From the IMG/VR virus record IMGVR_UViG_3300046385_000041, positions 1-60,150 of that record: a stretch of DNA of 60,150 bases. One strand, written 5' to 3'. The position numbers and the translations under genes are program-made. Positions 1 to 60,150 of this stretch are shown here, one piece after another (the stretch's first letter is position 1; each line of letters opens with the position of its first letter). The notes beneath the pieces were generated by a model. That model saw only the letters and a list, made by a program, of their open reading frames with translations, was not told the origin of the DNA and searched no databases. Source of the DNA: a virus.

Positions 1-11
1 CATAGATACAC

Positions 12-1559
12 ATGGCAATTATACAAAGTTACCCTATAAATTATAATGTTAAGGATACAGACCTATTATTAGGTATAACTAACATTGCACCTAGCGGTAA
101 TCCTATATATCAAACAAAGAGTTTTAGGGTATCCGATATCCGAGGCGGTGGCGGCGGAGGTGGATCTATAACAATAGGTATTGGTAATGGGCTTACTTTG
201 CAAGGAAGTGTGTTATCGCTTGGATTAGCCGATGTTTTTGAAAATGGTGCATTAAGCTCAGATGATTGGTTAACATTCAACAGCAAGCAGGCACCATTAA
301 TAGGTGATGGATTAGTTAAGTCTACAGGTGGCACTATTTCATATATAACTGATAATACATCTAATTGGAACACTGCTTATAATGACAAGATTAATAGTAT
401 TGCTGTAACAGGTACTACAACAAAAACGTTAACATTAACACAACAGGACGGCGGTACATTAACTACATCTTGGACAGATGATGGTTCAAGTATTACTTTA
501 ACTACACTTGGAACATCAGGTGCGGCTACTTTAGTTAACAATGTTCTAAATATACCACAATACAGTGGAGGAAGCAGCGGCGTTACTTCTTTTAATACAA
601 GAACAGGAGCTGTAACTTTAAGCTCTGGAGACGTTACAACAGCTATAGGGTATACACCGTATAATAATACAAATCCAAACGGTTATATAACAGCATCGTC
701 TGAAAGTGTATTAACTAATAAAACTGGTAATATAAGTCAATGGACAAATAACTCTGGTTATTTAACTGGTATAACTTCACTTCAGGTTACTACTGCTTTA
801 GGGTTTACGCCTTATAACGCAACTAACCCAAATGGTTATATTAGTGGAATTACTAGTGGTATGGTTACTACCGCCTTGGGATTTACGCCATATGACAGCA
901 CGAATCCAAGTGGATATATAACAGCATCGTCTTCAAGTGCGTTGACAAATAAATCTGGTAATATAAGCCAATGGACTAATAACTCAGGGTACCTTACGGG
1001 CATAACATCTGGGCAGGTTACTGGGGCATTGGGTTACACCCCTTATAATTCCACCAATCCAAATGGTTACATCAGTAGTATCACAAGTGGGAATGTTACT
1101 ACCGCATTAGGTTATACGCCTTATAATAGTTCAAACCCGAGTGGTTATATTAGCGGTATTAATAGTTCAATGGTAACATCTGCTCTCGGGTACACGCCTT
1201 ACAATTCAACTAATCCAGCGTCTTACGCAACAACAACCCAATTAAACAATGGATTGGCATTATACTTACCATTAACAGGAGGAACTGTTTCTGGTAATAT
1301 AACTTCAGCAGGTGGTTTTTTTAACTCTGATATTAGGCTAAAAGATATAATATCTAGGGATGGCGATGTTGTGGTGTTTAAATGGAAAGACGGTAGAGAT
1401 GATAAAACACATATAGGTTATATTGCTCAAGAGGTTCAAGAGATATTCCCTGACGCTATTAATGAGGGTGAAGATGGAATGTTGTCTGTAAACTATACAG
1501 AAGTTTTAGTTGCTAAAATAGCGGAATTGGAAAAAAGAATTAAACAACTAGAGAAATAA
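12..1559 (+). CDS. Tail fibre / adhesin with C-terminal S74 intramolecular chaperone
   Basis: A 515-residue fibre protein for host binding. The first ~45 residues (MAIIQSYPINYNVKDTDLLLG) resemble the start of the 231-residue protein at 2350, so they are probably a virion-attachment module. A run of seven glycines follows. Six copies of a (L/I)G(Y/F)TPY(N/D) repeat then occupy roughly residues 210-400, as in trimeric fibre shafts. The end (SDIRLKD..., HIGYIAQEVQEIFPD, VNYTEVLVAKIAELEK) is an S74 / endosialidase-chaperone domain, which trimerises the fibre and normally cleaves itself off; its last residues form a coiled coil. The gene overlaps the next start by one base. Family call is firm; receptor unknown. 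Confidence 0.88.
   Translation: MAIIQSYPINYNVKDTDLLLGITNIAPSGNPIYQTKSFRVSDIRGGGGGGGSITIGIGNGLTLQGSVLSLGLADVFENGALSSDDWLTFNSKQAPLIGDGLVKSTGGTISYITDNTSNWNTAYNDKINSIAVTGTTTKTLTLTQQDGGTLTTSWTDDGSSITLTTLGTSGAATLVNNVLNIPQYSGGSSGVTSFNTRTGAVTLSSGDVTTAIGYTPYNNTNPNGYITASSESVLTNKTGNISQWTNNSGYLTGITSLQVTTALGFTPYNATNPNGYISGITSGMVTTALGFTPYDSTNPSGYITASSSSALTNKSGNISQWTNNSGYLTGITSGQVTGALGYTPYNSTNPNGYISSITSGNVTTALGYTPYNSSNPSGYISGINSSMVTSALGYTPYNSTNPASYATTTQLNNGLALYLPLTGGTVSGNITSAGGFFNSDIRLKDIISRDGDVVVFKWKDGRDDKTHIGYIAQEVQEIFPDAINEGEDGMLSVNYTEVLVAKIAELEKRIKQLEK
641..1217 (+). repeat. Tandem GYTPYN fibre-shaft repeats
   Basis: Six copies of an ALGYTPYNSTNPNGYI-type unit lie inside the first fibre gene. Some copies are separated by a second, longer repeat containing ISQWTNNSGYL, which occurs twice. 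The protein repeats are nearly identical, but their codons differ heavily from copy to copy, so the array is old and maintained by protein-level selection rather than a recent expansion. Confidence 0.85.
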
Positions 1560-2023
1560 TGAGTTGGAGTAGTTTAGGGGATAACCAAATGGTTAGCTTC
1601 ACAGATGCGCAAACAAGTCCTTTTACATTAAATCCTGGGCAAAGTTATGTTACATCAAATAAATGTATGACAAAGCTAGAAGCCTTAACTATGTTTGGAT
1701 TGGAAGCAGGATTTATGGCGACCTACGGGCCAGACCAGCTTGTGCCAAAAGTACAATGGGTAGCTACCGAATTAGTATACACATACTATGGAACATTGTA
1801 CGCTCAAAATCCTTGTGACCCTATGGTATATGTTTATTATGGAAGTAATGGGCAATGGTATTCTGAGGTTAGTGGAAGCTATTATGGAATTACTTACGCT
1901 TGTCAATATGCATATTATGATCCTGGGGCCGACACCTACGTTTACAGTGTATATTACTTAGAACCAAGCAACGCTACGCCGGTTTATTATGGAACAACAA
2001 CATCACCGTGCCCACCTTTTTAA
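1559..2023 (+). CDS. Tyrosine-rich protein of the adhesion cluster
   Basis: A 154-residue protein with many Tyr, Gly and Ser residues and short YYG / VYYG motifs, mostly in its second half. It contains several Cys residues but no clear signal peptide or membrane segment. Its start codon overlaps the stop of the S74 fibre (AATGA junction), so the two are translationally coupled. This suggests a fibre-associated tip or accessory protein. I do not recognise a family; the function is inferred from position only. Confidence 0.65.
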   Translation: MSWSSLGDNQMVSFTDAQTSPFTLNPGQSYVTSNKCMTKLEALTMFGLEAGFMATYGPDQLVPKVQWVATELVYTYYGTLYAQNPCDPMVYVYYGSNGQWYSEVSGSYYGITYACQYAYYDPGADTYVYSVYYLEPSNATPVYYGTTTSPCPPF

Positions 2024-2033
2024 AAAATAAAAA

Positions 2034-2321
2034 ATGAAGATACAGCAAATTCAATTCCCTTTGAGCATCGGTACGGCTGATACTCTATCTACTCAGGTAA
2101 AAAAAGATCTAGATGCGGAAGATTATACAATAGTGTACTACGCTTTTATAGATACTACACAAACATCAGAATTAAATGATGGTAACGAAATACCTAATAA
2201 GATGTTGCATGCTAGCAGCCTAAGATTAGATGGTGAAAGTTACATTGAATATAAAAATGATAATAGTAAACTAGATTCTATAATTGCTTCCATGTTAGGT
2301 GTAGTAATAATTGAGGAATAA
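2034..2321 (+). CDS. Small hypothetical protein in the adhesion cluster
   Basis: A 95-residue acidic protein with no membrane segment. It starts 10 bases after the previous gene behind an A-rich leader (AAAAAATAAAAA). The mix of short hydrophobic strands and polar residues suggests a small globular fold. Family unknown; a role in fibre assembly is a guess from position. Confidence 0.6.
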   Translation: MKIQQIQFPLSIGTADTLSTQVKKDLDAEDYTIVYYAFIDTTQTSELNDGNEIPNKMLHASSLRLDGESYIEYKNDNSKLDSIIASMLGVVIIEE

Positions 2322-2349
2322 TAAATAGTTTATAAAATAAAACAATAAT

Positions 2350-3045
2350 ATGGCAATAGGAAATTCATATCCGATAGATAAAGATGTCGAGGATAAAGAC
2401 CTGGTGCTTGGAACGGATTATGGTAGTAATAGAACAGTAAACTTCCCAATGGAGGATATTGCTGACTACTTAAATAAGAAAGGTAAAATATCAATAGCCG
2501 GTCAAACTACTTGGAAATTTGTTACATCAAATCCAATAAGTGGTACTATATCTATGGTTAACGGTGCTGGTAACGGAATGCCGTTTAGTAATATAACCTA
2601 TCTCCTAATGTCTATTTATGATATGAGCACGCAGCGAGTAGTTGAGTTCATTGATTATCTTGTTGGATCCCAAGTTCTATTAGCACAACAAAAGAAAGCA
2701 ACGCAGTTCGGTCATTATGAAGTTGTGAATTACGAGCCTACTAGTGATCCATTACTATATAGGTTAACATTGGAATACATTGGTGGTAATGGCACAATAA
2801 AGGAAAACACTTATTACGACCTAGCTACTTTTGTACCGTTTTCAACAGGAGACAAAACATTCGTATTCACACAAGACACACCGGCAAATCCGTGGATTAT
2901 TGCGCACGACTTAGATAAATTCCCATCGGTATCAATGGTATTATCAACAGGGCAAGCTGGCATTGCTGATGTGACATATATAGACGAAAATAACTTAACA
3001 ATAACTTTTTCTGGAGATGAATCTGGAAAAGCATATATGAACTAA
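2350..3045 (+). CDS. Short tail-fibre-like protein sharing the N-terminal attachment module
   Basis: A 231-residue protein. Its start (MAIGNSYPIDKDVEDKDLVLG) matches the start of the first fibre, pointing to the same docking site. The C-terminus (WIIAHDLDKFPSVSMVLS ... DVTYIDENNLTITFSG ... KAYMN) is a small beta domain commonly seen at the ends of phage tail fibres. A related HNLNTKDVIVQLYD form ends the next protein. It has no S74 domain. It probably forms a short side fibre or knob. Confidence 0.72.
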   Translation: MAIGNSYPIDKDVEDKDLVLGTDYGSNRTVNFPMEDIADYLNKKGKISIAGQTTWKFVTSNPISGTISMVNGAGNGMPFSNITYLLMSIYDMSTQRVVEFIDYLVGSQVLLAQQKKATQFGHYEVVNYEPTSDPLLYRLTLEYIGGNGTIKENTYYDLATFVPFSTGDKTFVFTQDTPANPWIIAHDLDKFPSVSMVLSTGQAGIADVTYIDENNLTITFSGDESGKAYMN

Positions 3046-3047
3046 CT

Positions 3048-4373
3048 ATGGCAATACAGTTTTTAAATAATTTAAACATCAACGACAACCAACTGCTTAA
3101 TGCAAAGGTTCAAGTTGCATCTACAGCGCCAACTGCTGCTAAAGGACAAATATATCTTGATAGTACAACCAATGTAAATACACTGAAATACCATGACGGA
3201 TCACAATGGATAGGTTTAAAGCAAGTAAATCTAAATAATAGCACATTTGTTAGCTTAGCTAATTTAAGTGCGACAGGGAGCAATGTAATAAGCCTAGAAG
3301 CTAGTCTATCAGCTACAGGAACTGCGAGCAGTACGACATTCCTTAGAGGTGATAATACTTGGGGTACTCCAATAGGCGCATTGTATACTTTACCGGTTGC
3401 TGCTGGAGGATCAAATTCCGCTGTAATAAGTTTAACTGAGCAAACGCTTTCAACACAAGTTGTATCTGATGTAACTTTTAACGGCACAACAAATGGTGTA
3501 AAAATCACTGAGTCTACCGGTAATAACGGTTCAATAACTATTGGTCTACAAGACAGTATTACTTTAGTTGGAACATTGACTGTACAAGGAACTGGCCAAT
3601 CTAGTTTTGCGGGACAAGTTACAATTCCAGCAGTGCCAATTGCAAGCACTGATGCAGCAAGTAAAGCTTACGTTGACAACTCTGTAACCGGCGCTTTAGT
3701 ATTCCAAGGGGGGTATGATGCTGCCACAAATACACCAAACTTAGATTCACCGCCAACTGGCACAATCAAGAAAGGATTTATGTGGACCGTTACGGTTGAT
3801 GGGTCATTCTTTACCGAACAAGTTAGAGTTGGTGATTCATTAATAGCTAACAAAGACACACCTACTACTTTAGCGGATTGGACAACAGTTCAAAGTAATA
3901 TTGACTTAGCTACGCTTACGACTGTAGGTCTAGGCAATGTTAATGCTGGGTCTGGAATCGGGGTTGCTTATTCTGCTGGTACTGCCGCAGTAACAAACAC
4001 CGACAAAGGTTCTTCTCAGAATATATTTAAAAATATTTTAGCCTCGGGGCAAACTACATTAGTTGCAACTTCCAACAATGATAGCATCATATTATATCCT
4101 GGCAATGGAATAGCTATAACAACGGATGCAGCTACGAACACAATTGAGATTGCGTCAACGTATACACCGCCAACAATATCTTATGCAACAACAATATCCG
4201 CAACTGCAACAGTTACTCATAACTTGAATACGAAAGACGTAATAGTTCAATTATATGATACTGTTACATCTGACACAGTATATGCAGACATTACTAGAGC
4301 TAGTGTGAATACGATTACTGTTACATTCTCTGCTGTTCCAACAAATCCAATTAGAGTATTGGTACAAAAATAA
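3048..4373 (+). CDS. Tail fibre protein
   Basis: A 441-residue protein rich in Thr, Ser, Gly and Val, typical of beta-structured fibres. The N-terminal QFLNNLNINDNQLLNAKVQ segment and the middle (ASTDAASKAYVDNSVTGAL, then an LIANKDTPTTLADWTTVQ-like stretch) are recurrent modules in phage tail fibres. The last ~60 residues form the same terminal beta domain as the preceding protein. It starts only two bases after the previous stop. No chaperone domain is present, so it may fold alone or need a partner. Confidence 0.78.
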   Translation: MAIQFLNNLNINDNQLLNAKVQVASTAPTAAKGQIYLDSTTNVNTLKYHDGSQWIGLKQVNLNNSTFVSLANLSATGSNVISLEASLSATGTASSTTFLRGDNTWGTPIGALYTLPVAAGGSNSAVISLTEQTLSTQVVSDVTFNGTTNGVKITESTGNNGSITIGLQDSITLVGTLTVQGTGQSSFAGQVTIPAVPIASTDAASKAYVDNSVTGALVFQGGYDAATNTPNLDSPPTGTIKKGFMWTVTVDGSFFTEQVRVGDSLIANKDTPTTLADWTTVQSNIDLATLTTVGLGNVNAGSGIGVAYSAGTAAVTNTDKGSSQNIFKNILASGQTTLVATSNNDSIILYPGNGIAITTDAATNTIEIASTYTPPTISYATTISATATVTHNLNTKDVIVQLYDTVTSDTVYADITRASVNTITVTFSAVPTNPIRVLVQK

Positions 4374-4383
4374 AACATAGTAT

Positions 4384-7332
4384 ATGAAATTTAAAAGTGA
4401 TATAGAGGTCCAAGCGGGTCTGAAGGATTCTTCAGGTGCAAATGGCTCAGCTGGACAAGTATTATCATCTAATGGTAGCACTGTTAGCTGGGTAAATGAA
4501 ACTACAGTTGCTAGTGACGTTCAGAATGAGGTAAAAGCCGGCGTTGCGATAAACAAAGGGCAGGCTGTGTATGTAACTGGCGCTGACGGGACAAATATAA
4601 TTGTTGGGTTAGCTTCAAATACTACTGAAGCAACTTCTTCTAAAACTTTAGGATTACTTAATGCTACAGTTGCTATTAATGGATTTGCTGATGTTGTACA
4701 AATAGGTAGATTAGCAGGGCTTAATACTTCGGCAGCTACAGTGGGTGATCCAGTATGGTTGGGAACAAACGGGAATCTTATTTATGGATTAGCAAATAAG
4801 CCTTACGCTCCCGCTCACTTAGTTTTTATAGGAGTTGTTACTAGAGTAAATTCCAACAACGGAGAGATATTTATAAATGTACAAAACGGTTTTGAATTAA
4901 ACGAGATTCACGATGTAGACATTAAAACTAACGTTCCAATTAATGGTGATGTATTAGGATATGATGGAACATTGTGGGTTAATAAGACAATTGCAGAATG
5001 GTTAGGTTATACACCGGCTGATGATGCTTTAGTAGTACATAAAGCGGGAACTGAAACTATAACTGGTAGTAAAACATTTACAAGTCCTGTTATTATAAAT
5101 AAAGCAACTGCAAATACAGATGCTATTTTACTTAATGTTGGTGGAAATCAACAAGGAAGACTTACTATAAATAATGACGGTGGTTTTGATTTATTCACAT
5201 CAACCGATTTTAGCGGTTATGGTATTAACTTTGATGCTAATGATAGTAATGGACTTTTGTTCTATGCGGACAATCCAAATATGGCTAAGTTCATTGTTGG
5301 AGATAACTATAATATATCACAACAAGATTTATATTCAACAAAGTTTATAAAATTAGGCGGAACTGCTGATCAATATTTAAAAGCTGATGGATCAGTATCC
5401 ACAGCAATGAACTCTAGGGTAGAAGTAAACTTTATAACTACCGCTGGGCAAACAACATTTGTTACACCTTACGAGGTTGGGCAGGTTGAGGTTTATTACA
5501 ATGGTTCTAAATTATATCCAGATGAATTTGTAGCAACTAACGGTACAACTATTGTATTAGTTACACCGGCTACGTTAAATGCACAGATAAGTATTGTTAA
5601 ATTTGTATCTTCATTTAATACAACATCGATTAGAACCGAAACAGTATTTACAACAACAGGTGGTCAAACTACATTTAGTGTAAACTATGCTATCGGTCAG
5701 GTCGATGTATTTTATAACGGATCAAAATTGAGTCCTGCTGAATTTACAGCAGTTAATGGAACATCTGTTGTATTAGGATTTGCTTGTGCTGCTGGTGAAA
5801 GTATTGTAATTAATAGTTATGTTAATCAAGTTAGCGGAGCTTCAGGTACTGCTAATTATATGACTAAATTTACCGGAGCAGCTTCTTTAGGTAATAGTAC
5901 ATTAATAGACAATGGAACTAGTGTTAGTTTAACAAATGCGGACTCAAGGCTTTACGGTGGAACAAATGCAGGCAGGTTTATTATAGGAAATCCTAGTGTT
6001 AATACTTATTTAGCTGTATACGGTAGTACACATGCAACTTTACCAAACTTTGCACAATTTATAGTTAATAATATTCCTTCGCTTAATATGTTAGCAAGCG
6101 GAGCTATTGGAATTGGCACTTCCTCACCTGGAACAACGTCATCATCCAATATTTTATTGGGATTTGTTAATGGTAGTAATATACAAGCAAGAAATGAGGT
6201 TGCTCAAATTGCAATGTCTTCAAACATAAATGGGGATTGGTATGCTCCAACCTATAAAAATAGCGGGTATGCATCACAAATTTATGCTGACGCAAACGGC
6301 GGAACAATAGGATTAAGAATAGCTCCTAGTGGTACAGCGGGAGCATCAATATCATGGAATCAGCCGGCTGTTTATGTTACAAGCGCAAATAATGTAATTA
6401 TAGGCGGCTCAACAGACGCGGGATACAAACTTGACGTTAATGGTACAGGTAGATTTACAGGTAATTTATTTTTACCATCATTAACTACAGGGTATTTAAC
6501 TAAAGTAGGAACAAGTGGATTAATAACATTTAGTAAATTATATGAAAATTCATTTGGAGGTATTCAAATAAATAACACAGATACAAACGGAGCTCAATAT
6601 TATAGTTTAAGAGTTGGTCCAAGAGGTAACAACGATGGAATTTCTTCAACTTGGCATATACCTTCAAATGCTTCTCCTACAGTTGGATGGGCTACAAGCG
6701 CAAGTTCAACATTTTATAGTATTGCAACTTTAGCAGACGATGTAACAAGATTGCATATCACTTCAGGTGGTAACGTAGGAATAGGAACAATTATACCTGA
6801 CGCAAGGCTTCACTTAAGAGGAGCAAGTTCTTTTAATAGACTTACTCAAATGTCTCCAACTGGAGCAAGCACAGATGCAGTTAATTTAATAGCATCAACA
6901 AATCCTTCAGGTAGTGATCAATGGTGGAGTTGGGGGGTTAGTAATGACGATTCTTATAGAATAGTTAAAGGAACTGATTTATCAGGCACTGGTGTTAAAG
7001 TAACTGTAGGTTCTACGTCTTGGACTTCTTCTTCTGACATTAGAATTAAAAATGTAATTGGAAAAGTTGAAAATGCTTTAGAAAAAATAGATACGTTATC
7101 TCCTATATTTTACGAATTAAAAGATGACAAATTAAAAACTAAAAGAGTTGGTTTAATAGCGCAAGAAGTTTATGAAGTTTTACCTGAATCAGTAGATAAA
7201 CCTATAAAAGAAGAAGATGTTTGGGGGGTTAGATATACCGAATTAATACCTCTTTTAGTAGCGTCTATACAAGAACAACAAGCTCAAATCAAAGAATTAC
7301 AAGACGAATTAGTTTTGTTAAAAAATAAATAA
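4384..7332 (+). CDS. Large tail fibre / adhesin with S74 chaperone
   Basis: A 982-residue fibre. Near residues 340-480 it has two copies of a domain with the pattern GQTTF...GQV(E/D)V(Y/F)YNGSKL.P.EF, a tandem duplication. A long beta-rich region with DAGYKLDVNGT and GNVGIG motifs follows. It ends in a complete S74 domain (SSDIRIKNVIGKVENALEK, KRVGLIAQEVYEVLPESV, GVRYTELIPLLVASIQEQ) and a coiled coil. This is the largest of the adhesins and the best candidate for the main receptor-binding fibre. The start follows an A/T leader. Confidence 0.88.
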   Translation: MKFKSDIEVQAGLKDSSGANGSAGQVLSSNGSTVSWVNETTVASDVQNEVKAGVAINKGQAVYVTGADGTNIIVGLASNTTEATSSKTLGLLNATVAINGFADVVQIGRLAGLNTSAATVGDPVWLGTNGNLIYGLANKPYAPAHLVFIGVVTRVNSNNGEIFINVQNGFELNEIHDVDIKTNVPINGDVLGYDGTLWVNKTIAEWLGYTPADDALVVHKAGTETITGSKTFTSPVIINKATANTDAILLNVGGNQQGRLTINNDGGFDLFTSTDFSGYGINFDANDSNGLLFYADNPNMAKFIVGDNYNISQQDLYSTKFIKLGGTADQYLKADGSVSTAMNSRVEVNFITTAGQTTFVTPYEVGQVEVYYNGSKLYPDEFVATNGTTIVLVTPATLNAQISIVKFVSSFNTTSIRTETVFTTTGGQTTFSVNYAIGQVDVFYNGSKLSPAEFTAVNGTSVVLGFACAAGESIVINSYVNQVSGASGTANYMTKFTGAASLGNSTLIDNGTSVSLTNADSRLYGGTNAGRFIIGNPSVNTYLAVYGSTHATLPNFAQFIVNNIPSLNMLASGAIGIGTSSPGTTSSSNILLGFVNGSNIQARNEVAQIAMSSNINGDWYAPTYKNSGYASQIYADANGGTIGLRIAPSGTAGASISWNQPAVYVTSANNVIIGGSTDAGYKLDVNGTGRFTGNLFLPSLTTGYLTKVGTSGLITFSKLYENSFGGIQINNTDTNGAQYYSLRVGPRGNNDGISSTWHIPSNASPTVGWATSASSTFYSIATLADDVTRLHITSGGNVGIGTIIPDARLHLRGASSFNRLTQMSPTGASTDAVNLIASTNPSGSDQWWSWGVSNDDSYRIVKGTDLSGTGVKVTVGSTSWTSSSDIRIKNVIGKVENALEKIDTLSPIFYELKDDKLKTKRVGLIAQEVYEVLPESVDKPIKEEDVWGVRYTELIPLLVASIQEQQAQIKELQDELVLLKNK

Positions 7333-7333
7333 T

Positions 7334-8377
7334 ATGGGATTAACTAAAGACTTAGGTGCTTTACCAAGAGCAATAACGGTATCTAGTGCTAATAATGTTG
7401 GAATTGGTGCGGCTGGACCAAGTACTCTTTTGCAAATTGGTACAGGAGGTGGTGCTGGGGCTACTAATTCAATAGCCTACTTAGGAGGGTACAGTAGTGG
7501 CGTATCTCAGTTAAGATACATTATGAATCATAACGGTGCGGCAAATGCTGGAATAGGCACGCCATCAGCTGGTGGTATTTTATTTGGATACGGGTTAGTT
7601 GACGGTACTGTATCAGGTGAATGGATGAGAATTAATACTTCTGGCAACGTAGGAATTGGCGAATCTAATCCGCAAGCAAGACTACATGTGGCAAGGACAG
7701 ATTCTGGAGAAGTTTCTAGATTTTCAGCGCCAAACGGATATATTCCATATATTTTAATAGGTAGGCCAGATGCTACAAATGAAGGTTTAAAATTGAGTTA
7801 TGACTCTAATACAGGAAATACAAGTTTTGAAACTGTATCATCTCACAATATACTATTTAAAAACAACAATACCGAACGTATGCGTATCACTTCAGGTGGT
7901 AATGTAACTATTGGAGATACAACAACAAACAATACAGGTAAATTTAACTACGCGAGTCCCGGGGTTGGTTCTTTTAACGGGGTGGTAGAGTTATATCATA
8001 GTACCTCAAATGTAAATGGATCAGGTTTTGTAAATTTCTACGTAAATAGTTCTGTTATTGGTTCAATTGGTCAATCAGGCACAACAGGTGTAACTTATAA
8101 CACAACATCTGATTATAGACTTAAAGAAGATTTTAAAGATTACTCAGGGTTAGATTTAGTATCTAAAATTAAAACTTATGACTATAAATGGAAATCTTGT
8201 GAAGATAGAATGTATGGGGTAATTGCCCACGAATTGCAAGAGGTAGTGCCTTATGCGGTAACAGGTGAAAAAGATGCTGAACAAATGCAAGGTGTAGATT
8301 ACTCAAAATTAGTGCCTATTTTAGTTCAAGCAATACAAGAATTAACTGCTAGATTAGAAATCTTAGAAAACAAATAA
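7334..8377 (+). CDS. S74-chaperoned adhesin
   Basis: A 347-residue protein beginning two bases after the previous gene. Its start (MGLTKDLGALPRAI) is closely similar to that of the next protein (MGLNRNLGNLTEVI), so the two share a docking module. The middle holds fibre motifs (MRITSGGNVTIGD). The end is an S74 domain (TSDYRLKEDFKDYSGLDLV, YGVIAHELQEVVPYAV, VDYSKLVPILVQAIQEL). The Ser-Asp pair at its start is the expected self-cleavage site of this family. Confidence 0.85.
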   Translation: MGLTKDLGALPRAITVSSANNVGIGAAGPSTLLQIGTGGGAGATNSIAYLGGYSSGVSQLRYIMNHNGAANAGIGTPSAGGILFGYGLVDGTVSGEWMRINTSGNVGIGESNPQARLHVARTDSGEVSRFSAPNGYIPYILIGRPDATNEGLKLSYDSNTGNTSFETVSSHNILFKNNNTERMRITSGGNVTIGDTTTNNTGKFNYASPGVGSFNGVVELYHSTSNVNGSGFVNFYVNSSVIGSIGQSGTTGVTYNTTSDYRLKEDFKDYSGLDLVSKIKTYDYKWKSCEDRMYGVIAHELQEVVPYAVTGEKDAEQMQGVDYSKLVPILVQAIQELTARLEILENK

Positions 8378-8378
8378 T

Positions 8379-9635
8379 ATGGGACTAAATAGAAATTTAG
8401 GGAATCTAACAGAGGTTATAAAGGAGAGTAGTGGTAAGATAGGTATTGGAGTAACTCCTGAAAACAAATTGCAAGTTACAGATAATTTAGGTTCTATTAC
8501 TGATCCAACTGTATACAGACCTATTGCTAATTTTTATAGTGGAGGGAATTCTAGTGCTTTTGGGTTAACTATTGGCTCTAGACCATTAAACGCTAACGTA
8601 GATCAAGGTGGTTACGTACAAAGTAATTCTTCTGTAATTTATAGAGCCGGGCTTAACCACATATTTCAAAGCGGCGGTAGTTTTACAGAAAGTATGCGTA
8701 TATTCTCAAACGGAAACATTTACATAGGGTCATCATCGTCTGACGCTGGGTATAAACTTGACGTTAATGGCACAACTAGAATTGGATCTGCTTTAACAGT
8801 TAATACCGATGGTGGATTTGGAATTGCAAGAACAGGCAATAATGCTGGATCAACAGTTGTTAATATAATTGGATCTTCGCAAAGTTCAACATCAGCTCAA
8901 TTAAATTTAACACAGGTATGGAATGGAGTTTCGTATCCTGTAGTATTAAGAAATACATACAACACAACAGCTGGGGCAGCTTCAAGTGTATTTACTTTAT
9001 CAACATCTCAATATAATGGGTCTATTGGGGGGGCTGAATTAACTGAAAGATTTAGAATTGACGGGAATACAGGTAACATAGGTATTGGGACAGCAAACAC
9101 GCCGTCTGAAAAATTAACTCTTGACAGTGGTAATATTAAGTTAGGCACACAAGGTAGAGTTATATTTAATAGAGCTGATAATGCAATTTTCACTCAATTA
9201 TATGACGCTGGCGCTTATTTTGTTTTAGATAATAGAAATGGAAATGGATTTGATTTTCAATCGGCTGGAACAAGTCATATGAGAATACTTCCTGACGGAT
9301 CTACAAACAATAAAAGCGTAAAGACTCAATATGCTGCTGGATATTCAGATATAGGATCTACTTTCTATGTAGATTTTGTTGCGTACCAATCCAGTGTTTA
9401 TAAAATAATGTCTGGAATAACGCACTGGAGCGCTGGGTATGGTGCGTATCTTGAAACTATACAATTTAATGATGCATATACAAATATATCCAATATAGTT
9501 ATAGCCAACCACACTAGTGTAAACGGCGGTAGTTGGTCAATAAGTAGACCAAATAATTATACGATAAGAGTTACTCATAATGCGGGGACCTACGCAGCTT
9601 ATGGTAACTGGTGGATTGAAGTTATAGGAACATAA
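8379..9635 (+). CDS. Tail fibre protein without chaperone, paralogue of the preceding adhesin
   Basis: A 418-residue protein that starts two bases after the previous stop and shares its N-terminal MGL..(D/N)LG.L module. It repeats the DAGYKLDVNGT motif of the 982-residue fibre. The C-terminus lacks S74 and instead ends in a different beta-rich domain (SWSISRPNNYTIRVTHNAGTY ... WIEVIGT). Such pairs with the same anchor but different heads suggest exchangeable receptor-binding ends. Confidence 0.8.
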   Translation: MGLNRNLGNLTEVIKESSGKIGIGVTPENKLQVTDNLGSITDPTVYRPIANFYSGGNSSAFGLTIGSRPLNANVDQGGYVQSNSSVIYRAGLNHIFQSGGSFTESMRIFSNGNIYIGSSSSDAGYKLDVNGTTRIGSALTVNTDGGFGIARTGNNAGSTVVNIIGSSQSSTSAQLNLTQVWNGVSYPVVLRNTYNTTAGAASSVFTLSTSQYNGSIGGAELTERFRIDGNTGNIGIGTANTPSEKLTLDSGNIKLGTQGRVIFNRADNAIFTQLYDAGAYFVLDNRNGNGFDFQSAGTSHMRILPDGSTNNKSVKTQYAAGYSDIGSTFYVDFVAYQSSVYKIMSGITHWSAGYGAYLETIQFNDAYTNISNIVIANHTSVNGGSWSISRPNNYTIRVTHNAGTYAAYGNWWIEVIGT

Positions 9636-9645
9636 AAAAATAATT

Positions 9646-9846
9646 ATGATAGTAATATATAATAAAAGCAAAAAGGTGATTATGACTTGTTCTGCCTTAG
9701 AAAATATAAAAGCTTATATAGAAGACAATAAGTTAGAATATATAGAATCAAAAGAAAATATGGATCTAGTTAATTTTGAATATAAAATTATTAATGGAGA
9801 AATTATAAAGGGTGATCCAACTCAAAAGCCTGAAATCTTAGAATAA
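9646..9846 (+). CDS. Small hypothetical protein
   Basis: A 66-residue protein with a short conserved-looking MIVIYNKSKKVIMTCS start. The pattern suggests a small alpha/beta fold and no membrane segment is seen. It follows the fibre genes by 10 bases and is probably co-transcribed with them; a tail-fibre assembly role is possible but unproven. Confidence 0.6.
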   Translation: MIVIYNKSKKVIMTCSALENIKAYIEDNKLEYIESKENMDLVNFEYKIINGEIIKGDPTQKPEILE

Positions 9847-9868
9847 ACAAACAAACAAAACAAATAAT

Positions 9869-10195
9869 ATGAAGAAAATTGAAGCAGTATCCATTTGGGA
9901 TAACGGAACAGTACAACAAGCAACTATCTTAAATGCTTATGCAGTAAATGTATCATTAAATACATCCGCTACATTTTATTACTCTTTACTATCCAAAACA
10001 GAAGAAGGAAATGTAAGTACACAACTAGCTCAAGGGAACTTGACAATGTCTGGAGAAGACTATTCTCAATGGGATGCAGATACATTTGCATGGGATTGGA
10101 TTGCTGAACAACTTAATCTTGTTATTACAGGAGAGTACGTTCCGCCAGTTTTATCAGAACCAACACCTATTGTCGAAGAAGTTATTGTTGAATAA
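9869..10195 (+). CDS. Small virion-associated protein candidate
   Basis: A 108-residue protein with a strand-rich start (KKIEAVSIWDNGTVQQATIL) and a Pro/Glu-rich tail. The middle contains QWDADTFAWDWIAEQLNL. This resembles small proteins found beside tail-fibre genes in marine phages, but I cannot name the family. Its stop codon overlaps the next start (TAATG). Confidence 0.6.
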   Translation: MKKIEAVSIWDNGTVQQATILNAYAVNVSLNTSATFYYSLLSKTEEGNVSTQLAQGNLTMSGEDYSQWDADTFAWDWIAEQLNLVITGEYVPPVLSEPTPIVEEVIVE

Positions 10196-10332
10196 TGGCA
10201 AAAGCAAAAAACGAATCTATTAAGTTAGATAAGAAGAAAATAAGTAGACCTGGCGTGCATTCAAAATCCCAAACATCTACTTTGAAAGAATCTAAGAATT
10301 ACAAAAAATCTTATAAAGGTCAAGGAAGATAA
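10195..10332 (+). CDS. Very small basic protein
   Basis: A 45-residue, strongly basic Lys/Ser-rich protein (MAKAKNESIKLDKKK ... KKSYKGQGR). Both ends are coupled by one-base TAATG overlaps with its neighbours, which is good evidence that it is a real gene despite its size. A similar basic mini-protein lies at 14770. The charge suggests nucleic-acid or membrane contact; function unknown. Confidence 0.6.
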   Translation: MAKAKNESIKLDKKKISRPGVHSKSQTSTLKESKNYKKSYKGQGR

Positions 10333-10532
10333 TGAGCAATAGAGAAAAAGTAGATTTGTTTTTAAGCAAATGGGTTAGCAGAAAGTTAACGGTATTTGGC
10401 ATAGCTTCCGTAGCTTTGTTTTCTGGAAGTATAGAAAGTAATGATTGGGTGGTAATAGCTACAGCTTATATATCGCTACAAGGAGTGACAGATATTGTGG
10501 AACGTATATATAAAATTAAGCATGAACAATAA
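10332..10532 (+). CDS. Small membrane protein, holin candidate
   Basis: A 66-residue protein with a charged start, one or two hydrophobic segments (LTVFGIASVALFSG and WVVIATAYISLQGVTDIV) and a basic tail (ERIYKIKHEQ). Size, topology and position just before the endolysin fit a phage holin, which makes the inner-membrane lesion at lysis. It overlaps its neighbours on both sides. No holin family can be assigned by sequence alone. Confidence 0.6.
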   Translation: MSNREKVDLFLSKWVSRKLTVFGIASVALFSGSIESNDWVVIATAYISLQGVTDIVERIYKIKHEQ

Positions 10533-10692
10533 CGATCTGAAAATAGGAATTATAAACACCATATCAATGGCATTAAGTTTTTCAAATATTGAAAACACTT
10601 TAAAAATAGTGTTATTAGTATTCTCAATATTATATACCGGATTGAAAATATTCGAGACAATGAGAAATAAAAACAATAGCAAAGATATTTAA
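10522..10692 (+). CDS. Second small membrane protein, holin/antiholin candidate
   Basis: A 56-residue protein from the start MNNNDLKIG; an upstream in-frame ATG at 10495 would add nine residues but deepen the overlap with the preceding gene. One clear membrane segment (TLKIVLLVFSILYTGLKIF) is followed by a basic tail. Together with the previous gene it makes a two-membrane-protein unit before the endolysin, a common holin/antiholin arrangement. The exact role is inferred. Confidence 0.55.
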   Translation: MNNNDLKIGIINTISMALSFSNIENTLKIVLLVFSILYTGLKIFETMRNKNNSKDI

Positions 10693-10707
10693 TTAAATTA
10701 AAAACCA

Positions 10708-11166
10708 ATGCAATTATCTAAAAACCTATCATTAGCCGAAATGATTATTAGTGCAGAGGCAAAAAGAAAAGGTATATCTAATATGCCAAGCGATGACCAT
10801 TTAGCTAATATGAAAAAGTTAGCCATTAATATATTCCAACCTATTAGAGATCATTTTAAAGAGCCAATACATATATCTTCAGGTTATAGAAGCTTAGCCT
10901 TAAACAAAGCAATAAAAGGCGCTGCATCAAGTCAACACTGTTCAGGAGAAGCTATGGATATAGATATGGACGGTACAACAATATCAAATGCTCAAATTTT
11001 TGATTATATTAAAAAGAATTTAAACTTTGATCAATTAATATGGGAATTTGGTACAGATGCAAATCCTGATTGGGTGCATGTATCATACGAATCAACTGGT
11101 AAGCAAAGAAAACAAATACTTAAAGCAATAAAGAAAAATGGCAAAGCGTCTTATATTAATTATTAG
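10708..11166 (+). CDS. Endolysin, M15-type peptidase
   Basis: A 152-residue peptidase that would cut peptidoglycan stem peptides at lysis. Zinc-binding residues of the M15 (VanY / D-Ala-D-Ala carboxypeptidase-like) family are visible: His77 and Asp84 in SQHCSGEAMDID and His124 in DWVHVSY, with the family's ISSGYRS motif before them. It has no signal peptide, so export depends on the holin candidates just upstream. The 3' end overlaps the spanin gene by 29 bases. It could instead be a virion enzyme, but the lysis context argues against that. Confidence 0.88.
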   Translation: MQLSKNLSLAEMIISAEAKRKGISNMPSDDHLANMKKLAINIFQPIRDHFKEPIHISSGYRSLALNKAIKGAASSQHCSGEAMDIDMDGTTISNAQIFDYIKKNLNFDQLIWEFGTDANPDWVHVSYESTGKQRKQILKAIKKNGKASYINY

Positions 11167-11611
11167 TTTATTATTGTTTGTTTCTTGTGCATCAAGAAAG
11201 GTTGCAATAGTAAAAGAAGAAATTAAAACTGTTGTTGATAGTGTTGTAATTGTAAAAGTTGATGGTACTTATGTAAAAGAAAATAATGTAGTAACAGAGG
11301 ATTGCGAAGAAGAAATAGAATACAAACCTTTAGATACATTGAAGCCAATGGTTATTGATGGTAAACAATACGTCAATACCATTATAAAGTTAAAAAAGAA
11401 AAAAAGTATTAAGGTAGACAAAACCAAAGTAACAAGCAAAGTATCTTCTGTAAAAAAGTTAAATGTAAAAAGAGAAGATTCTAAAAAGTTAATTAATAAA
11501 AAAATTGACAAAAAAGCAAACTACTGGATGTATCTTTGGTTTTTAATACCTGTAGCTATTATAATTGTTTTAGAAAAATACGGTAGGCCACTGTTTACCT
11601 TAAGCAGGTAA
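11138..11611 (+). CDS. Probable unimolecular spanin (outer-membrane lipoprotein with C-terminal membrane anchor)
   Basis: A 157-residue protein. The start MAKRLILIISLLLFVSC is a lipoprotein signal with lipid-accepting Cys17. The middle is Lys/Val-rich and long enough to cross the periplasm. Near residues 129-145 there is a single membrane segment (YWMYLWFLIPVAIIIVL) followed by a short basic tail. A lipid anchor at one end and an inner-membrane helix at the other is the layout of u-spanins such as phage T1 gp11, which fuse the two membranes in the last step of lysis. Position directly after the endolysin supports the call. Confidence 0.75.
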   Translation: MAKRLILIISLLLFVSCASRKVAIVKEEIKTVVDSVVIVKVDGTYVKENNVVTEDCEEEIEYKPLDTLKPMVIDGKQYVNTIIKLKKKKSIKVDKTKVTSKVSSVKKLNVKREDSKKLINKKIDKKANYWMYLWFLIPVAIIIVLEKYGRPLFTLSR

Positions 11612-11665
11612 GATTATCGTAAAACATGTAATATATAAACTATATCAATTTAATCAAATAAAATT

Positions 11666-13210
11666 ATGTCAGACGCTATAGTCAAAAATTTAAGCTTCGG
11701 AAAAGAAGCAAGCGACAAAGTGTTCGCTGGAATAGAAAAGCTAGCTAAAGCAGTTAGCTCTACGTTAGGGGCAAGCGGTAAGTGTGTTCTTTTAGAAGAC
11801 GCTGCTGGAAGACCTGTAATTACAAAAGATGGTGTATCAGTTGCAGATTCAATTATTTTGTTAGATCCTGTTGAAAATATGGGTGCAACATTATTAAAAG
11901 AGGCAGCTAGAAAAACAGTTAGAGAAGCAGGAGATGGAACAACAACCGCTACAGTATTAGCGCATTCAATTTTAAAGAATGCTTATGCTGTTGAAAATCC
12001 TAATGCCAGAGAAATTAAAGAAGGAATCAATACAGGTATTGAAAATGTAATTAAGTACCTTGATAGCGTATCAATAAAGGTTGATGATAAAATGCTTGAT
12101 CAAATAGCCACTATATCAACTAATAATGATCCTGAATTAGGTAAGTTAGTTGGAGATGCTTTCAGATCAGTAGGTAACACGGGAATTGTTATGATGGAAA
12201 CATCAGTAGAGCCTGATTGTAGCTTACAAGTAGTTGAAGGTGTTCAATGTGATATGGGATTAACTAATACGCATTTCATTACCAATCAAAAAAATAAAAC
12301 AGCAGAATTAGATAATCCATTAGTATTACTAGTTGAATCTCCAATTGAAAGCATAAGACAAATTCAATCAGTATTAGAGTTTGTTATAAAGAATAATAAA
12401 TCATTACTTATTATTGCTGATTTAGATCAAACGGTATTGTCAGCATTGGCAATGAACAAATCAAAAGGTAACATAAAAGTAAACGTTATCAACGCGCCAA
12501 CATACGGAATTAATAGAAAAGAGATCTTTGACGATCTTGCTTTATTGACAGGTGCTACATTAATAAACGAAGACTTAGGTGACGACTTAGATTTAATACA
12601 GCCAGAATTATTAGGTTCATGTATTAAGAGTGTTACAAACCACGAAGAGACTATCCTACACGTCGGTGAAACTAAGCCGGAAGTTTTGGAAATTATTGAT
12701 GAAGTTAAAAAGTCATTGACTGAAAACTTACAAAGTAATACTGTAATTAAACTAGAAAAAAGATTAGCGCGTTTAACAGCTAAAATAGCTATTGTTAAAG
12801 TTGGAGCTAACTCAGAAATAGAATTAAAAGAAAAAGCAGATAGAATTGAAGATGCAATCTGCGCAACAAAAGCCGCTATTAAAGAAGGTATTGTTCCAGG
12901 AGGAGGTATTGCATTATTAAATGCATCATATAATGTAGACGCTAAAACATTAGGCGAAGAAATATTATTAGATTCAATTAGAGCACCATTTAATACTATA
13001 TTAGAGAATGCTGGTATTGATGTTGTTTCATTAGATCCGGTATCTAAAACAGGTTATGGTCTTAATGTAATAACAAACAAGACTGTTAATATGATTGAAG
13101 CTGGTATTATTGATCCGTTATTAGTTACTAAAAGCGCTTTAAGAAATGCTGGATCAGTAGCTACAACAATTCTGTCAACTGATTGCGTAATCAATAATAT
13201 GAGAATGTAA
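11666..13210 (+). CDS. groEL: Phage chaperonin, GroEL-like
   Basis: A 514-residue group I chaperonin. ATPase features are intact: KDGVSVA at residues 54-60, DGTTTATVLA with Asp90 (Asp87 of E. coli GroEL), the catalytic Asp in RIEDAICATKAAI, and VPGGG. The apical domain is more diverged than the equatorial one. The C-terminus stops at DCVINNMRM and lacks the GGM-rich tail of bacterial GroEL, which lines the chamber floor. It is coupled to the co-chaperonin by a TAATG overlap. Placed between lysis and packaging genes, it probably helps fold capsid or other virion proteins. A phage gene, not host contamination, given its flanks. Confidence 0.93.
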   Translation: MSDAIVKNLSFGKEASDKVFAGIEKLAKAVSSTLGASGKCVLLEDAAGRPVITKDGVSVADSIILLDPVENMGATLLKEAARKTVREAGDGTTTATVLAHSILKNAYAVENPNAREIKEGINTGIENVIKYLDSVSIKVDDKMLDQIATISTNNDPELGKLVGDAFRSVGNTGIVMMETSVEPDCSLQVVEGVQCDMGLTNTHFITNQKNKTAELDNPLVLLVESPIESIRQIQSVLEFVIKNNKSLLIIADLDQTVLSALAMNKSKGNIKVNVINAPTYGINRKEIFDDLALLTGATLINEDLGDDLDLIQPELLGSCIKSVTNHEETILHVGETKPEVLEIIDEVKKSLTENLQSNTVIKLEKRLARLTAKIAIVKVGANSEIELKEKADRIEDAICATKAAIKEGIVPGGGIALLNASYNVDAKTLGEEILLDSIRAPFNTILENAGIDVVSLDPVSKTGYGLNVITNKTVNMIEAGIIDPLLVTKSALRNAGSVATTILSTDCVINNMRM

Positions 13211-13470
13211 TGAGAGCAGTAGGTAAGAATTTAGTTATACAAAAAATAAAAGAAGGTACAACTGCTACAAAAGGCGGTTTACTTCTAGCAGAAAGCCAGC
13301 GAGATGATATTAGATATATTGAAGGAAAAGTGCTTCATGTTGGTAGTGAAGTGGTTGGAGTTAAAGAACTCGATACTATATTTTATGATAGACATGCTGG
13401 GCATAAAATAGAATACAATAAAGAAACATACTATATTATCAAACTAACTGATGTAGTCGTTGTGTTATGA
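13210..13470 (+). CDS. groES: Co-chaperonin, GroES-like
   Basis: An 86-residue GroES-fold protein. KIKEGTTATKGGLLLAES corresponds to the mobile loop that docks on GroEL, followed by EGKVLHVGSEV (GroES-like GEVLAVG strand) and a C-terminal strand (TYYIIKLTDVVVVL). At 86 residues it is slightly shorter than host GroES (about 95). The start codon overlaps the GroEL stop, so the pair would be made together and may be specialised for each other, like T4 gp31 with host GroEL. Confidence 0.85.
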   Translation: MRAVGKNLVIQKIKEGTTATKGGLLLAESQRDDIRYIEGKVLHVGSEVVGVKELDTIFYDRHAGHKIEYNKETYYIIKLTDVVVVL

Positions 13471-13925
13471 TAAGGCTTGATGCTTCCGATGTTAAAGAAC
13501 TTGGGTTATTAAAACATTATAGGATTATACGCAGATGGGCATGTAGGAACAATGATTTGACGGATGCTGATTTAGAATTGCTAATCTATTTTGATTGCAT
13601 GGATTTCTTTACAAAACAAGATTATAAGATAGGTACTTATGCATATAGTTGGGACAATAAACGCTGGAACAATTTATTAAAAGAAGGTTGGATCGTGGTA
13701 TGGAGACCCAGAAACCACACAACTCAAAAATATAATATATATAAAGTTTCATTCAAGTGTAAACAACTAATAAGCAAGATGTACCGTATAATGCTTGGTA
13801 AGGAAGATATACCAACAAGTAGTAGAAATACTATAATGAAAGGAAAAACATACACAGACACAGTAATGATTACTGCAATAGAAAATACTAACAAAGACAA
13901 AACAAGACACAGTTATGATAAATGA
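13467..13925 (+). CDS. Winged-helix-like protein
   Basis: A 152-residue protein overlapping the GroES stop by four bases. The segment LTDADLELLIYFDCMDFFTKQDYK, then WNNLLKEGWIVVWR and YKVSFKCKQLISKMY, matches the helix-helix-wing order of MarR-type winged helices (sequence impression only). It may bind DNA in packaging or late control. I recall similar proteins next to terminase genes in flavobacterial phages but cannot confirm this. Confidence 0.55.
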   Translation: MIRLDASDVKELGLLKHYRIIRRWACRNNDLTDADLELLIYFDCMDFFTKQDYKIGTYAYSWDNKRWNNLLKEGWIVVWRPRNHTTQKYNIYKVSFKCKQLISKMYRIMLGKEDIPTSSRNTIMKGKTYTDTVMITAIENTNKDKTRHSYDK

Positions 13926-14160
13926 CGTATACAACAACCAAGCGGTTGATATTATGGCGGGTGAACCTACTCCGGGAAACCCCGCAACTATGCAGCCAAA
14001 CGGAATTAACCCACAGGCATTTACAAATCAAGGTGCAATAGACAGTATGTTTGGTCAAGCTAATCCGGGAACTTTCACAAGATCCGTAGGTATCAACCCT
14101 CCAGCCGGAGTTGCTCAATCAATTGTACCACCTTACGACTTAAACAACCAACAATTATGA
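13915..14160 (+). CDS. Small Pro/Asn/Gln-rich protein
   Basis: An 81-residue low-complexity protein (repeated NP, GINP and QAN motifs), with no membrane segment. It overlaps the previous gene by 11 bases and the next by four (TTATGA junction), so it is part of one operon. The composition suggests a flexible virion or assembly protein. Family unknown. Confidence 0.55.
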   Translation: MINDVYNNQAVDIMAGEPTPGNPATMQPNGINPQAFTNQGAIDSMFGQANPGTFTRSVGINPPAGVAQSIVPPYDLNNQQL

Positions 14161-14375
14161 AATTAGACGCAAGAAAACATCCAATGACTCCTTTTGATAA
14201 GGAAGCTGCTTTATCAGGAGTTGGAGCCAACGCTATTTGGGACGGTCCACTAGACACTACAGCTTTACCAAAAGGTATGGGATCAAGTAGCGGTAAAGAT
14301 GGTATTATACTTAATAACATTAAACCACAATACAATGCTCAGCCAATTACGCAAAGAGCAAAACCTAAATTCTAG
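14157..14375 (+). CDS. Small hypothetical protein
   Basis: A 72-residue Gly/Pro/Lys-rich protein that begins MKLDARKHPMTPFDKEAA and ends in a basic tail. Like its neighbours it looks extended rather than globular. The four-base overlap with the preceding stop supports translation. Function unknown. Confidence 0.55.
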   Translation: MKLDARKHPMTPFDKEAALSGVGANAIWDGPLDTTALPKGMGSSSGKDGIILNNIKPQYNAQPITQRAKPKF

Positions 14376-14378
14376 GCT

Positions 14379-14762
14379 ATGTCTTTAGATATAGTAAAGA
14401 AAAATAGTAGCTCTCCTTTTCAACTACAAAGAAGTATGGTTGATCAAGGAGGAGCTGGAGGAGCATACGAATCAGGAGGGTATAATCCAGACGCAGTTTA
14501 TAATAATGATGCAGCTAATGCAGCTGTTGAATCATTAGGCAAAGTTGTTGGAGCAGCCATATATGCAAAGAGCCAAGAGAAAAAAGAAAAAGATCCTAAG
14601 GTTGCTGAGCAGAATGCTATTAAATCGGAAGCAAGCAAAACCTTTAAAGTTAAGAAAGATTCCGAATTATTCAATGCTTCAAAGACATTTAAAAGCAATC
14701 AGCAAGCAACGGACGAAGTTGTTAGCAATTGGAATTCATCTAAAAAAATAACTAAAAAATAA
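14379..14762 (+). CDS. Hypothetical Lys/Ala-rich protein
   Basis: A 127-residue protein. The N-terminus has a Gly-rich stretch (DQGGAGGAYESGGY), followed by an alpha-helical Ala/Lys-rich region that could form a short coiled coil. It starts three bases after the previous stop. The composition resembles small internal or scaffold-associated virion proteins, but no family is recognised. Confidence 0.55.
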   Translation: MSLDIVKKNSSSPFQLQRSMVDQGGAGGAYESGGYNPDAVYNNDAANAAVESLGKVVGAAIYAKSQEKKEKDPKVAEQNAIKSEASKTFKVKKDSELFNASKTFKSNQQATDEVVSNWNSSKKITKK

Positions 14763-14769
14763 AAGCATT

Positions 14770-14922
14770 ATGGCAATTAAAAAGAAAATTGTAGAAAAAG
14801 CAACTGGAGAAAAATATGCATCTAAAGCTGCTATGGCTAAGCACGAAAAAAAAGAGTCTAAGTCAATGCAGAAAAAAGAAGCTATGAAAGGTAAGTCTCC
14901 TGCTAAAATGAAAAAATGCTAA
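14770..14922 (+). CDS. Very small basic protein
   Basis: A 50-residue protein with about 18 lysines (MAIKKKIVEKATGEKYAS ... SPAKMKKC) and a terminal Cys. It fits exactly between its neighbours, ending one base before the next start codon, which supports it as a real gene. The sequence resembles a short basic nucleic-acid-binding or packaged peptide. Function unknown. Confidence 0.55.
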   Translation: MAIKKKIVEKATGEKYASKAAMAKHEKKESKSMQKKEAMKGKSPAKMKKC

Positions 14923-14923
14923 T

Positions 14924-15238
14924 ATGGCATTTATAATGAAGGGATCTCCGTACAACGCGGTTAATACCCCTATTTATAGTGTTGATATGGATGATAACAT
15001 TTTAGGTATGGCTCAGAATAATGGAACTATACTTGTAAACAAAAATGTTTCTCCATTAGAATTAAAGAAAAGCAAAACCGTAGAGCATGAGATGGTGCAC
15101 ATCGACCAAATGAAAAGGGGTGATTTAGATTATACTGATTCTCATGTTATATGGAAAGGCAAAAAATATGCAAGAGCATCTATGAAAGAAGGCAATAAGA
15201 AATTACCTTGGGAGATGGAAGCTTATAAAAAGCAGTAA
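14924..15238 (+). CDS. Mini zinc-metallopeptidase-like protein
   Basis: A 104-residue protein with a clear zincin motif, HEMVH at residues 55-59, preceded by a helix. It has a WEMEA motif near residues 96-100 that may give the third zinc ligand (Glu97 or Glu99). This is about the minimum size for a zincin catalytic core. The position among virion and packaging genes suggests processing of head or tail proteins or a peptidoglycan-related role. The catalytic motif is seen; the target is unknown. Confidence 0.65.
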   Translation: MAFIMKGSPYNAVNTPIYSVDMDDNILGMAQNNGTILVNKNVSPLELKKSKTVEHEMVHIDQMKRGDLDYTDSHVIWKGKKYARASMKEGNKKLPWEMEAYKKQ

Positions 15239-15273
15239 TTACACGTAATACTAATAATAAATAAAGACATAAA

Positions 15274-15783
15274 ATGGCATTTACACAAAAACCAGGAAGA
15301 ACTCCTTTCTTAAAAACAGGTAATGGTCTTCCGTCAGCATTAAGACAAATTAACGGTGAAGATAAAAAAGGTAACCCTAATGGTTATAATCCAAAAACAT
15401 CTCCAGTGCCAAACGCTGAAAATAAAGGAGCATACGAAAAAACATTAGATAAAACTAAAACCAATATTTTTCTAAGAGGTGGCGATAAAAAAATCATCAA
15501 GTCTGCTAGAATTGGATCAAAAGATGCTGAAGCTATTGAAAACGAATACACTAAAGTAAAAGCTGATACTGAATCTAGAAGAAAAGAAAACTCAAACTTC
15601 TTGAATTCTAGAATGACTACTGGAGAAACTGCGGATAAAAATCTTAAGTCTCCAATGAAACAAAAGGTTAGCAAGAAAACCGCTTACGATATTAAAGAAG
15701 CAAGCAACCAAAAATTAAAGCCAGGCGCTAGAAAACATTACGCTGAGAATGCTCAAGCAGCAATGAAAAATAAAAAGAAATAA
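15274..15783 (+). CDS. Basic hypothetical protein
   Basis: A 169-residue Lys/Asn/Thr-rich protein starting MAFTQKPGRTPFLKTGNG and ending in a very basic stretch (AQAAMKNKKK). It has no membrane segment and is probably largely disordered. It is preceded by an A/T leader. The high charge fits DNA contact inside the head or during packaging, but this is inference. Confidence 0.55.
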   Translation: MAFTQKPGRTPFLKTGNGLPSALRQINGEDKKGNPNGYNPKTSPVPNAENKGAYEKTLDKTKTNIFLRGGDKKIIKSARIGSKDAEAIENEYTKVKADTESRRKENSNFLNSRMTTGETADKNLKSPMKQKVSKKTAYDIKEASNQKLKPGARKHYAENAQAAMKNKKK

Positions 15784-15794
15784 ATTAATAAACA

Positions 15795-15809
15795 ATTAAA
15801 TTAAATAAA
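15795..15809 (+). promoter_or_regulatory. A/T translation-initiation leader
   Basis: The bases just before the start at 15810 read ATTAAATTAAATAAA, directly abutting ATG with no purine-rich Shine-Dalgarno element. Nearly the same leader occurs before at least four other starts in this window on both strands (32732, 45758, 49234, 53258). Start selection that depends on A/T-rich leaders rather than Shine-Dalgarno pairing is typical of Bacteroidota. Confidence 0.6.
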
Positions 15810-16079
15810 ATGTCAGAAACAAAAAAGATTACAGCCGAACAATTAGAAACACTTGTTAAAACGCAAAGAGAACTTAACGAAATATTAGTGAACGTAGGGG
15901 TTTTAGAATCACAAAAGCACGGTTTATTACATCAGTTAGCTGAAGTTAATAAAACTAGCGAAGAATTCAAAGCTGAACTGCAAGAGCAATACGGATCTAT
16001 CAATATTAACTTAGAGGATGGTTCTTATACATTGGCAGAGGAGAATAAAGAAGAGCCTGCTAAGCTTGACATAGTGTAA
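15810..16079 (+). CDS. Small coiled-coil protein
   Basis: An 89-residue acidic, mostly helical protein with heptad-like Leu/Val spacing between about residues 8 and 60 (TLVKTQRELNEILVNVGVL ... LHQLAEVNKTSEEF). It is preceded by the strong A/T leader. Similar short coiled-coil proteins occur upstream of terminase genes in flavophages. Function unknown; a small terminase role cannot be excluded. Confidence 0.58.
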   Translation: MSETKKITAEQLETLVKTQRELNEILVNVGVLESQKHGLLHQLAEVNKTSEEFKAELQEQYGSININLEDGSYTLAEENKEEPAKLDIV

Positions 16080-16081
16080 TA

Positions 16082-16309
16082 ATGGAAGCAGTTATTAGGA
16101 AGATAAGTATTGGTACGGACTATAAGAACGAGGCAATGCACTATTCCATCGGACAACAAGTGTACGGAGGTCATGAGATTGCTTATATAAAGTCAGATCA
16201 AATTGATTCTTCTTATAACATTTATATAAAAAAAGGAGACGAAGTTATGCCTTGGAAAAAATTTAATTCCAACATGGCCATCTCTGTGGAATACGATTTG
16301 GAATATTAA
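16082..16309 (+). CDS. Small hypothetical protein
   Basis: A 75-residue protein with alternating strands (MEAVIRKISIGTDYKNEAMHYS, then HEIAYIKSDQIDSSYNIYIKK) suggesting a small beta fold. Its stop overlaps the start of the tandem GroES-like gene by one base (TAATG). Function unknown. Confidence 0.55.
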   Translation: MEAVIRKISIGTDYKNEAMHYSIGQQVYGGHEIAYIKSDQIDSSYNIYIKKGDEVMPWKKFNSNMAISVEYDLEY

Positions 16310-16917
16310 TGAAAAGTGTATTTAATTTTATCGTTAAGCCTGTTGGTGAAAGATACGATAATAAAATTAAAGTAGGAGACAAAGAGCTTATACTAAATAC
16401 TAAAATAGAAAGTTTTAAATCTGTGAATAACTTAGCGGAGGTAATATCTACCCCGCTAGCTTATTCAACTGACATAAAAGTTGGTGATATTATTGTTATA
16501 CATCATAATGTTTTTAGAAGATTCTATGACATTAGAGGTAATCAAAAGAATAGTAGAGCTTTTTTTATGGATGATTTATACTTCTGTGATTTAGACCAAA
16601 TTTATTTATATAAGTCTGATGACAAATGGAAGACATTTGGTGACAGATGTTTTATAAAGCCATTAAAAAATAATGACCATTTAAAGCTTGATAAAGAACA
16701 AAAGCTTATTGGTATATTAAAATACGGAAATAACTCCTTAGAAGCGATGAAAATCAACAAAGGAGATCTTGTAGGTTATACTCCTTATGGTGAATTTGAT
16801 TTTATCATAGAAGGGGAGCGCCTTTATTGTATGAAATCTAATGATATTGTAATTAAGTATGAACGTAAAGGAGACGAAGCAATCTATAATCCAAGCTGGG
16901 CACAAAGCGGTTCTTGA
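16309..16917 (+). CDS. Tandem GroES-like co-chaperonin candidate
   Basis: A 202-residue protein in which two halves each look like a GroES fold. The first runs FIVKPVGERYDNKI, NLAEVISTP, then DIKVGDIIVIHHNVFRRFYD. The second has KLIGILKYGN, INKGDLVGYTPYGEFDF and IIEGERLYCMKSNDIVIKYE, the order seen in the C-terminal half of GroES. No mobile loop is obvious. If correct, this is a second co-chaperonin-like gene, immediately before the terminase genes, besides the GroEL-linked one. It could instead be a structural beta-barrel protein; confirmation needs a profile search or model. Confidence 0.55.
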   Translation: MKSVFNFIVKPVGERYDNKIKVGDKELILNTKIESFKSVNNLAEVISTPLAYSTDIKVGDIIVIHHNVFRRFYDIRGNQKNSRAFFMDDLYFCDLDQIYLYKSDDKWKTFGDRCFIKPLKNNDHLKLDKEQKLIGILKYGNNSLEAMKINKGDLVGYTPYGEFDFIIEGERLYCMKSNDIVIKYERKGDEAIYNPSWAQSGS

Positions 16918-17134
16918 ATTAATCAAGGTTGCTGAAGAAGCTATTTTGGATAACGGTGAAGACGATTTGTCTGCCGATAAATTAAAAAATGCTGCGGCTA
17001 CAAAAAAGCTAGCTATATTCGATGCTTTTGAAATATTAAGTCGCATTGAAGAAGAAGAAAAACTATTAGCAGAAGTAGATAAAGAAGCGGATACTAAAGT
17101 TTTTAAAGGGTTTGCAGAAGGGAGATCTAAATAA
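16859..17134 (+). CDS. Candidate small terminase subunit
   Basis: A 91-residue helical, acidic protein (IIQAGHKAVLELIKVAEEA ... KLAIFDAFEILSRIEEEEK) that ends in a basic tail (FKGFAEGRSK). Its stop overlaps the start of the large terminase. It starts 59 bases inside the previous gene; no later Met is available. Position, size and helical make-up fit a DNA-recognising small terminase, but the sequence does not prove it. Confidence 0.5.
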   Translation: MNVKETKQSIIQAGHKAVLELIKVAEEAILDNGEDDLSADKLKNAAATKKLAIFDAFEILSRIEEEEKLLAEVDKEADTKVFKGFAEGRSK

Positions 17135-19353
17135 TGTACGAGCAAACACTATATAAGATAATACCGGACTATATAAAGTCTAGTGTTATTAAACAGAATA
17201 ATCGCTTAAATAAGTGGAAATATGGATACAATAAAGACCATGATGTGGTTGTTATTAGTAAAACTGGAAAGATTGGTGAAGTCATTGAAATCCAGAATTT
17301 AAAGATAGCATTGCCATTAGCGGAGAACGCGTATTCAAGATCTGCTAAAAAAGAAGAACAGTATTGGGAGCAAATGGACTACCCAAAAGAAATAAGTAAA
17401 ATAAAAAGCACATTCGATTGGAATAAGCAACCAGATTCTTTTAAAGATAGATGGTATGATTACATCGACAGTGAGTTTAAATATAGAGAAGAAGGTTTAT
17501 TCTTCTACAACAATGGAGCTCCAACTTATATAACAGGTACACATTATATGTATTTGCAGTGGAGCAAGATTGATATTGGAGCACCCGATTATAGAGAATC
17601 GAATAGATTATTCTTTATATTCTGGGAAGCTTGTAAAGCCGATGTAAGATGTTACGGAATGTGCTATTTAAAGAATAGACGTTCTGGATTTTCATTTATG
17701 TCATCTGCTGAGTTGGTTAATCAAGCAACTATATCTAGTGATTCCAGATTTGGTATATTATCAAAGTCTGGAGCTGATGCCAAGAAAATGTTTACAGACA
17801 AGGTTGTACCTATATCTATTAATTATCCGTTCTTTTTCAAACCTATCCAGGACGGTATGGATAGACCTAAAACAGAATTAGCATATAGAATACCAGCATC
17901 TAAATTAACAAGAAAGAAGTTAGATTCTAACGACAAAGTTGAAGAGATGGATGGCTTGGATACAACTATTGACTGGAAAAACACAGGAGATAACAGTTAT
18001 GATGGTGAAAAATTAAAACTGTTAGTTCATGATGAGAGTGGGAAATGGGAAAAACCAGATAATATATTAAATAACTGGCGCGTTACAAAAACGTGTTTAC
18101 GTTTAGGATCAAGAGTTATTGGTAAATGTATGATGGGTTCTACCTCGAATGCTTTGGACAAAGGAGGAGAGAATTTTAAAACACTTTATTACAATTCAGA
18201 TGTTACGAAAAGAAACCGCAATGGACAGACTAGTTCAGGATTATATAGTTTGTTCATACCTATGGAATGGTCGTACGAGGGATTCATTGATACTTATGGC
18301 TTACCTGTCTTCGACACTCCAGAAAAACCAATCAAAGGTGTTGACGGAAACGAAATAGAATACGGTGTTATTGAACACTGGCAAAATGAGGTAGATGGTT
18401 TAAAGTCTGATCAAGACGGATTAAACGAATACTATCGTCAGTTCCCAAGAACAGAGCAACATGCATTTCGTGACGAAACAAAACAATCTTTATTCAATCT
18501 TACAAAGATCTATGAACAAATAGATTACAATGAAGATTTACGTAATACAGAGGTTATTACAAGAGGTAGTTTTCAATGGGAAAACGGTATACCTGACACA
18601 AGAGTTATATTCTATCCTAATAAAGACGGAAGATTCCTAGTTTCTTGGATTCCGCCATATCACCTACAAAATAATGTTATTATTAAGAATGGGATAAAAT
18701 ATCCTGGCAACGAGCACTTAGGCGCGTTTGGATGTGACCCTTATGATATATCGGGTACAGTAGATGGAAAAGGATCTAATGGAGCATTAAGCGGACTTAC
18801 TAAGTTTTCAATGGATGATGTTCCACCTAATACATTCTTTTTAGAATACATTGCTAGGCCACAAACAGCTGAGATATTTTTTGAAGAAGTTTTGATGGCA
18901 TGCATATTTTATGGTATGCCAATACTAGCAGAAAATAACAAACCAAGATTACTATTTCATTTTAAAAGAAGAGGTTACAGAGGATTTTCTATGAACAGAC
19001 CTGATAAGGTTTGGAATAAACTATCTATAACAGAAAAGGATATTGGAGGAATACCAAACTCAAGTGAAGACATAAAGCAAGCTCACGCTGCTGCAATTGA
19101 ATCTTACATAGAAGATTTTGTTGGTTTCACTGAAAATGGTTATGGTAACATGTATTTCAATAAAACTTTAAATGATTGGTCTAGGTTTAATATAAATGAT
19201 CGAACAAAATATGATGCGGCTATTAGTTCAGGGTTAGCTATAATGGCGTGTAATAGAAATAGATATGTGCCAACAGCTCCTGTAAATAGACAGACATACA
19301 ACTTAGGAATTAAAAAATACGACAATACAGGTTCTTTATCAAAAATATACTAA
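17134..19353 (+). CDS. terL: Large terminase subunit (DNA-packaging motor)
   Basis: A 739-residue packaging ATPase-nuclease. An N-terminal region (FKDRWYDYIDSEFKYREEG, GTHYMYLQW) precedes a variant Walker A-like motif at about residues 179-186 (LKNRRSGF). A Walker B-like LLVHDESG occurs near residue 295. The C-terminal nuclease begins at FGCDPYDISGTVDGKGSNG, whose Asp is the expected metal ligand of the RNase H-like fold. The length and this GTHYMYLQW motif resemble terminases of crAss-like and flavobacterial podoviruses. The portal gene follows directly. Confidence 0.88.
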   Translation: MYEQTLYKIIPDYIKSSVIKQNNRLNKWKYGYNKDHDVVVISKTGKIGEVIEIQNLKIALPLAENAYSRSAKKEEQYWEQMDYPKEISKIKSTFDWNKQPDSFKDRWYDYIDSEFKYREEGLFFYNNGAPTYITGTHYMYLQWSKIDIGAPDYRESNRLFFIFWEACKADVRCYGMCYLKNRRSGFSFMSSAELVNQATISSDSRFGILSKSGADAKKMFTDKVVPISINYPFFFKPIQDGMDRPKTELAYRIPASKLTRKKLDSNDKVEEMDGLDTTIDWKNTGDNSYDGEKLKLLVHDESGKWEKPDNILNNWRVTKTCLRLGSRVIGKCMMGSTSNALDKGGENFKTLYYNSDVTKRNRNGQTSSGLYSLFIPMEWSYEGFIDTYGLPVFDTPEKPIKGVDGNEIEYGVIEHWQNEVDGLKSDQDGLNEYYRQFPRTEQHAFRDETKQSLFNLTKIYEQIDYNEDLRNTEVITRGSFQWENGIPDTRVIFYPNKDGRFLVSWIPPYHLQNNVIIKNGIKYPGNEHLGAFGCDPYDISGTVDGKGSNGALSGLTKFSMDDVPPNTFFLEYIARPQTAEIFFEEVLMACIFYGMPILAENNKPRLLFHFKRRGYRGFSMNRPDKVWNKLSITEKDIGGIPNSSEDIKQAHAAAIESYIEDFVGFTENGYGNMYFNKTLNDWSRFNINDRTKYDAAISSGLAIMACNRNRYVPTAPVNRQTYNLGIKKYDNTGSLSKIY

Positions 19354-21759
19354 ATGAATATATACACAAATACAAATAGCGCTTTTCCAAGTCAGGTAGT
19401 ACCAGACGCAGTTAAGGCTTCTGAAGAATATGGCTTACAGGTATCACGTGCTATAGAGCAAGAGTGGTTTGACCAAGGCCGTACTACTCAGAACAGGTAT
19501 TTATCTAATTGGAATAATTTCCACCAATTAAGGTTATATGCTAGAGGAGAGCAGTCTGTACAAAAATATAAAGATGAATTAGCCACAAATGGTGATATTT
19601 CATATTTAAACTTAGATTGGAAACCAGTTCCTATTGTGTCTAAATTCGTGGACATCGTTGTTAATGGTATGTCTCAAAAAGGTTACGATATAAAAGCTTA
19701 CGCTCAAGATCCAGAATCTTTAAAATCTAAAACAAATTACGCACAGTCAATCTTGCGTGATATGTATGCTCAAGATCTTATTGCAAAAGCAAATGAACTT
19801 ACAGGAGAAAACTTACAGAACTCACCCTTAGCTAAAGACGAATTGCCTGAAACTAAAGAAGAGTTAGAATTGCACATGCAACTTAGTTACAAGCAGTCGG
19901 TTGAGATTGCTGAAGAAGAGGCTATCAATAATACATTGGCTCAAAACAAATGGGACGAGACAAGACGTAGATTAAACTACGACTTAGCTGTACTAGGTAT
20001 CGCTTGTGCTAAAACAAACTTTAACGTGAGTGAAGGTATTAAAACAGAATATGTTGATCCAGCTTACTTAGTTTACTCTTACACAGAAGATCCAAACTTT
20101 GAAGACATATATTATGTTGGGGAAGTTAAAGCTGTTACAATACCAGAATTAAAAATGCAATTTCCTCATTTATCAGAAGAGGAATTATATAAGATTCAAC
20201 AAATGCCCGGCAACAGACAGTATATAACTGGATGGGGCAATTATGACGAAAATACTGTTCAAGTATTATACTTTGAGTATAAAACTTATATGAACCAAGT
20301 ATTTAAAATAAAATACGGTGAAAACGGGATGGAGAAGGTAATTGAAAAGACCGACGATTTCAATCCACCGCCAAGTGACAAATTTGATAGAGTATCTAGA
20401 ACAATTGAAGTATTATATACAGGAGCAAAAATCTTGGGTACTAATACAATGTTGGAGTGGAAGCTATCTGAAAATATGTCTAGGCCTTTTGCTAATATGA
20501 CTAAGGTCGAAATGAATTATGTTATCACGGCGCCTAGAATGTACAAAGGAAGAATTGATTCCCTTGTTAATAAGATTACTGGGTTTGCCGATATGATTCA
20601 ATTAACTCACTTGAAGTTACAACAAGTAATGTCAAAAATGGTACCAGATGGTGTCTTTGTTGATGTTGATGGTTTAGCTGAAGTTGATTTAGGTAATGGC
20701 ACAAACTACAATCCAGCGGAAGCATTGAATATGTATTTCCAAACCGGTAGTATCATTGGTAGATCATTATCTCAAGATGGAGGAATGAATCCTGGTAAAG
20801 TGCCTATTCAAGAGCTTAGTAGTTCATCTGGTCAAGCTAAGATTGCATCGCTTATACAAACTTACCAATACTATTTGCAATTGATAAGAGATGTTACGGG
20901 ACTTAATGAAGCACGCGACGGAAGCATGGCTGATAAAGATACGCTTGTAGGATTGCAAAAGATGGCTGCTAACGCATCAAATACCGCTACTAGACATATA
21001 TTACAGTCTAGCCTTTATTTGACTCTTAGAACGTGTGAAAACATATCTCTTAGAATTGCGGATTGTCTTGATTATCCTTTATTAGCTAAAGTATTAGAAG
21101 AGAGCATTACTACATATAATGTGGAAACATTAAAAGAGATTAAATATTTAAACCTTTATGAGTTTGGTATTTATTTAGAGTTAGAACCAGACGAAGAAGA
21201 AAAAGCGTTGCTTGAACAAAACATTCAAGTTGCTCTTCAAACTGGAGGTATTGATTTAGACGATGCTATTGATATCCGTCAAATCAAAAACTTAAAGTTA
21301 GCTAACCAAACTCTTAAGTACAGAAAGAAAAAGAAACAAGCTGCCGCGCAAGCTGCTCAAATGGCTAACATTCAAGCACAAGCGCAATCAAATCAAGAGA
21401 CAGCAGAAAAAGCTGCATTATTTGAAGTACAAAAGCAACAAGCGTTAACTCAAGAAACAGTTAATGTGGAGCAAGCTAAGTCTCAGTTTGAAATACAAAG
21501 AATGCAAACAGAAGCTGAAATTAAGAAACAGCTTATGGAATTACAGTATCAATACGATATGCAGTTAGCACAAATCAAAGCGCAAACAATTGATAAAAAT
21601 TTACAAGCTGCTGAAGATAGAAAAGATGCTAGAACAAAAATACAAGCTACACAGCAATCAGAATTAATAGATCAACGTAAAAACAATTCGTTACCTAAAG
21701 ATTTTGAAACACAAGATGATGGCTTTTCAGGAGATCTAAATGCAATGTTAGGAATGTAA
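19354..21759 (+). CDS. Portal protein
   Basis: An 801-residue portal that forms the ring through which DNA enters and leaves the head. It starts immediately after the terminase stop. The body has portal-like features (FHQLRLYARGEQSVQKYKDE, then WKPVPIVSKFVDIVVNGM near residues 85-108, and RPFANMTKVEMNYVITAPRMYKGR further on). The last ~150 residues are a long Gln/Ala-rich coiled coil (about 640-760). Size and order (terminase, portal, scaffold, capsid) match crAss-like phages. The long helical tail may reach into the capsid or aid assembly. Confidence 0.85.
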   Translation: MNIYTNTNSAFPSQVVPDAVKASEEYGLQVSRAIEQEWFDQGRTTQNRYLSNWNNFHQLRLYARGEQSVQKYKDELATNGDISYLNLDWKPVPIVSKFVDIVVNGMSQKGYDIKAYAQDPESLKSKTNYAQSILRDMYAQDLIAKANELTGENLQNSPLAKDELPETKEELELHMQLSYKQSVEIAEEEAINNTLAQNKWDETRRRLNYDLAVLGIACAKTNFNVSEGIKTEYVDPAYLVYSYTEDPNFEDIYYVGEVKAVTIPELKMQFPHLSEEELYKIQQMPGNRQYITGWGNYDENTVQVLYFEYKTYMNQVFKIKYGENGMEKVIEKTDDFNPPPSDKFDRVSRTIEVLYTGAKILGTNTMLEWKLSENMSRPFANMTKVEMNYVITAPRMYKGRIDSLVNKITGFADMIQLTHLKLQQVMSKMVPDGVFVDVDGLAEVDLGNGTNYNPAEALNMYFQTGSIIGRSLSQDGGMNPGKVPIQELSSSSGQAKIASLIQTYQYYLQLIRDVTGLNEARDGSMADKDTLVGLQKMAANASNTATRHILQSSLYLTLRTCENISLRIADCLDYPLLAKVLEESITTYNVETLKEIKYLNLYEFGIYLELEPDEEEKALLEQNIQVALQTGGIDLDDAIDIRQIKNLKLANQTLKYRKKKKQAAAQAAQMANIQAQAQSNQETAEKAALFEVQKQQALTQETVNVEQAKSQFEIQRMQTEAEIKKQLMELQYQYDMQLAQIKAQTIDKNLQAAEDRKDARTKIQATQQSELIDQRKNNSLPKDFETQDDGFSGDLNAMLGM

Positions 21760-21792
21760 TACCATTATTAACCAATTTTATATTATTATATC

Positions 21793-22965
21793 ATGTCAGA
21801 AGTAGTTAAACAAGAAGGCGACTTTAAAATGCCAAAGCCAAAAAAACCTAGAAATTTAAATAAGCAACCAGAGGTTACAAAAGTTGACTTAGCTGAAAAG
21901 AAGGTTGAACAAGAAGTTACAAAAGTAATTATACCTAATACCGAAGCAGATGCCGTTCAAGAACAAAGCACAACAGAAAGCGTGTTACACACAGAACAAC
22001 CCGAATTGGGATTGCAAGAAGTGGAGCAAGGAAACGAAGGGACCTTTGAAAATGTTATTGAAGAAATATCAAGCGAAGAGGTAGACACTAAAGCAATTGA
22101 ACAAGAGGTAGCTCATCATGTGCAAGAACAAATCAATACTGGTAAACCATTACCAGAAAATATTGAGAAGCTTGTTAGCTTTATGGAAGAGACCGGAGGT
22201 ACTATCGAGGATTATGCTAGATTAAACATCGACTATAATTCAATAAATAGCGAAACGTTGCTTAGAGAATACTATAAAAAATCAAGACCGCATTTAGACT
22301 TAGAGGAAATACAATTCCTTATGGAGGACGAATTTAGTTATGATGAAGAATTAGATGATGAGCGAGACATCAGAAAGAAAAAACTCGCATTTAAAGAGGA
22401 GGTTGCAAAAGCAAAATACTTTTTGGAAGATCTTAAGAATAAATATTACGACGAAATCAAGTTGAGACCGGGCGTATCTAAAGAACAACAAGAGGCATTT
22501 GAATTTTTTAACCGATACAAGAAGGACGAAGAGCAGAATGCTGCAAAACACGCAAGGTTTAAACAGAATACTAAAAGCTTATTTAACAATGAATTCAAAG
22601 GTTTTGAATATAGTGTTGGAGAAAAAAGATTTAGATATGGAGTACAAAACCATGAGCAAGTTGCAGAGAAGCAATCAGACATTAGCAATTTCTTAGGGAA
22701 GTTCCTAGATAAAGAAGGTAATATTGCTGATACATCTGGTTACCACAAAGCTCTTTACACCGCAATGAACGCAGATAAAATTGCACAACACTTTTACGAA
22801 CAAGGAAAAGCGGATGCAGTTAAAGAAGTGGTTAGCAGTTCTAAGAATCAAGCATCAACACAGCCAAGACAAGCTCCTGGGGATGTTTTTGTAAACGGTT
22901 TAAAAGTTAAAGCTATCAGCGGTTTTGATTCTTCTAAATTAAGAATACAAACAAAAAAATTTTAA
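21793..22965 (+). CDS. Scaffold-like head assembly protein
   Basis: A 390-residue, highly acidic, Glu/Gln-rich protein located between portal and major capsid protein, where tailed phages keep the scaffold. The N-terminal ~120 residues look disordered. A helical middle (residues ~150-230) contains EEIQFLMEDEFSYDEELDDE and long charged helices. The C-terminal part is more basic, as expected for capsid binding. No protease domain is visible. The assignment rests on position and composition. Confidence 0.62.
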   Translation: MSEVVKQEGDFKMPKPKKPRNLNKQPEVTKVDLAEKKVEQEVTKVIIPNTEADAVQEQSTTESVLHTEQPELGLQEVEQGNEGTFENVIEEISSEEVDTKAIEQEVAHHVQEQINTGKPLPENIEKLVSFMEETGGTIEDYARLNIDYNSINSETLLREYYKKSRPHLDLEEIQFLMEDEFSYDEELDDERDIRKKKLAFKEEVAKAKYFLEDLKNKYYDEIKLRPGVSKEQQEAFEFFNRYKKDEEQNAAKHARFKQNTKSLFNNEFKGFEYSVGEKRFRYGVQNHEQVAEKQSDISNFLGKFLDKEGNIADTSGYHKALYTAMNADKIAQHFYEQGKADAVKEVVSSSKNQASTQPRQAPGDVFVNGLKVKAISGFDSSKLRIQTKKF

Positions 22966-22984
22966 ACATTAAACATTAAAAACT

Positions 22985-24427
22985 ATGGCAGCAATTAGCC
23001 CGGCATTCGGTTCGATTAAACCGAGTCAAAAACAACAAGCGTTAGAAACTAACTACTTAAACTTTACAGATGGTAGTGGTAATGATTTCGCACAGCAATA
23101 TTTACCAGAAATCTACGAAGCTGAAGTAGAGCGTTACGGAAACAGAACTTTATCTGGATTCTTACGTATGGTAGGGGCAGAGATGCCAATGTCTTCTGAT
23201 CAAGTAGTTTGGTCTGAACAAAATAGATTACACATTGCTTACAAAGATGTATCTTGTGCTTCTGCTACAACTTTAACTTTTACAGTTGGTGGATCAGGTG
23301 CTAACTTTGTAGAGAATGTTATCTCAGTAGGACAAACTTTAGTAGTTATGAGCCCGTCAACAGGTAAAGAACTTAAAGTTTATGTTACAGCTTCTACAAC
23401 TGCTTCTACAACTGCTACAGTTACAGTTAAGCCTTATACTCAATTAGATTTGACTACAGGTGCTGGAAACGTTGTTAACTTTGCTTCTGCTACAAACCTT
23501 AAAATCTTTGTTTACGGTTCTGAATTCAAAAAAGGAACTACAGATGCTTCTTTAAACTCTGTTACTCCTTCTTTTACTCAGTACTCTAACTCTCCAATCA
23601 TCATCAAATCTAAATATGCTATCAATGGTTCTGATACTGCTCAGATCGGATGGGTTGAAGTTGCTACTGAAGATGGAACAAGTGGATACTTATGGTATTT
23701 GAAAGCTGAAGCTGAAACAAGATTACGTTTCGAAGATTACTTAGAAATGTCAGTTATTGAAGGTGAATTAGTTTCTGGAGGTTCTACTTTAGGATCAGGA
23801 AATGGATTGAAAGGTACTGAAGGTTTATTTGCTGCTGTTAAAAGTAGAGGTAACGTTGTAAACAATTTCTCTGCTTCTTCTGGATTAGCTGATTTTGATT
23901 CAATCTTGAAAAACTTGGATACTCAAGGAGCTATTGAAGAAAACATGTTCTTCTTGAACCGCGCTACTTCTCTTGACTTTGACGATATGTTAGCTTCTTT
24001 ATCTGCTGGTTCCGCTGGTGGTGTTGCTTACGGATTGTTTGAAAACTCTGAGCAAATGGCTTTGAACTTAGGATTCTCTGGATTCCGTCGTGGATCTTAT
24101 GATTTCTACAAAACTGATTGGAAATATTTGAATGATGCATCTACTCGTGGAGGTATGGCTAATACTGCAATTGACGGTATCCTTATTCCTGCTGGAACAT
24201 CTACAGTATACGATCAACAATTAGGAACTAACATCCGTCGTCCATTCTTACACGTTCGTTATAGAGCTAACCAAGCTGATGACAGACGTATGAAAAACTG
24301 GATCACTGGATCTGTTGGAGGTGCTTACACTTCTGATCTTGATGCAATGGAGGTACACTTCTTGTCTGAAAGATGTTTAGTTACTCAAGGTGCAAACAAC
24401 TTCGTATTGTTTACAGCTTCTGTATAA
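22985..24427 (+). CDS. Major capsid protein
   Basis: A 480-residue capsid protein in the canonical place after the scaffold. The start (FTDGSGNDFAQQYLPEIYE, ERYGNRTLSGFLRMVGAEMP) and the end (NWITGSVGGAYTSDLDAMEVH, SERCLVTQGANNF) look like capsid proteins of crAss-like phages and their flavobacterial relatives, which have an HK97 fold. A beta-rich insertion occupies about residues 90-190. It uses CGT/CGC for many arginines and more C-ending codons than its neighbours, as expected of a very highly expressed gene. A strong hairpin terminator follows. Confidence 0.88.
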   Translation: MAAISPAFGSIKPSQKQQALETNYLNFTDGSGNDFAQQYLPEIYEAEVERYGNRTLSGFLRMVGAEMPMSSDQVVWSEQNRLHIAYKDVSCASATTLTFTVGGSGANFVENVISVGQTLVVMSPSTGKELKVYVTASTTASTTATVTVKPYTQLDLTTGAGNVVNFASATNLKIFVYGSEFKKGTTDASLNSVTPSFTQYSNSPIIIKSKYAINGSDTAQIGWVEVATEDGTSGYLWYLKAEAETRLRFEDYLEMSVIEGELVSGGSTLGSGNGLKGTEGLFAAVKSRGNVVNNFSASSGLADFDSILKNLDTQGAIEENMFFLNRATSLDFDDMLASLSAGSAGGVAYGLFENSEQMALNLGFSGFRRGSYDFYKTDWKYLNDASTRGGMANTAIDGILIPAGTSTVYDQQLGTNIRRPFLHVRYRANQADDRRMKNWITGSVGGAYTSDLDAMEVHFLSERCLVTQGANNFVLFTASV

Positions 24428-24439
24428 TTCTTTGGTGAT

Positions 24440-24485
24440 ATTACCCTCGTTGAAACTACGGGGGTAATTATTACCTTTTTAAAAA
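24440..24485 (+). terminator. Rho-independent terminator after the capsid gene
   Basis: An ATTACCC(TCG) arm at 24440-24449 pairs with (CGG)GGGTAAT ending at 24468: about 10 base pairs including one wobble, with a 9-base loop. A CCTTTTT tract follows at 24474-24480. This would end or weaken transcription after the capsid gene and allow it to be made in excess of the genes downstream. Confidence 0.72.
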
Positions 24486-24507
24486 AATTATTAAATTATA
24501 TTATATT

Positions 24508-25398
24508 ATGGCAATTGCAAAAAAAGAAAATGCACCGATGAGTGCAAAAGTAGATAACACAACTCAGGACGTTGATATGGTTAATGAAATAGAAGTTAAC
24601 GAAAAAGTTGAAGTTACCACTAAAAAAGAACAAGCATATAAAGAAGTTAAACCTTCTAAACCAGCATGGGAAATTAAAGATAGAACTTATGTTATAGCTG
24701 ATAGTCATGCTCCACTAACGTATACCCTTCAAAGTAAACACACTGCTAGATACCCATTAATTTGGGTTGACAAAGTAACAGGAGAACAAGAAGAGTTACG
24801 ATATGCTACAAATCAAAATTCCCCGTTAGTTAGCCAACAAAAAGGTCAGGTAACTTTGGGACATATTATGTTTGAGAACGGTGTATTAAACGTTCCAAAA
24901 GAAAAACAAAATTTGCAAAAATTACTTTCATTATACCATCCAGGACTTGGTGCTAAATACACAGAGTTTGATCCTACGGCTGAAGCTGAAGATGATTTAG
25001 ATTGGTTAGAATTAGAAGTAGACGCTATGAGAATGGCTTTTGAAATGGATATAGACGAAGCTGAAGCTATTGTTAGAGTAGAAGTTGGATCTAGAGTTAA
25101 TAAGATGAGCTCTAAAGAAATAAAAAGAGACTTACTATTGTTTGCTAAAAGAAATCCAGCATTATTCGTAGAGCTTGCAAATGATGATAACGTACAGCTT
25201 AGAAACTTAGCTATTAGAGCTACCGAAGCAAATATTATAACTTTATCACAAGACCAAAGAACTTTTTCTTGGACTGAGAATGATAGAAAATTAATGACAG
25301 TGCCATTTGATGAAAATCCATACTCAGCAATGGCGGCTTTCTTTAAGACAGATGAAGGTGTTCAAGTCTTTAGGTCTATAGAGAAAAAACTTAAATAA
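24508..25398 (+). CDS. Head-associated protein downstream of capsid gene
   Basis: A 296-residue acidic protein. The first ~55 residues are Glu/Lys-rich and likely flexible. The middle has an ordered region (YVIADSHAPLTYTLQSKHTARY, LIWVDKVTGEQEELRYA) and the end is helical. A protein of this kind in this position is usual in related podoviruses and may be a head auxiliary or connector-associated protein. I do not recognise a named domain. Confidence 0.6.
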   Translation: MAIAKKENAPMSAKVDNTTQDVDMVNEIEVNEKVEVTTKKEQAYKEVKPSKPAWEIKDRTYVIADSHAPLTYTLQSKHTARYPLIWVDKVTGEQEELRYATNQNSPLVSQQKGQVTLGHIMFENGVLNVPKEKQNLQKLLSLYHPGLGAKYTEFDPTAEAEDDLDWLELEVDAMRMAFEMDIDEAEAIVRVEVGSRVNKMSSKEIKRDLLLFAKRNPALFVELANDDNVQLRNLAIRATEANIITLSQDQRTFSWTENDRKLMTVPFDENPYSAMAAFFKTDEGVQVFRSIEKKLK

Positions 25399-25417
25399 TA
25401 CGTAATATTAATATATA

Positions 25418-25451
25418 GGCGGTTATTGTACTTAAAACTGCAATAACTGCC
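25418..25451 (+). other. Intergenic RNA hairpin without U-tract
   Basis: GGCGGTTATTG pairs with CAATAACTGCC: 11 base pairs including one G-T wobble, with a 12-base loop. No T-run follows, so it is not a classic terminator. It lies between two head genes and may be a processing or stability element. Confidence 0.55.
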
Positions 25452-25475
25452 TAAATATTATAATAAATACAACAG

Positions 25476-26243
25476 ATGGCAATAAATGTAGATACAGTTT
25501 ACAAAACAGTTTTATCGATATTAAATAAGGAGCAACGTGGCTACATGACTCCCCAAGAATTCAATAAAACAGCAACACAAGTACAACTTGAAATATTCGA
25601 ACAATATTTTGATGACTTAAATCAACAACTCCGCGCACCTCAAAGTGACCAGGATTATGCTGATAGAGTTGCAAATATTGAAGAGAAGATGTCTATATTT
25701 GAAACCACAGGTTTATGTACATATACAGCAAATAGTGCAGGCGGATATTTTTCTTTGCCTACAACTGATGCGTATGGAGTAACATATTCACCGTATAGAT
25801 TGGGCTCTTTAGCTTATAGAAATGTATACGGCACTAGCATAGGGCCTTTGGAAGAGTTACAGAGATCGGAATTTTATTATATACAGAATTCTAGATTAAC
25901 AGCATCGACATTAAAGAACCCGACTTTCTTAAGAGAATCAAATAGAATAGTAGTAGCTCCAAGCTCTATTATAACCAATATAACAGCAAACTATATTAGA
26001 AAACCATTAGATCCTGTTTGGGGTTTTACCGTTGGATCTAGAGGTCAATATATTTACAACCCAGCAGCATACGTTCCAGGAACACCAGCTACAGGTTCAA
26101 GAAACTTTGAATTGCACGAGTCAGAACAAACAAGAGTTATAATCAAGATATTAATGTACGCAGGTATAATAATAAAAGATCCACAAATTGTTCAAGCGGC
26201 TGCTCAGCAATCACAATTAGAAGATATAAACTCTAAAAGCTAA
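25476..26243 (+). CDS. Neck ring / adaptor protein
   Basis: A 255-residue structural protein. It starts with a helical section (VYKTVLSILNKEQRGYMTPQ, QLEIFEQYFDDLNQQL) and continues in a strand-rich part with a C-terminal helix (TRVIIKILMYAGIIIKDPQI). Position between capsid and tail genes, and the HEQRG-like helical start, resemble ring proteins under the portal in crAss-like phages. This is a family impression rather than a motif-based call. Confidence 0.62.
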   Translation: MAINVDTVYKTVLSILNKEQRGYMTPQEFNKTATQVQLEIFEQYFDDLNQQLRAPQSDQDYADRVANIEEKMSIFETTGLCTYTANSAGGYFSLPTTDAYGVTYSPYRLGSLAYRNVYGTSIGPLEELQRSEFYYIQNSRLTASTLKNPTFLRESNRIVVAPSSIITNITANYIRKPLDPVWGFTVGSRGQYIYNPAAYVPGTPATGSRNFELHESEQTRVIIKILMYAGIIIKDPQIVQAAAQQSQLEDINSKS

Positions 26244-26250
26244 ATAGACT

Positions 26251-27483
26251 ATGCCGATGCCTAATGGTGGTTTAATTACCGAAACAAACAGACAATACTA
26301 CGAAGGAGCCCAAGGGTTTATAGCTGACGGAACTCAAAAAACATTTACAACTACATTTGATACCAATTTAATATTTGGTTCTTACAATCCAAACGAAACT
26401 AATTATGCTTTAAATAACTTTAAGTTATATGTAAGCCCTAATGGTTACGCAGAAACTTGGACAGAATATACATCTGCTTATTCGATAGTTGGTAACACAA
26501 TAACCACAGTAGCAACATTACCAGCCGGTACAAACGTAGTGGTTCAATTAAAAGTGTTAAGCGGTGGTAATTACGGAACACCTTCTTTACCAGGCAGTTA
26601 TGCTTACGGTAATACAACAGAAGATAACTACGGATCATACGCTTATATAACATTAGATGAGATTGTTAATAATTTTATGATTGCTTATGTTGGTAATGGT
26701 AAACTTGTTAGCTCTGCAAAAAAAACAGATGTAATATTCCACGCAAAACGTAGCCTACAAGAATTCAGTTACGACGTTTTAAAAAGCGTAAAATCCCAAG
26801 AGCTAACCGTACCGCCAAATTTAAGTATTGTTATACCTCAGGATTACGTTAACTATGTACGTATGTCATGGATAGATTGGCACGGTGTTAAACATATTAT
26901 ATACCCAAGTAATAATATTACAATAGACCCTTCTGAAACGCCTGTACAAGATGACTTAGGTGTTCCAGTTCAAGATGATTTCAATTCAAACATCGAGGGT
27001 ACTTCAATAACAGAGGAAAGATGGGATACTCATAATGGGGGTCTTGAGTCTTATGACTTAGGAGCATTTGTTGGGGATTGGAGAAACGGAGATCAATGGG
27101 TTCAGAGTGCTTGGTATGGCAGAAAATACGGACTAGATCCGCAATTTGCTAATATGAATGGTTACTTTACTATTAATGATCGTGAAGGTAAAATATCTTT
27201 TAGTAGTAATTTAGTACATAGACTTATAGTATTAGAATACATATCTGATGGATTAGCTTATGAAATGGATTCAAAGGTTCCTAAGATGGCTGAAGAAGCT
27301 ATGTATTCTTACATCTTACACGCTATTATAGCAACCAAAGCTAATCAACCAGAATACTTGGTACAACGTCTTAAACAAGAGAAAAACGCTAAATTAAGAA
27401 ATGCTAAGATAAGATTATCTAATATTAAATTAGAAGAAATAACTCAAGTTTTAAGAGGTCAGTCTAAGTGGATTAAACACTAA
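26251..27483 (+). CDS. Tail stabilisation / ring protein
   Basis: A 410-residue protein. A beta-rich N-terminal domain (~1-130) precedes a helical core (VIFHAKRSLQEFSYDVLKSVKS), then IPQDYVNYVRMSWIDWHGVKHIIYPS, and a C-terminal helical bundle (AMYSYILHAIIATKANQPEY, RLSNIKLEEITQVLRGQSK). The helical core is the part that resembles T7 gp11 / P22 gp4-type adaptors and crAss ring proteins; the N-terminal beta domain is an addition. It probably joins portal to tail. Confidence 0.65.
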   Translation: MPMPNGGLITETNRQYYEGAQGFIADGTQKTFTTTFDTNLIFGSYNPNETNYALNNFKLYVSPNGYAETWTEYTSAYSIVGNTITTVATLPAGTNVVVQLKVLSGGNYGTPSLPGSYAYGNTTEDNYGSYAYITLDEIVNNFMIAYVGNGKLVSSAKKTDVIFHAKRSLQEFSYDVLKSVKSQELTVPPNLSIVIPQDYVNYVRMSWIDWHGVKHIIYPSNNITIDPSETPVQDDLGVPVQDDFNSNIEGTSITEERWDTHNGGLESYDLGAFVGDWRNGDQWVQSAWYGRKYGLDPQFANMNGYFTINDREGKISFSSNLVHRLIVLEYISDGLAYEMDSKVPKMAEEAMYSYILHAIIATKANQPEYLVQRLKQEKNAKLRNAKIRLSNIKLEEITQVLRGQSKWIKH

Positions 27484-27487
27484 TTAT

Positions 27488-30400
27488 ATGATAGAAATTA
27501 AAAATAATTTTCTAGCATCTAAAATGAATAAAGACATTGACGATAGGCTATTACCAAAAAACCAATATAGGAATGCGGTAAATCTTGAAATCAATAGATC
27601 TGAAAATTCAGATGCGGGAACAGTACAAAATATATTAGGTAATGTCTTGGCGTTGAATGGTAACTTTAGAAGCATCACAAACACTAATGACTTAGACTGT
27701 ATAGGTGCTTACGCGGATCCATCGAATGATACATTGTATATATTCTTGACAAACAATGTTAATAGTAATTACAATAAGCTTGCTAAGAATTTTATATATT
27801 CTTATAATGCGCTTGCACAGCAATCTACATTATTAGTTCAAGGTGCTTTTTTAAACTTTTCAAAAAATTCACCAGTAATTGGTATCAACGTATTAGAAAA
27901 CTTTTTATTCTGGACGGATAATAGAAATCAACCCAGAAAAATAAACATTACAAAAGCTTTAGCAAATTCAGCATATTATACCATAGAGGAACAAATATCT
28001 GTAGCAAAGCCAAACCCATTGCAACCACCATTCTTATATAAAGAAAGTACAAAAACCGGTTCACCATCAGCACCTAAGTACGAAACTACAATGTACAATG
28101 TTGCTGACGCTCTATTGCCTACTGGGCAAACCAATCCATACTATGATGCAGATTATATTGGAGACGCTGCTTATCTTGAAGACAAGTTTGTTAGATTTAG
28201 TTATAGATACAAATTTGAGGACGGCGAGTATTCAATTATTGCGCCATTCACACAAATAGCATATATACCAAGACAAGATGGATACTTTATGTATACACCG
28301 CCAGCATCACCAGGTGGAGAACCTGTAAAAGATGACGAAACAGCCGCGTATAGATCTACTATTGTAAACTTTATGCAGAACAAAGTTGATCAAGTAAAAT
28401 TACAAATTGATCTACCGACACCTGCTAATCAATTGCTTTCTACGCTTAAAATAGCTGAAATAGAAATACTATATAAGGATGCAAACGAAGTAGCGGTAAG
28501 TGTTATAGATTCTATATCTACCACATCGTTCACTACTGGTACTACAGTATACGAATACGTATATGATTCCAAAAAACCATATAAGACATTACCAACAAAG
28601 GATCTAATCCGTGTTAATGATATAGTTCCAATAAAAGCATTAGGGCAAGAAATTATAAGCAATAGAGTTGTTTATAGTAATTACCAGAACAAAGCATCAT
28701 ATCCAAAGTATCTTAATTATAACGTTGGGGTTGGTAATAAAAGTTCTTTTATAAACAGAACTAGTAGAACTAGTAAAATAGAATATCCAAATCATTCCGT
28801 AAAACAGAATAGAAATTATCAAGTTGGTATTATACTTGGTGACAAGTTTGGTAGAGAGTCAGGCGTTATATTGTCTGACGCTATTACATCTATTGACGCA
28901 AGACAGTTTGGAGCATCATCTTTATATTTTGGATATAGAGATGCAACAAAAACAGCTCCTTCTAATTATCCTGGATCTGCGTTAAAAGTTCTTTTTAATA
29001 ACAAGATTGATAATGGACCAGCCGGATGGCCTGGTTTGTATAATGGTGATCCAACTAGTGATAACTATAATCCACTTGGTTGGTATTCATATAAGATTGT
29101 TGTAAAACAAACGGAACAGGATTACTACAATGTATACTTGCCCGGGTTTATGGCAGCATACCCAGACAACCAAACATTAGAGCTAGGTAAGACGTCGCAC
29201 ATAGTATTAATTAACGACAATATAAACAAAGTACCAAGAGACTTAACGGAGGTTGGACCTGCTCAATTGCAATTTAGAAGTAGTGCGGTTTTATATCCTA
29301 GAGTAAATAATAATACTGCAGCGTATAATAACCAACAGTTTTACCCAGGTAATACATATTCATTAGCTAGCACAATTGCGACTAATAATTCTTTGTTTTT
29401 TCCTAATAACGTTTTGCCTACCTCTCCAAATGCTGGATTTAATCAATTTTATCAATTAAATTCAGATCCGCTTATAGCTAGGCTAGCAACACCATCATTA
29501 CTTGGAGTAATATCTACAAGCAATGTTATAAATTTATCTGTTGCAGAAACAAAGCCGTTTGATTCTAAATTAGATATATATTGGGAGACTTCAACTTGTG
29601 GTATTATATCAGAGTTAAACACTTTAATAGACCAAGGCGTTGCGGGGGCAACAGAGATGACTAGTGAAACAGGTGTGCTATTAGAAAGTAAACCTAATAC
29701 TTCGTCTACGCAGGTTATTAACAGCATGCGTTTTTACGATGACTTAGGTAACCCTGTTTTATTAAGTGATGAAGAGGTAGAATTAACATCAGTCGTTAAT
29801 GCTGCTGGTGATAATATAACAAGCAAGTTTGCGTTACAAAACACAGCTACAGATGGTGTATTTCAAATTATAGCTAATACATCAAGTTATTTTACTTATC
29901 AATTGCCACTTACAAAAAATCAATATAAGTTCAATGTAAGGAGTAGTAGTGGTATACCTTTAGAAGTTGTGGATTACGAAGTTGATATGACACTTACAAA
30001 TGTTGTACCAACAATAACATATCCGGCTTCTGGAACAGTATTTACTTTTAATGAAGATATAGGCACACAAATAGTTACAACATTCTCCGGAGTAAACGGA
30101 TCAGCAGATACTGCTAATAACCAATTAGACTTAAGTTGGTCTTTGGTTGGCGCGGACTCAAACTTTTCAATATCTAGCGGAGGTGTATTAACTGCCAATA
30201 CAAACGGATTAGCTCCTAATGATTATAGTGTAACAGTTAGATTATCTGATGCTGGAGCATCGGTTACAAGATCAATTACAGTTAGGATAGCAGAGGTTCC
30301 GGCTTTATATATGTTGTCTGGTGGATCTAGCGGAGCTTCATTTACATATTATGATGCAACCAATACAGCACAATATGCTGAATTAGGACCTGGAGTTACA

Positions 30401-30718
30401 ATAGCTAGATGTATGTTTGGTTCATCAAAACCAGCATCTGCAACATATATAAGTCCTTGTACTACTATTCCAACGGGATGTGCGATATTCACATTAAGCG
30501 GTGGATCAAGCGGAAGATCATTTACATTTACGCCAATTGGAGAATCGGTTACAACATTAAATGTTCCAGCGAATGCATCGACAACATTAAGAATACAAAC
30601 ACCGTATAATACGATTGGAGCATTACAAAAAACAGGTACAGTACAAGGCGGAGAAACCTGCCCTACTAACGCTGACTATGCTAGATCTGATTATTCATTA
30701 TTCGATTATTTCACTTAA
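27488..30718 (+). CDS. Large tail muzzle / nozzle protein with Ig-like domain
   Basis: A 1076-residue tail protein. The start (FLASKMNKDIDDRLLPKNQYRNAVNLE) is typical of the propeller-forming nozzle or muzzle protein of crAss-like podoviruses, and long strand-rich regions follow. At about residues 830-935 an Ig/cadherin-like domain is inserted (GTVFTFNEDIGTQIV ... APNDYSVTVRLSDAGASV). The end has two related LSGGSSG(A/R)SFT repeats near 941 and 1001. The propeller seems to be completed by the 489-residue protein at 31247. It probably closes the tail and binds fibres. Confidence 0.7.
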   Translation: MIEIKNNFLASKMNKDIDDRLLPKNQYRNAVNLEINRSENSDAGTVQNILGNVLALNGNFRSITNTNDLDCIGAYADPSNDTLYIFLTNNVNSNYNKLAKNFIYSYNALAQQSTLLVQGAFLNFSKNSPVIGINVLENFLFWTDNRNQPRKINITKALANSAYYTIEEQISVAKPNPLQPPFLYKESTKTGSPSAPKYETTMYNVADALLPTGQTNPYYDADYIGDAAYLEDKFVRFSYRYKFEDGEYSIIAPFTQIAYIPRQDGYFMYTPPASPGGEPVKDDETAAYRSTIVNFMQNKVDQVKLQIDLPTPANQLLSTLKIAEIEILYKDANEVAVSVIDSISTTSFTTGTTVYEYVYDSKKPYKTLPTKDLIRVNDIVPIKALGQEIISNRVVYSNYQNKASYPKYLNYNVGVGNKSSFINRTSRTSKIEYPNHSVKQNRNYQVGIILGDKFGRESGVILSDAITSIDARQFGASSLYFGYRDATKTAPSNYPGSALKVLFNNKIDNGPAGWPGLYNGDPTSDNYNPLGWYSYKIVVKQTEQDYYNVYLPGFMAAYPDNQTLELGKTSHIVLINDNINKVPRDLTEVGPAQLQFRSSAVLYPRVNNNTAAYNNQQFYPGNTYSLASTIATNNSLFFPNNVLPTSPNAGFNQFYQLNSDPLIARLATPSLLGVISTSNVINLSVAETKPFDSKLDIYWETSTCGIISELNTLIDQGVAGATEMTSETGVLLESKPNTSSTQVINSMRFYDDLGNPVLLSDEEVELTSVVNAAGDNITSKFALQNTATDGVFQIIANTSSYFTYQLPLTKNQYKFNVRSSSGIPLEVVDYEVDMTLTNVVPTITYPASGTVFTFNEDIGTQIVTTFSGVNGSADTANNQLDLSWSLVGADSNFSISSGGVLTANTNGLAPNDYSVTVRLSDAGASVTRSITVRIAEVPALYMLSGGSSGASFTYYDATNTAQYAELGPGVTIARCMFGSSKPASATYISPCTTIPTGCAIFTLSGGSSGRSFTFTPIGESVTTLNVPANASTTLRIQTPYNTIGALQKTGTVQGGETCPTNADYARSDYSLFDYFT

Positions 30719-30730
30719 AAATATAAAAAA

Positions 30731-31168
30731 ATGACAAGAGCACAAGTAGAAAATTCAATAAACATTAACTTAGCTAGCGGGAGTAACATCCTAGCTAGCG
30801 AGCATAGACAAGTTGAAAACGATATATTAGACTATATAGACACGCAAATTTTAGATGTTAGAAGTCAAAATAAATTAAAATTTATACATTCAGTTCCGGT
30901 TCAAATACCAGGACAGCCAACCGGGGATGTTCCGGCTTCCGGTGGATCACAGGTTATTACATTCCCAGGCAGTATTGTATTACCAAATGTTGATTATATT
31001 GTTGTTGGAACATTAGGGGTTTCGTCTGGAAGTACTAATCTTGATCAAGACACTACTGTATTGTTTACAATATCAGCTAAAGGATTGGATCAAATTAGTG
31101 TTACGTATCACGAAACAGATTCTTATGCTCAGCATTTGTACTTCCAATTTGCCGTATTCCAAAACTAG
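30731..31168 (+). CDS. Small tail/fibre-associated beta protein
   Basis: A 145-residue protein lying between the two muzzle-type genes. A helical start (VENSININLASGSNILASEHRQVENDILDYI) is followed by a beta domain with Ser/Gly/Thr-rich strands. The NILASEHRQVEN segment looks like a trimerising anchor that recurs in Bacteroidota phage appendage proteins. It may be a short appendage on the muzzle. Function inferred from context. Confidence 0.6.
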   Translation: MTRAQVENSININLASGSNILASEHRQVENDILDYIDTQILDVRSQNKLKFIHSVPVQIPGQPTGDVPASGGSQVITFPGSIVLPNVDYIVVGTLGVSSGSTNLDQDTTVLFTISAKGLDQISVTYHETDSYAQHLYFQFAVFQN

Positions 31169-31179
31169 ATTATTTTATT

Positions 31180-31211
31180 GCACGGGTGTCTATTAGATTA
31201 GGCATCCGTGT
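31180..31211 (+). other. Intergenic hairpin
   Basis: CACGGGTG at 31181-31188 pairs with CATCCGTG at 31203-31210, with weaker pairs extending on both sides. No T-tract follows. It sits just after the 145-residue protein gene and may mark RNA processing or a weak terminator. Confidence 0.5.
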
Positions 31212-31246
31212 TGTAAACCAAGTTATAAATAAGTAATAATAAAAGT

Positions 31247-32716
31247 ATGGCAGCAGTAGTAGAAGTTAAATATTTTAATACCTTTTTGTTAAAAAAAGTA
31301 TTTGCAAATGGAGATACACCAGTTTTTGGTGGTTCGTTTGGCGTACCTGCTCCATTGAATGGTAGTTGGCCAGCTCCTGGAATGACTTTAAGCGTAGCAA
31401 AGGAATGGCTTATAGAAGAATCTAGAATACAAGGAGGATATAATAATTCATCAGTAGATTTTGGAGCAAAAGCATATATTGTTGAAGATGATAATGTATC
31501 GTCAATAAGGGATAGCTCGTTAATATATTCTGGAATATTTAATTCTAGAACAGGCATTAATAATACCAATGTATTCTCAGCGGGCGAGGAAATAACAAAA
31601 AGCGTTGATCCAGCTAATGGATCTATACAAAGACTTTACGCAGAAGACACTAACTTAATAATACTACAAGAAAATAAAGTTAGTAGAGCATTGATAGACA
31701 AAGATGCAATATACTCAGCAGAAGGAGAAGGAACAGTTACATCATCAACCGCTGTAATTGGGCAGGTTCAAGCTTATGCCGGTAACTATGGCATTAGTAA
31801 GGACCCTGAGAGTTTTGCTGTTTATGGCTATCGAAAATACTTTACAGACAGATATAGAAATGCGGTTATAAGATTATCTCAAGATGGTATAACTGAAATA
31901 TCACAGTATGGTATGACTGACTGGTTTAGAGATGAGTTTGCTAGTATAGATGCTCCTGGATTACCAGGAAAAGTTATTGGTGGTTGGGATGTTTATAATA
32001 AAGAATATGTATTATCTTTACAACCAAATATAAATAACACAGAAGACGCAGCATATCACACATTGTCGTTTAGTGAAGATGCACAGGGGTTCCCTGCGTT
32101 TTTTACGTATAAACCTTCGCAAATAATAAGCTTAAAAAATAAGTTTTATACTTTACATAACGGAGCACTTTGGAGACATTATAATGAAGCTCCTAATACA
32201 AGATGTAATTTTTACGGCGTGCAATATGATTGCAGCGTTCAATTTATATTCAACGATAATCCAAGCAATGTTAAAATATTTAAAACCGCAAATTACGAAG
32301 GTAGTAATGGATGGCAAATAGATACATTTGTTTCTGATCTTACAGGTAAAGATTACTTAGCTAGCACTAATAGTTATGTTAATTCATACGACGCAGTTGG
32401 TATAAAGAATAATAACACTAGTCCTGCTGTATTTAGTTATACTGCTGGGGCTTATGATGATTATGGTAATTCATATCCATCAACGTTATATCCTCCGATA
32501 AACAGAGCTGGGTTTGACAGAAAAGAAAATAAATATATGGCTGTTCTAATAAATAAAAGTGAGCCAAACCAAGAAGAGATTTCGTGGGGTGAAGATATAT
32601 CCGGAATTAAAGGATACTTTGCTACTGTTACAATGTCTCTTGATGGGGTTACAGATGTTGGAGGAGCAAAAGAATTGTTTTCTGTTTCAACAGGATGTGA
32701 TTACTCAACATATTAA
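31247..32716 (+). CDS. Tail tube / propeller protein (second muzzle component)
   Basis: A 489-residue strand-rich protein. Motifs such as LYAEDTNLIILQENKVSRALIDK, FAVYGYRKYFTDRYRNAVIRLSQ and GGWDVYNKEYVLSLQPN have the repeating blade-like look of beta-propeller nozzle proteins (T7 gp12 / crAss muzzle type). It appears to be the C-terminal part of what other phages encode as one protein, here separate from the 1076-residue gene. An A/T leader precedes the start. Confidence 0.65.
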   Translation: MAAVVEVKYFNTFLLKKVFANGDTPVFGGSFGVPAPLNGSWPAPGMTLSVAKEWLIEESRIQGGYNNSSVDFGAKAYIVEDDNVSSIRDSSLIYSGIFNSRTGINNTNVFSAGEEITKSVDPANGSIQRLYAEDTNLIILQENKVSRALIDKDAIYSAEGEGTVTSSTAVIGQVQAYAGNYGISKDPESFAVYGYRKYFTDRYRNAVIRLSQDGITEISQYGMTDWFRDEFASIDAPGLPGKVIGGWDVYNKEYVLSLQPNINNTEDAAYHTLSFSEDAQGFPAFFTYKPSQIISLKNKFYTLHNGALWRHYNEAPNTRCNFYGVQYDCSVQFIFNDNPSNVKIFKTANYEGSNGWQIDTFVSDLTGKDYLASTNSYVNSYDAVGIKNNNTSPAVFSYTAGAYDDYGNSYPSTLYPPINRAGFDRKENKYMAVLINKSEPNQEEISWGEDISGIKGYFATVTMSLDGVTDVGGAKELFSVSTGCDYSTY

Positions 32717-32731
32717 ATTAAATTAAATTAA
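32714..32731 (+). promoter_or_regulatory. A/T translation leader with TAAAT repeats
   Basis: TAAATTAAATTAAATTAA abuts the start codon at 32732. This is the longest example of the window's A/T leader and contains no Shine-Dalgarno sequence. Confidence 0.55.
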
Positions 32732-33139
32732 ATGGAATTACAAGCAAGAACACTTAAAGAATCAGATTGGGAAACAATGCAGTCATGGTGGAAAGCCTGG
32801 GGCTGGCCTGAGATGAGTAAAGATTTGATGCCACTAAATGGGTTAGGCGGATTAATGATTGAGAAGGAAGGTAAAGCAATAGCCTCTGGCTTTTTGTATT
32901 TAACAAATTCAAAGGTTGCATGGACAGAATGGATTGTATCCGATCCTGAATATAGACAAGAAGATAGAGTTGATGCTTTGACTATGCTTGTTAGTGGATT
33001 GGAAGAAATCGCCGTTGCTGCTGGTTATCAAATAATATTAAGTGTTGGTAGAAATAAAGGTTTATTGAATATACATAAAGAATTAGGATACACGGTTGAT
33101 GATTCTCCGTCGTATGAAATATCGAAAAAAATAGCATAA
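32732..33139 (+). CDS. GNAT-like acetyltransferase fold protein of the ejection cassette
   Basis: A 135-residue protein. The order of elements (LQARTLKESDWETMQSWW, then GGLMIEKEGKAIASGFLYL, VAWTEWIVSDPEYR, ALTMLVSGLEEIAVAAG, IHKELGYTV) matches the GNAT fold. The acetyl-CoA-binding Q/RxxGxG/A loop is weak here, so activity is uncertain. In T7-like phages a GNAT-like gp13 precedes the internal core genes, and this gene has exactly that position. It may be an assembly factor for the ejection proteins. Confidence 0.6.
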   Translation: MELQARTLKESDWETMQSWWKAWGWPEMSKDLMPLNGLGGLMIEKEGKAIASGFLYLTNSKVAWTEWIVSDPEYRQEDRVDALTMLVSGLEEIAVAAGYQIILSVGRNKGLLNIHKELGYTVDDSPSYEISKKIA

Positions 33140-33140
33140 T

Positions 33141-34088
33141 ATGGCAGTAGTAGCAGCAATAGGAGCAGGCGTGGCGGTTGCAGGCGGACTAATATCCGCT
33201 AATCAATCTAAACAAGCCGCAAAAGGTTTTGCAAATGATGCAAAGCGTAAAGAATGGGAACTTCAGGAATTAAAGAATAAGAGACAGGCTATCCCTAATC
33301 CTTACGAAAATGTAAAGGATCTTAGCTCTATTGCTACAGATACAAGTTTACTAGCCAAAGACCTAAGCGGAATGGTAACTGACCTAAGCGGCATTAATAA
33401 AGATGTTAGCGGTATGGCTACTAATCTTAGCGGTATGATTACTAATCCATACGAAAGTATTGGTGTTGCTACTCAAGCAGCTGAGATGCAAATTGAAGAA
33501 GCTGATATATCATTAGCTAATACATTAGATACTTTAAGAGCGACTGGTTCAGGCGCAGGAGGAGCTACTGCATTAGCACAGGCTGCATTACAGAGCAAAA
33601 AAGGTGTTGCTGCTAGTATAGAGTCACAAGAAGCAGCTAATGAGAAACTAAAAGCTCAAGGGCGTGCTGAAATGCAACAAGCAAAAATGGCTGAAGCTCA
33701 GAGAGTGCAAAACTTACAAATGAGCGAAGCGCAAAGATTGCAGAGCGGTCAGTTTAGCGAAGCTCAAAGAGTTCAGATGGCTGGAGTTAGCGAGGCTGGC
33801 AGATTACAAAATTTACAGATGTCAGAAGCAGAAAGGCTGCAGGGTATTAAGCTGAATGAAGCAGCTAGATTGCAACAAGCGGAAATCGAAGGAACTAAAT
33901 TCCAATATGGCGAACAAGAATCTAGGGATATAGCAGAATTAAATAGAATATCAGGACAACAAGCTCAAGCGCAAGCTAATCAGGCAGCGGCAAAACAATC
34001 TCAAAATTCAGCATATGGATCTATAGCAAGTGGGCTAGGAAGTATTGCTGGAGGCGTTTTAGCCGGAGGTTATGCAGGTAAAAAATAA
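33141..34088 (+). CDS. gp14-like internal virion protein
   Basis: A 315-residue protein with a hydrophobic, Gly/Ala-rich start (VAAIGAGVAVAGGLISANQ) able to insert in a membrane and a second such stretch at the C-terminus (GSIASGLGSIAGGVLAGGY). Between them lie repeats: LSG-type units near residues 75-100 and about seven (S/N)EA.R(L/V)Q units at ~185-255, which form an amphipathic helix. By position it is the counterpart of T7 gp14, the outer-membrane pore of the ejectosome. The repeats and membrane segments are seen; the function is inferred. Confidence 0.65.
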   Translation: MAVVAAIGAGVAVAGGLISANQSKQAAKGFANDAKRKEWELQELKNKRQAIPNPYENVKDLSSIATDTSLLAKDLSGMVTDLSGINKDVSGMATNLSGMITNPYESIGVATQAAEMQIEEADISLANTLDTLRATGSGAGGATALAQAALQSKKGVAASIESQEAANEKLKAQGRAEMQQAKMAEAQRVQNLQMSEAQRLQSGQFSEAQRVQMAGVSEAGRLQNLQMSEAERLQGIKLNEAARLQQAEIEGTKFQYGEQESRDIAELNRISGQQAQAQANQAAAKQSQNSAYGSIASGLGSIAGGVLAGGYAGKK

Positions 34089-34114
34089 GCCAAGTAAATT
34101 AAAAAATATAGATA

Positions 34115-35548
34115 ATGGGGTATTACGAAAATCCACCGATAATTAATATGAATCCAGGAGCAGATAAAATTGCCTCTGGATTTGCAAGCGCTGCTAATTC
34201 TATAGCTGAAGCCTTAATAAAAAGAGGCGATAGACTAAGAGAAGAGGAAAAAGAGGAGAAACTAACAATAAAAAAACTACAGGAGGAAAAAAATAAAGTA
34301 GACCTTTACTATAATGACCATATGTCAAACTTTAGTAAAGATCAACCTCAAGGTAATCCTATATCTGAGCAATCAAAAGCTTTGTTGCAACAGAAAATTC
34401 AAATGGCGGCAGATGCTAGAATTGCATTGACAATGGAAACCAACGCTACAAAACGTCAGGAATATTTAAAAACCATAAGAAATGCTGAAAGTTTTATGGA
34501 TGTAGCGGGTAAGTTTGGTAAAACTGCTGCCGGTGAAATTTTAACATATAAGCAAACGCCTGGAATCGCAATGAATACTCCTGGCGGTTGGGCTATAAAT
34601 TCAGATGATACTAATCTTGGCAAAACAACTAATACTTTAAATGTTTTAGCTGGTTTAACGCAGGATTATGAAAGCCACAATATAGAATTAATTGACAAAG
34701 GCGACACTTTTGCTGTTAAGGTAACTGGTAAGAAAAAGAGCGGGGAGACTTTTGAAAACATTATTAATGCTAGCGACTATCTAAATTCTGACGGTAGTGG
34801 TACAGGTGGGTTTTTACAAAAAGTTGAAAATGTAGATGAGTTTAGAGATTTAGCCAAAAAAAATATAGTAAACGAAAAAGGAATTATTCTAGAAAACTTT
34901 CTTGGTTCCGCGACAGAAACCGTTAGACTTGAAAGTAAAGGTGATGCTTATCAGATAAATGGAGCTAGACGATTAAACGAAGAAAAAATTAGAAAAGAAA
35001 TTAGATCGCAAGCAGATGTAAAAGCGGCTGGATATATAAGAGCCAATGATCAAGCCAGCCTTAGAGCATTAATTAATTCTACTTTAGGTAAAGGCCCTTC
35101 ATATTATGACAAGTATTTTAAAGGTATAATTGACCCTGAAAGACAAACGCAAGAATTAGCTGCTTTATTAGAAGAAAATGCGTTCCAATCTTTTGTTGGC
35201 GGCTATGAAACTACAAAAGAAGGTGATAAAACGATTTACTGGGGTGGCAATGGAAAACCTGTAATGGTACCAAAAGAAAAGAAAACTTTAGGCGGATCTT
35301 CAAGTAAAACTACCGGAGCAGGTAAAACTACTGGTACAATTAAAAATCAACAAGCTTTTAATAAAAGAGTAGAAAACTTGATTAAAACTAAAAAAGGCGG
35401 TATTTCTAAAGGAGGATTTACATTAGGCTTATTGGATGGAAAATGGGCTTTATATGATAAAGATGGCGCGCCAAAAGTTGGAACAGAAAATATCACTAGC
35501 CCTAGCGCATTGGCAACATACATTGGATATGCGCCTGAATTACCTTAA
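34115..35548 (+). CDS. gp15-like internal virion protein
   Basis: A 477-residue, mostly helical protein with a charged coiled-coil start (residues ~35-60, very Glu/Lys-rich) and a basic, Gly/Ser/Thr-rich C-terminal segment. It lies between the gp14-like and giant gp16-like genes, the place of T7 gp15, which forms the periplasmic tunnel of the ejectosome. I see no enzymatic motif. The call rests mainly on gene order. Confidence 0.55.
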   Translation: MGYYENPPIINMNPGADKIASGFASAANSIAEALIKRGDRLREEEKEEKLTIKKLQEEKNKVDLYYNDHMSNFSKDQPQGNPISEQSKALLQQKIQMAADARIALTMETNATKRQEYLKTIRNAESFMDVAGKFGKTAAGEILTYKQTPGIAMNTPGGWAINSDDTNLGKTTNTLNVLAGLTQDYESHNIELIDKGDTFAVKVTGKKKSGETFENIINASDYLNSDGSGTGGFLQKVENVDEFRDLAKKNIVNEKGIILENFLGSATETVRLESKGDAYQINGARRLNEEKIRKEIRSQADVKAAGYIRANDQASLRALINSTLGKGPSYYDKYFKGIIDPERQTQELAALLEENAFQSFVGGYETTKEGDKTIYWGGNGKPVMVPKEKKTLGGSSSKTTGAGKTTGTIKNQQAFNKRVENLIKTKKGGISKGGFTLGLLDGKWALYDKDGAPKVGTENITSPSALATYIGYAPELP

Positions 35549-35565
35549 TACTAAATATAATAAAC

Positions 35566-38500
35566 ATGTCTATATACACTTATAACGGAGCAGAATTTTC
35601 AGAAGAAGATGTAATTGCTAAAGCAAAAGAAAAAGGTATGGATTTAGATTCATATATTAATAAATTTGGCATTGAGAAAACTGATGCGGAAGGTCCGGGA
35701 AAGAAGAAACCCGTTGTAGCAAAGGGTGCAACTGTAGCGGGAACAAAAAATACGGCATCCAAATCGGCAAAACCTTCGTCGGTATCACAAGATAATCCTT
35801 TTGGCAAAGTAAAAATATTTGATCCGTTAAATATTACTAAAAATGCTTTAGACAATGCGCAAATTGCAAAAAACCCATCAAAACCAGTTAGCGTAAAAAA
35901 ACCATCATCTACTATTAAACCATATTCAGAATACAAAAATGAATATGAAGAAAATAAGCAAAAAGAAGAGGAGGGTACATTTTCAAATTATTTAAAAGAA
36001 TCTTTTGATTCCGCAGTGTCTACAGCTGTAAAATCAATATATAAGACACCTGAATATGTTTATAATGCCGCAGCTTCCATAACAAATCCAATAGTTGAAG
36101 CAATAGGCGATATTGTTGGCGAAGATGTTGTCCCTACATCCGCTGATAAAATAATGAAAGAATATGGTATTCGTAATATACCGGCGGATATTTTAGCAAA
36201 AAGAATAAAGCAATCTGATAAAATTATACAAGAATATAGCGCAAAAAACGGTGGTGATCCTTTAACCGCTATAGAAAACGGAAATTATTTAGGAGCTGCA
36301 AAACTTATAGCTGGAGGAACTGTTCAATCTTTTCCTATGATGGCTGCTGCTATGTTAAGCGGTGGGAGTACTACTGCTTTAGCGGGTATAGCTGCATCAA
36401 CTGCCGTATCTAAAGCTGATCAATTAGAACAAGAAAATCCAGAAATGGGGTTAGGAGAGAGAACTATAAATTCTGCTACGTCTGGTTTATTAGAAAGTTA
36501 CTTGGGTCATTTATTTACCGGAGCATCTGGCGCTGCAGTTAGTAAAATTTTGGAAAAGCAAGGAACCGAAATTGGGTCTAAATTAATCTCAAACGGATTA
36601 GTTAATACTTTAGCTAATGCGATAGAAAAAAATCCATTAATAGGCGTTTTAGGGGAAGTTGTAGAAGAAGGGGCTGTTGAATTAGGTAATCAATTAAACG
36701 ATATAAAATCCGGCATTAGAAAAGAGTTAGATTACAGAGCTATAGCAAATAATGGCATTATTGCAACCGGTATGGCTGGTACAAATACGGTGCCTATTTA
36801 TGCGGCTAAAGGTTATATGAAATCAAAAGAATATAATCAGCTTAAGAATGTAAATAAGGAAATACATAGTTTAAGCAGTCAATTATCCAACCCTTATGTA
36901 AATAAAGATGATAAAAAAATAATATCTTCTAGAATAGCAAGATTAGCGGATGAAAATAAAGCTATAGCAGGAAAATCTCTTGAGAAAATTAAAGCTTTAC
37001 CTATTAGTGTAAAAACAGAAATTAACACTATAAACTCTGATTTAGATAATATAAAAAATAAATATTTAAATATAATTGATAATTCAGAAATACCTGCTGA
37101 AGCACAAAAGGGTATGATTGACGAGTTATCTTTACAAGCTAAAGAATTACATAATAGAAAGGCTAGCATAATAGAAGGCAATTATATATATGATGATTTT
37201 AGAAAATTGCCTATAGCGGAGCAAGATAAATTCAAAGAGACGGCAAATAACATACTTGCTAAAGAGTCAGGCCAAGAAGAAGGTATGTTTAAACCTTCTA
37301 AAGACGAAATAGATCGCAAAGCCGTTGAAATTTACAATGAGGATCTACGCGTTAAAGGCCTTGCAAAAGAAGTTGAATTAGTACAAAAGTTAATAGAGCC
37401 TGGTAATATCGGTGAGATTGTTAATGGCATTGGTAAAAATAAACCTGTTGAGATATTTGAAACTCCAGAGGATTTACAAAAAGCATACGCTGACTATATG
37501 CTGGCTAGCGGTGATACTGAAGAAGTTAGAGATGTAACCAACGAAATTGGTTTTATGCTTGGCAATCAAGTTGTAATTAACAAAAAAATAGCAGAGACAT
37601 TTCAAGAAGGTAGTACCGTTGGCAGGCACGAATTATTACATAAAATATTAAAATCATCTTTTAGTGACGCAGTTGAAGGCCAAAAATTAAAAGATAAATT
37701 TTTATCGGTATTAAGTAAAAAAGAAAGGGATGTTATTGACAAAAGACTTGAAGATAGAGAATACACAAAAAAATATTTAGATAGTTCTCCTGATGAATAT
37801 TTAACACAGTTTTTCGAAGCTTTGGAAGCAAAGGAAATTGAATATGGTGATAGATCATTTTTGAACATGTGGAAATCATTTATGCAGCCTATATATCAAA
37901 AACTAGGTTTTAGAAAATTAGATTTTAAAAGCGGTTCAGATGTATATAATTTTGTAAAGGATTATCACAAAAGCGTTGCTAAAAGTGGATTATCAGAAAG
38001 AGCAAAGTCATTACTTGAAAAAGGTAAAACTATTGAATCAGATGTTAAATCTTCTAGAGCACAATCTGAAATATTAAAACAGGAATTAATAAAATTAAAT
38101 GAAAATGAATTTGAATATGATCCTGATGATTTTGAAAAGCAAGTAGAAAATCTTGAGTTTAAAATTAAAAGGGAAATTGAAAAAGAAAAGTCTAACCCTA
38201 AAGTGGAAACCGTTAAAAAAGAAGTTTTAACAGAAGAAGACGAAGTAAAAGAAATAATAAAAGAAAATAGAGCTTCTGTAGCTTCTGATAAAGTTCAAAA
38301 AATTTACGAATTAAAAGGGAAAGAAGGCGCTCAAGATATTATAAATTTGTTTAAACCTATTACTAAAAAAATAGTTGATAAACGAAGAGATGCCCCCGAT
38401 TTTGATCGTGAATTATTAACAGATGAAATTGAAACTGGGGTAGGTGGAATTTTAGATTTAATTACAAAATATAATCCTGAATCCGGAATTCCATTAGCGG

Positions 38501-41500
38501 CTTATATTAATAAATATTTGCCAGTAAGAGCTATTGCTACTTCAAAAAGATTACTTGGTAAAGAATTTAGCAAAGATGTTACAGAAGAAAAAGCCTTAAT
38601 GGCTGAAGAAACTGTTCCTGAGGTAAAAGAAAAACAAAAGTATGCAAATGCATTGGAATCAAAAGTTTTTAGCAAAGAAGCTATTGAAACGATTAATAAA
38701 AAGATATTAAGCGTTGTTAGAACTTTGAAATCTAAAATTGATGCACCTGTATCTATAAATAGAACTATTACGCCATTAATTGCTGAAATTAGAGATGAAA
38801 TTGGCAAGCAAGTTGATATTGACGTTAAAACCGCAATGGGTGGTAAAAAAGATAATCAACTTAAAAATTGGTTATTAAAGAATAAGAAATATATTCTTGA
38901 AAATATGACCACAACGTGGTTAATGGGATTAGATGGTAAAGGTGGTATACCACAAGCTATTCAAAAACAAATTGATGGTAAGTGGGTTAATTACCCTGAA
39001 TGGGTCGGAAAGAAAATAGATAGAGAATCCGTTGCAACTGATAGCGCAGGCAGAACTTCCGGAGCCGAACTTGTTAGAAGATTACCTAACGTTGCTAATA
39101 ATATTTCTAATGAAGATTTTTTAAGTAATGTTTTAGAACCATCAGGAAATCCTATAAGAGGTAGAAAAGAATCATTAGCTAAAGCAATAGCTGAAGAAAC
39201 TTCATTTGATATTATATTAAATGATTTTGAAAATGATGGTCCTATTTTTCAGGCATTTGAGACTAATCAAGAAAGACAGGGTGTAGAAGTTAAAGAAGTA
39301 ATAAAAACAGATTTTTTAAGACAGGTTGAAAGGGGTAATATTAAGTTTTCATTAAGCCCAAAAGCTAAAGAAGAATTTAATGATAGCGTTGATGAAATGT
39401 TTGAAGCCATTAGTTTAAAGGGCAGAATAACTAAAGCTAAATTAAGACGCATTGTTAATAATGTTTTTCCTGATTGGACGCAAGACGATAAAGACGAAGT
39501 AACCAATAAATTTGGCACATATATAAGATCTGCGATTCAAACTATAGGAAGAAAATATAGAGAAAAAGAAACGATTAAAGCTGCAAAAGTAAAAGATGCT
39601 ATACGCGCATTTACAGATAGTGTTGATGATGGCGTTGCAATTGGTGTACGCTTAGGCGTTCCGTCTGTAACTGCTAATCTTAAGAATAGCGAGCACATAA
39701 AAGAATTGCAAGATATAAATATTGATTTTGGACAGCAATTATTAAAAGACGTTGGTCAACGCGAAGGTTTAGAATTATTAGCTTCTTTTTGGTATCCTTC
39801 TGTTGCAGGAAGAACTAAAGACGAATCTAAATCTATATTTAAAGGCAAAGGAAGTTTCAGACAATTTTTACAAGATATTCAAGATGGATTTGATAATAAA
39901 ATTAAATTTGAAGATTTGAATATTGATAGAAAAAGTAATGCTGTAACTAAGGAAATGGTTGATGGGAATATTTCTGCAGAAAGTAAAGCTAATGATCTTA
40001 GAGTATCAGGAAATGCATGGGACTTTACTAATAGATCTGTAGAATTTTTTGCTAAAGAAGTAAAAGATCCAAATAATGGATATTCAAACAAGCATTTAGC
40101 TTCATTACTAACGATGCTAATCTATGAAAGAAACTCCGCTTTAAGAAGTGCAGCGCCAGCCACCGGAGTAATCGTAGATCCTAGAATTAAAAATATTAAA
40201 AAATACGATTATGACCACTCTGTTCCTGCTAGATATGTATTGTCTAGGCTAATGGATAAATATGTTGATGGTAAAGATGTTGATTTAAATAAGCTTAAAA
40301 AAGATTATATTGTTACTGTTATACCTTTAACAATGACCGAGTCTTTAAAAAATGCTGGATTACAATCAATGATGCCGTATGACTACAAAGATGGAGATGG
40401 AGCGGATTCTAGATTGCAATATGGGAATAAGGACATTTCTAGAATGATTAAATTTAGTTTATCAACAAAAGCTAATTTAAAATGGGAGAATAATTTAGGA
40501 GTTACTTCCGCCGATTTCAAAGTAGGTAAATATAATTATACTATAAAAACAGCACCTATAAAAAGTTATGGTATTGAAGGCGAACCAGGAATGGATAAAA
40601 CTTTTAAAAAAATAGCTAATAATTTAGAAATACCTTTAACGCAATTAACAAATAATAAAAATTTTAATTGGGTATCATTTGCAGAGGAAAACGGTGGAAA
40701 TGGAATTTTAAATACAGGTAATGCGTTTAAAGTATTCGGAATTGTTACCAACGGGCTTATTGATTATATTGAAAAAAATAATATAGAGGGAATTGCTTTT
40801 AGCGCAGACTCCACAGAACCAAGTCGCGTTAGACTATATAAAACATTAGCTAGCACAATAGGGGCCAAACTAGGGTGGGAGTACACTGCTGTAGATTCAG
40901 AAACCAAAGAAAATGGAATTGTTTTTGTAGTAAATTCTTCTAATTCGGACTCGTTCAAAAATCAATCCGAGATACAACAAGGAAAAATTAAATTTAGCAA
41001 AGCAATATCTCCAACATTTAATAAAATAATAGAAGAGAATAAAGGAATAGAGGATTACAAAAACTTCTCCGACATTGTAGCTAGAAGACGAGGCGCAGGT
41101 AAAAATAAGTTTGATATTTATGTCCCTGCTTCAGCGGCTGACTTTGAATTATTACTTTACAATTTTATGGGTGAGGGCAAAAAAGGTGAAGAACAAAAGA
41201 AATTTTTTACCGAAACATTATTAAAACCTTATGCTAATGGAAATGATTTAATGGATGCTGCAAGGCAATCTATTAAAAAAGAGTATAAACAATTATTAAA
41301 TGAGTTTACAGATGTAGCTAAGATGATTGAAAAAAGAACTCCAGATGGAGACTTTACTTACGATCAAGCAATTCGTGTTGCAATGTGGAATGATGAAGGT
41401 GCTGACATCCCAGGCTTATCACAACGCGACTCTAACAAGCTAACTACACTTGTTAACTCAGATCCAGAATTAAAAGCCTTTAAAGATGCTTTAATTGTAA

Positions 41501-43203
41501 CTGGGCGACAAGGTAGAGGTTGGATAAAACCTGAAGAATATTGGGATGCAAATACAATTATATCTGATTTACATAACTTAACTGAAGGTGAAGGTAGAAA
41601 GAAATTCTTGTCTGAATTTATTGCTAATGCTGAAGATATGTTTGGCAAATTTGAGAATGGTAAATTAGTTGGTCCTAATATAAACAAAGTTGAAGCTGTA
41701 TATGGTACAGATGTCAGAGAAGCTTTAGAAGATGTTTTATACAGAATGATAACTGGTAAAAACAAAAGCTTTGGTAAAGACAAAGAAACTAGTAATTGGG
41801 CTAATTGGGTGTCCGGATCTACAGGGGCGATTATGTTCTTGAATGTAAGATCCGCTGCATTGCAGTTGATTGGAGCAGTTAACTTCTTAAACTTAAGAGA
41901 CAACAATCCTTATGCTGCGGCTAAAGCATTTGCTAATCAAAAGCAATATTGGGAAGATTTTGCTACTATCTGGAATTCAGACAAAATGAAGGAAAGACGT
42001 GGCGGTTTAAAAGAAGATGTTGCTGCTGCTGAAATTGCTAATGCAGCTGCCGGTAGTAAAAACAAAGTTGGTGCTGTATTGTCTTATTTATTAAAAATAG
42101 GTTATACACCAACACAAATGGCTGATAGTTTTGCTATTGCTTCAGGAGGTGCTCCATTCTATAGAAATAGAATAAAGACTTATTTAAAGGATGGTATGAC
42201 CGAACAGGAAGCCGAAGAAGCTGCTTGGGACGACTTTACAAAAGTATCTGATGAGACACAACAATCTGGTGATCCAAGGGACATATCTAAACAGCAAGCT
42301 AGTCCTGCCGGTAGATTATTGTTGACATTCCAGAATACAGCGATGCAACAATCTCGTATTGTTAAAAAAGCGGTGCTTGATCTTAAGAACGGTAGAGGTG
42401 ACGCTAAAACAAACTTTGCTAAGATTGCTTATTATGTTGCAATTCAAAATACAATGTTTGCTGTACTGCAGCAAGGTTTATTTGCGGTTGCATTTGGTGA
42501 TGATGACGAAGACGAAGAGAAACCAGAACAAGAGAAAAAGCTAAATGAAAAATTATTCGATGTAGCTGATGGCGTGATCGATACTGTACTAAGAGGTACC
42601 GGATTTGCTGGCGGAATAGTAGCTACTGTAAAGAACATGGCTAAAAAGTATTTAGACGAAAGGGATAAAAAATTTAAAGCAGACTACGCAAAAGTTGTGC
42701 TTGAAGGTGCTAACCTTTCACCTCCAATTGGGTCTAAACTTAGAAAGCTTTACAGCGGACTTCAACAAACTAAATTTGATAAAGATTTAATTGAAAAAAG
42801 AGGTTGGGATGTAATGCAAGATGGCAGAGTTAAATTAAGCCCTAGCTATGGAGTAACCGGTAAAGTGGTTGAGGCATTTACGAATGTACCAATGGATCGT
42901 TTAGTTACAAAAGTAAATAATGCCTCCGAAGCTTTGAATTCTCAAAATACAACAATGCAGAGAATAATGGTGGGTTTAGGCTGGTCTCCTTATAGTGCTG
43001 GTATTGAAGATTCCGCTGGTGATAAAAAAATCAGAGAAGAAGCTAAAGCTAAAAGGAAAATAGAAGGAGTTGAAAAAGCTAAGGAAACTAGAGAAAGAAC
43101 TAAAGATTCTATTAGACAGCTTCCTGTATCTGAACAGCTAAGACTTAGAAAAGAAATGGCTTTGGATCGAAGAGAGAAAAGGAGAAGAAGAAAAATGGGT
43201 TAA
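35566..43203 (+). CDS. Giant multidomain ejection protein (gp16-like / polyvalent protein)
   Basis: A 2545-residue protein closing the structural operon. A start typical of large Bacteroidota-phage virion proteins (YTYNGAEFSEEDVIAKAKEKG) precedes a hydrophobic segment at ~243-282. A zincin motif HELLH lies at 688-692 with a downstream EYLTQFFEALE. A sigma-region-2-like segment is at ~926-1005 (GILDLITKYNPESGIPLAAYI). IKFS motifs occur at 1259-1262, 1628-1631 and 1808-1811. An acetyltransferase-like segment lies at ~1640-1800 (FSADSTEPSRVRLYKTLA). The C-terminal part is helical, with hydrophobic stretches near 2086-2110 and 2286-2312 and a basic end. It is likely injected with the DNA; domain roles are inferred. 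Confidence 0.72.
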   Translation: MSIYTYNGAEFSEEDVIAKAKEKGMDLDSYINKFGIEKTDAEGPGKKKPVVAKGATVAGTKNTASKSAKPSSVSQDNPFGKVKIFDPLNITKNALDNAQIAKNPSKPVSVKKPSSTIKPYSEYKNEYEENKQKEEEGTFSNYLKESFDSAVSTAVKSIYKTPEYVYNAAASITNPIVEAIGDIVGEDVVPTSADKIMKEYGIRNIPADILAKRIKQSDKIIQEYSAKNGGDPLTAIENGNYLGAAKLIAGGTVQSFPMMAAAMLSGGSTTALAGIAASTAVSKADQLEQENPEMGLGERTINSATSGLLESYLGHLFTGASGAAVSKILEKQGTEIGSKLISNGLVNTLANAIEKNPLIGVLGEVVEEGAVELGNQLNDIKSGIRKELDYRAIANNGIIATGMAGTNTVPIYAAKGYMKSKEYNQLKNVNKEIHSLSSQLSNPYVNKDDKKIISSRIARLADENKAIAGKSLEKIKALPISVKTEINTINSDLDNIKNKYLNIIDNSEIPAEAQKGMIDELSLQAKELHNRKASIIEGNYIYDDFRKLPIAEQDKFKETANNILAKESGQEEGMFKPSKDEIDRKAVEIYNEDLRVKGLAKEVELVQKLIEPGNIGEIVNGIGKNKPVEIFETPEDLQKAYADYMLASGDTEEVRDVTNEIGFMLGNQVVINKKIAETFQEGSTVGRHELLHKILKSSFSDAVEGQKLKDKFLSVLSKKERDVIDKRLEDREYTKKYLDSSPDEYLTQFFEALEAKEIEYGDRSFLNMWKSFMQPIYQKLGFRKLDFKSGSDVYNFVKDYHKSVAKSGLSERAKSLLEKGKTIESDVKSSRAQSEILKQELIKLNENEFEYDPDDFEKQVENLEFKIKREIEKEKSNPKVETVKKEVLTEEDEVKEIIKENRASVASDKVQKIYELKGKEGAQDIINLFKPITKKIVDKRRDAPDFDRELLTDEIETGVGGILDLITKYNPESGIPLAAYINKYLPVRAIATSKRLLGKEFSKDVTEEKALMAEETVPEVKEKQKYANALESKVFSKEAIETINKKILSVVRTLKSKIDAPVSINRTITPLIAEIRDEIGKQVDIDVKTAMGGKKDNQLKNWLLKNKKYILENMTTTWLMGLDGKGGIPQAIQKQIDGKWVNYPEWVGKKIDRESVATDSAGRTSGAELVRRLPNVANNISNEDFLSNVLEPSGNPIRGRKESLAKAIAEETSFDIILNDFENDGPIFQAFETNQERQGVEVKEVIKTDFLRQVERGNIKFSLSPKAKEEFNDSVDEMFEAISLKGRITKAKLRRIVNNVFPDWTQDDKDEVTNKFGTYIRSAIQTIGRKYREKETIKAAKVKDAIRAFTDSVDDGVAIGVRLGVPSVTANLKNSEHIKELQDINIDFGQQLLKDVGQREGLELLASFWYPSVAGRTKDESKSIFKGKGSFRQFLQDIQDGFDNKIKFEDLNIDRKSNAVTKEMVDGNISAESKANDLRVSGNAWDFTNRSVEFFAKEVKDPNNGYSNKHLASLLTMLIYERNSALRSAAPATGVIVDPRIKNIKKYDYDHSVPARYVLSRLMDKYVDGKDVDLNKLKKDYIVTVIPLTMTESLKNAGLQSMMPYDYKDGDGADSRLQYGNKDISRMIKFSLSTKANLKWENNLGVTSADFKVGKYNYTIKTAPIKSYGIEGEPGMDKTFKKIANNLEIPLTQLTNNKNFNWVSFAEENGGNGILNTGNAFKVFGIVTNGLIDYIEKNNIEGIAFSADSTEPSRVRLYKTLASTIGAKLGWEYTAVDSETKENGIVFVVNSSNSDSFKNQSEIQQGKIKFSKAISPTFNKIIEENKGIEDYKNFSDIVARRRGAGKNKFDIYVPASAADFELLLYNFMGEGKKGEEQKKFFTETLLKPYANGNDLMDAARQSIKKEYKQLLNEFTDVAKMIEKRTPDGDFTYDQAIRVAMWNDEGADIPGLSQRDSNKLTTLVNSDPELKAFKDALIVTGRQGRGWIKPEEYWDANTIISDLHNLTEGEGRKKFLSEFIANAEDMFGKFENGKLVGPNINKVEAVYGTDVREALEDVLYRMITGKNKSFGKDKETSNWANWVSGSTGAIMFLNVRSAALQLIGAVNFLNLRDNNPYAAAKAFANQKQYWEDFATIWNSDKMKERRGGLKEDVAAAEIANAAAGSKNKVGAVLSYLLKIGYTPTQMADSFAIASGGAPFYRNRIKTYLKDGMTEQEAEEAAWDDFTKVSDETQQSGDPRDISKQQASPAGRLLLTFQNTAMQQSRIVKKAVLDLKNGRGDAKTNFAKIAYYVAIQNTMFAVLQQGLFAVAFGDDDEDEEKPEQEKKLNEKLFDVADGVIDTVLRGTGFAGGIVATVKNMAKKYLDERDKKFKADYAKVVLEGANLSPPIGSKLRKLYSGLQQTKFDKDLIEKRGWDVMQDGRVKLSPSYGVTGKVVEAFTNVPMDRLVTKVNNASEALNSQNTTMQRIMVGLGWSPYSAGIEDSAGDKKIREEAKAKRKIEGVEKAKETRERTKDSIRQLPVSEQLRLRKEMALDRREKRRRRKMG

Positions 43204-43240
43204 TGAAAAATAGGCACCATACCTAGAAATCCATGAATAG

Positions 43241-43270
43241 AAAAAGGGAAGCTTAACGGCCTCCCTTTTT
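43241..43270. terminator. Bidirectional terminator between converging transcription units
   Basis: AAAAAGGGA at 43241-43249 pairs with TCCCTTTTT at 43262-43270 around a 12-base loop. It has A-runs on one side and T-runs on the other, so it can end transcription from both directions. It lies exactly where the plus-strand structural operon meets the minus-strand metabolic operon. Confidence 0.85.
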
Positions 43271-43843
43271 TTATTTAATCTTATAAAACATTACAAATAC
43301 TTTTCTGCTATTTGTAAACTTATTTGGGTATTTACTGTGAAAGTAATTACATGGATATGATAATGCTCTATTTTGTTTGTGACCTATAACGGATTTTAAA
43401 TTCCATAAGGATTTATCATTAGCATCGGTATTTAATAGCCTATTATATTCCTTTTCATTTATATCTACAAACTTGTCTCCGTGTATTTTATGTTCCCAGA
43501 ACGCGGTACCGTTTAATTCATCCGTATTGTTATCAGATATAAACAATACTAAAGCTCTATCTGGTTGTTGTCCTTCTATGATTGAGTCATTATGTATACG
43601 CCAATCATCATCTTGATTTAATTTTGCCTCACGAAAAAAACCTAATATACATTCTATATTATTGTTTTCTAATTGCTCAACTTTACTAATAATAAGATCC
43701 AAAAATTCTTGACTAGGTATTTTAACCCAGAAAGATTTGCCGGGCATATCAACCTTGGTAAATTCCGCGGTGTCCTTGTTCAACAAATCTATAAGTTCCT
43801 GGTTTAAAAAATCATCTTTAATATATATCATATTATCCATCAC
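43271..43843 (-). CDS. 2OG-Fe(II) dioxygenase (prolyl-hydroxylase-like)
   Basis: A 190-residue oxygenase. The iron triad HxD...H is seen at His84, Asp86 (WRIHNDS) and His169 (NYFHSKYP). Arg180 in SRKVFVMFYK is placed to bind 2-oxoglutarate. GTAFWEH is typical of the double-stranded beta-helix core. It uses 2-oxoglutarate and oxygen to hydroxylate a substrate; family resemblance is to phage prolyl-4-hydroxylase-type enzymes rather than to TET/JBP base oxidases. It is the last gene of the minus-strand operon, directly after nrdA, so it is probably expressed with nucleotide-metabolism genes. Substrate unknown. Confidence 0.78.
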   Translation of the reverse strand: MMDNMIYIKDDFLNQELIDLLNKDTAEFTKVDMPGKSFWVKIPSQEFLDLIISKVEQLENNNIECILGFFREAKLNQDDDWRIHNDSIIEGQQPDRALVLFISDNNTDELNGTAFWEHKIHGDKFVDINEKEYNRLLNTDANDKSLWNLKSVIGHKQNRALSYPCNYFHSKYPNKFTNSRKVFVMFYKIK

Positions 43844-45562
43844 CTAGCCATCGCAGCTCAGGCACCCTTCATCCATTGCTTTAGCAGCTAAGTCACCACG
43901 TAAAACAGATTCAGTACGCATATAATACAAAGTTTTAATTCCTTTTTTCCATGCATCCATGTGAACTTTATTAATCCACTTTGGTGTCGCTTCATTTGGA
44001 AAAGCTAAATTTAAACTAACGGATTGATCAATATATTGTTGTCTGATACCTGCTTGATTAACCAATTCTAACTGATTGATCTCTTTAAACGTTTTGAAAA
44101 CATCTTTAGCCGGTATGTCGTGATTAAACATAATATCATCGAGCTCGTCAATATCTTGAACAGAACCTCCATCAGCCAATATTTTTGCCCAAATTTCATC
44201 TGTATTAATTTTATGTTTTTTTAATAGTTTTACTAAGCTTGGATTTTTTCGAATGAAAGTACCTTTTGCACTTTGCTCGGTAAATACGTTAGCAGCCCAT
44301 GGCTCAATACCTGAAGATACGTTCCCACTAAGCTTACTATTGCTGACAGTAGGAGCAATGGCGCGAAGATGGGTATTACGCATACCAGTACCAACGCACC
44401 ATAAAGGTTCGCCATAAACTTCTGCAAGCGCTTTACTGGCTCGTTCGCTTTCAATTTTGAGTTGACTAAAGATTTTCCTTGTTTCATACTGTGCAAGCAA
44501 TCCTTCGAAGGGCAATCCTTTTTCTTGCAGGTATGTGTGCCATCCCAACACTCCAAGTCCAAGAGGCCTTCCCTTACTAGCCGATCTAACCGCATTTTCA
44601 AAGCCTCGTAATCCTTTTGCTCTTTGGATGAATTCTTCCATGACTCCGTCGAGAAACCAGATTGCGTCATAGATGAGGTTTGTGTCTTTCCATTCTTCAT
44701 ATTTTGCTAAATTTAATGATGATAAACAACATACAAAGCTATGTGTTTCATCGGTGTGTAATGTTATTTCACTGCATATATTAGTCATGTGTACTTTTAA
44801 CCCATGAGTTCTATAAGCTTGTGGATTTGATTTGTTTGTGTTTCCTTTAAACAAGACATAAGGTTCACCAGTTGCTTTACGTTTTCTGATAAGGGCACTC
44901 CACTTATCCCTTGCCTCATTATCTCCTTGTTCAAGCTTTCGCATGAATTTATCACCGACAACAACGCATTGATGTAAATTAAGAGATTGTCTGTTGACAT
45001 CGCCTTTTGGTTCTCTAATTTCAAGCCATTCCTTAAAATCTCCGTGTTCAATGTTGATATTAACAGAAGCTGCTCCTCTACGGACTGAGCCTTGGTTAGT
45101 TGCGAGGATAGTTGAGTCATATATTTTGCAGAAAGGTACAACTCCATCTGATGTTCCATTGCCTGTTATTTTAGCGCCAGCGGGTCTTATTTGATTAACT
45201 CCGATACCAACTCCACCGCCATGCTTAGCGAGTAGCATCATCTCTAAATTCTTTTGTCCAATATCTTGAATGCTGTCCGCAACATCAATACCAAAACAAC
45301 TGATTGGTAATCCACGATCCGTTCCTGTGTTTGATAATACAGGTGAAGCTAAACATAACCATCCATTCCAAATATATTCAAAAAACTTATCTGCTAATTC
45401 TGGTTTGTATAATCTTTTAGCAACAGTTGATGCAACGCGCATATAGGCGTCTTTTGGTGTTTCCCAAGGTAATAGATACCCTCCGGCAATTGTCTTCTTA
45501 TATACGTCCGTATTGGCCCAAACAGGGTAATCAACCCCAGGTTGCCATTCATTATTCCACAT
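43844..45562 (-). CDS. nrdA: Class I ribonucleotide reductase, large (alpha) subunit
   Basis: A 572-residue catalytic subunit that reduces ribonucleotides to deoxyribonucleotides. Active-site residues are present: Cys89 in LPISCFG, Asn261-Cys263-Glu265 in TNICSEI, a Cys pair at 278-279 (VCCLSSLNLA), and the C-terminal CLSC (567, 570) that is re-reduced by thioredoxin or glutaredoxin. It starts directly in the catalytic region and lacks the N-terminal ATP-cone of host NrdA, so it should escape dATP feedback inhibition. Its start overlaps the 68-residue gene upstream. The beta subunit lies at 45809. Confidence 0.93.
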   Translation of the reverse strand: MWNNEWQPGVDYPVWANTDVYKKTIAGGYLLPWETPKDAYMRVASTVAKRLYKPELADKFFEYIWNGWLCLASPVLSNTGTDRGLPISCFGIDVADSIQDIGQKNLEMMLLAKHGGGVGIGVNQIRPAGAKITGNGTSDGVVPFCKIYDSTILATNQGSVRRGAASVNINIEHGDFKEWLEIREPKGDVNRQSLNLHQCVVVGDKFMRKLEQGDNEARDKWSALIRKRKATGEPYVLFKGNTNKSNPQAYRTHGLKVHMTNICSEITLHTDETHSFVCCLSSLNLAKYEEWKDTNLIYDAIWFLDGVMEEFIQRAKGLRGFENAVRSASKGRPLGLGVLGWHTYLQEKGLPFEGLLAQYETRKIFSQLKIESERASKALAEVYGEPLWCVGTGMRNTHLRAIAPTVSNSKLSGNVSSGIEPWAANVFTEQSAKGTFIRKNPSLVKLLKKHKINTDEIWAKILADGGSVQDIDELDDIMFNHDIPAKDVFKTFKEINQLELVNQAGIRQQYIDQSVSLNLAFPNEATPKWINKVHMDAWKKGIKTLYYMRTESVLRGDLAAKAMDEGCLSCDG

Positions 45563-45758
45563 TCAAACCTCCTTCTTCTGCTTTTGCTTTTTCTGTCAAC
45601 TCTTTAATAGCTTCTTCGTAACCCGGCATCAATTTAATTGTGCTTAATGTTCCAACTGCTAAATTAGTTAAATGTTGTTGCTCATCCATAACGCCTTGCA
45701 TTACTCTAATCATTGCATCAACTCTGTTTTTCATTTCAATTAATGTTTGTTCTTTCAT
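45552..45758 (-). CDS. Small helical protein between nrdB and nrdA
   Basis: A 68-residue helical protein (MIRVMQGVMDEQQHLTNLAVG ... EEAIKELTEKAKAEEGG) preceded by the A/T leader. It overlaps the nrdA start by 11 bases. Family unknown; the location suggests co-expression with the reductase and possibly a regulatory or glutaredoxin-independent accessory role, but there is no Cys motif. Confidence 0.6.
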   Translation of the reverse strand: MKEQTLIEMKNRVDAMIRVMQGVMDEQQHLTNLAVGTLSTIKLMPGYEEAIKELTEKAKAEEGGLNVE

Positions 45759-45808
45759 TTTATTTAATTTTAATTACCATATATCTTATAATAGCCTGTC
45801 TACTTATA

Positions 45809-46783
45809 TTAATCACCCCAGATGTCTTCAAAATCTTCTCCTTCGTTTGCTTTACTGTAATCAGTAGGTCTAATAGCAAAGAAATCCGTATGTGTTACAC
45901 CGCCTGTTAAGTGATAGAACCAATCTAAATTTGATGCTGCCTCTTTATTAAATGGGAAATAAGATCCCAAATCTAAATAACCAAGCTCAACTAATTTTTC
46001 GTTTGTTCTTTTCTTTATGAACTGTATTAAGTCGTAAGATTTGATACCTTCAATTTCTCCAGCTTCAAACATCTTATCAATATACTTAATCTCTAATTCA
46101 ACCATTGTTTCTGCAGCTGTTATAACATCTTGTCTGCAATTTTCTAATAACGTAGGATCTTCTTCACACATGTGACGGAATAATTGGCATCCCATCTTAC
46201 TGTGCAGTGATTCATCACGTACGCTCCATTTCATTTGTTGCCCGATGCCTTTAAGTAAATTCCTTAATTGAAAAGAATATAATACAGCGAAAGCAGAATA
46301 AAGACTAACCCCTTCAGCGAAAGCGCTAAATACAGCAAGAGAGCGCCCAATATCAACTGTACTCCTACCTTCTGTTGCAACCAGGTTAGCAAACCTTTCA
46401 GCCGTTGCAGGCTCGTGTAAAAAAGCTTTGAAATCATCTAATCCTAATGTTTCATTTAAATAACTATATGCTACAGCGTGAATAGTTTCTTGAGAACCAA
46501 ACAGCATTGCCATTTGTTGTATCTCATGCTTAGGAAACCATTTAACCACACTTTGTGTCCAGTAATCTGATACCGCGCACTCTGTCTGAGCGAAACCTAG
46601 CAGGATATTACCTACTAGATTCTTTTCAGACTCGCTTAGCTTTTCATTCCAGTCTTTCACATCGCCAGACATACTGATCTCTGTATGCAACCAAAATGCT
46701 TGAGCTTGCTTTAACCAACCTTCTGTGTAGTATATAGGGAATTCAAACGGTTTGTACTCAATTCTTTTGTCAAATAATCCCAT
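45809..46783 (-). CDS. nrdB: Class I ribonucleotide reductase, small (beta) subunit
   Basis: A 324-residue radical-generating subunit. Metal ligands align with E. coli NrdB: Glu and His in SQETIHAVAY, Glu in AEGVSLYSAF, and Glu and His in RDESLHSK. The tyrosine four residues after the first His (radical Tyr122 in E. coli) is kept. The first ligand, Asp84 in E. coli, is Glu here (QTECAVSDYW), at the same 31-residue spacing. The C-terminal tail (GEDFEDIWGD) is the acidic end that docks on NrdA. It works with the NrdA at 43844. Confidence 0.92.
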   Translation of the reverse strand: MGLFDKRIEYKPFEFPIYYTEGWLKQAQAFWLHTEISMSGDVKDWNEKLSESEKNLVGNILLGFAQTECAVSDYWTQSVVKWFPKHEIQQMAMLFGSQETIHAVAYSYLNETLGLDDFKAFLHEPATAERFANLVATEGRSTVDIGRSLAVFSAFAEGVSLYSAFAVLYSFQLRNLLKGIGQQMKWSVRDESLHSKMGCQLFRHMCEEDPTLLENCRQDVITAAETMVELEIKYIDKMFEAGEIEGIKSYDLIQFIKKRTNEKLVELGYLDLGSYFPFNKEAASNLDWFYHLTGGVTHTDFFAIRPTDYSKANEGEDFEDIWGD

Positions 46784-46791
46784 ATATATAT

Positions 46792-46959
46792 TTATTTATA
46801 AATTTCTAAAGCAATATCAATAAACGGCAAGTATAATACGTGCAACTTTGATTCATCATATTCATAAGTTCTAATTCCAAATAATATACCCGGATAAATT
46901 CCTACGGATAATTCCCACGCTTTAGGCTCCTCTACTTCTACTTTTTTCTTTCTTGTCAT
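46792..46959 (-). CDS. Small hypothetical protein upstream of nrdB
   Basis: A 55-residue protein (MTRKKKVEVEEPKAWELS ... FIDIALEIYK). A basic start is followed by alternating hydrophobic stretches that suggest a small beta/alpha fold rather than a membrane segment. It ends nine bases before the nrdB start, so it is likely in the same transcript. Function unknown. Confidence 0.58.
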   Translation of the reverse strand: MTRKKKVEVEEPKAWELSVGIYPGILFGIRTYEYDESKLHVLYLPFIDIALEIYK

Positions 46960-46965
46960 AATTAT

Positions 46966-47133
46966 TTATTTAGCATTGTTATATTGTTCTATTACTTCGA
47001 GCAACTCTTTATATATCACTTTGCCTTTATTAGCAAAGGACCAAGCTACCCATTTATCTATTTGTCTTTCGGCATATTTTTTCCTTGCCTCATGTTTCTT
47101 TCTAATAGAATCATTTGTATTGTTTCTTTGCAT
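46966..47133 (-). CDS. Small basic helical protein
   Basis: A 55-residue helical, basic protein (SIRKKHEARKKYAERQIDKW ... KELLEVIEQYNNAK). It fits tightly between its neighbours and its start is preceded by A/T-rich sequence. Function unknown. Confidence 0.55.
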   Translation of the reverse strand: MQRNNTNDSIRKKHEARKKYAERQIDKWVAWSFANKGKVIYKELLEVIEQYNNAK

Positions 47134-47151
47134 TCTAATTGTTATTTAGTA

Positions 47152-47748
47152 TTATAACTTATTATATTTAAGTTTTTCTATAGCTACTTTGCGATTTGAT
47201 TTTCTTTTATTTGTATATGATAAATCTATAATGCCATTTAGCCGTTTTATAGTGCTTTTACAAATACCAGTAGACCGATTGCATTCCGCTATAGAGCAAT
47301 ATTCAATTCCTTCCCAAACAACTTTTTTCCTAGCGGGTTGGGATATTTTGTTTTGCAATATAGAATTTTTAGTATGTTTCATACCGACTCTTTTTTTATG
47401 CCCATTTTGAGGCATATTTTTACCTTTATTAGGATGATGTTTGCCATACATTGGATTTTTAGAACCAACTCTGTTATAAGGTTTATTAATACAATTACCG
47501 CCACCTTCGCATACATTGGTTAAATTTTTTAATCCTATTAAATCTATTAAAATTTCCTCGATAGTATAAGCTTGTTCCTCTGATAGATTATCAATTAATT
47601 TAATAACTTCCCAATTTGGATATTTATTTATAGTATTATTCCAATGGAGATTCCTATGGGCTTTAGAATATGCTCTTTTTCCGCACCCTTTGCCTATATA
47701 AAAAATCCCGTTTTCATTAACATGCATGTATATATAATATTTACCCAT
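47152..47748 (-). CDS. GIY-YIG homing endonuclease
   Basis: A 198-residue endonuclease. The GIY-YIG module is at the start (YYIYMHVNENGIFYIGKG) with an Arg and a Glu (YTIEEILIDLIG) at the usual distances. Residues ~95-115 (KNPMYGKHHPNKGKN) are a NUMOD3 DNA-binding repeat, and the C-terminus (SIAECNRSTGICKSTIKRL) is a helix-turn-helix/NUMOD1-type module. Free-standing phage enzymes of this kind cut an unoccupied site and spread by repair. It sits between reductase-related small genes and a resolvase-like gene; no intron is visible around it. Confidence 0.88.
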   Translation of the reverse strand: MGKYYIYMHVNENGIFYIGKGCGKRAYSKAHRNLHWNNTINKYPNWEVIKLIDNLSEEQAYTIEEILIDLIGLKNLTNVCEGGGNCINKPYNRVGSKNPMYGKHHPNKGKNMPQNGHKKRVGMKHTKNSILQNKISQPARKKVVWEGIEYCSIAECNRSTGICKSTIKRLNGIIDLSYTNKRKSNRKVAIEKLKYNKL

Positions 47749-47785
47749 AATATTTATTTATTATATTTGTCTATAATATATATAA

Positions 47786-48253
47786 TCACTCGTTTGTACT
47801 ACCTTTTACTTTATTAATATAATTTTTTATTATACGAATTGCTTCATCACACTCTACTTGCGACTGCGGTTTTAATAATAATCTACCAGGGTCATTCTTA
47901 CGTACCCAATCTTTAAATAATTTATATCTTAACGGAAAACTTTCATTAGCCCTTCCTTTTGTTTCGCAAGTCCACCCATCACCTTCAAAGTCTGGCGTAT
48001 ATTTAATGCCTAATATTTTTTTATTCCCTCTATCTATAAACTCTCCTTTTCCGTTAGATTGCCTTTCAATAGAACTACTATTGAACAGGAATGTGTCTAA
48101 CAATTGATATGTTTTGCCTTCGTATTTAAAATCAATACCAGCATCTTTCAATGCCTTGTACATATACTTTTCAAGTCCGGAAGCAAAGGTTATGCCGTCA
48201 TACATAACCTTTTTTGCTACTACCGGCCCTTTCTTTCTGCTAATTTTCTTCAT
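47786..48253 (-). CDS. PD-(D/E)XK nuclease, resolvase-like
   Basis: A 155-residue nuclease with Glu28 (SGLEKYMYKAL), Asp88 (YTPDFEG) and Glu97-Thr-Lys99 (CETKG), the spacing of PD-(D/E)XK enzymes such as T7 endonuclease I and phage Holliday-junction resolvase-like proteins. The N-terminus is basic. It would cut branched DNA before packaging or degrade host DNA. It overlaps the upstream gene by 14 bases. Confidence 0.72.
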   Translation of the reverse strand: MKKISRKKGPVVAKKVMYDGITFASGLEKYMYKALKDAGIDFKYEGKTYQLLDTFLFNSSSIERQSNGKGEFIDRGNKKILGIKYTPDFEGDGWTCETKGRANESFPLRYKLFKDWVRKNDPGRLLLKPQSQVECDEAIRIIKNYINKVKGSTNE

Positions 48254-48545
48254 CTATTGTATATGAGAAACCATTAGCCTCCGTCCATTTTTCAGCGTCT
48301 TTAACATCTATTTTTAAAAGCTCTAATTCTTCTTTTATATTAGTAACTTCTTCTTTAAGACGTTGAACATATAAGACGGCATCCATTAATTCTTCTTGGA
48401 AATGATTAAGCCAAGTGTGCATATCTGATTTGTCATCGCGTAATGTTTTACCATACTTTGCAAATCCAACATCCGATCTTGATACAAATTTGTCTACTAC
48501 ATTTTCAACAACCGGATCTCTAAATATTATTTCTTTCTTTGTCAT
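48240..48545 (-). CDS. All-alpha NTP pyrophosphohydrolase-like protein
   Basis: A 101-residue helical protein. GFAKYGKTLRDD followed by WLNHFQEELMDAVLYVQRLKEE is the pattern of small phage dNTP diphosphohydrolases of the MazG-like superfamily (EExxD metal-binding helix). A charged coiled coil follows. It would hydrolyse a dNTP to dNMP and pyrophosphate; the substrate cannot be read from sequence. Its start abuts the MazG stop. Confidence 0.6.
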   Translation of the reverse strand: MTKKEIIFRDPVVENVVDKFVSRSDVGFAKYGKTLRDDKSDMHTWLNHFQEELMDAVLYVQRLKEEVTNIKEELELLKIDVKDAEKWTEANGFSYTIDEEN

Positions 48546-49483
48546 TACAATGTACTATTAAATGTGTTTGTTGTGCTGCCTTTTGCTGTATTAGTTAGCC
48601 CAGTGTAATAAGCATGTCTAGCCTGAGTAACATTATTTTTAACAAACGTACCATTTTGCATCGATCCTTTTCTATTCTTAATTTCATCATAAGCTGCATC
48701 AATACACTCCTCAACTTTAAACCCTAATAGATATGCTAAGTTAGTTAATACAACAATTGAATCACCAATACCATCTTTTTGTTCTTCTTTATTGCCATTA
48801 AGAATAGCTTTAGATAATTCACCAACTTCCTCAATAAGCTTTACAAATTGTGTTTTAGGATCGCCACTGGCATATATGCCTCTTTCTTGCGCCCAAGACC
48901 TAATTTCTTTAAATCTATTAGTTTTTTTGCTAGTTTTTTCTTTAAATTCAATTTGTTGTTTTGGTAAAGTAGCAATTAATCTATTGTCTACCGTTGCATT
49001 TGTTGGCAATAATTTTAAGTATTCACTTAATGCTTTATTATAAACGTACGATCTATTAGGATTGTACATCGATGTTCTTACATTTGTCATGATCCAATCT
49101 ACAATAGTAGGAGTCAATTTAAAATTTCCATAAGGAGAAGTAATTATTTCCCCAATGTTGTCCATAAGCTGCCCTTTTAATTTACTTACAGGGCATGCAA
49201 ATGTAATTGTTTGTTCTGTTACGTTTGTTTCCATTTTATTTAATTTAAGTTTATTCATTAATTCTTTATAGGAATGCAAGTCTATCTTATAGCCGTAGAG
49301 TAATTGAAGCTCTGCCTCCTTTGCTGATATATAATCTATATCTTCGCTAGAGTCCAGAACTTCGTATTCGGATGGCTGGTACCCTTGTTGTACCGTAATT
49401 CTATTATTAAGATTACGTGTAACTCCTATCTTTTTCCCTAATATATGGTAAATATAAAACATTCTTTTGAATTTACACTGCAA
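48545..49483 (-). CDS. mazG: MazG-type nucleotide pyrophosphohydrolase with N-terminal GIY-YIG-like segment
   Basis: A 312-residue reading frame. The C-terminal part (about 195-290) is MazG: FVKLIEEVGELSKAIL, then KDGIGDSIVVLTNLAYLLG, with the EExxE and ExxD metal-binding pattern. The first ~80 residues (FYIYHILGKKIGVTRNLNNR ... AKEAELQLLYGYK) look like a shortened GIY-YIG module. A strong A/T leader lies just before an internal ATG at 49234 (METNVTEQ), so a 229-residue MazG without the nuclease part may be the main product. The 5' end overlaps the thymidylate-synthase-like gene by 11 bases. MazG enzymes hydrolyse NTPs or (d)NTPs. Confidence 0.78.
   Translation of the reverse strand: MQCKFKRMFYIYHILGKKIGVTRNLNNRITVQQGYQPSEYEVLDSSEDIDYISAKEAELQLLYGYKIDLHSYKELMNKLKLNKMETNVTEQTITFACPVSKLKGQLMDNIGEIITSPYGNFKLTPTIVDWIMTNVRTSMYNPNRSYVYNKALSEYLKLLPTNATVDNRLIATLPKQQIEFKEKTSKKTNRFKEIRSWAQERGIYASGDPKTQFVKLIEEVGELSKAILNGNKEEQKDGIGDSIVVLTNLAYLLGFKVEECIDAAYDEIKNRKGSMQNGTFVKNNVTQARHAYYTGLTNTAKGSTTNTFNSTL
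49235..49250 (-). promoter_or_regulatory. Translation leader for an internal MazG start
   Basis: Read on the minus strand, the bases before the ATG at 49234 form a CTTAAATTAAATAAAA leader, matching the window's other translation leaders. It lies inside the longer frame that begins at 49483, and so marks a likely independent start for the MazG part. Confidence 0.55.
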
Positions 49484-50258
49484 CTGCAGCAGTTATTTTT
49501 GGCCCGTGTTGATAATTTTTTATTTCCAACTTTCCATCTTTATAAGTATACTCTGGAGATAAGAATGTTTCTTGTTCTAAATACTGTTTTACAGTATTAA
49601 TTTGATTCTTATAAATGTGGGCATCAATTATTTGCATTTCAAGTCTAGATGCTTTATATCCTGTTTGTTCTGCAATATATAATTGTATTTGAGCAAACAA
49701 AGCAACATCATAAGGTATACCTAATAACACATCTCCCGATCTTTGAACAACAAACATATTCAATTCATCACCTTCAACAAAGAATTGAAAATATAAATAA
49801 CAAGGTGGCAATGCCATCTCTTCAAGTTGTAATGGATTCCATAAACTAATAATGTGTCTTCTGCTGTCTGGAGTCGTTTTAAGGTTGTTTATAAGGATCG
49901 CAAGTTGATCATAATATTCACCATTGAAATTCCTTAATTGATGCCCATAAACAGGCCCTAAATCTCCATTCTCATCTGCCCAAGCATCCCAAATTTTAAT
50001 GCCATTATCTTGAAACCTTTTTATATTTGTTTCGCCGTTAATAAACCAATCAAACTCTGTCTTAAATGTTTTTTCAAACATCTTTCTACCGGTTAATAAA
50101 GGAAAACCCTCTTTAAGATCTATCTTCAAACTTTCATTGAATAATGAATAAGATCCAACACCTGTTCTGTCGTTTCTGAAATGACCCATACTTAATATAT
50201 CTTTTAATATATTTCTGTATTGGTATTCATAACTACTCATTCTTTTTGTACTTTTCAT
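49473..50258 (-). CDS. Thymidylate-synthase-fold enzyme, probably dCMP-specific (hydroxymethylase or methylase)
   Basis: A 261-residue enzyme of the ThyA family; an in-frame ATG at 50315 would add 19 residues, and MSSYEYQYRN at 50240 best matches usual ThyA starts. Conserved: NDRTGVGS, WFINGETN, WADENGDLGPVYG, catalytic Cys153 (LPPCYLYFQF), QRSGDVLLG, DAHIYKNQ and the C-terminal AAVAV. Where ThyA has PFN (Asn177 in E. coli, reads the uracil 4-oxo group), this protein has PYD with Asp184. Asp here marks T4-type dCMP hydroxymethylases, and Asn-to-Asp changes ThyA to dCMP use. It would make a 5-modified dCMP with tetrahydrofolate as carbon donor. MazG-like genes are adjacent. Confidence 0.82.
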   Translation of the reverse strand: MKSTKRMSSYEYQYRNILKDILSMGHFRNDRTGVGSYSLFNESLKIDLKEGFPLLTGRKMFEKTFKTEFDWFINGETNIKRFQDNGIKIWDAWADENGDLGPVYGHQLRNFNGEYYDQLAILINNLKTTPDSRRHIISLWNPLQLEEMALPPCYLYFQFFVEGDELNMFVVQRSGDVLLGIPYDVALFAQIQLYIAEQTGYKASRLEMQIIDAHIYKNQINTVKQYLEQETFLSPEYTYKDGKLEIKNYQHGPKITAAVAV

Positions 50259-50499
50259 AATAATATAGATAATATTTAAACATTTGATTCCATAAAGTAG
50301 TTTTAGTATGTACATCTGGGCTTCTATTCTTTTTGCCGTTTATAGTAATATCTAAATACCACTTAGTTGTGCTTTCAGCAAATGGCGCTATAAAGATATT
50401 ATTTCTAACGCACCACATCATTGCTTCTTGCTCTTTAGCACTTTGTATATAGTTACCCATATCAATTTGCCCTTTCCTAACTTTAGTTCCACTACCCAT
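50233..50499 (-). CDS. Hypothetical protein between primase-helicase and ThyA-like gene
   Basis: An 88-residue protein. KEQEAMMWCVRNNIFIAPFAE and KWYLDITINGKKNRSPDVHTK suggest a small alpha/beta fold, and the C-terminus is Tyr/Lys-rich (KYYLYYYEKYKKNE). It begins next to the primase-helicase stop and overlaps the ThyA-like gene. It may take part in replication or DNA modification; no family recognised. Confidence 0.6.
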   Translation of the reverse strand: MGSGTKVRKGQIDMGNYIQSAKEQEAMMWCVRNNIFIAPFAESTTKWYLDITINGKKNRSPDVHTKTTLWNQMFKYYLYYYEKYKKNE

Positions 50500-52215
50500 T
50501 TATTCCCACGGCAACTTTTCGCCTGATACATCTAATGGAACGTGAGGTATAAAGCATCCTGAGTTTGGTTCCCATTTGAAATGGGCTTCAGCACCATTCT
50601 CACCAAGATTTTGAAACTTAACTTTTAATACTTTACATTTAACAGTTTTGTTTTCATAATCTCTATGGACTAATAATCCGTGATAAGATGCATCGTACCA
50701 TTCTCCACCACCTTTAATGTTATACATTGTAGGCTCTTCAATCTTACCATCAGAACCTTTATACATTTTAGTAGGATGCGCAACAATAAATACTAATACA
50801 TCGTACTTTTTAGCAAAGATTTCAATCTTCTGTAAGTATTCCATTGTATACTTATTGACATCTTCTGTTTTAGCATCAACATCTCTTACTTTATTGAATG
50901 GATCTATAACTAAGCATTTAATACCTTTACGCTTAACTAATTCAGCACCTTTACGCAATACAGATTCTAAAGTGTAGCGTTCCATATCGATGTGAAAGAA
51001 ATTAGCATTGCAATGATCCGCTATTTGGTTCCAACGATCACCACCAATATCATCTTGTGACGGCATACCTTCCCAAACTTTACGCATTAATTTGTGCGCG
51101 TGTAAGTAAGCTGGTGTATTTTCAGGAGATGCGAATGCGGTTTTCCATCCGTAGTTTCGATTATAGCCCACAACCATCTGGTCGACAAAATCACTTTTAC
51201 CGGAAGACGGAATACCAGTGACAGTAATGAATTGGCCAGTATAAGTTGAAAAGATTTCATCAAAATTAGGAAGGCCAACTTGAAATCCCGGTTTAAAACC
51301 GTTACGAACAAAGTCAGTAACTTCATTTTCGAGATCTCTAAATGTGACAACGTTCTCAAGTGGTACAGGCTTTGCTCTTGAAATTCTTTGTGATAGTCTT
51401 TCCTTTCCATACTTTAATAAATATTCATTTGCATCTTTACAGTCTTCAAATGTAGCTAAGTAACATATTTCAGATCCTAATCTTCTGACTAATTCAACTT
51501 GCAATGCTTGACCTGCTTCGTCTGAATCAACCGCTATAATTATTTTTGATTTGTCTTCGAAATAATCAATGCAACTATCTAAGTAGTCAAGATTATTATT
51601 ATTAAGAGTAGCCCCGTTAGGAACAGATATTGCATTTGTTATTCCTGCTTCGTGCAGCGCGAGCACATCCATTTCGCCTTCAACAATAACACAATACTCG
51701 TAGCCCACAATACTATTAATATTGTAGAAAACTTTTTCAGCGCCTTTATATAGTTTAAAATTCTTTCTACCATCTCTATACTTAACATTTATAAGTTGAT
51801 CTCCTATAAAGTAATTAAACCTTATTACGTTTTCAACCTTACTCGTTTGTGGCATGAATTCTGAGCCCTCGGTAACCTTAAGTTCTGTTAATGTGTCTTT
51901 TGAAATTCCTCTTGTTTTGAACCATTCTTCAACTTTTGAACTGACTTCGTGTATAGCAACCGGTTCAGGTTTCTCATATACTTTTTCAGATTTACCTTTA
52001 CGTTGGTAAGTGTGTAGTTGAAATGTTTTATTACAATTGTGGCAGGTTCCGATACCACGTTGCCAATCATAGCTAGCGCATTTGGCTTTTTCATTCTTTG
52101 GTTTTCTATCGGGCGAACATATAGGGCATATACCACTAGTTTTCCCCTCGTCAACCTTATGTACATTAAATGTGTCTATTAAAAACCCGTTAATTTCAAC
52201 TGTCTCTACATTCAT
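50500..52215 (-). CDS. Primase-helicase, T7 gp4-like
   Basis: A 571-residue replication protein. The zinc module has Cys30/Cys33 and Cys58/Cys61 (CPIC, CHNC). The Toprim primase core has EGEMD at 180-183 region and DSDEAG at 230-235. The helicase part has Walker A GIPSSGKS at 334-341, Walker B KCLVIDPFN and a HPTKM motif. It makes primers and unwinds DNA at the fork as a hexamer, in one polypeptide, as in T7. The 164-base gap before it carries palindromes (52278-52383). The matching DNA polymerase is not in this window. Confidence 0.92.
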   Translation of the reverse strand: MNVETVEINGFLIDTFNVHKVDEGKTSGICPICSPDRKPKNEKAKCASYDWQRGIGTCHNCNKTFQLHTYQRKGKSEKVYEKPEPVAIHEVSSKVEEWFKTRGISKDTLTELKVTEGSEFMPQTSKVENVIRFNYFIGDQLINVKYRDGRKNFKLYKGAEKVFYNINSIVGYEYCVIVEGEMDVLALHEAGITNAISVPNGATLNNNNLDYLDSCIDYFEDKSKIIIAVDSDEAGQALQVELVRRLGSEICYLATFEDCKDANEYLLKYGKERLSQRISRAKPVPLENVVTFRDLENEVTDFVRNGFKPGFQVGLPNFDEIFSTYTGQFITVTGIPSSGKSDFVDQMVVGYNRNYGWKTAFASPENTPAYLHAHKLMRKVWEGMPSQDDIGGDRWNQIADHCNANFFHIDMERYTLESVLRKGAELVKRKGIKCLVIDPFNKVRDVDAKTEDVNKYTMEYLQKIEIFAKKYDVLVFIVAHPTKMYKGSDGKIEEPTMYNIKGGGEWYDASYHGLLVHRDYENKTVKCKVLKVKFQNLGENGAEAHFKWEPNSGCFIPHVPLDVSGEKLPWE

Positions 52216-52277
52216 AGGAAAAAATTTAATTTGTTAATGTCTTATATTATGGACATTTTAGCTTGTTTTGCACTAAA

Positions 52278-52318
52278 TATGATGCGCTAAGATATAAAAA
52301 ATATTATAACGCATCATA
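52278..52318. repeat. Inverted repeat upstream of the primase-helicase gene
   Basis: TATGATGCG at 52278-52286 and CGCATCATA at 52310-52318 are perfect inverted repeats around a 23-base AT-rich spacer. It lies in the 164-base gap between the SSB-like and primase-helicase genes. It could be a protein-binding site, an origin element or a structure controlling transcription. Confidence 0.6.
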
Positions 52319-52333
52319 AGTAATACAATTTTT

Positions 52334-52383
52334 TTAAGGCTATAACCTTAAATTTTTATTTTACTTTAAGGCTATAACCTTAA
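52334..52383. repeat. Two copies of a palindrome TTAAGGCTATAACCTTAA
   Basis: The 18-base palindrome TTAAGG-CTATAA-CCTTAA occurs at 52334-52351 and again at 52366-52383, 32 bases apart (about three helical turns). The second copy covers the stop codon of the SSB-like gene. Two identical palindromes on the same helix face suit a dimeric DNA-binding protein. A third copy was not noticed in the window by eye. Confidence 0.7.
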
Positions 52384-52694
52384 AACGGTAGATCATCTTC
52401 AACAACTGCTGCTGCTCTTTGTGTTACTAGTTGTCCAGCATCTTGTCTTGGTGCAGCTGCAACATTTGTTCCATTAGTCCATACAACCTTAACATTTCCT
52501 AAGTATACTTTCGCCATCTTAGCGTCACGTTCTTCTTTGGACTGTTCAACAAGGACTGGACCTTGATTGCCAAATTGATCCACCTCGTCGTTAAGTGTAA
52601 TGGTAATAGGAAGATACTTCCCTTTAGCCCCGTCAATTATTTTATTTTTTGGAATTGCATTAAGATTAATGCTGGTTTTAATTATACTCGCCAT
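52380..52694 (-). CDS. SSB-like single-strand DNA-binding protein
   Basis: A 104-residue protein with a strand-rich core (IIKTSINLNAIPKNKII, GKYLPITITLND, KMAKVYLGNVKVVW) and a disordered tail ending EDDLPF, like the acidic DDDIPF tip of bacterial SSB that recruits replication proteins. It is located between recombination genes and the primase-helicase. The fold cannot be proven from sequence, but the acidic tip is a strong clue. Confidence 0.7.
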   Translation of the reverse strand: MASIIKTSINLNAIPKNKIIDGAKGKYLPITITLNDEVDQFGNQGPVLVEQSKEERDAKMAKVYLGNVKVVWTNGTNVAAAPRQDAGQLVTQRAAAVVEDDLPF

Positions 52695-52698
52695 TTTT

Positions 52699-53058
52699 TT
52701 AAAGTTTTAATTGTTTATTATTAGTTAAATATTCTACTGCTTTTAATACACCTTCTAAATTATCACCTAAAAATCCAATGCCTGAATTACAAGACATGCA
52801 TAATATGCCTCTTATTTTATTTGTTTCATGGCAATGATCAATATATGTAGATCTTTTATCAAGTGTTTCTTTACCGCAACAATGACAATTATTACTATCC
52901 ATTAATGATTGAGCTTGATCCAAAGTTATTTTATAATTTCTAGCTCTAGAATATAAACATTCACACGTTTTACATCTTGATTTTAATCCGCCAGTATCTG
53001 GCCTATTATAAAAATCGGTTAATGGTAATTTTAATTTGCAATATGTGCAGGTTTTCAT
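52699..53058 (-). CDS. Recombination endonuclease VII-like nuclease
   Basis: A 119-residue zinc-containing His-Me nuclease. Cys pairs are visible at 4/7, 29/32 and 58-61. The catalytic core is YIDHCHETNKIRGILCMSCN at about 72-91, the signature of T4 gp49-type endonuclease VII, followed by NLEGVLKAVEYL. It resolves branched DNA. A second resolvase-like nuclease lies at 47786. Confidence 0.85.
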   Translation of the reverse strand: MKTCTYCKLKLPLTDFYNRPDTGGLKSRCKTCECLYSRARNYKITLDQAQSLMDSNNCHCCGKETLDKRSTYIDHCHETNKIRGILCMSCNSGIGFLGDNLEGVLKAVEYLTNNKQLKL

Positions 53059-53066
53059 TTGATCTC

Positions 53067-53258
53067 TTAGTTATTTAATTGTAGGTTGTTAAACATTCTT
53101 CTCATTTGATCTTTAGTAGCTCCTGAATTTCTTCTTAAGTTATCAATAGCTTTTAAATGATTTTGTCCTTTGTAGAACTCTGTTTCTGGTCTTGTTAAAC
53201 CTGATACTGTACAAACTCTTGTTGCAACAGTTTCTTTTGTGTTTCTCTTGTTACTCAT
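53067..53258 (-). CDS. Small basic hypothetical protein
   Basis: A 63-residue protein rich in Thr, Arg and Asn (NTKETVATRVCTVSGLTRPE) with a helical end. It is preceded by the A/T leader at 53259-53274. The segment TRPETEFYKG is also the kind of sequence found in small phage zinc-free DNA-binding proteins, but I cannot name it. Confidence 0.55.
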   Translation of the reverse strand: MSNKRNTKETVATRVCTVSGLTRPETEFYKGQNHLKAIDNLRRNSGATKDQMRRMFNNLQLNN

Positions 53259-53278
53259 TTTATTTAATTTAATTGTTA

Positions 53279-53530
53279 TTATTTATTTGGTAATTTTTTA
53301 TGCTCATTAAAATATTGTTCTACTTGAGCCGGATCGTTATAATATTCTTCAATTCTGGAAAGCATACTAACTATGCTTTCAAAAACAAACGTTTGACAAC
53401 CAATTGATATTGAATAACCATTAGCAACTGGATTAATAGTTATTTGTCTAGGTACAATTTGATTAACATAAATTGTATTGTTTGATGTTAATGTAGCAGC
53501 GTTAGTGCTGTAGGCTGAAATAAGGCTCAT
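53279..53530 (-). CDS. Small hypothetical protein
   Basis: An 83-residue protein with a strand-rich core (NTIYVNQIVPRQITINPVA, GYSISIGCQTFVFE) and a helical C-terminus (SMLSRIEEYYNDPAQVEQYF). It lies two bases after the exonuclease start region in the recombination cluster. Function unknown. Confidence 0.55.
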   Translation of the reverse strand: MSLISAYSTNAATLTSNNTIYVNQIVPRQITINPVANGYSISIGCQTFVFESIVSMLSRIEEYYNDPAQVEQYFNEHKKLPNK

Positions 53531-53532
53531 AA

Positions 53533-54264
53533 TTATAATGTTTTAGTTAATAGATGCTGCTGAGGATCAAAGTCTTCAGTCTTAAAAAATAAATTGTATG
53601 CATCAATAGCTTTTAATACTTTATCTTCTCCTCCTTGTAAAAACTTATCAGAACAGTCAAAGATACCAATTTGATGCGACTTTTTATCTATTGCAATGAA
53701 AATTAAATCGTAACCAAACAACTTTTTATAAATGTATGCTTGACTATCGTAATTATATTTCTTTGCAGAATAAGCAAACCCAGATAGATCTGATGTTGTT
53801 TTAAGATCGACTATCAAACCCTCATCGTGGTTTATAATATCGGCCTTACCTTTCCACATTGTACCTTCAATAGGTGTAACCCCAGGAACTTCATACTCAA
53901 CATTGAAACCTCTTATAAGACCTTCGCATACTTTGTTAGCTAACATTTTATCTTTCAGTAGTTCGATATTATCAACTTCGTGTTGTAATAAACAAATCTC
54001 ACCGCCAGATAACTCCTTGTAAACGTTAGTGTTACGAGTCGTTGTATTAATTATCTTGTATTTATGTAGCTTATCGGGTTCCAATATTGCAGTGTGAAAA
54101 TAACCGCCAATTGCAAAATTTGGATTAGGTGGTTGTGGCGCATTCATCTCTAACGGATTAGTTAGTAATGAACTTATATTAGAGTTGCTAAGAAATTGTT
54201 TTCCGAACTCACCGTAATAATGTTGATCATCTCTTAGCTTCTCTAAAATTTCTTCTTTAGTCAT
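53533..54264 (-). CDS. RecE-like PD-(D/E)XK exonuclease
   Basis: A 243-residue nuclease. GYFHTAILEP (His57) plus GKADIINHDEGLIVDLKTTSD (Asp142, Asp153, Lys155) is the RecB/RecE-type active site, and YDSQAYIYKKLFG is the Qxxx(Y) motif that follows it. It resects double-strand ends to give single strands for the ERF annealing protein encoded immediately upstream; the two genes overlap by one base. This is a standard phage two-component recombination pair. Confidence 0.85.
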   Translation of the reverse strand: MTKEEILEKLRDDQHYYGEFGKQFLSNSNISSLLTNPLEMNAPQPPNPNFAIGGYFHTAILEPDKLHKYKIINTTTRNTNVYKELSGGEICLLQHEVDNIELLKDKMLANKVCEGLIRGFNVEYEVPGVTPIEGTMWKGKADIINHDEGLIVDLKTTSDLSGFAYSAKKYNYDSQAYIYKKLFGYDLIFIAIDKKSHQIGIFDCSDKFLQGGEDKVLKAIDAYNLFFKTEDFDPQQHLLTKTL

Positions 54265-54818
54265 TAAATTAATTTTTTAAGTTCTGCTATTGCTTTTGGG
54301 TCTACATCGTACTTATTTAGAATAGTATCTAATGTCGCTTGATCTTTCACGTAAGCTTTAGCTTTATCAAATGTCTCTGTACCTACTTCAATCTTAACTT
54401 TTGGTTTTGGATCTGCTTTTCCGTGATCAGGATCTTGAGTATCATCAATCAAGAATAGATTACCTAAAGCATACTTCTTACCATAACTAGATGCTGAACC
54501 AAACTTCTGTGGCATTTGCATACCTTTCTGATCAAGATCAACACCAACAACAGCTGTCGCATGTATTTCGGTAAGATTATCAGATATAGTTGCGGTTGAT
54601 TTCAACATTGGAAATTCTAAAAACTTACTGTCAATTAATTCTTCCGTCACTGTTACTGATACTCCTAATCTTAATAAAAATGGTTTTGTTGCTTCTAGTA
54701 TGTCCTCTGCCGATCTAAAATTGTACTTACCAAAAGAATTGAATCTAGATTTCTTAGCTTTAAATTCTGTTTGAATGACTGCTAACTTTTCATTCAAAGA
54801 CATTGTCTCATTTTTCAT
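54264..54818 (-). CDS. ERF-family single-strand annealing protein
   Basis: A 184-residue protein. The ERF core is clear: FGKYNFRSAEDILEATKPFL and the signature GSASSYGKKYALGNLFLIDD followed by DPDHGK. The C-terminal ~50 residues form a small helical domain (ATLDTILNKYDVDPKAIAE). It pairs complementary single strands made by the exonuclease downstream. Function is well supported by the family; the partner is inferred from coupling. Confidence 0.88.
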   Translation of the reverse strand: MKNETMSLNEKLAVIQTEFKAKKSRFNSFGKYNFRSAEDILEATKPFLLRLGVSVTVTEELIDSKFLEFPMLKSTATISDNLTEIHATAVVGVDLDQKGMQMPQKFGSASSYGKKYALGNLFLIDDTQDPDHGKADPKPKVKIEVGTETFDKAKAYVKDQATLDTILNKYDVDPKAIAELKKLI

Positions 54819-54844
54819 GGATATTTAATTTAATTGTTTACGTT

Positions 54845-55612
54845 TCAAAGATAATCAATAACTTGATTCGCATCTACATTATCAACTAATTTTTTTATTG
54901 CTTGCTTTTTAATCTCTGATATTCTAACATAAGCGCTAGCTCCATCTATATTTAATATTTCAGCGATCTCATTAGCTGAATGTTTATCGCAGTCTAAACC
55001 ATAACTTAATCTTAATACCTCGAACTCTTTGTCATCTAAATGTTTCTTAAGTAAGCTAGTTAAGTAAGCATTCATTAAACCTATATTGTATACCTCTGAT
55101 TGATCTGGTATTTGATACAACATATTCTCTTCATCGTCATCATCAATTTGTTCATCGATGCTTAAAAATATTGAATTAAAAAACATTGCAACTAATGTAT
55201 GGTCCTTGCTGTTATCTTTTCTTATTTCATTTAGCTTATGCTCTGGGATCTTAATTGAGCCTCTGTTAATATCTATAGCTCTTCTAATTGATCCTTTAAT
55301 TCTTTTAGATAGAAACGACTTAAGCGTACTTTCTTTATGCTCACTTTGATTTACTGTGTCCCATTCTATTTTGTCAACAGCTTGTATTAAACCTATTGAA
55401 CCATATTGAATTAAATCTGTTATATCAAGTACCCCTGACGCCTGCTGGCTAGTGGAAAACTTTCTTGCAATATTTTCAACAAATGGTAAGAACTTAATAA
55501 TTAACTCGTCTCGTGAACAACTAGCAGAAAACTCTTGTTCCGGAAATCTTTCTATCGAAGTATCTCGATCTTCTTTATACCTCAAATAATTATCTATATT
55601 ATAACTTTTCAT
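54845..55612 (-). CDS. Sigma-70-family transcription factor
   Basis: A 255-residue sigma factor. Region 2 is seen around residues 40-115 (DELIIKFLPFVENIARKF, DLIQYGSIGLIQAVDKI, LKSFLSKRIKGSIRRAI). Region 4 is at about 190-245 (LDDKEFEVLRLSYGLDC, NEIAEILNIDGASAYVRISEI). It would direct host RNA polymerase to phage promoters, most likely middle or late genes. No phage RNA polymerase is visible in this window. A sigma-like segment also occurs in the giant ejection protein. Confidence 0.85.
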   Translation of the reverse strand: MKSYNIDNYLRYKEDRDTSIERFPEQEFSASCSRDELIIKFLPFVENIARKFSTSQQASGVLDITDLIQYGSIGLIQAVDKIEWDTVNQSEHKESTLKSFLSKRIKGSIRRAIDINRGSIKIPEHKLNEIRKDNSKDHTLVAMFFNSIFLSIDEQIDDDDEENMLYQIPDQSEVYNIGLMNAYLTSLLKKHLDDKEFEVLRLSYGLDCDKHSANEIAEILNIDGASAYVRISEIKKQAIKKLVDNVDANQVIDYL

Positions 55613-55659
55613 ATTAAATAGTTTATTACCGAAGATACAGCTATTTAATTTACCTAATG

Positions 55660-55815
55660 CTAATTTTTTGCTAAAGTTTCTTTCTTCTTTGATTCCGCAT
55701 AGCCTTTACACTTATTACAAAGAACTTCGTCAGACCAACCTAAGTTAATTATACCATGGCAGCTATAACATAATGTAGCGCCTTCTACATTATTAAACTT
55801 ATGTATTGGTTTCAT
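55660..55815 (-). CDS. Small zinc-ribbon protein
   Basis: A 51-residue protein with two CxxC pairs (Cys16/Cys19 and Cys33/Cys36: CYSCHG, CNKCKG) and a basic tail, so probably one zinc ribbon. It overlaps the upstream gene by 17 bases. It may bind nucleic acid or protein; function unknown. Confidence 0.58.
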   Translation of the reverse strand: MKPIHKFNNVEGATLCYSCHGIINLGWSDEVLCNKCKGYAESKKKETLAKN

Positions 55816-56059
55816 CTTCTAATATTTTTTTACAGTCAGCTATTGTACGTATTCCTTGATGCGAATTAGTTAAAGCATATACTTTTGTGTCATCTGGTAA
55901 TTTATCTGCAAGATTACTTAACCATCTAGAATTTTTATAACTACGAAAGAAAACATCATGAAAAAAGCTTTCACTTATATATGGCTGCAATTCTCCCTCT
56001 TCATCTAACAATATTGCATCGTCTACAGGATATAATGGTATTCCAAATTTTGTACTCAT
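55799..56059 (-). CDS. Small hypothetical protein
   Basis: An 86-residue acidic protein (FGIPLYPVDDAILLDEEGELQ, FFHDVFFRSYKNSRWLSNLA). It shows no membrane segment or known motif. It is translated as part of the early-type minus-strand operon. Function unknown. Confidence 0.55.
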   Translation of the reverse strand: MSTKFGIPLYPVDDAILLDEEGELQPYISESFFHDVFFRSYKNSRWLSNLADKLPDDTKVYALTNSHQGIRTIADCKKILEDETNT

Positions 56060-56061
56060 AA

Positions 56062-56286
56062 TTAATATTCGTTTTTATATTCAAATTCTACTTCATAACC
56101 TAATTTTTTTAACACAGCCTCTAATGAATTCTCAGTATCCATTCCTATATAACTATTATCGTATACTTCTGAATTAGGATGCTCTAATTTTTCTCCATTA
56201 AGATATAAATATGTTCCGTAATTATCGCAGCAACCATCACCACAAGTAGAATGCCAATCTTCAAATGTTATTTTTAATTTACTCAT
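56062..56286 (-). CDS. Small hypothetical protein with Cys/His cluster
   Basis: A 74-residue protein starting with a region rich in His, Cys and Gly (FEDWHSTCGDGCCDNYGTYL), which might hold a metal. The second half (NSLEAVLKKLGYEVEFEYKNE) looks like a helix plus strand. It overlaps the next upstream gene by eight bases. Function unknown. Confidence 0.55.
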   Translation of the reverse strand: MSKLKITFEDWHSTCGDGCCDNYGTYLYLNGEKLEHPNSEVYDNSYIGMDTENSLEAVLKKLGYEVEFEYKNEY

Positions 56287-56470
56287 CTTTTTCTTTTTTA
56301 TATTCTATTATAAATCCTATTAACACTATTATATTCATTCCGCATGACATTAGTATTTCGTGTATATCTTCATATATATTTATAGATAAATGAATGTGAC
56401 CTATTGTCCAGAACGGTATTGCTAAATTAGATGATACCCAAACTAATGTATATTTAACAAACTCTTTCAT
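56279..56470 (-). CDS. Small membrane protein
   Basis: A 63-residue protein with two hydrophobic segments (KYTLVWVSSNLAIPFWTIGH and LMSCGMNIIVLIGFIIEY) and a charged C-terminal tail (KKEKDE). It probably spans the inner membrane twice. In an early-type operon such proteins often modify the host envelope or block other phages, but this is only a possibility. Confidence 0.58.
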   Translation of the reverse strand: MKEFVKYTLVWVSSNLAIPFWTIGHIHLSINIYEDIHEILMSCGMNIIVLIGFIIEYKKEKDE

Positions 56471-56495
56471 ATTTCATATTGCGATATGAGATGTG

Positions 56496-56666
56496 TTATT
56501 CTTTATATGTATCAGCTAATTCTATAATAGCTTTCTGAATTGTCTTTTCAGTGAATGTTGCTTGATATAATAACCCAATTATAATATCAAAATATTCATC
56601 AATATTTGCTCCTTCATGAGCTTCAACTGTAAATGTTTTACCGTATGTTTCTAATGTTAATTTCAT
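56496..56666 (-). CDS. Small hypothetical protein
   Basis: A 56-residue protein (MKLTLETYGKTFTVEAHEG ... IIELADTYKE) with two strands followed by two helices, resembling small widespread phage proteins of unknown role. It ends 25 bases before the membrane-protein gene and is immediately preceded by the gene at 56668. Confidence 0.6.
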   Translation of the reverse strand: MKLTLETYGKTFTVEAHEGANIDEYFDIIIGLLYQATFTEKTIQKAIIELADTYKE

Positions 56667-56667
56667 A

Positions 56668-56904
56668 TTATCTGTATTTTCTTATTAATTCAAATGTTTT
56701 TTTAATATCTGTTATCTTCATTTCTTCACGTTCGGACATCGGCATGAAAGATACTGTAAAGCCGTGATTTGCTAAATAGTAATCCTCTTTTTTAATTGCA
56801 TTACCATTTACTTTATAAAGATATACCCAAGGGTAATTACCAACTAATTCAATTTCAATGTTAATTGCTTTTAATCTTAAAACTAATCTATCTAATACAT
56901 TCAT
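56668..56904 (-). CDS. Small hypothetical protein
   Basis: A 78-residue protein (RLVLRLKAINIEIELVGNYP, GFTVSFMPMSEREEMKITDI) with an alpha/beta pattern and no motif. The stop is one base before the ATG of the next small gene. Function unknown. Confidence 0.55.
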   Translation of the reverse strand: MNVLDRLVLRLKAINIEIELVGNYPWVYLYKVNGNAIKKEDYYLANHGFTVSFMPMSEREEMKITDIKKTFELIRKYR

Positions 56905-56923
56905 AATCCTTTTTCTTTTGGTG

Positions 56924-57553
56924 TCATAAGCTTTGGTTTAGTAATTCTTTTTCTTTTTTTAATTCGTTACTCATATTACGATGTATTGTTCTGGTTGTGC
57001 ATTGGAAATAATCCGCAATCTTTTTAATTGTAATCTTTTGATCTGCATCGTGCATGTATAGCATTGCGTCATATATGTCCGAATCTGAGACTATTTTACT
57101 CTTGCCTGCTATTTGTCCAACTATAGATAGTTTCTCGTTTAAACTAAGCCCAGAATTGTCCTTAAATATAATCTTACGATTCTTATTTGGTGGCGGTTCT
57201 TCTAGGTCTTGTAAGCTAACATCGTAAACCATACTTTGTAATAATTGCTCGCTAACATTAAAAGTAACAAATCCGTTTGTTTTATCGCAGATAAACCTTG
57301 CGACCTCAATAAACTGATCTTGATTCATTTGATGATTAAGATACCATAAAACATATAAATGCCATTTTAAAGACTTGTATGTGGTTATCTTAGCTTTGCT
57401 TCTAAATAAATCGTAACATTCAAATGTGCCGTTTTCGTAATAGTCACCCCAGTCAAACTTTTGTGTTGGTTTATCTGTTATAGGATTTTGCCGATATATT
57501 ATTCTATTTTTATTCAAGTGTTCTAATTTTCTATCGTATTGCATATGTGACAT
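56924..57553 (-). CDS. HTH-containing regulatory or replication protein
   Basis: A 209-residue protein. The C-terminal 45 residues (ITIKKIADYFQCTTRTIHRNM) form a clear helix-turn-helix with the recognition helix TTRTIHRNMS. The N-terminal part is aromatic-rich (KSLKWHLYVLWYLNHQMNQ) and may bind another protein or nucleic acid. It may regulate early genes or help start replication. It is the largest protein in the small-gene cluster. Confidence 0.6.
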   Translation of the reverse strand: MSHMQYDRKLEHLNKNRIIYRQNPITDKPTQKFDWGDYYENGTFECYDLFRSKAKITTYKSLKWHLYVLWYLNHQMNQDQFIEVARFICDKTNGFVTFNVSEQLLQSMVYDVSLQDLEEPPPNKNRKIIFKDNSGLSLNEKLSIVGQIAGKSKIVSDSDIYDAMLYMHDADQKITIKKIADYFQCTTRTIHRNMSNELKKEKELLNQSL

Positions 57554-57577
57554 TAGCCTATTACTATTATTAATTAA

Positions 57578-57691
57578 TTAGCTTACGTCACACTTTTCAT
57601 ATTCAACGATGCCATATAACGTTTCATAAATTATTTTCTCTTCGAGATATTCTTCAGCATACTGTTCAACAAGTTGTTTCGCTTTGCTCAT
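57578..57691 (-). CDS. Very small acidic helical protein
   Basis: A 37-residue helical protein (MSKAKQLVEQYAEEYLEEK ... EYEKCDVS). Its start overlaps the stop of the upstream gene by one base (TAATG), which supports it as real. Function unknown. Confidence 0.5.
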   Translation of the reverse strand: MSKAKQLVEQYAEEYLEEKIIYETLYGIVEYEKCDVS

Positions 57692-57948
57692 TATAATTCT
57701 TTTTTAAGTTCATCAATGCGTTCTTTTACGGCTTGCGCCTCAGTATATAATTCTTTTTCAATTAACCTATCAAGATGGGCCTGCAAGTTATCAATTCTAG
57801 TTTGAATATTTGTTGTACCTTTAATAGAAATATCCATTATAACTTGATCTTTCATTTCTAACATAAATTCTTTATCCCATTCTTCCTGCTTTTTTACTAG
57901 CTTTTGAAATACTAATTCCGCAATTCTTTCGATTTCTTCTTCTTTCAT
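57691..57948 (-). CDS. Small coiled-coil protein
   Basis: An 85-residue, mostly helical protein with heptad spacing from about residue 40 to 84 (TRIDNLQAHLDRLIEKEL, AVKERIDELKKEL). It begins with a charged helix (KEEEIERIAELVFQKLVKK). Its stop overlaps the next small gene. Function unknown. Confidence 0.58.
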   Translation of the reverse strand: MKEEEIERIAELVFQKLVKKQEEWDKEFMLEMKDQVIMDISIKGTTNIQTRIDNLQAHLDRLIEKELYTEAQAVKERIDELKKEL

Positions 57949-57961
57949 ATTTTATTTGTTT

Positions 57962-58336
57962 TTAAAAGTTTACACCACATTTTTTACAGTAAGTAGTTAA
58001 GTCAAATGAATCGCTTGTTCTTACAAAATCGTGTTGACACCTTTGTTTTTTAGATTTTTCAAGCCATTCATTAAATTGAGATTCTTCTAAATTTAGCGTT
58101 GTGCATCCATTAAATGCTAATTTAAAGCCTTTATTAAAAGATTTTTCAATTTGTTGCTTTTCTACCTCTAATAATTCTTCATTTATTCTTTTAATTATTT
58201 CAACAAATGTAATACGAATTGCTTCTTTAACAACATCACGAATTAATTCATTATTAATTTCATCAAAAGATTCATTTATTTTAGCAAGACTTTGTTCTAA
58301 ATCTTCTTTTAAATCTTGCATTGCGGTTTGTTTCAT
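57962..58336 (-). CDS. Helical protein with C-terminal CxxC motif
   Basis: A 124-residue protein. Residues ~1-90 are helical and acidic (MQDLKEDLEQSLAKINESFD). The C-terminus has CQHDF...YCKKCGVNF, one CxxC and a nearby Cys/His pair that may hold zinc. Similar short proteins with this tail occur in many phages, with unknown role. Confidence 0.6.
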   Translation of the reverse strand: MKQTAMQDLKEDLEQSLAKINESFDEINNELIRDVVKEAIRITFVEIIKRINEELLEVEKQQIEKSFNKGFKLAFNGCTTLNLEESQFNEWLEKSKKQRCQHDFVRTSDSFDLTTYCKKCGVNF

Positions 58337-58394
58337 ATTATTTGTTTTACATTTATATTATCAATTAGCGTCCGTGTTTGGTTTGTAAGACGCA

Positions 58395-58622
58395 TTAATT
58401 CACCTTATAATATTTAGGGTATTTATTTTTTGTTCTTAAATATTTTTTATGATTTTCAATTATACTTAATGCTTCATTGTATGTTTTATTATGTGAGTAT
58501 TTTTCGGTTATATTCCATGCATAATTATTTATATTATCTATAGATGCCCACGATAGGAAAAAGTGCTCTCTACATTGCGGTATAAAAATGTTATCTGCTA
58601 CTTGTTTAATTCTGTATTGCAT
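58395..58622 (-). CDS. Small hypothetical protein
   Basis: A 75-residue protein (RIKQVADNIFIPQCREHFFL, HNKTYNEALSIIENHKKY). A short strand region is followed by a helix. It overlaps the gene upstream by 25 bases. Function unknown. Confidence 0.55.
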   Translation of the reverse strand: MQYRIKQVADNIFIPQCREHFFLSWASIDNINNYAWNITEKYSHNKTYNEALSIIENHKKYLRTKNKYPKYYKVN

Positions 58623-58825
58623 AGTTTACTTTCTAATATTAAAAATTCGTTATCATTACTATAAGTGTAGTTGCCAATTAAACAACCTGCTTGTGATCTT
58701 GTATAAAGATATGTTTGAGATCGCTTGTTAAACGGCTTGATACCCAGTGTTTTAGCGCGTGACAATAATGTATCAGAGTTTATATTTGTATAACCTGAAA
58801 TATCTTCTAAACTGTATAATTCCAT
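58598..58825 (-). CDS. MerR/HTH-like small protein
   Basis: A 75-residue protein. YSLEDISGYTNINSDTLLSRAK followed by YTRSQAGCLIG resembles a MerR or excisionase-type helix-turn-helix that selects DNA by its recognition helix. It may regulate early phage genes. The identification is by pattern only. Confidence 0.55.
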   Translation of the reverse strand: MELYSLEDISGYTNINSDTLLSRAKTLGIKPFNKRSQTYLYTRSQAGCLIGNYTYSNDNEFLILESKLCNTELNK

Positions 58826-58827
58826 TA

Positions 58828-59070
58828 TTAAAATTTTGTATTAGCAAATAAGTAAGCTGCTTCGTAAAAGTGCATTCTAATTATAAAGCTATCGCCGTTT
58901 TTTAAATAGATAATGCATCGATCGTTATTTTCCATAGATGCTCTTATTGCTGCCACTTCAGATTCATTTATAACAGCTTCAGCCCAAATTGATTCTTTTG
59001 ATTCAACACCAAGATTAGCAAGATCTTTATTGTAAACTTCTATTTCTACTTGTATAAAACTATTTTCCAT
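58828..59070 (-). CDS. Small hypothetical protein
   Basis: An 80-residue protein with strands (FIQVEIEVYNKDLANLGV, SFIIRMHFYEAAYLFANTKF) and a short helix, and no known motif. It overlaps the dimer-glycosylase-like gene by one base. Function unknown. Confidence 0.55.
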   Translation of the reverse strand: MENSFIQVEIEVYNKDLANLGVESKESIWAEAVINESEVAAIRASMENNDRCIIYLKNGDSFIIRMHFYEAAYLFANTKF

Positions 59071-59510
59071 TATTTATCTTTTAAGTGTGCTTTACCAATT
59101 GTATAATATTTTTGGTAACCATCAACAGCATCGGCCATTTTGTATTCGTCAGGCATACATTGCGGTGGATCACAAAAGTCGACAGCGTGTATAGCATGCG
59201 GTACATTAGAAAGAATCTCACGACACTTTGCAATAGTTAAATGATGTTTACCGTAACGTTTAGTATATTCAGCACCAAGAGCTAACATATATTCGTAGCA
59301 CCACATATAATTAGCCACTGATGATCGTACCCATACAGCAGATGGATGATTCATGTGGGTTTTTTTGTATGGAACATCGCCTGGATTACCAGCTAAATGA
59401 TGCGCTGTACAAAGCAATTGCGCTGCTTCTAAGACCATTTTAACAACATGCTTATTGTAATGTTGCTCAGCTGCTTTAACTGGATCTCTGTCTAAATAAA
59501 ATATATTCAT
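59070..59510 (-). CDS. Pyrimidine-dimer DNA glycosylase-like protein
   Basis: A 146-residue protein of a family common in phages. MNIFYLDRDPVKAAEQHYNK, HVVKMVLEAAQLLCTAH, HMNHPSAVWVRSS, EYTKRYGKHH and FCDPPQCMPDEYK are its characteristic blocks. The family is generally annotated as pyrimidine-dimer glycosylase (DenV-like), but I have not verified catalytic activity. It would repair UV damage, useful for a marine surface phage. Confidence 0.72.
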   Translation of the reverse strand: MNIFYLDRDPVKAAEQHYNKHVVKMVLEAAQLLCTAHHLAGNPGDVPYKKTHMNHPSAVWVRSSVANYMWCYEYMLALGAEYTKRYGKHHLTIAKCREILSNVPHAIHAVDFCDPPQCMPDEYKMADAVDGYQKYYTIGKAHLKDK

Positions 59511-59564
59511 AGTTTGTTTTTTTATATTAATATTATCAATTGTTATTCGTATTTGTTTTGTAAA

Positions 59565-59849
59565 CTACTCCTCGGTTTCAAAATAACACGGTATTTTTAA
59601 TTTAAAATTATCTTCAGTTTCTAATTCTAATATAGGCGTTGCAAAATAACTTCTATGAATACCAGCAATCTTTGTTCCTTTAGATAATTTATTTGTGAAC
59701 TTACCGTCTTCCCATATAGTTTCAGCAGTCCAAAACCAATCTTCTTCCATGCCAAGTGACGCAGATATTAATTGCCCAAATCCTTGATCAGATAAGTATT
59801 GTTTTATAGTTGCTTTCGCTTTTTTGTAATCATAATTTTTGTAATACAT
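59565..59849 (-). CDS. Small hypothetical protein near the tRNA genes
   Basis: A 94-residue protein (DYKKAKATIKQYLSDQGFGQ, EDWFWTAETIWEDGKF, KIPCYFETEE). The SDQGFGQ...EEDWFWT and ETIWEDG blocks look conserved, in a type of protein frequent in phage early regions. No catalytic motif is recognised. Confidence 0.58.
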   Translation of the reverse strand: MYYKNYDYKKAKATIKQYLSDQGFGQLISASLGMEEDWFWTAETIWEDGKFTNKLSKGTKIAGIHRSYFATPILELETEDNFKLKIPCYFETEE

Positions 59850-59869
59850 AGTGTTTGTTTTGTAAATTG

Positions 59870-59940
59870 TGACCGAGATAGGATTCGAACCTATATGTAG
59901 TAGGATTTCTACTATGCTTTACCAATTACGCCACTCGATC
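59870..59940 (-). tRNA. tRNA-like gene with atypical anticodon loop
   Basis: The minus strand folds into a cloverleaf of 71 bases: a 7-bp acceptor stem (GATCGAG/CTCGGTC, one wobble), a D-arm with the conserved GG, a 5-bp anticodon stem (TAGTA/TACTA) and a perfect T-arm (ATAGG TTCGAAT CCTAT). The loop reads GAAATCC: no U at position 33, formal anticodon AAT, and G32-C38 could pair. The variable region has only three bases. It may be degenerate or specialised. No CCA is encoded. Confidence 0.6.
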
Positions 59941-59945
59941 ATTTG

Positions 59946-60018
59946 TGGACCTAGTAGGATTCGAACCTACGACCTTGACATTATGAGTGTCCTGCTCTAA
60001 CCAACTGAGCATAAGTCC
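59946..60018 (-). tRNA. tRNA with CAT anticodon (Met, or Ile with lysidine)
   Basis: A 73-base tRNA on the minus strand: acceptor stem GGACTTA/TAGGTCC with one wobble, D-arm GCTC...GAGC, anticodon loop CTCATAA (CAT), and T-arm GTAGG TTCGAAT CCTAC. One mismatch (G27-A43) and one fewer base between acceptor and D-stem are unusual. It lacks the three G-C pairs of initiator tRNA. It lies five bases from the previous tRNA-like gene. CAT could read Met codons or, if lysidinylated, the ATA Ile codon, which is common in this AT-rich phage. No CCA is encoded. Confidence 0.85.
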
Positions 60019-60025
60019 TTAAGTA

Positions 60026-60150
60026 TTACTGTTCAGCAATAATACTATCGTCACCAAATACTTCTGTAAAGTTATCCAGCATATATTCATCAAACTCTTC
60101 AGTCCAACGATCAAAATCTACATTAACATGATTAAGTACAAGCTGATTGT
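60026..60150 (-). CDS. C-terminal end of a gene cut by the window edge
   Basis: The minus strand has an open frame of 40 codons ending in TAA at 60026: NQLVLNHVNVDFDRWTEEFD...EYMLDNFTEVFGDDSIIAEQ. It is acidic and looks like the helical end of a larger protein. The product cannot be named from this part alone. Confidence 0.6.
   Translation of the reverse strand, partial: NQLVLNHVNVDFDRWTEEFDEYMLDNFTEVFGDDSIIAEQ

What the first reader, a model, noticed from the sequence alone, without database searches (positions are those of the whole stretch)
49473..50258. ThyA-fold enzyme with the dUMP-specific Asn replaced by Asp: probable dCMP hydroxymethylase or methylase
Seen: all ThyA landmarks are present (LPPCYLYFQF, QRSGDVLLG, DAHIYKNQ, AAVAV), but PFN becomes PYD, with Asp at 49707-49709. 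Established: Asn177 of E. coli ThyA (Asn229 in L. casei) reads the dUMP base; Asn-to-Asp converts ThyA to dCMP use, and T4 dCMP hydroxymethylase has Asp there. Inference: the phage makes 5-hydroxymethyl- or 5-methyl-dCMP, so its DNA may carry modified cytosine as defence against host restriction.
Basis: partly seen in the sequence, partly recalled or inferred. Interest (0 to 1): 0.85.

Follow-up and report, generated by a model that had tools for sequence, protein, structure and literature searches.

The report
Phage thymidylate synthase retuned to dCMP
A bacterial virus carries a thymidylate synthase whose base-reading residue is changed so that it should methylate dCMP instead of dUMP, and a conserved partner gene next to it probably supplies the dCMP, so the virus likely builds its DNA with 5-methylcytosine to escape host restriction enzymes.

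Summary
ORF 49473-50258(-) is a full-length PF00303 enzyme with Asp184 (codon 49707-49709) at the position of E. coli ThyA Asn177. All 80 closest viral relatives keep this Asp, plus Tyr in place of His147. Use of dCMP rather than dUMP is therefore well supported by inference. The product can be narrowed. The published hydroxymethylase signature (Asp/Glu three residues before the catalytic Cys, Ser/Thr two before the Tyr, no C-terminal tail) is not met: the protein has Leu, Pro and a ThyA tail (AAVAV). I predict a dCMP methylase making 5-methyl-dCMP, a natural counterpart of the engineered N177D/N229D mutants. The next gene is a MazG-type pyrophosphohydrolase, probably the dCMP supplier. Searching back from that gene, 73 of 79 loci have an adjacent TS-family gene, all 73 with the Asp: 9 of this type, 15 of a His147 type, 49 with the T4-like hydroxymethylase signature. 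Close relatives thus swap methylase-like for hydroxymethylase-like enzymes beside one partner. A restriction-site avoidance test fits DNA protection in the window's own lineage, but a second lineage with the same genes contradicts it. No enzyme activity or DNA base analysis exists.

The parts
49473..50258 (-). ThyA-family enzyme with Asp at the dUMP-reading position; predicted dCMP methylase
   Evidence: PF00303 266 bits; AlphaFold model pLDDT 93, best PDB match E. coli ThyA TM 0.92; D184 in 81/81 relatives
49707..49709 (-). Asp184 codon (E. coli ThyA N177, T4 gp42 D179)
   Evidence: sequence read, alignment
49800..49802 (-). catalytic Cys153 codon
   Evidence: alignment to E. coli C146 and T4 C148
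49797..49799 (-). Tyr154 codon (E. coli H147), one of the two positions tied to cytosine-modified phage DNA in PMC8670742
   Evidence: 81/81 Tyr
49809..49811 (-). Leu150 codon, three before the Cys; Asp/Glu in hydroxymethylases
   Evidence: rule from PMC6400193
49953..49955 (-). Pro102 codon, two before the active-site Tyr; Ser/Thr in dCMP hydroxymethylases
   Evidence: rule from PMC6400193
49473..49490 (-). ThyA-type C-terminal tail AAVAV and stop, absent in T4 gp42
48545..49462 (-). MazG-domain pyrophosphohydrolase, likely start ATG 49462 (listed ORF extends to TTG 49483); proposed dCTP-to-dCMP supplier
   Evidence: PF03819 24.1 bits vs cut-off 22; same-strand neighbour in 81/81 loci; catalytic E218 E219 E222 D237 D241 invariant; MazG/dCTPase folds are the best, weak structural matches
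48240..48545 (-). 101-aa protein of unknown function, same operon, matched in 52 of 81 loci
   Evidence: PHROG 11184 and others, unknown function
45809..46783 (-). ribonucleotide reductase small chain
   Evidence: PF00268
43844..45562 (-). ribonucleotide reductase large chain
   Evidence: PF02867/PF00317

Best explanation
The gene encodes a dCMP C5-methylase: a thymidylate synthase in all but the base-reading residue and a few neighbours. Proposed steps: ribonucleotide reductase feeds the dCTP pool; the adjacent MazG protein cuts dCTP to dCMP plus pyrophosphate, which both removes normal dCTP and makes the substrate; Asp184 binds and protonates cytosine N3; Cys153 attacks C6; methylene-THF gives its carbon to C5; hydride transfer from THF (ThyA-type, tail closed) reduces it to methyl, giving 5-methyl-dCMP and dihydrofolate; kinases raise it to 5-methyl-dCTP, and a polymerase inserts it so that virion DNA carries 5-methylcytosine and resists many restriction enzymes. 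Shown here: the residue, the fold, the fixed gene pair, the absence of the hydroxymethylase signature. Inferred: every reaction, the MazG substrate, the kinase, the polymerase and the modified DNA.
For: Asp at N177 in 81/81 and Tyr at H147 in 81/81. Published mutants: N-to-D at this site makes ThyA produce 5-methyl-dCMP (as cited in PMC8670742), and positions 177 and 147 are the top two tied to cytosine-modified phage DNA. Leu150, Pro102 and tail are ThyA-type, whereas hydroxymethylation needs Asp/Glu at -3 and even D145N abolishes it in T4 (PMC6400193); the dUMP hydroxymethylase of 5hmdU phage SP8 also has Asp at -3. The model matches ThyA, TM 0.92. The TS gene of AXL1, same genus as the all-5mC phage Xp12, also has PYD, no Asp at -3 (Asn), and a MazG gene beside it. 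MazG partner: 81/81 loci, and in reverse 73/79 with Asp in 73/73. In 50 related records there is one TS gene each (copied in a terminal repeat of G041); with the window included there is no ThyX and no dCMP deaminase, so it is unlikely to be a dTMP route. Phage MazG-like enzymes that make the monophosphate for a base-modifying enzyme are known (MazZ, PMC8342488). Avoided C-containing palindromes in 3/51 phages of the window's lineage versus 25/28 related phages without the gene.
Against: No activity or base analysis. Sister phages carry signature-bearing hydroxymethylases in the same slot, so the lineage can live with 5hmC, and the -3 rule rests on few characterised enzymes. No dihydrofolate reductase or thymidylate-kinase-type gene was found in the related records, so host enzymes would have to serve. 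A second phage lineage with the same gene pair strongly avoids GATC, CATG and CTAG, so the pair does not by itself remove restriction pressure.
Confidence: 0.72

Rival explanations
1. It is a dCMP hydroxymethylase that reached the activity by a different route from T4 gp42, so the DNA carries 5-hydroxymethylcytosine.
For: Same Asp as T4 gp42; 49 sister loci have gp42-like enzymes with Asp at -3 beside the same MazG partner, including a phage whose terminase is 90% identical to the window's (G032/L103).
Against: Leu at -3, Pro at -2, ThyA tail and Trp80/Trp83 kept in the relatives; no GT1 or GT2 glycosyltransferase to decorate a hydroxyl in the related records, though none in the hydroxymethylase-type ones either.
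Confidence: 0.17
2. It remains a thymidylate synthase for dUMP; the Asp is tolerated.
For: ThyA scaffold otherwise intact; no other ThyA- or ThyX-type thymidylate synthase in the record.
Against: Asp fixed in 81/81 together with loss of His147; Asn-to-Asp is known to switch specificity; 73/73 enzymes beside the MazG partner have it.
Confidence: 0.06
3. It makes 5-methyl-dCMP only as an intermediate that a deaminase turns into dTMP, so the role is thymidylate supply, not DNA modification.
For: AP013540, with the same residues, has a dCMP deaminase next door.
Against: No dCMP deaminase in the window or any of 50 related records; the hydroxymethylase-type enzymes in the same slot could not make dTMP.
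Confidence: 0.04

Closest known systems
Engineered ThyA N177D (E. coli) / N229D (L. casei) dCMP methylases
   Same: ThyA scaffold, Asp at the base-reading position, ThyA-type -3 Leu, Pro and tail
   Different: Natural, with further fixed changes (His147Tyr, Phe176Tyr, Cys168Gly/Ala, His212Gln mostly) and a MazG partner
TS-family enzyme of the Xp12 genus (Bosavirus AXL1; Xp12 DNA is all 5mC)
   Same: PYD motif, no Asp/Glu at -3, MazG-type gene adjacent
   Different: 27% identity, separate clade, Asn at -3, no ThyA tail, MazG protein not alignable by BLAST; neighbours include DHFR and dCMP deaminase. Xp12's own gene was not in the collection.
T4 gp42 dCMP hydroxymethylase
   Same: Asp at the base-reading position, catalytic Cys, fold family
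   Different: 23% identity; Asp145, Ser94 and missing tail of gp42 are not shared
MetaGPA cytosine-modified contigs (PMC8670742)
   Same: Asp177 and changed 147 in TS genes linked to modified C; co-occurring pyrophosphohydrolase domains
   Different: That study does not split methylases from hydroxymethylases (its selection protects both) nor describe this phage lineage
MazZ of cyanophage S-2L (PMC8342488)
   Same: MazG-like phage enzyme supplying the monophosphate to a base-modifying enzyme
   Different: (d)GTP-specific, works with PurZ; substrate of the window protein unknown

Membership tests
ThyA fold family (PF00303) | significant match over the domain, catalytic Cys and Arg | tested here: met
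   266 bits vs 24.3 cut-off; C153, R173 invariant
dUMP thymidylate synthase | Asn at E. coli 177 | tested here: not met
   Asp in 81/81
T4-type dCMP hydroxymethylase | Asp at the base-reading position | tested here: met
   D184 aligns with T4 D179
T4-type dCMP hydroxymethylase | Asp/Glu three residues before catalytic Cys | tested here: not met
   Leu150; T4 and SP8 have Asp, type-C sister loci DTPC
T4-type dCMP hydroxymethylase | Ser/Thr two residues before the active-site Tyr | tested here: not met
   Pro102
T4-type dCMP hydroxymethylase | no ThyA C-terminal tail | tested here: not met
   ends AAVAV
T4-type dCMP hydroxymethylase | branches with gp42 | tested here: not met
   query within type-A clade 100/99, set apart from type C; gp42 itself on a very long branch
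dCMP methylase (functional class) | Asp177 on a scaffold without the hydroxymethylase signature | tested here: met
dCMP methylase (functional class) | forms 5-methyl-dCMP from dCMP | not testable with these tools
   needs enzyme assay
Xp12-genus TS homologues | same clade | tested here: not met
   27% identity, separate branch
MazG pyrophosphohydrolase (neighbour) | PF03819 over cut-off and invariant metal-binding acids | tested here: met
   24.1 vs 22 bits; E218 E219 E222 D237 D241 invariant
dCTPase (neighbour) | dCTP to dCMP activity | not testable with these tools
   inferred from partnership only

The most novel reading that the evidence does not exclude
One lineage of 60-kb phages of probable Bacteroidota hosts exchanges two chemically different cytosine-modifying enzymes (ThyA-derived dCMP methylases and gp42-like hydroxymethylases) in one gene slot beside a single dedicated dCTP pyrophosphohydrolase, so that near-sister phages have genomes fully built with 5mC or with bare 5hmC.
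Probability: 0.45. Interest if true: 0.75.

Novelty: new variant of a known kind. Interest (0 to 1): 0.58.

Why it matters
Whole-genome replacement of cytosine by 5-methylcytosine is known from very few phages (Xp12 and kin). If this is right, the route is common in aquatic Bacteroidota phages and rests on a near-minimal change of thymidylate synthase, which gives natural enzymes for the classic Asn/Asp specificity question. The interchange with hydroxymethylases beside one partner allows a clean comparison of what 5mC and 5hmC buy against restriction and against modification-dependent nucleases. It also gives a three-feature rule for sorting 'thymidylate synthases' that are annotated alike in phage genomes.

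Tried and rejected
Glycosyltransferase (PF00535, PF00534), DHFR (PF00186), ThyX (PF02511), dCMP deaminase (PF00383) and thymidylate kinase (PF02223) searches over the related records, meant to separate methyl from hydroxymethyl by their helpers: none found in any class, so no discrimination. Xp12's own genome (MT664984) is not in the collection; AXL1 and PaMx28 were used instead. Restriction-site avoidance looked decisive (3/51 vs 25/28) until all type-A loci were tested: 26 of 75 avoid sites, nearly all of them in a second phage lineage with a RecA-like gene and another terminase, so it is reported only as lineage-level support. One apparent exception (L319: GATC 0/36) is the first 20 kb of a 93-kb record with unlike composition; the DNA around its TS gene shows no avoidance. 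The number of independent origins of Asp177 could not be settled: the tree is unrooted, Asn177 sampling is thin and T4 gp42 and SP8 sit on very long branches. The Hardy and Nalivaika 1992 paper is not held; its result is cited through PMC8670742.

Full report
OBSERVATION. The window is a 60,150-base IMG/VR virus record. ORF 49473-50258 on the minus strand is a complete 261-aa member of PF00303 (266 bits), the only one in the record. Asp184 is encoded at 49707-49709 and aligns with E. coli ThyA Asn177 and T4 gp42 Asp179. A close-relative search, whose patterns did not include this residue, returned 80 viral loci at 56-99% identity; with the query, 81 of 81 have Asp there, 81 of 81 have Tyr at His147, 81 of 81 have Gly/Ala at Cys168, and every catalytic residue that I checked is kept. 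Nearly all of the next relatives read, ordinary phage and bacterial thymidylate synthases at about 40-44% identity, have Asn; the exception is the Mediterranean phage AP013540, with Asp and Tyr147.

SUBSTRATE. The Asn/Asp position sets dUMP versus dCMP use, and Asn-to-Asp mutants of ThyA make 5-methyl-dCMP (literature as cited in PMC8670742). The same paper found positions 177 and 147 to be the two most strongly tied to cytosine-modified phage DNA in metagenomes; the window protein is changed at both. This makes dCMP use very likely, though it has not been tested.

PRODUCT. The ternary structure of T4 dCMP hydroxymethylase (PMC6400193) gives a signature for hydroxymethylation: Asp or Glu three residues before the catalytic Cys (Asp145; D145N makes no product), Ser or Thr two residues before the active-site Tyr, and no ThyA-type C-terminal tail. 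I read these directly. T4 gp42: DFMC, SNY, no tail. SP8 dUMP hydroxymethylase: DRPC. Window: LPPC, PVY, tail AAVAV. The AlphaFold model (pLDDT 93) matches E. coli ThyA best (TM 0.92). The window enzyme therefore fails the hydroxymethylase test in three features and has the form of a dCMP methylase. The TS homologues of AXL1 and PaMx28, relatives of phage Xp12 whose DNA has 5-methylcytosine for every cytosine (PMC9206674), also have PYD and Asn, not Asp, at -3, which agrees with a methylase reading of 'Asp177 without Asp at -3'. Xp12's own gene could not be read here.

PARTNER GENE. Ten bases after the TS stop, assuming the ATG at 49462, lies a protein with a C-terminal MazG domain (PF03819). 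It is the same-strand neighbour in 81 of 81 loci, with invariant metal-binding acids. Its model matches MazG and dCTPase structures weakly. Searching back from this gene gave 79 loci: 73 have a TS-family gene beside it, 73 of 73 with Asp at 177; four of the other six are cut at a contig end and two have none nearby. The 73 fall into three types: A, as in the window (LPPCY, PYD, ThyA tail; 9); B (LPPCH, PYD, ThyA-like tail; 15); C (DTPCT, GFCND, no tail; 49), which carries the Asp at -3. A tree gives A, B and the Asn177 enzymes as separate groups (100/99 each) and C as another (87/90). Fifty of 51 records, spanning A, B and C, share a terminase 72-100% identical to the window's; one type-C phage has a 90% identical terminase. 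So the same phage lineage uses methylase-like or hydroxymethylase-like enzymes beside one partner. The common denominator is dCMP, and the partner is best read as the enzyme that makes dCMP from dCTP, by analogy with T4 gp56 (own knowledge and record annotation) and with MazZ of S-2L, which makes dGMP for PurZ (PMC8342488). Its substrate is inferred.

WHAT IS MISSING. Among 50 related records, and the window where included, no DHFR, GT1 or GT2 glycosyltransferase, ThyX, dCMP deaminase or thymidylate-kinase-type gene was found, and each record has one TS gene. The lack of a deaminase argues against a detour to dTMP. The lack of glycosyltransferases means the base, methyl or hydroxymethyl, is probably left bare. 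No DNA polymerase or 5-methyl-dCMP kinase was recognised among the ORFs examined in the window, so host enzymes would have to act, or the genes are unrecognised or missing from the record.

FOOTPRINT ON THE GENOME. If cytosine is modified, selection against restriction sites should relax. In 20 kb per record, strong avoidance of C-containing 4-bp palindromes occurs in 3 of 51 phages with the TS gene (types A, B, C) and in 25 of 28 terminase-related phages that lack it (for absence); A/T-only palindromes are not avoided in either set. These groups are not independent: the controls are two sister branches (like MW202828, 64% terminase identity, and the Flavobacterium elemo phages, 45%). Testing every type-A locus showed a second phage lineage with the same TS-MazG pair that avoids GATC (pooled observed/expected 0.10) and CATG (0.09). 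Recent gain of the genes, partial substitution, or hosts whose enzymes ignore 5-methylcytosine could explain it. Known 5mC DNA still falls to some enzymes: Xp12 DNA resisted 196 of 218 (PMC7653180). I count the footprint as mild support only.

COMPARISON AND NOVELTY. What it works like: the engineered Asn-to-Asp ThyA mutants and, by inference, the Xp12 enzyme. What it is: a ThyA-family protein in its own clade, not a member of the T4 gp42 group by the tested features, and not of the Xp12-genus clade. Asp177 TS genes in modified phages are already reported as a class (PMC8670742), so this is not a new kind of system. The sorting into methylase-like and hydroxymethylase-like types within one lineage, with one dedicated partner, was not found in the papers searched; the library is open-access only. 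Host: two relatives lie in contigs of Bacteroidota MAGs and the named kin infect Flavobacterium and Cellulophaga, so a Bacteroidota host is likely.

CONFIDENCE. dCMP substrate about 0.9; methyl rather than hydroxymethyl about 0.8 given dCMP; virion DNA largely 5mC about 0.6.

Noticed in passing
43844-46783; L003-L047 type-A loci: The window has class I ribonucleotide reductase genes (both chains seen in 15 of 81 loci); 33 loci have instead a ~622-aa single-chain reductase that looks like class II. The reductase is swapped while the TS-MazG pair stays.
   Followed up: partly
L184-L295 (MW202828-like and elemo-like phages): Extreme avoidance of restriction palindromes (for example GATC 0 of 88 expected, CATG 0 of 83 in L184) in phages of sister branches that lack the TS gene; a few (L240, L248) lack both the gene and the avoidance.
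   Followed up: partly
L035-L038, L045, L048-L053, L058-L081: A second phage lineage (RecA-like gene, ~403-aa terminase) carries the same TS-MazG pair yet strongly avoids GATC and CATG; unexplained.
   Followed up: partly
MW202828 58958-59632: The nearest named relative found by terminase (64% identity) is annotated with a FAD-dependent thymidylate synthase (ThyX) instead of a ThyA-type gene.
   Followed up: no
48545-49462 N-terminal part: The MazG protein has a conserved N-terminal stretch (YIYHILGKKIGVTRNLNNR) that resembles a GIY-YIG motif by eye; no family search hit it.
   Followed up: no
11666-13210 and 16309-16917: Phage-encoded GroEL (PHROG 5725) and a weak Cpn10-like match below cut-off.
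   Followed up: no
47152-47748: ORF between the operon and the reductase genes that resembles a GIY-YIG homing endonuclease by eye; not searched further.
   Followed up: no
27488-30718: N-terminal match to the crAssvirus muzzle protein family (PF25731), a structural link to crAss-like phages.
   Followed up: no
L319 (first 20 kb of the 93-kb record that holds L060): Composition unlike the phage part (GATC 0 of 36, CGCG-rich); the record may join two replicons.
   Followed up: partly
L099 1664-3685 (AP013540): A Mediterranean autographivirus has NTP pyrophosphohydrolase, dTMP-kinase-like, Asp177/Tyr147 TS and dCMP deaminase genes in a row, a second lineage with the same TS residues.
   Followed up: partly
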